The notes under the pieces were generated by a model, which worked only from the letters and a program-made list of their open reading frames with translations, made no database searches and was not told the DNA's origin. The position numbers and the translations under genes were made by a program. A stretch of 12,900 nucleotides of DNA from Nocardioides sp. (GTDB lineage Bacteria > Actinomycetota > Actinomycetes > Propionibacteriales > Nocardioidaceae): positions 1-12,900 of the forward strand of contig JAJPEO010000338.1 in NCBI GenBank assembly GCA_021166815.1, written 5' to 3'. Below, piece by piece: positions 1 to 12,900 of this stretch. Within the stretch, counting starts at the first letter, position 1. Each line of letters opens with the position of its first letter.

Positions 1-854
1 ACCCGGCGCCCGGCGCTGGCCATCCCGAGCAGGGCGACGGCAACGCCGGCTCCCATCATCGGCAGCGCGAGGACGCGCGGCGCCGTGGGGTCCAGCCAGG
101 CGTAGACCCCGACACCGATCCCGGTCAGGGCGGCCAGCAGCAGGAACCCGGTGAGGCGTCGCTGGGCCGGGCTGGCGCCGCCCGATCGGCCGTAGCCGCG
201 GGTGTCCATGCTCGCCGCCAGCGAGAGGGACCGCTCCAGCGCATCCTCCAGGACCGGCACGAGGAGCCGGCGGACACCGGCGATGCGTCCGCTGGTGCCG
301 CCACGCAGGGCCTGGGCCGCACGCACCCGCCGAGCGCTGTCCGCCAGCTGCGGGAAGATCGTGATCGCGACGACCAGGGCCGTACCGATCTCGTACAGCG
401 CCGGCGGCACCGAGGCGAGCAGCCGCTTGGGGTTGGCCAGGGAGTTGGCGGCGCCCACGCAGAGGATGATCGCGGCCAGCCGCAGCCCGTCGTACAGCCC
501 GGCGAGCAGCGCCTCGGTCGTGACCGGGCCGAGCAGGCGGATGCCGGCGGCGAAGTCGGGCAGCGGGATCTCGGGCAGGTCCAGCAGCACCCGGCCGTAC
601 TCCTGGCCGCCGAAGACGACGCGGAACACGACCCGGAGCAGCACGGTGAGTCCGGCGAGCATGGCGTAGAGGCGGAAGGAGCTGGCGAAAGCGTGCCCCG
701 AGCGGCGCATGAGCACGACCACCGTGGCCGTGCCCATGATCAGGACGAGCAGGAGCGGGTTGACCGTCATCGACGCGGCCGCCGCGAGCCCGATCGCCCA
801 CGCCCACCAGGCGAGGGGATGCAGGTCACGGGGAAGCCGCGCCGATGACGTCAT
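1..854 (-). CDS. ecfT: ECF transporter transmembrane component (EcfT/CbiQ family), 3' end outside window
   Basis: This frame is open from an ATG at 854 to the window edge, giving about 284 codons with no stop, so the C-terminus is missing. The protein is very hydrophobic, with segments near residues 12-50 (probably two helices), 63-82, 125-140, 152-170, 232-253 and 260-280. Two arginine motifs characteristic of EcfT coupling helices are visible: AAQALRG at 179-185 and SMDTRGYG at 215-222. In ECF transporters this subunit joins the EcfA ATPases to a substrate-binding S component in the membrane. The ATG lies 5 nt after the stop of the preceding secreted-protein gene and has only a weak purine-rich site, so coupled translation is likely. 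Being third behind a cobalamin riboswitch suggests cobalamin or a corrinoid as substrate, which is inference. ATPase and S-component genes would be expected beyond position 1. The family call is fairly secure; the substrate is not proven. Confidence 0.88.
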   Translation of the reverse strand, partial: MTSSARLPRDLHPLAWWAWAIGLAAAASMTVNPLLLVLIMGTATVVVLMRRSGHAFASSFRLYAMLAGLTVLLRVVFRVVFGGQEYGRVLLDLPEIPLPDFAAGIRLLGPVTTEALLAGLYDGLRLAAIILCVGAANSLANPKRLLASVPPALYEIGTALVVAITIFPQLADSARRVRAAQALRGGTSGRIAGVRRLLVPVLEDALERSLSLAASMDTRGYGRSGGASPAQRRLTGFLLLAALTGIGVGVYAWLDPTAPRVLALPMMGAGVAVALLGMASAGRR

Positions 855-859
855 GACGC

Positions 860-1612
860 TCAGCCCGCCCGACGGCGGCGTGCGAGCACCGCGCTGGTCG
901 CGAGTGCGGCCCCGAGCAGGCCGAAGACCCCCCAGGTCACCGCGGCAGGAAGGCGGTCGTCCGGCGCCTGGGCGGCGGCCGGCGAGGCCTCCACCTGGTC
1001 GCTCGGCGCTGAGTCGCTGGGTGACTCAACCGCCAGCGGAGTGGCAGGCGCGCTGGGCTTGGTGGACGACCCCGTGCCCGAGGGGCCGGTGGGCGCCTTG
1101 GTGGGGGTCTTGGTCGGGCTCGCGGTCGGCTGGGGCGTGGGCGAGGAGGTCTGGGTCGCGGGTCCGGGCGCCGTCGACGGGGCGTCGGTGTTGCCGCCGT
1201 CCTGCCATGCGAACGCCACGCTGTCGCCGGGGTCCAGACGGACTCCGGTCACCGCCCTCTGGGAGTACTGCCAGCCACCGCCGTGGGCCTCGAACAGGCC
1301 CCAGTAGGCGTTGCCGGGCGGCATGTCCGTGCACGGCTCCGACTCCGGGACGCCCTCCACCCGGCACACCACGCCCGGGTAGCCCGTGCTCCACGAGAGC
1401 GCGAAGCCTGCGCCCTGGAACGCGTCGTCAGCGTAGGTGCTGGCGCTGGTCGAGTAGCAGCCCGTACGGACGCCGCCACCGAGGGCCCCGAAGTCCACCA
1501 CCACGTGCACGCCGCTGCCCGAGCAGTACGCCGCACTGGCGGGAGCCGGCACCGAGCCGACCCCCACCAGGACGAGCGCCAGGGCCGCGACGGCCCTCAG
1601 CAGCACGAGCAT
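860..1612 (-). CDS. Secreted, membrane-anchored transcobalamin C-terminal-like (DUF4430-type) protein
   Basis: The 250-residue product has a Sec signal peptide (residues 1-27, ending PAPASA before AYC). A compact domain at about 28-137 follows, then a Pro/Thr/Ser-rich linker at about 140-220, one transmembrane helix at about 222-243, and a basic tail RRRR at 245-248. The folded domain has four cysteines (30, 52, 83, 94), enough for two disulfides. Its end, NAYWGLFEAH...LDPGDSVAFAW (101-136), resembles the closing strands of the transcobalamin/intrinsic-factor beta domain (DUF4430 type): an aromatic W/Y stretch, then a 'DGD/PGD' turn and a strand. That similarity is recalled by eye, not from an alignment. 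The ATG overlaps the previous stop as TGATG and no separate ribosome binding site is seen, so translation is probably coupled. The architecture places a ligand-binding head outside the cell on a flexible stalk. The role in cobalamin capture rests on the riboswitch and the EcfT neighbour. Confidence 0.8.
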   Translation of the reverse strand: MLVLLRAVAALALVLVGVGSVPAPASAAYCSGSGVHVVVDFGALGGGVRTGCYSTSASTYADDAFQGAGFALSWSTGYPGVVCRVEGVPESEPCTDMPPGNAYWGLFEAHGGGWQYSQRAVTGVRLDPGDSVAFAWQDGGNTDAPSTAPGPATQTSSPTPQPTASPTKTPTKAPTGPSGTGSSTKPSAPATPLAVESPSDSAPSDQVEASPAAAQAPDDRLPAAVTWGVFGLLGAALATSAVLARRRRAG

Positions 1613-3087
1613 CAGCGCACCACGCGGAAGGTGGTGCTGCCCTTGCGGATGTCGGCGAACTGGCCCTTCACCACGACCTTCGCTTTGCCCACCCGACGAC
1701 CGACCTTGAACGAGGTGCGGTAGACGCCGGCCGCGCTCGCGGTGCCGCGGCGGATCCGCTTGCCCCGGAAGAACACCGTGACGCGCTCACCGGCGGCCAG
1801 GCCCCTGACCCGGATCGTCTGCTTCGTGGTGCGTCGCACCCGCGCCTTGCGGGCGATCGCGAACCTCGCCGAGCCGAGCACCCGGTAGCGGTGCGTGGCG
1901 GTGCGTCCCTGGGTGTCCTGCACCCGGGCCGTGTACGTGCCCGTGATGGTCGGCAGCGCGAGGGGCACCACGGTCGACGACCCCGCGGCGGTGCCGGCGA
2001 CAGGCTCGCCGACGCCCGTGACGCAGAAGCGGTCGTTGACGGCGACGTTGCCCACCGTGAGGCCGGTGCGCGTGCCGGCCTTCACGTAGCCGCTGGTCCC
2101 GGCAGCAGTGACGTCACCGGTGGCCGCGGGTGCCCAGCGCAGTGCGGGAGCAGCCTGCGGGGTGGCGTACGCGATGGAGAAGACCTCTCGATCGGAGACT
2201 CCCGCCGTCGCAGCGGTGGCGAGATCGTCGGCGCTGTACACGACACCTCCCTGCGGGTCGGCGGCGTCGCCGACGGGGCGGTAGACGTCGCACCCGGGGG
2301 CATCGACCATCTGCAGGCCACGCAGCCAAGCAGCCGCCTGGACCGCTTCCGGCGACTCGCCCAGGGCCCAGGCCGCCACACCGGTGGTGTTGGAGTTGGG
2401 CGTCCCCCACGTGCTCCAGGCACCGGAGGGCTCCTGCTGGCCCCGCAGCCAGGTGCGGCCCTTCTCCGCCGCCGCCGCCTCACCGATCGCAGCGAGGGCG
2501 ATCACCGCCAGCGCCGTCGCGTCGACGTCGAGGGACGTGGTCGGGTCGTTGCAGTCAGCCCCGAGCTTCGCGGCGAAGCCACCGCTCTCGCACTGCTGGG
2601 CGAGCAGGTGGGCTGTCGCGGTGACACCCTCCGGCGACGCGGCGGTGCTGAGAGCGCGAGCGGCCAGGCCTTGGGCGATCACACCGTCGTAGTCGGTCAC
2701 GTCGGTCAGTGCGCCGGTGGTGTCGTCCACCTTGCCCTCGAGCAGGGTGATCACGGCCGAGGCATCGGCCCCGGCTGCTTGGGCCACCACTGCCGACTTG
2801 GCGACCGAGGACCCGGGGGTGGTGTCCTTGACGTCTGCTTCCAGACGAGCCCAGATGGCGTCGATCTGCTCGGCGTAGCCCGTCGCATCGATCTCGGCCA
2901 TGGCCAGCGCGGTGTCGCCGGCGAGGCCGAGGTTGGCCCCGGTGTGGACTCCGTTGGCCAGCAGCCACGAGACCGCGGCATCGGCCGGAGCCGGATCGCC
3001 CGGGGCGGCGTACGTCGGGGCGGTGAGCCCTGACAGGACAAGGGTGGACCCGGCCGCGACGGCGACCAGGCGCGACGTGGTGCGCAT
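1612..3087 (-). CDS. Secreted alpha/alpha-toroid (prenyltransferase/squalene-cyclase repeat) protein, putative cobalamin-binding
   Basis: The 491-residue product begins with a Sec signal peptide (residues 1-27, LTAPTYA before APG). Residues about 33-320 carry the alternating helix repeats of the terpenoid-cyclase/prenyltransferase toroid, for example AAVSWLLANG at 37-46, HLLAQQCESGGF at 160-171, DVDATALAVIAL at 187-198 and TWLRGQQEPSGAW at 212-224. Cys166 and Cys179 sit close together and could form a disulfide. Residues about 323-406 look like a beta-rich linker domain. Residues 407-491 form a strongly basic, Ig-like beta domain (26 Lys/Arg against 2 acidic). No membrane anchor or sorting signal is visible. 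The toroid is the same fold class as the alpha domain of animal transcobalamin and intrinsic factor. Secretion, the absence of a cyclase DxDD motif, and position directly behind a cobalamin riboswitch argue for ligand binding rather than terpene chemistry. The ATG at 3087 has a good AAGGAA site 4 nt upstream. The fold call is strong; the ligand is inferred. Confidence 0.85.
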   Translation of the reverse strand: MRTTSRLVAVAAGSTLVLSGLTAPTYAAPGDPAPADAAVSWLLANGVHTGANLGLAGDTALAMAEIDATGYAEQIDAIWARLEADVKDTTPGSSVAKSAVVAQAAGADASAVITLLEGKVDDTTGALTDVTDYDGVIAQGLAARALSTAASPEGVTATAHLLAQQCESGGFAAKLGADCNDPTTSLDVDATALAVIALAAIGEAAAAEKGRTWLRGQQEPSGAWSTWGTPNSNTTGVAAWALGESPEAVQAAAWLRGLQMVDAPGCDVYRPVGDAADPQGGVVYSADDLATAATAGVSDREVFSIAYATPQAAPALRWAPAATGDVTAAGTSGYVKAGTRTGLTVGNVAVNDRFCVTGVGEPVAGTAAGSSTVVPLALPTITGTYTARVQDTQGRTATHRYRVLGSARFAIARKARVRRTTKQTIRVRGLAAGERVTVFFRGKRIRRGTASAAGVYRTSFKVGRRVGKAKVVVKGQFADIRKGSTTFRVVR

Positions 3088-3160
3088 GTGGTTCCTTCCC
3101 GCTGCACCAGCGGGCAGGTCTCCAACGAGCGAGATCCACCCGCTGTGTTCCTCGACAGCG
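3088..3160 (-). promoter_or_regulatory. Riboswitch expression platform and ribosome binding site
   Basis: Between the aptamer and the ATG at 3087 the RNA can form two hairpins. Hairpin 1 pairs CGCTGT (3160-3155) with ACAGCG (3146-3141). Hairpin 2 pairs CCCGCTG (3114-3108) with CAGCGGG (3104-3098), leaving a 3-nt loop. Hairpin 2 directly abuts the Shine-Dalgarno sequence AAGGAA (3097-3092). The 7-mer CAGCGGG also occurs upstream at 3145-3139, so CCCGCTG has two possible partners. No U-tract follows either hairpin, which favours control of translation initiation over transcription termination. The sequences are seen directly; the switching model is inference. Confidence 0.6.
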
Positions 3161-3170
3161 TGTGTTCAGG

Positions 3171-3276
3171 ACGCACTGGGGCAGGTGCTCCGGCTTGCCC
3201 GACCGGTCCTGGGACCGGGGGGCCTACGGTTGCGGGTCAGCGCCGGACTTCGACCGGCTTCCCCCACCTCAGGCGT
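3171..3276 (-). promoter_or_regulatory. Cobalamin riboswitch aptamer
   Basis: The minus-strand leader contains the conserved core of the cobalamin riboswitch. It includes GGGGAAGCCGGTCGAAGTCC (3264-3245), whose P4-like hairpin pairs CCGG with CCGG. The hallmark GCTGACCCGCAACCGTA follows at 3241-3225. A P6-like hairpin pairs CCGGTC (3218-3213) with GACCGG (3208-3203). The B12 box AAGCCGGAGCACCTGCC lies at 3196-3180. AGGTG (3269-3265) can pair with CACCT (3187-3183), and ACGCCTG (3276-3270) with CAGTGCGT (3178-3171) with one bulge, closing the structure. At about 106 nt it is compact for this class. In known cases cobalamin binding represses downstream uptake or synthesis genes. The three-gene set beginning at 3087 is the obvious target. 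Boundaries are drawn by hand and could shift by several bases. Confidence 0.92.
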
Positions 3277-3285
3277 GATGAGTGA

Positions 3286-3313
3286 TGAGCCCGCAGCATA
3301 CCCCGCGGGCTCA
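3286..3313 (-). terminator. Terminator-like hairpin after gatB
   Basis: A perfect 9-bp stem pairs TGAGCCCGC (3313-3305) with GCGGGCTCA (3294-3286) around a 10-nt loop, 12 nt after the gatB stop. There is no U-run after it, as is common for high-GC actinomycete terminators, so its efficiency is uncertain. It separates the gat block from the riboswitch transcript. It could instead be a processing or stability element. Confidence 0.5.
3295..3300 (-). promoter_or_regulatory. Candidate -10 element for the riboswitch transcript
   Basis: TATGCT in the loop of the gatB terminator-like hairpin fits the loose actinobacterial -10 pattern TAnnnT. It would start RNA near 3288, just before the aptamer begins. 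It is the most AT-rich hexamer between gatB and the aptamer. No convincing TTGAC-like -35 lies at the usual distance upstream, so this is a weak call. Confidence 0.25.
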
Positions 3314-3325
3314 CCACCCCAGCGA

Positions 3326-4834
3326 TCAGGACAGCTTCTCCAAGACGAGCTCGCGCACGCGGCCGGCATCGGCCTGCCCGCGCATCTCCTTCATCACCGC
3401 GCCGATCAGCGCACCGGCGGCAGCCACCTTGCCGTCGCGGATCTTGTCGGCCACGTCGGGGTTGTCTGCGATGGCCTTGTCGACCGCGGCCGAGAGCGCA
3501 TCTTCGTCGCTGACCACCGCGAGGCCACGGGAGGCCACGACCTCGTCGGGCGTCCCCTCCCCGGCCAGCACGCCCTCGATCACCTGGCGCGCGAGCTTGT
3601 CGTTGACCGTCTTGTCGTCCACAAGCGCCTGCACCCGGGCCACGTCGGCCGGGGTGATGGACAGGTCGACGAGGTCGACCCCCGCCTCGTTGGCACGACG
3701 GGCGAGCTCCCCGAGCCACCACTTGCGGGCCGCCTGCGGAGCGGCGCCGGCGGCCACCGTCTCCTCCACCAGGCCGAGCGCACCCGCGCCGACGGTGTCG
3801 CGCATGTCGAGGTCGCTGAACCCCCACTCCGCCTGCAGGCGTGCCCGCCTGGCGGTGGGGTTCTCCGGGAGCGTGCCGCGCAGCTCCTCCACCCACTCCC
3901 GGCTCGGCGCCACCGGCACGAGGTCGGGCTCGGGGAAGTAGCGGTAGTCCTCGGCGTCGGACTTCTCACGACCGCTCGTCGTGATGCCGGTGTCCTCGTG
4001 CCAGTGACGCGTCTCCTGCAGGATCGAGCGACCGCTCGACAGGATCGCCGCGTGGCGTTGCACCTCGTAGCGCACCGCCCGCTCGACCGAGCGCAGGGAG
4101 TTGACGTTCTTGGTCTCCGTACGGGTCCCGAGCACGTCGCTGCCGGCCGGGGCCAGGGACAGGTTGACGTCGGCGCGGATCGACCCCTGGTCCATGCGGG
4201 CGTCGGAGACGCCGAGCGCGACGATCAGGTCGCGCAGCTGGGCGACGTACGCCTTGGCGATCTCGGGTGCGCGGCCCCCCGCCCCGCGGATCGGCCGGGT
4301 GACGATCTCGATCAGGGGGATGCCGGCACGGTTGTAGTCGACCAGCGAGTGGTCGGCGCCGTGGATGCGGCCCGTGGAGCCCCCCACGTGCAGCGACTTG
4401 CCGGTGTCCTCCTCCATGTGGGCTCGCTCGATCTCGACACGGAACGTCTCCGGCTCCCCGTCGGGACCCTCCACCACGACGTCCATCCAGCCGTCGAAGG
4501 CGATCGGCTCGTCGTACTGCGAGGTCTGGAAGTTCTTGGGCATGTCCGGGTAGAAGTAGTTCTTCCGGGCGAAGCGGCACCACTCGGCGATCTCGCAGTT
4601 GAGTGCCAGGCCGATGCGGATGGCCGACTCCACGGCCTTGCCGTTGACCACGGGCATCGCCCCGGGCAGTCCCAGGCAGGTCGGGCATACCTGGGTGTTG
4701 GGCTCGGCGCCGAACTCGGTGGGGCAGCCGCAGAACATCTTGGAGTTGGTGTTGAGCTCGACATGCACCTCGAGCCCGAGCGCGGGGTCGTAGGAACCCA
4801 GCGCCTCTTCGTAGGACATGAGCGTCTCGGTCAT
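3326..4834 (-). CDS. gatB: Aspartyl/glutamyl-tRNA(Asn/Gln) amidotransferase subunit B
   Basis: The 502-residue product is the GatB subunit of GatCAB. It binds misacylated Glu-tRNA(Gln) or Asp-tRNA(Asn), activates the side-chain carboxylate with ATP, and accepts ammonia from GatA. Visible landmarks are [20 protein letters not shown] at 19-38 and the zinc-type cysteines C35, C37, C50 and C53. [14 protein letters not shown] at 167-180 and [10 protein letters not shown] at 296-305 are also present. A YqeY-type tRNA-binding C-terminal region ends in the conserved MRGQAD stretch. The ATG at 4834 is chosen over an upstream in-frame start at 4897. It gives the family N-terminus, has a GGGGGAG ribosome binding site just upstream, and makes an ATGA overlap with gatA, a sign of coupled translation for subunits of one complex. 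Length is normal. Confidence 0.97.
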
Positions 4835-6360
4835 CGGGTCTCCCCCTCGGTCTGTTCCACCAGGGCGGGGGCCTGGGCGAGCAGCGGCCCACCCCACTCA
4901 CGTTCGTGCAACGTCTCCAGCGCGGCGCCGATGCGGTAGAGGCGGTCGTCGGCCAGCGCCGGCGCCAGGATCTGCAGGCCGCTGGGCAGCCCGTCCTCCG
5001 CGGCGAGGCCGTTGGGCAGCGAGATGCCCGGCACGCCGGCGAGGTTGGCCGGGATGGTGGCGAGGTCGTTGAGGTACATCGCCAGCGGGTCGTCGAGCTT
5101 CTCGCCGAGCTTGAACGCCGTCGTCGGGGCGGTCGGCGAGACCAGCACGTCGACCTGCTCGAAGGCGGCCTCGAAGTCGCGGCTGATCAGCGTGCGCACC
5201 TTCTGCGCCTGGCCGTAGTAGGCGTCGTAGTAGCCGCTGGACAGGGCGTACGTGCCCAGGATGATCCGGCGCTTGACCTCGTCGCCGAAGCCGGCGTCGC
5301 GGGTGGCCCGCATGACCTCCTCGGCGCTCGGGGCGTCGCCCTCGGGCCACACGCGCAGGCCGTAGCGCATCGCGTCGAACTTCGCGAGGTTGCTCGAGGC
5401 CTCGGCGGGCAGGATCAGGTAGTAGGCCGCCATCGCGTGGACGAAGGACGGGCACGAGACCTCGACGACCTCGGCGCCGGCCTTCACCATGAGGTCGACC
5501 GACTCCTGGAAGCGGGTCATCACGCCCGGCTGCCAGCCCTCGCCGGACAGCTCGGTGATGACGCCGACCTTCACGCCCGACAGGTCGCCGCCCGCGCCCT
5601 CACGGGCCGCGTCGGCGAAGGAGGGCCACTCCTGGTCGATGGAGGTGCTGTCGAGCGGGTCGTGCCCGCCGATCACGTCGTGGAGCATCGCGGAGTCGAG
5701 CACCGTGCGGGTGACGGGGCCGGCCTGGTCGAGGCTGTTGGCCAGCGCCACGAGGCCGTAGCGCGACACGCCGCCGTACGTCGGCTTCACGCCCACGGTG
5801 CCGGTGACCGCGCCGGGCTGGCGGATCGAGCCGCCGGTGTCGGTGCCGATGGCGAGCGGCGCCTCGTAGGCAGCCACCGCGGCCGCCGAGCCACCGCCCG
5901 AGCCGCCGGGGATCCGGTCGAGGTCCCAGGGGTTGCGCGTGGGCCCATAGGCGGAGTGCTCGGTGGAGGATCCCATCGCGAACTCGTCCATGTTGGTCTT
6001 GCCCAGGATCGGCAGTCCCGCCTCGCGGAGCCTGCGCACGACCGTGGCGTCGTAGGGCGGGACCCAGCCCTCGAGGATCTTCGATCCGCAGGTGGTCGGC
6101 ATGCCCGTGGTGGTCAGCGCGTCCTTGACCGCGATCGGCACGCCGTCGAGCGGGCTGAGGGCCGTGCCCCCGGCGCGGCGCGCGTCGGAGGCCGCGGCCT
6201 GCTCGAGCGCGCCGGCGGCGTCGACGTGGAGGAAGGCGTGGACCTGGCCGTCGACGGCCGCGATGCGGTCGAGGGCGGCCTGGGTCAGCTGGACGGAGGT
6301 GACCTCGCCGGCGGCGAGGGCAGCGGCCATCTGGGCCGCGGTCTGGCGGATGTCGCTCAC
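4831..6360 (-). CDS. gatA: Aspartyl/glutamyl-tRNA(Asn/Gln) amidotransferase subunit A
   Basis: The 509-residue product is the amidase subunit that hydrolyses glutamine and channels ammonia to GatB. The amidase-signature Ser-cisSer-Lys triad is intact: K79 in [10 protein letters not shown]154 in [10 protein letters not shown], and S178 in DTGGSIRQP. These positions match those of the well-studied Staphylococcus aureus enzyme. The start is GTG at 6360, overlapping the gatC stop as GTGA, with a GGGGGAC-type ribosome binding site 6 nt upstream inside gatC. The stop overlaps the gatB start. The presence of a full gatCAB set implies that at least one of Gln-tRNA or Asn-tRNA is made by transamidation, as is usual in Actinomycetota. 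Confidence 0.98.
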
Positions 6361-6674
6361 TGCTCGTCCCCCAGGATCCGCGGGACGCTGAAGCGCTGCT
6401 GCTCGACCTCGGGCGCACCCGAGAGTGCCTGCTCGGGCGTGAGGCCCGGGGTCACGACGTCGTTGCGGAAGACGTTGGTCAACGGCAGGGCGTGGGAGGT
6501 GGGCGGCACGTCGTCGCCGGCCACGCCCTGGATGGAGGCCACCGACTCGAGGATCACGGTGAGCTGCGGTGCGAGGTGGTCGAGTTCGGCGTCGGAGAGA
6601 TCGATGCGCGCGAGCATGGCCAGGTGGGCCACCTCGTCGCGAGTGATCTCCACGCGTGCGGCGGAGTCAGGCAT
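6357..6674 (-). CDS. gatC: Aspartyl/glutamyl-tRNA(Asn/Gln) amidotransferase subunit C
   Basis: This 105-residue protein is the small scaffold subunit that wraps around the GatA-GatB interface. The family pattern is clear: [20 protein letters not shown] at 9-28, then an aromatic/proline-rich C-terminal arm with [12 protein letters not shown] at 63-74 and a final FSVPRIL at 95-101. The ATG at 6674 has AGGA 7 nt upstream. It lies 32 nt after ligA and overlaps gatA by 4 nt, so it is the first of three coupled genes. No promoter is obvious in the 32-nt gap, so co-transcription with ligA is likely. Confidence 0.97.
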
Positions 6675-6706
6675 GGGTCAATCCTAGGAGAGGGACCCCG
6701 CCGGGC

Positions 6707-8869
<2,163 letters not shown>

Positions 8870-9859
8870 TCAGGTCAGGCCGCCGGCCACGGCCCGGGCC
8901 ACCTCGTGGGCGCGACGTGCCCAGGCGTCCGAGGCCCCGGCGAGGCCGCACGTCGGCGTGATCACCAGTGAGTCGCCCAGCGACTCGACGTCGAGGCCGA
9001 GCATGTCCAGCCAGCGCAGCACCCGCTCCACCAGCCTCGAGTCGGTGGGCGCGGTGGCGGGGTCCATGGAGGGAACGACGCCGAGCACAGCGGTGCGACC
9101 CCCCTCGAGGGCCTCGGCGAAGGTGTCGATGCCCGCGGCGTCGAGCTGGTCCAGGTCCGCGCTCAGGCCGGTCGCACCGGCGCCGAGGACGAGCCCCCAG
9201 GGCGTGGGACCGCACGAGTGGACCCAGGGCTGCGCGCCGGCGCCCCGCACCGCGGCCAGGACCCACTCGAGGTGCTCGGAGGCCTCGGGGACGTCGATGC
9301 GGCGGTGCCGGCCGAAGCCGCTCGCGGTCGGGACGCGCGCGTCGACGACGGGGCCGAGCAGCGGCTCGTCCACCTGCACCACCAGGTCGGTGACGCCCGG
9401 CAGCCGGCGGCGTACGTCGGCCACGTGCGAGCCCAGCCCCTCGGCGAGGGCCTGCGCCAGCTCGCGGCGGGCCCCGTGGTCGCTGAGGACCTTGTCGCCG
9501 CGCGGCTTCTCGACCGTGGCCGCGAGCGTCCACGGGCCGGCGACCTGGACCTTGAAGGCGCTCTGGAGCCCCTGGCCCTGCTCCTCGACCTGGTCGAGGT
9601 CCTGGGCCAGCAGGGATCGTGCGCGACGGTGGTCGACACCGCTGCTGTCGGTGAGGCGCCATCCGGCGGGCTGCAGGTCGGCGGCCAGGCCGTCGACGAC
9701 CGACAGGCTGCGACCGGTCATCGACGCGATCGCCCCGCGGCCGGGCACCTCGGGGAGGTAGGGCAGGTCCTCGAGCTGGGCCAGCACCATGCGCACGGCC
9801 TCGGCGAAGGCACGGTCGTCCTCGCCGGGCAGCGAGCCCACCCCGCTCGCACGCGTCAT
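8870..9859 (-). CDS. MetE-core-like (cobalamin-independent methionine synthase C-terminal fold) protein
   Basis: The 329-residue product matches only the catalytic C-terminal barrel of cobalamin-independent methionine synthase; full MetE is about 750 residues. Visible features are the N-terminal SGVGSLPG (5-12), QVDEP (162-166), the zinc-type HSC pair (H214, C216) and PTCGLAGA at 302-309 with C304. The position equivalent to the third zinc ligand (Glu in MetE) appears to be D235, a tentative hand alignment. The ATG at 9859 overlaps the mnmA stop as ATGA. A longer in-frame extension up to 10072 runs through mnmA and does not look like protein. The orthologue next to mnmA and ligA in mycobacteria (Rv3015c) is of unproven function. 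It may be a methyltransferase using another methyl donor, or may have a tRNA- or sulfur-related job. I do not assign it methionine synthase activity. Confidence 0.85.
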
Positions 9860-10953
9860 CGGCCCACCCGCGAGGTCGCGTCGATGGTCGCCGAGCCGAC
9901 GACCCGGGTGCCGTCGTAGATCACCGCTGCCTGTCCGGGGGCGATGCCCTCGGCGTGGTCGAGCAGCTCGATGTCGACGTCGTCCCCCGCGACCGTGACG
10001 ACGGCCCGGTGCTCGGCGCCGTGGGCGCGCAGCTGCACCGTGCCCTCCAGCCTGTCCGGCACGGCACCGCACCAGCGCGGCCGGCTCGCGGTGATCCTGT
10101 CGACGGCCAGCCCGGCGCGCGGCCCGACCCGGACGGTCCCGCTGACCGGCTCGATGTCGAGGACGAACCGCGGCTTGCCGTCCGGGGCCGGGCGACCCAG
10201 GCGCAGGCCGCGCCGCTGGCCGATCGTGAACGCGTAGGTGCCCTCGTGCGTGCCGAGCACCTCACCGCTGGCGTCGTCGACGATGCTGCCGCCGTCATTG
10301 GGGGCGCGGTCGCCCAGCTTCTCGCGCAGCCACCCGGCGTTGTCGCCGTCGGCGACGAAGCAGATGTCGTGGGAGTCGGGCTTGTCGGCCACGAGCAGGC
10401 CACGTTCGGCCGCCTCGCGGCGTACGGCGTCCTTGGTGCTGTCGCCCAGCGGGAAGAGGGAGTGGGCCAGCTGCTCCTGGGTGAGGACACCGAGGACGTA
10501 GGACTGGTCCTTGCCGTGGTCGACCGCGCGGTGCATCTCGATCAGGCCGTCGGCCCCGGTGCGCAGCTGCGCGTAGTGGCCCGTGGCCACGGCGTCGAAG
10601 CCCAGCGCCAGGGCGCGGTCCAGGACCGCGGCGAACTTGATCTTCTCGTTGCAGCGTAGGCAGGGGTTGGGCGTGCGCCCGGCGGCGTACTCGTCCATGA
10701 AGTCCTCGACCACGTCCTCGTGGAAGCGGTCGGAGAGGTCCCAGACGTAGAACGGGATCCCGATCACGTCGGCCGCTCGCCGCGCGTCGTTGCTGTCCTC
10801 GATCGTGCAGCAGCCGCGCGCACCCGTGCGGTAGGACGCGGGGTTGCGGCTCAGCGCGAGGTGGATGCCGGTGACCTCGTGGCCGGCCTCGACCGCGCGG
10901 GCAGCAGCCACGGCCGAGTCGACCCCGCCCGACATGGCGGCGACGACGCGCAT
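9856..10953 (-). CDS. mnmA: tRNA-specific 2-thiouridylase MnmA
   Basis: The 365-residue enzyme adenylates and thiolates U34 of Lys, Glu and Gln tRNAs. The PP-loop ATP motif SGGVDS lies near residues 8-13. The two catalytic cysteines are present at C98 in [14 protein letters not shown] and C198 in [12 protein letters not shown], with [13 protein letters not shown] between them. A typical C-terminal beta barrel ends with [18 protein letters not shown]. The ATG at 10953 is preferred over a GTG at 10956. It has AAGGGG 5 nt upstream, gives the family N-terminus [10 protein letters not shown], and forms a TGATG overlap with the cysteine desulfurase gene. That coupling fits direct sulfur transfer from the desulfurase to MnmA; no Tus relay genes are seen here. 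Confidence 0.97.
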
Positions 10954-12143
10954 CACAGCCCCTTGGCGGCCCGGGCGCGCTCCACGACGGGCACGATCGC
11001 CTCGACCACGGCGTCGACGTCAGCGGCGGTCGAGGAGTGGCCGAACGTGAAGCGCAGCGAGTGGCGGGCCTGGTCCGGGTCGCAGCCCATCGCGAGCAGG
11101 ACGTGGGAGGGCTGCGGCACCCCTGCCGAGCAGGCCGATCCCGTGGAGCAGGCGATGCCGCGGGCGTCGAGGAGCATCAGCAGCGAGTCGCCCTCGCAAC
11201 CCGGGAAGCCGATGTGGGCGTTGCCCGGGAGGCGGCCCGCGCCCGGCGCTGCGCCGTGGAGGTGGGCATCCGGCACGGCCGCGACGAGGCGTCGGACGAG
11301 GTCGTCGCGCAGGGCGGCGACATGGTCGGCGTGCTCGGCCTGGTGCTTGACGGCGAGCTCGACCGCAGCGGCCAGCCCGGCGATCGCGGGGACGTCGAGG
11401 GTGCCGCTGCGCACGTCACGCTCCTGCCCGCCGCCGTGGACGAGCGGCGCCACCCTGATGTCGCGGCGCACGACCAGGGCACCGACGCCGTACGGGCCTC
11501 CGAGCTTGTGGCCGGTGAAGCTCAGCGCGTCGACCCCCGAGGCCGCGAAGTCCACGGGAACCGAGCCCACGGCCTGCACGGCGTCGGTGTGGACCGGGAT
11601 GCCGTGGGCGGAGGCGATCTCCACCACCTCGCTGATCGGCTGCAGCGTGCCGACCTCGTTGTTGGCCCACATGACCGAGATCAGCGCCACCGAGCCGGGG
11701 TCCCTGGCCACCTGGTAGCGCAGCGCCTCGAGGTCCAGGCGGCCCTTGTCGTCGACCGGCACCAGCTCGACATCGGCCCCGTCCTCGTCCTCGAGCCACT
11801 GCAGCGGGTCGAGCACCGCGTGGTGCTCGATCGCGCTCGCGAGGATGCGGGTGCGTCGCGGGTCGGCGGCCCGGCGTGCCCAGTAGATGCCCTTGACCGC
11901 CAGGTTGTCGGACTCGGTGCCGCCCGAGGTGAAGACCACGTCACCCGGCCGGCACCCGAGCGCGCGGGCGATCGTCTCGCGGGACTCCTCCACGACGCGT
12001 CGCGCAGCCCGGCCGGGGGCGTGCAGCGAGTTGGCGTTGCCGACCAGGGCCAGCTGCGCCGCCATCGCCTCGATCGCCGCCGGGACCATGGGGGTGGTGG
12101 CGGCGTGGTCGAGGTAGACGGCGCGTCCGGGAGCGGGGGTCAT
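10953..12143 (-). CDS. iscS: Cysteine desulfurase (IscS/NifS-like)
   Basis: The 396-residue, pyridoxal-phosphate-dependent enzyme takes sulfur from cysteine as an enzyme persulfide. The sequence shows YLDHAATTP at 10-18, the cofactor-stacking His108 region SAIEHHA, D187 and Q190 in HTDAVQ, and the Schiff-base lysine K213 in [10 protein letters not shown]. The persulfide cysteine is C338 in [10 protein letters not shown]332 just before it is also conserved in actinobacterial relatives. The loop around C338 is short. The ATG at 12143 lies 12 nt after the proB stop. The stop overlaps the mnmA start, so the main recipient is probably MnmA, with Fe-S assembly as a possible second role. Confidence 0.96.
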
Positions 12144-12155
12144 GTCCGATCCAGC

Positions 12156-12900
12156 CTACGCTCGTCCGAGCACGACCATGTCGTCCCGGTGGATGACCTC
12201 GCGCTCGTAGGCGGCGCCCAGGGCCTCCTTGAGCTCCCTGGTGGAGCGGCCCAGCAGCGCCGGCAGCTCGTCGGCGTCGAAGTTGACCAGGCCACGCGCC
12301 ACCGTGACGCCGCCCGGGCTGACCACGTCGACCGGCTCCCCCGCGACGAACGAGCCGGAGACCCCCACGATCCCGGCCGGCAGCAGCGACGCGCGCCGCT
12401 CGGTGACGGCGCTGACCGCACCGGCGTCGATGCGCAGCTCGCCCTTGCCCTCGGTCGCGTGGCGCAGCCACAGCAGCCGGGTGGGCTTGCGCCTGCCGGT
12501 GGCCGAGAACAGCGTGCCGACGGACTCCCCGGCCAGCGCGGCCGCAGCCTGCTCGGCGGAGGTGAGCACCACCGGGATGCCGGCGTGGGTGGCGATCTGG
12601 GCTGCGTCGACCTTCGTGGTCATGCCGCCGGTCCCGACCCCGGCCGATCCTGCGGACCCGATCTCGATGCCGCCCAGGTCGGCGGTGGACCGCACCACCG
12701 GGATCAGCGTGGACCCGGGGCGACCCGGAGGACCGGTGTAGAGCCCGTCCACGTCGGAGAGCAGGACCAGCAGGTCGGCCTGGACCAGGTGGGCGACGAG
12801 CGCGGCCAGCCGGTCGTTGTCGCCGAAGCGGATCTCGGTGGTCGCCACCGTGTCGTTCTCGTTGACGATCGGCAGGGCGCCGTACTCCAGCAGCTTGGCG
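12156..12900 (-). CDS. proB: Glutamate 5-kinase, N-terminal part outside window
   Basis: The visible 247 residues are the C-terminal two thirds of glutamate 5-kinase, which phosphorylates glutamate in the first step of proline synthesis. The frame is open to the window edge. It begins in AKLLEYGALPIVNENDTVA, then FGDNDRLAALVAHL and LLSDVDGLYTG. The nucleotide-binding GTGGMTTKVDAA follows, then a PUA domain over roughly the last 90 residues, starting near ELRIDAGAVSAV. The GTG at 12848 is internal to the gene, since conserved kinase sequence continues upstream of it. It ends 12 nt before iscS; proA does not follow directly. Confidence 0.95.
   Translation of the reverse strand, partial: AKLLEYGALPIVNENDTVATTEIRFGDNDRLAALVAHLVQADLLVLLSDVDGLYTGPPGRPGSTLIPVVRSTADLGGIEIGSAGSAGVGTGGMTTKVDAAQIATHAGIPVVLTSAEQAAAALAGESVGTLFSATGRRKPTRLLWLRHATEGKGELRIDAGAVSAVTERRASLLPAGIVGVSGSFVAGEPVDVVSPGGVTVARGLVNFDADELPALLGRSTRELKEALGAAYEREVIHRDDMVVLGRA

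Follow-up and report, generated by a model that had tools for sequence, protein, structure and literature searches.

The window analysed here (12,900 nucleotides) lies on contig C147 of a Nocardioides sp. assembly (assembly completeness 90%). Near one end it carries three genes in close succession, all on the minus strand and preceded by a cobalamin riboswitch match (Table 1). The genes abut: the stop codon of P1 and the start codon of P2 have one base in common, and the gap between P2 and the EcfT gene is 5 bases. P1 and P2 both begin with export-type signals, and P2 additionally ends in an anchor-like tail, in agreement with the secreted and anchored character given to P2 by an earlier reading of the DNA made without database searches (hereafter the sequence-only reading).

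Table 1 Features of the riboswitch-linked operon in the window.
Feature	Position	Strand	Description
Cobalamin riboswitch aptamer	3286-3163	(-)	RF00174, model 1-189
P1	3087-1612	(-)	491 aa ORF; hydrophobic, export-type N-terminus; alpha/alpha-toroid and a further C-terminal part
P2	1612-860	(-)	250 aa ORF; hydrophobic, export-type N-terminus; C-terminal hydrophobic stretch, then RRRR
EcfT (CbiQ family)	854-3	(-)	ORF open at contig end; PF02361

The riboswitch matched RF00174 at 36.2 bits, above the gathering score of 31.5 (E 3e-6). It lies just beyond positions 1 to 3087, the stretch that the sequence-only reading described. RF00174-type matches were found in 19/19 same-genus loci scanned, these being the best P1 matches and not a random sample; six exceeded the cut-off, while two were weak (L014, E 0.05; L016, E 0.79).

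The product of the third gene was identified as EcfT by its match to PF02361 (CbiQ; 40.7 bits, cut-off 25), as had been proposed. The rest of the ECF module lies at the edge of another contig of the same assembly, C82, whose far end, read on the minus strand, opens with a 79-aa C-terminal piece of EcfT; behind it a profile search located EcfA-EcfA and then an S component. In a relative, L039, PF00005 was matched twice and the S component was assigned to PF12822, all above cut-off. A complete ECF module, comprising EcfT, two ATPase domains and an S component, is encoded together. A plain cobalt importer was considered and rejected, since no CbiM-type family was listed for the S component of L039. 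A profile of the S component returned zero matches in the PDB up to E 10. Additionally, a search of the genome itself for CobI/CbiL gave sub-cut-off matches alone (40.8 bits, cut-off 163) in this incomplete assembly.

The arrangement P1-P2-EcfT-EcfAA-S was observed in 20/20 same-genus regions, 19 of them surrounding the best P1 matches and one (G012) added. In one region, L033, EcfAA and S are split over frames. The sequence-only reading had described three coupled genes behind a cobalamin riboswitch and had tied them to an ECF transporter. Both statements were borne out, and the homologues examined in these loci and regions are found with a riboswitch match and with ECF genes. P1 adjoins P2 in all 55 sampled genomes that possess the P2 domain (50 recognised by phmmer and five more by profile), or 55/59 of the same-genus genomes sampled. 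The P2 profile matched all 59, but in G003, G031, G035 and G044 it did so through the stalk or tail alone and these were left out of the count; G003 has ECF genes with a weak P2-like match and lacks P1.

Related operons occur in other Actinomycetota. Among the matches listed, eight genomes exceeded the NF053823 cut-off, and loci of three of these (L123, L124 and L139) also contain the five-gene operon. Thirteen regions count as having all five genes, with L112 left out as its P2 match covers the tail alone. In two genomes of one small order (G064 and G079) a toroid and a P2-like domain form a single chain, which precedes EcfT-EcfAA-S; the fused locus of G064 has a riboswitch match of 49.6 bits. 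The two halves that the sequence-only reading recognised as separate exported proteins are thus encoded by two genes in the window and by one in these genomes. In G094 a toroid gene adjoins a P2-like gene, with no ECF gene found in 14 kb. Within a sample of the phylum, a toroid was located within 10 kb in at least 28 of 51 DUF4430-bearing genomes, and 23 of the 51 had no nearby toroid among the matches listed.

For P1, Pfam returned toroid families only, all below cut-off, and PF01122 was not listed up to E 5. The protein also fell short of the SCO2321_fam cut-off (NCBIfam NF053823; 48 of 300 bits). Searching the PDB with the single sequence gave nothing useful. A narrow P1 profile matched squalene-hopene cyclases (3e-23) and complement C4 (2e-5), and transcobalamin was absent from the 42 PDB matches listed; judged by sequence, P1 is nearer to these proteins than to transcobalamin. 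Against the alpha domain of transcobalamin (TC), the narrow profile reached 14-40%. A broadened profile, built from every fourth row of the narrow alignment and 28 further toroids, was then compared by hhalign with the alpha domain of TC, intrinsic factor (IF) and haptocorrin (HC), giving 90.2% (E 1.5e-6, score 53.8); the maximum among 60 shuffles was 17.6 and the reversed profile scored 13.6. Two of the added toroids are from the same genus and two (L125 and L140) have no ECF match in the fetched region. One squalene-cyclase-like sequence scored 55.3 against the P1 profile, level with TC against the broadened profile. These comparisons suggest that P1-type toroids are remote homologues of the TC alpha domain, and the earlier description of P1 as a secreted, transcobalamin alpha-like toroid stands in this form.

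Three residues are conserved among P1 homologues: D189 (95/96), N231 (92/95) and Q311 (90/96). They align on or beside D176, N224 and Q273 of TC and D153, D204 and Q252 of IF; outside the genus the aligned residues are variable (D189, 18/25; Q311, 13/25). DxDD is the catalytic motif of squalene and terpene cyclases. This motif is present in 1/96 P1 homologues, and P1 was accordingly rejected as a terpene cyclase.

P2 comprises a DUF4430-like domain (residues about 28-140) followed by a Pro/Thr-rich stalk that leads to the terminal hydrophobic stretch; a transmembrane-like stretch is present at the C-terminus of 58/71 P2 homologues. No Pfam family was listed for P2 at E values up to 5, PF14478 (DUF4430) has no match in the assembly, and the SCO2322_fam cut-off (NCBIfam NF040672) was missed at 12.3 of 85 bits. 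Neither the single sequence nor the P2 profile found anything useful in the PDB, the best match of the profile spanning the stalk. A narrow P2 profile reached 7% against DUF4430. A broadened profile aligned with 22 DUF4430 domains at 66% by hhalign (score 31.6; maximum 16.2 among 60 shuffles), 22 of 30 DUF4430 proteins having entered the alignment and eight having been missed by the motif cut. DUF4430 in turn aligned with the TC beta domain at 94% in a single comparison made without shuffles, whereas direct comparison of P2 with the TC beta domain was not significant (score 15.7, 1%). The domain is probably a remote relative of DUF4430 and may be of the DUF4430 or transcobalamin C-terminal type to which the sequence-only reading assigned it; the Pfam result speaks against that wording. 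P2 is the weakest link of the transcobalamin reading, to which it would be joined solely via DUF4430.

We propose that P1 and P2 probably form a two-part, transcobalamin-like corrinoid trap, its parts exported separately, that feeds the ECF importer. The sequence-only reading of a transcobalamin-like system is supported by the conserved trio with its riboswitch match, the full ECF importer, the remote homology of P1 and the natural fusions. When cobalamin is scarce, the riboswitch would permit expression of the operon. P2, tail-anchored in the membrane, would contact the corrinoid first through its small beta domain; the alpha/alpha toroid of P1 would then shut over the P2-bound corrinoid, with the vitamin holding the two proteins together. 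The load would be handed to the S component of the same-operon importer (EcfT, tandem EcfA and S). Cobalamin as the ligand, clamping by both proteins, the sequence in which they bind and the transfer to S are inferred. The alpha and beta domains of TC, when made separately, are described as associating only upon addition of cobalamin (PMC5599065).

The pair might instead capture corrinoid precursors or other cobamides, such as cobinamide or pseudo-B12, and not cobalamin itself. The lactobacillar ECF-CbrT is reported to accept both cobalamin and cobinamide (PMC5997447), and the present data do not discriminate between these ligands. Nothing direct opposes this alternative, although the alpha domain is described as the selecting part of the animal carriers (PMC11107200); we consider it unlikely. 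An operon importing cobalt or another metal in the manner of CbiMNQO, with the exported pair binding metal or cell wall, would account for the riboswitch in that cobalt import is often under such control. EcfT is of the CbiQ family, and cbiMNQO of C. difficile is described behind a cobalamin riboswitch (PMC11477304). However, the S component of L039 belongs to PF12822 and to no CbiM-type family listed, and both exported proteins are related to halves of B12 carriers, one only indirectly, so that we regard metal import as very improbable. A further alternative makes P2 the sole receptor and P1 a mere passenger of the operon, namely a toroid-superfamily adhesin or surface enzyme akin to terpene cyclases or the complement TED. 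This would accord with the nearest solved relatives of P1 by profile, with the 89% alignment of the squalene-cyclase-like P0126 to the P1 profile and with the report of the beta domain alone in some organisms (PMC11107200), but is rendered highly doubtful by the rarity of DxDD, the invariant pairing with P2 in the sampled genomes having its domain and the two fusions of a toroid with a P2-like domain.

The two-part trap is not without precedent, and its novelty was overstated in the sequence-only reading. Bacterial B12 scavenging by a toroid with an SLBB domain, in operons with CbiO/CbiQ, was proposed by Burroughs et al. in 2007 (PMC1796856), and the present system is therefore a divided, actinobacterial, riboswitch-linked variant of the bacterial scavengers proposed there. 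They describe their transcobalamin-like SLBB clade from planctomycetes and low-GC Gram-positives, with fewer cases in euryarchaea; its members are stand-alone SLBB proteins, fusions with toroids or multidomain proteins (PMC1796856). As in that clade, an exported, putatively SLBB-type domain and a toroid accompany a CbiO-like ATPase and CbiQ; an exported protein, CbiO-like ATPase and CbiQ share an operon in all 20 same-genus regions and, in the genome itself, across C147 and C82. In contrast to that clade, the system described here is actinobacterial, the toroid and P2 occupy two genes, P2 is too divergent for Pfam, and a riboswitch and S component were identified. The words riboswitch, Streptomyces and Nocardioides are absent from the main text of that paper. 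Databases give the divided version no label, and the actinobacterial operon may already be in print.

Animal transcobalamin, intrinsic factor and haptocorrin combine a toroid alpha half, to which P1-type toroids show remote profile similarity, and a small beta half, to which P2 would be linked through DUF4430. The animal carriers are single chains that enter cells by way of a receptor, whereas the window has two genes, and Pfam did not list PF01122 for P1 or PF14478 for P2. We tentatively suggest, as a possibility that we would rate below even, that Actinomycetota hold the transcobalamin fold as a divided, vitamin-glued pair in which B12 assembles the cargo complex accepted by the ECF S component, single-chain bacterial and animal carriers being fused descendants or relatives. 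The arrangement bears on the origin of animal B12 carriers.

If an ECF importer is indeed served by a soluble pair that captures its substrate, this would be an unusual ECF arrangement. ECF-CbrT of Lactobacillus delbrueckii is similarly an ECF importer of B12, the predicted substrate here; in the sections cited its membrane S component is named as the substrate-binding protein and an exported pair is not mentioned (PMC5997447). That picture would change if the exported pair captures the substrate, and the S component here differs in having no PDB sequence match. BtuH of Bacteroides, like the pair proposed here, is encoded in a locus for B12 transport as an accessory protein that binds the vitamin, but it belongs to Bacteroidetes loci and its B12-binding domain is reported as without known structural homologues (PMC8941943). 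P1 and P2 are below-cut-off relatives of the SCO2321 and SCO2322 families (NF053823 and NF040672), and the proposed trap offers a candidate function for proteins databased as SCO2321 family membrane protein, SCO2322 family protein or hypothetical.

Table: Features of the first 3.3 kb of the window
Feature	Position	Strand	Evidence or length
Cobalamin riboswitch	3286-3163	minus	RF00174, 36.2 bits against a gathering score of 31.5
P1 (exported alpha/alpha toroid)	3' of riboswitch	minus	ORF of 491 aa
P2 (exported, tail-anchored)	3' of P1	minus	ORF of 250 aa
EcfT (ECF importer)	3' of P2	minus	PF02361 over cut-off; cut by contig end

P1 and P2 are joined by a one-base overlap and five bases separate P2 from EcfT, from which the three genes look translationally coupled. 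With the riboswitch over its gathering score, the earlier description of three coupled genes behind a cobalamin riboswitch was upheld. The C-terminus of P2 is hydrophobic and closes with RRRR; by simple hydropathy, a C-terminal hydrophobic stretch is present in 58 of 71 aligned P2 homologues versus 1 of 96 P1 homologues. Elsewhere in the assembly, which spans 2.83 Mb at about 90% completeness, contig C82 encodes at its far end, on a single strand, a 79-residue EcfT C-terminus, a tandem ATPase (EcfA-EcfA) and an S component, and we infer that the window (C147) and C82 adjoin in the genome. The assembly also encodes the class II ribonucleotide reductase NrdJ (610 bits), a B12-dependent enzyme. 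A second cobalamin-riboswitch match (G000:C62:3176-3308) scored 29.7 bits, just under cut-off. Adjoining the operon is a gene at 3326-4897 that we take from its sequence to be GatB-like; 16 of 20 same-genus regions contain a GatB-like match, with none in L022, L024, L026 and L027.

The arrangement was conserved within the genus. P1 (in one or two copies), P2, EcfT, EcfA-EcfA and S occur together in 20/20 same-genus regions, one with frame breaks, and a cobalamin-riboswitch match lies beside a P1 gene in all 19 loci chosen as best P1 matches (over the gathering score in 6; weakest E-values 0.79 and 0.05). The proposed genome search for the trio behind cobalamin riboswitches thus spoke for the sequence-only reading. 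At locus L039, the S component exceeded the PF12822 cut-off and the ATPase matched PF00005 twice. EcfA-EcfA and S of L033 (G023; 7217-9760) are each split across two frames, reflecting decay or sequencing error. Across 59 same-genus genomes, phmmer detected P1 in 51, and the P2 domain and S were found in 55 and 57 respectively, no more than 6 kb apart in 53; G000 (the window's assembly) and G004, two of the misses, have them on separate contigs. P1 adjoins P2 in 50 of the 55 genomes with a P2 domain by phmmer, and a profile recovered P1 in the other five (G002, G024, G033, G043 and G048; E < 1e-115). In this survey G035 and G044 lacked P1, the P2 domain and S, and G003 possessed ECF genes and a weak P2-like match (E 1e-4) with no P1 within 12 kb. 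In all four scanned two-copy loci (L022, L026, L030 and L039) the riboswitch is placed between tandem P1 copies, leaving the first copy outside it. In L022 and L026 this first copy comes immediately after a 5S rRNA gene.

A sample of 296 genomes from the phylum was searched with SCO2321_fam (NF053823), the NCBIfam family to which P1 is a relative below cut-off. Matches at E 1e-3 or better occurred in 97 genomes, many being short repeat matches that may represent proteins other than P1, and exceeded the cut-off in 8. DUF4430 matched in 51 genomes, and among the matches listed at least 28 of these have a toroid on the same contig no more than 10 kb away. Around such matches we took 36 regions outside the genus, and by our own profiles 13 (L106, L121-L124, L130-L134 and L137-L139) contain P1, P2, EcfT, EcfA-EcfA and S together. 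With E 0.05 as the limit, 28 of these 36 regions contain an RF00174 match, which exceeds the cut-off in 20. Eleven of the 13 full operons have one; it is over cut-off in 5 and missing from L124 and L134. L123, L124 and L139 come from three of the 8 genomes whose SCO2321_fam match exceeds the cut-off, and have the same operon genes; judging by the SCO name, these genomes are presumably Streptomyces. G229 (L106:1500-9200) carries a second operon that begins with P2, continues with ECF genes and then has a toroid and a protein matching DUF4430 over cut-off. In L126-L129 (G200, G085, G135 and G307), DUF4430 is part either of open frames of great length, reaching about 1,900 aa, or of short proteins, in the vicinity of an ECF-type ATPase. 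No toroid matched at these loci, and since three of the four genomes gave no cobalamin-riboswitch match, DUF4430 need not always signify B12.

Searched against the PDB, the P1 profile returned squalene-hopene cyclases (3e-23) and complement C4 (2e-5), and transcobalamin (TC) was absent among the 42 matches. Profile-profile comparison of a narrow P1 alignment with five TC, intrinsic factor (IF) and haptocorrin (HC) sequences gave 14% (score 34.4; column-shuffled maximum 19.5, n=40), rising to 40% (36.8) against the alpha domain alone. An alignment broadened with toroids of other loci, mostly from such operons and including both fusions described below, matched the TC/IF/HC alpha domain at 90.2% (E 1.5e-6, score 53.8; maximum of 60 shuffles 17.6, reversed 13.6). 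The suggested resemblance to the transcobalamin alpha domain thus holds, for P1-type toroids, as a remote profile match. Since one squalene-cyclase-like sequence scored about equally against P1 (55.3), P1 is best read as an alpha/alpha toroid related to the TC alpha domain, without preference for TC over cyclase. The hhalign alignment pairs P1 D189 with TC D176 (IF D153) and Q311 with TC Q273 (IF Q252). P1 N231 falls within the motif N-x-x-S/T-T that contains TC N224 (IF D204) and in which hhalign places a gap; outside the genus this position is N, the TC letter, in 16 of 25 rows and D, the IF letter, in 9. We take these TC and IF residues to be cobalamin contacts.

P2 had been assigned to the transcobalamin C-terminal/DUF4430 type. 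A broadened P2 profile, compared with 22 DUF4430 domains, gave 66% (score 31.6, against at most 16.2 in 60 shuffles and 13.0 reversed). Compared directly with the TC beta domain, P2 gave 1%, though colinear. As DUF4430 itself matches the TC beta domain at 94% (a figure without shuffle control), the putative link of P2 to transcobalamin is transitive and is the weakest step.

Fused forms were found in a single order. A single 519-residue reading in G064 (L131, P0127) runs from a toroid through a linker to a P2-like domain, which matches the P2 domain profile at E 3e-13, and a C-terminal anchor; it lies downstream of a 49.6-bit riboswitch and upstream of EcfT-EcfAA-S. G079 encodes the same fusion (46% identical), again upstream of EcfT-EcfAA-S. 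These fusions provide good evidence that P1 and P2 of the window act together. In G094, the third of three genomes from that order, the toroid and P2-like domain are adjacent separate genes, with no ECF gene found over the 14 kb covered.

Human TC alpha and beta domains made apart come together only in the presence of added cobalamin (PMC5599065). Cobalamin binds the beta domain first, the alpha domain then closing over it, and in some organisms the beta domain is the only one of the two (PMC11107200). A divided corrinoid trap is therefore workable. Burroughs et al. 2007 (PMC1796856), in defining the SLBB superfamily, reported bacterial proteins that fuse transcobalamin-type SLBB domains to toroids and their operons with CbiO/CbiQ, and suggested that they scavenge B12. 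We found no paper in the open-access literature naming SCO2321/SCO2322 in this role. New relative to Burroughs et al. are the divided actinobacterial form, unlabelled by Pfam, the repeated presence of a cobalamin riboswitch, the S component, and the occurrence of fused and divided forms within one order.
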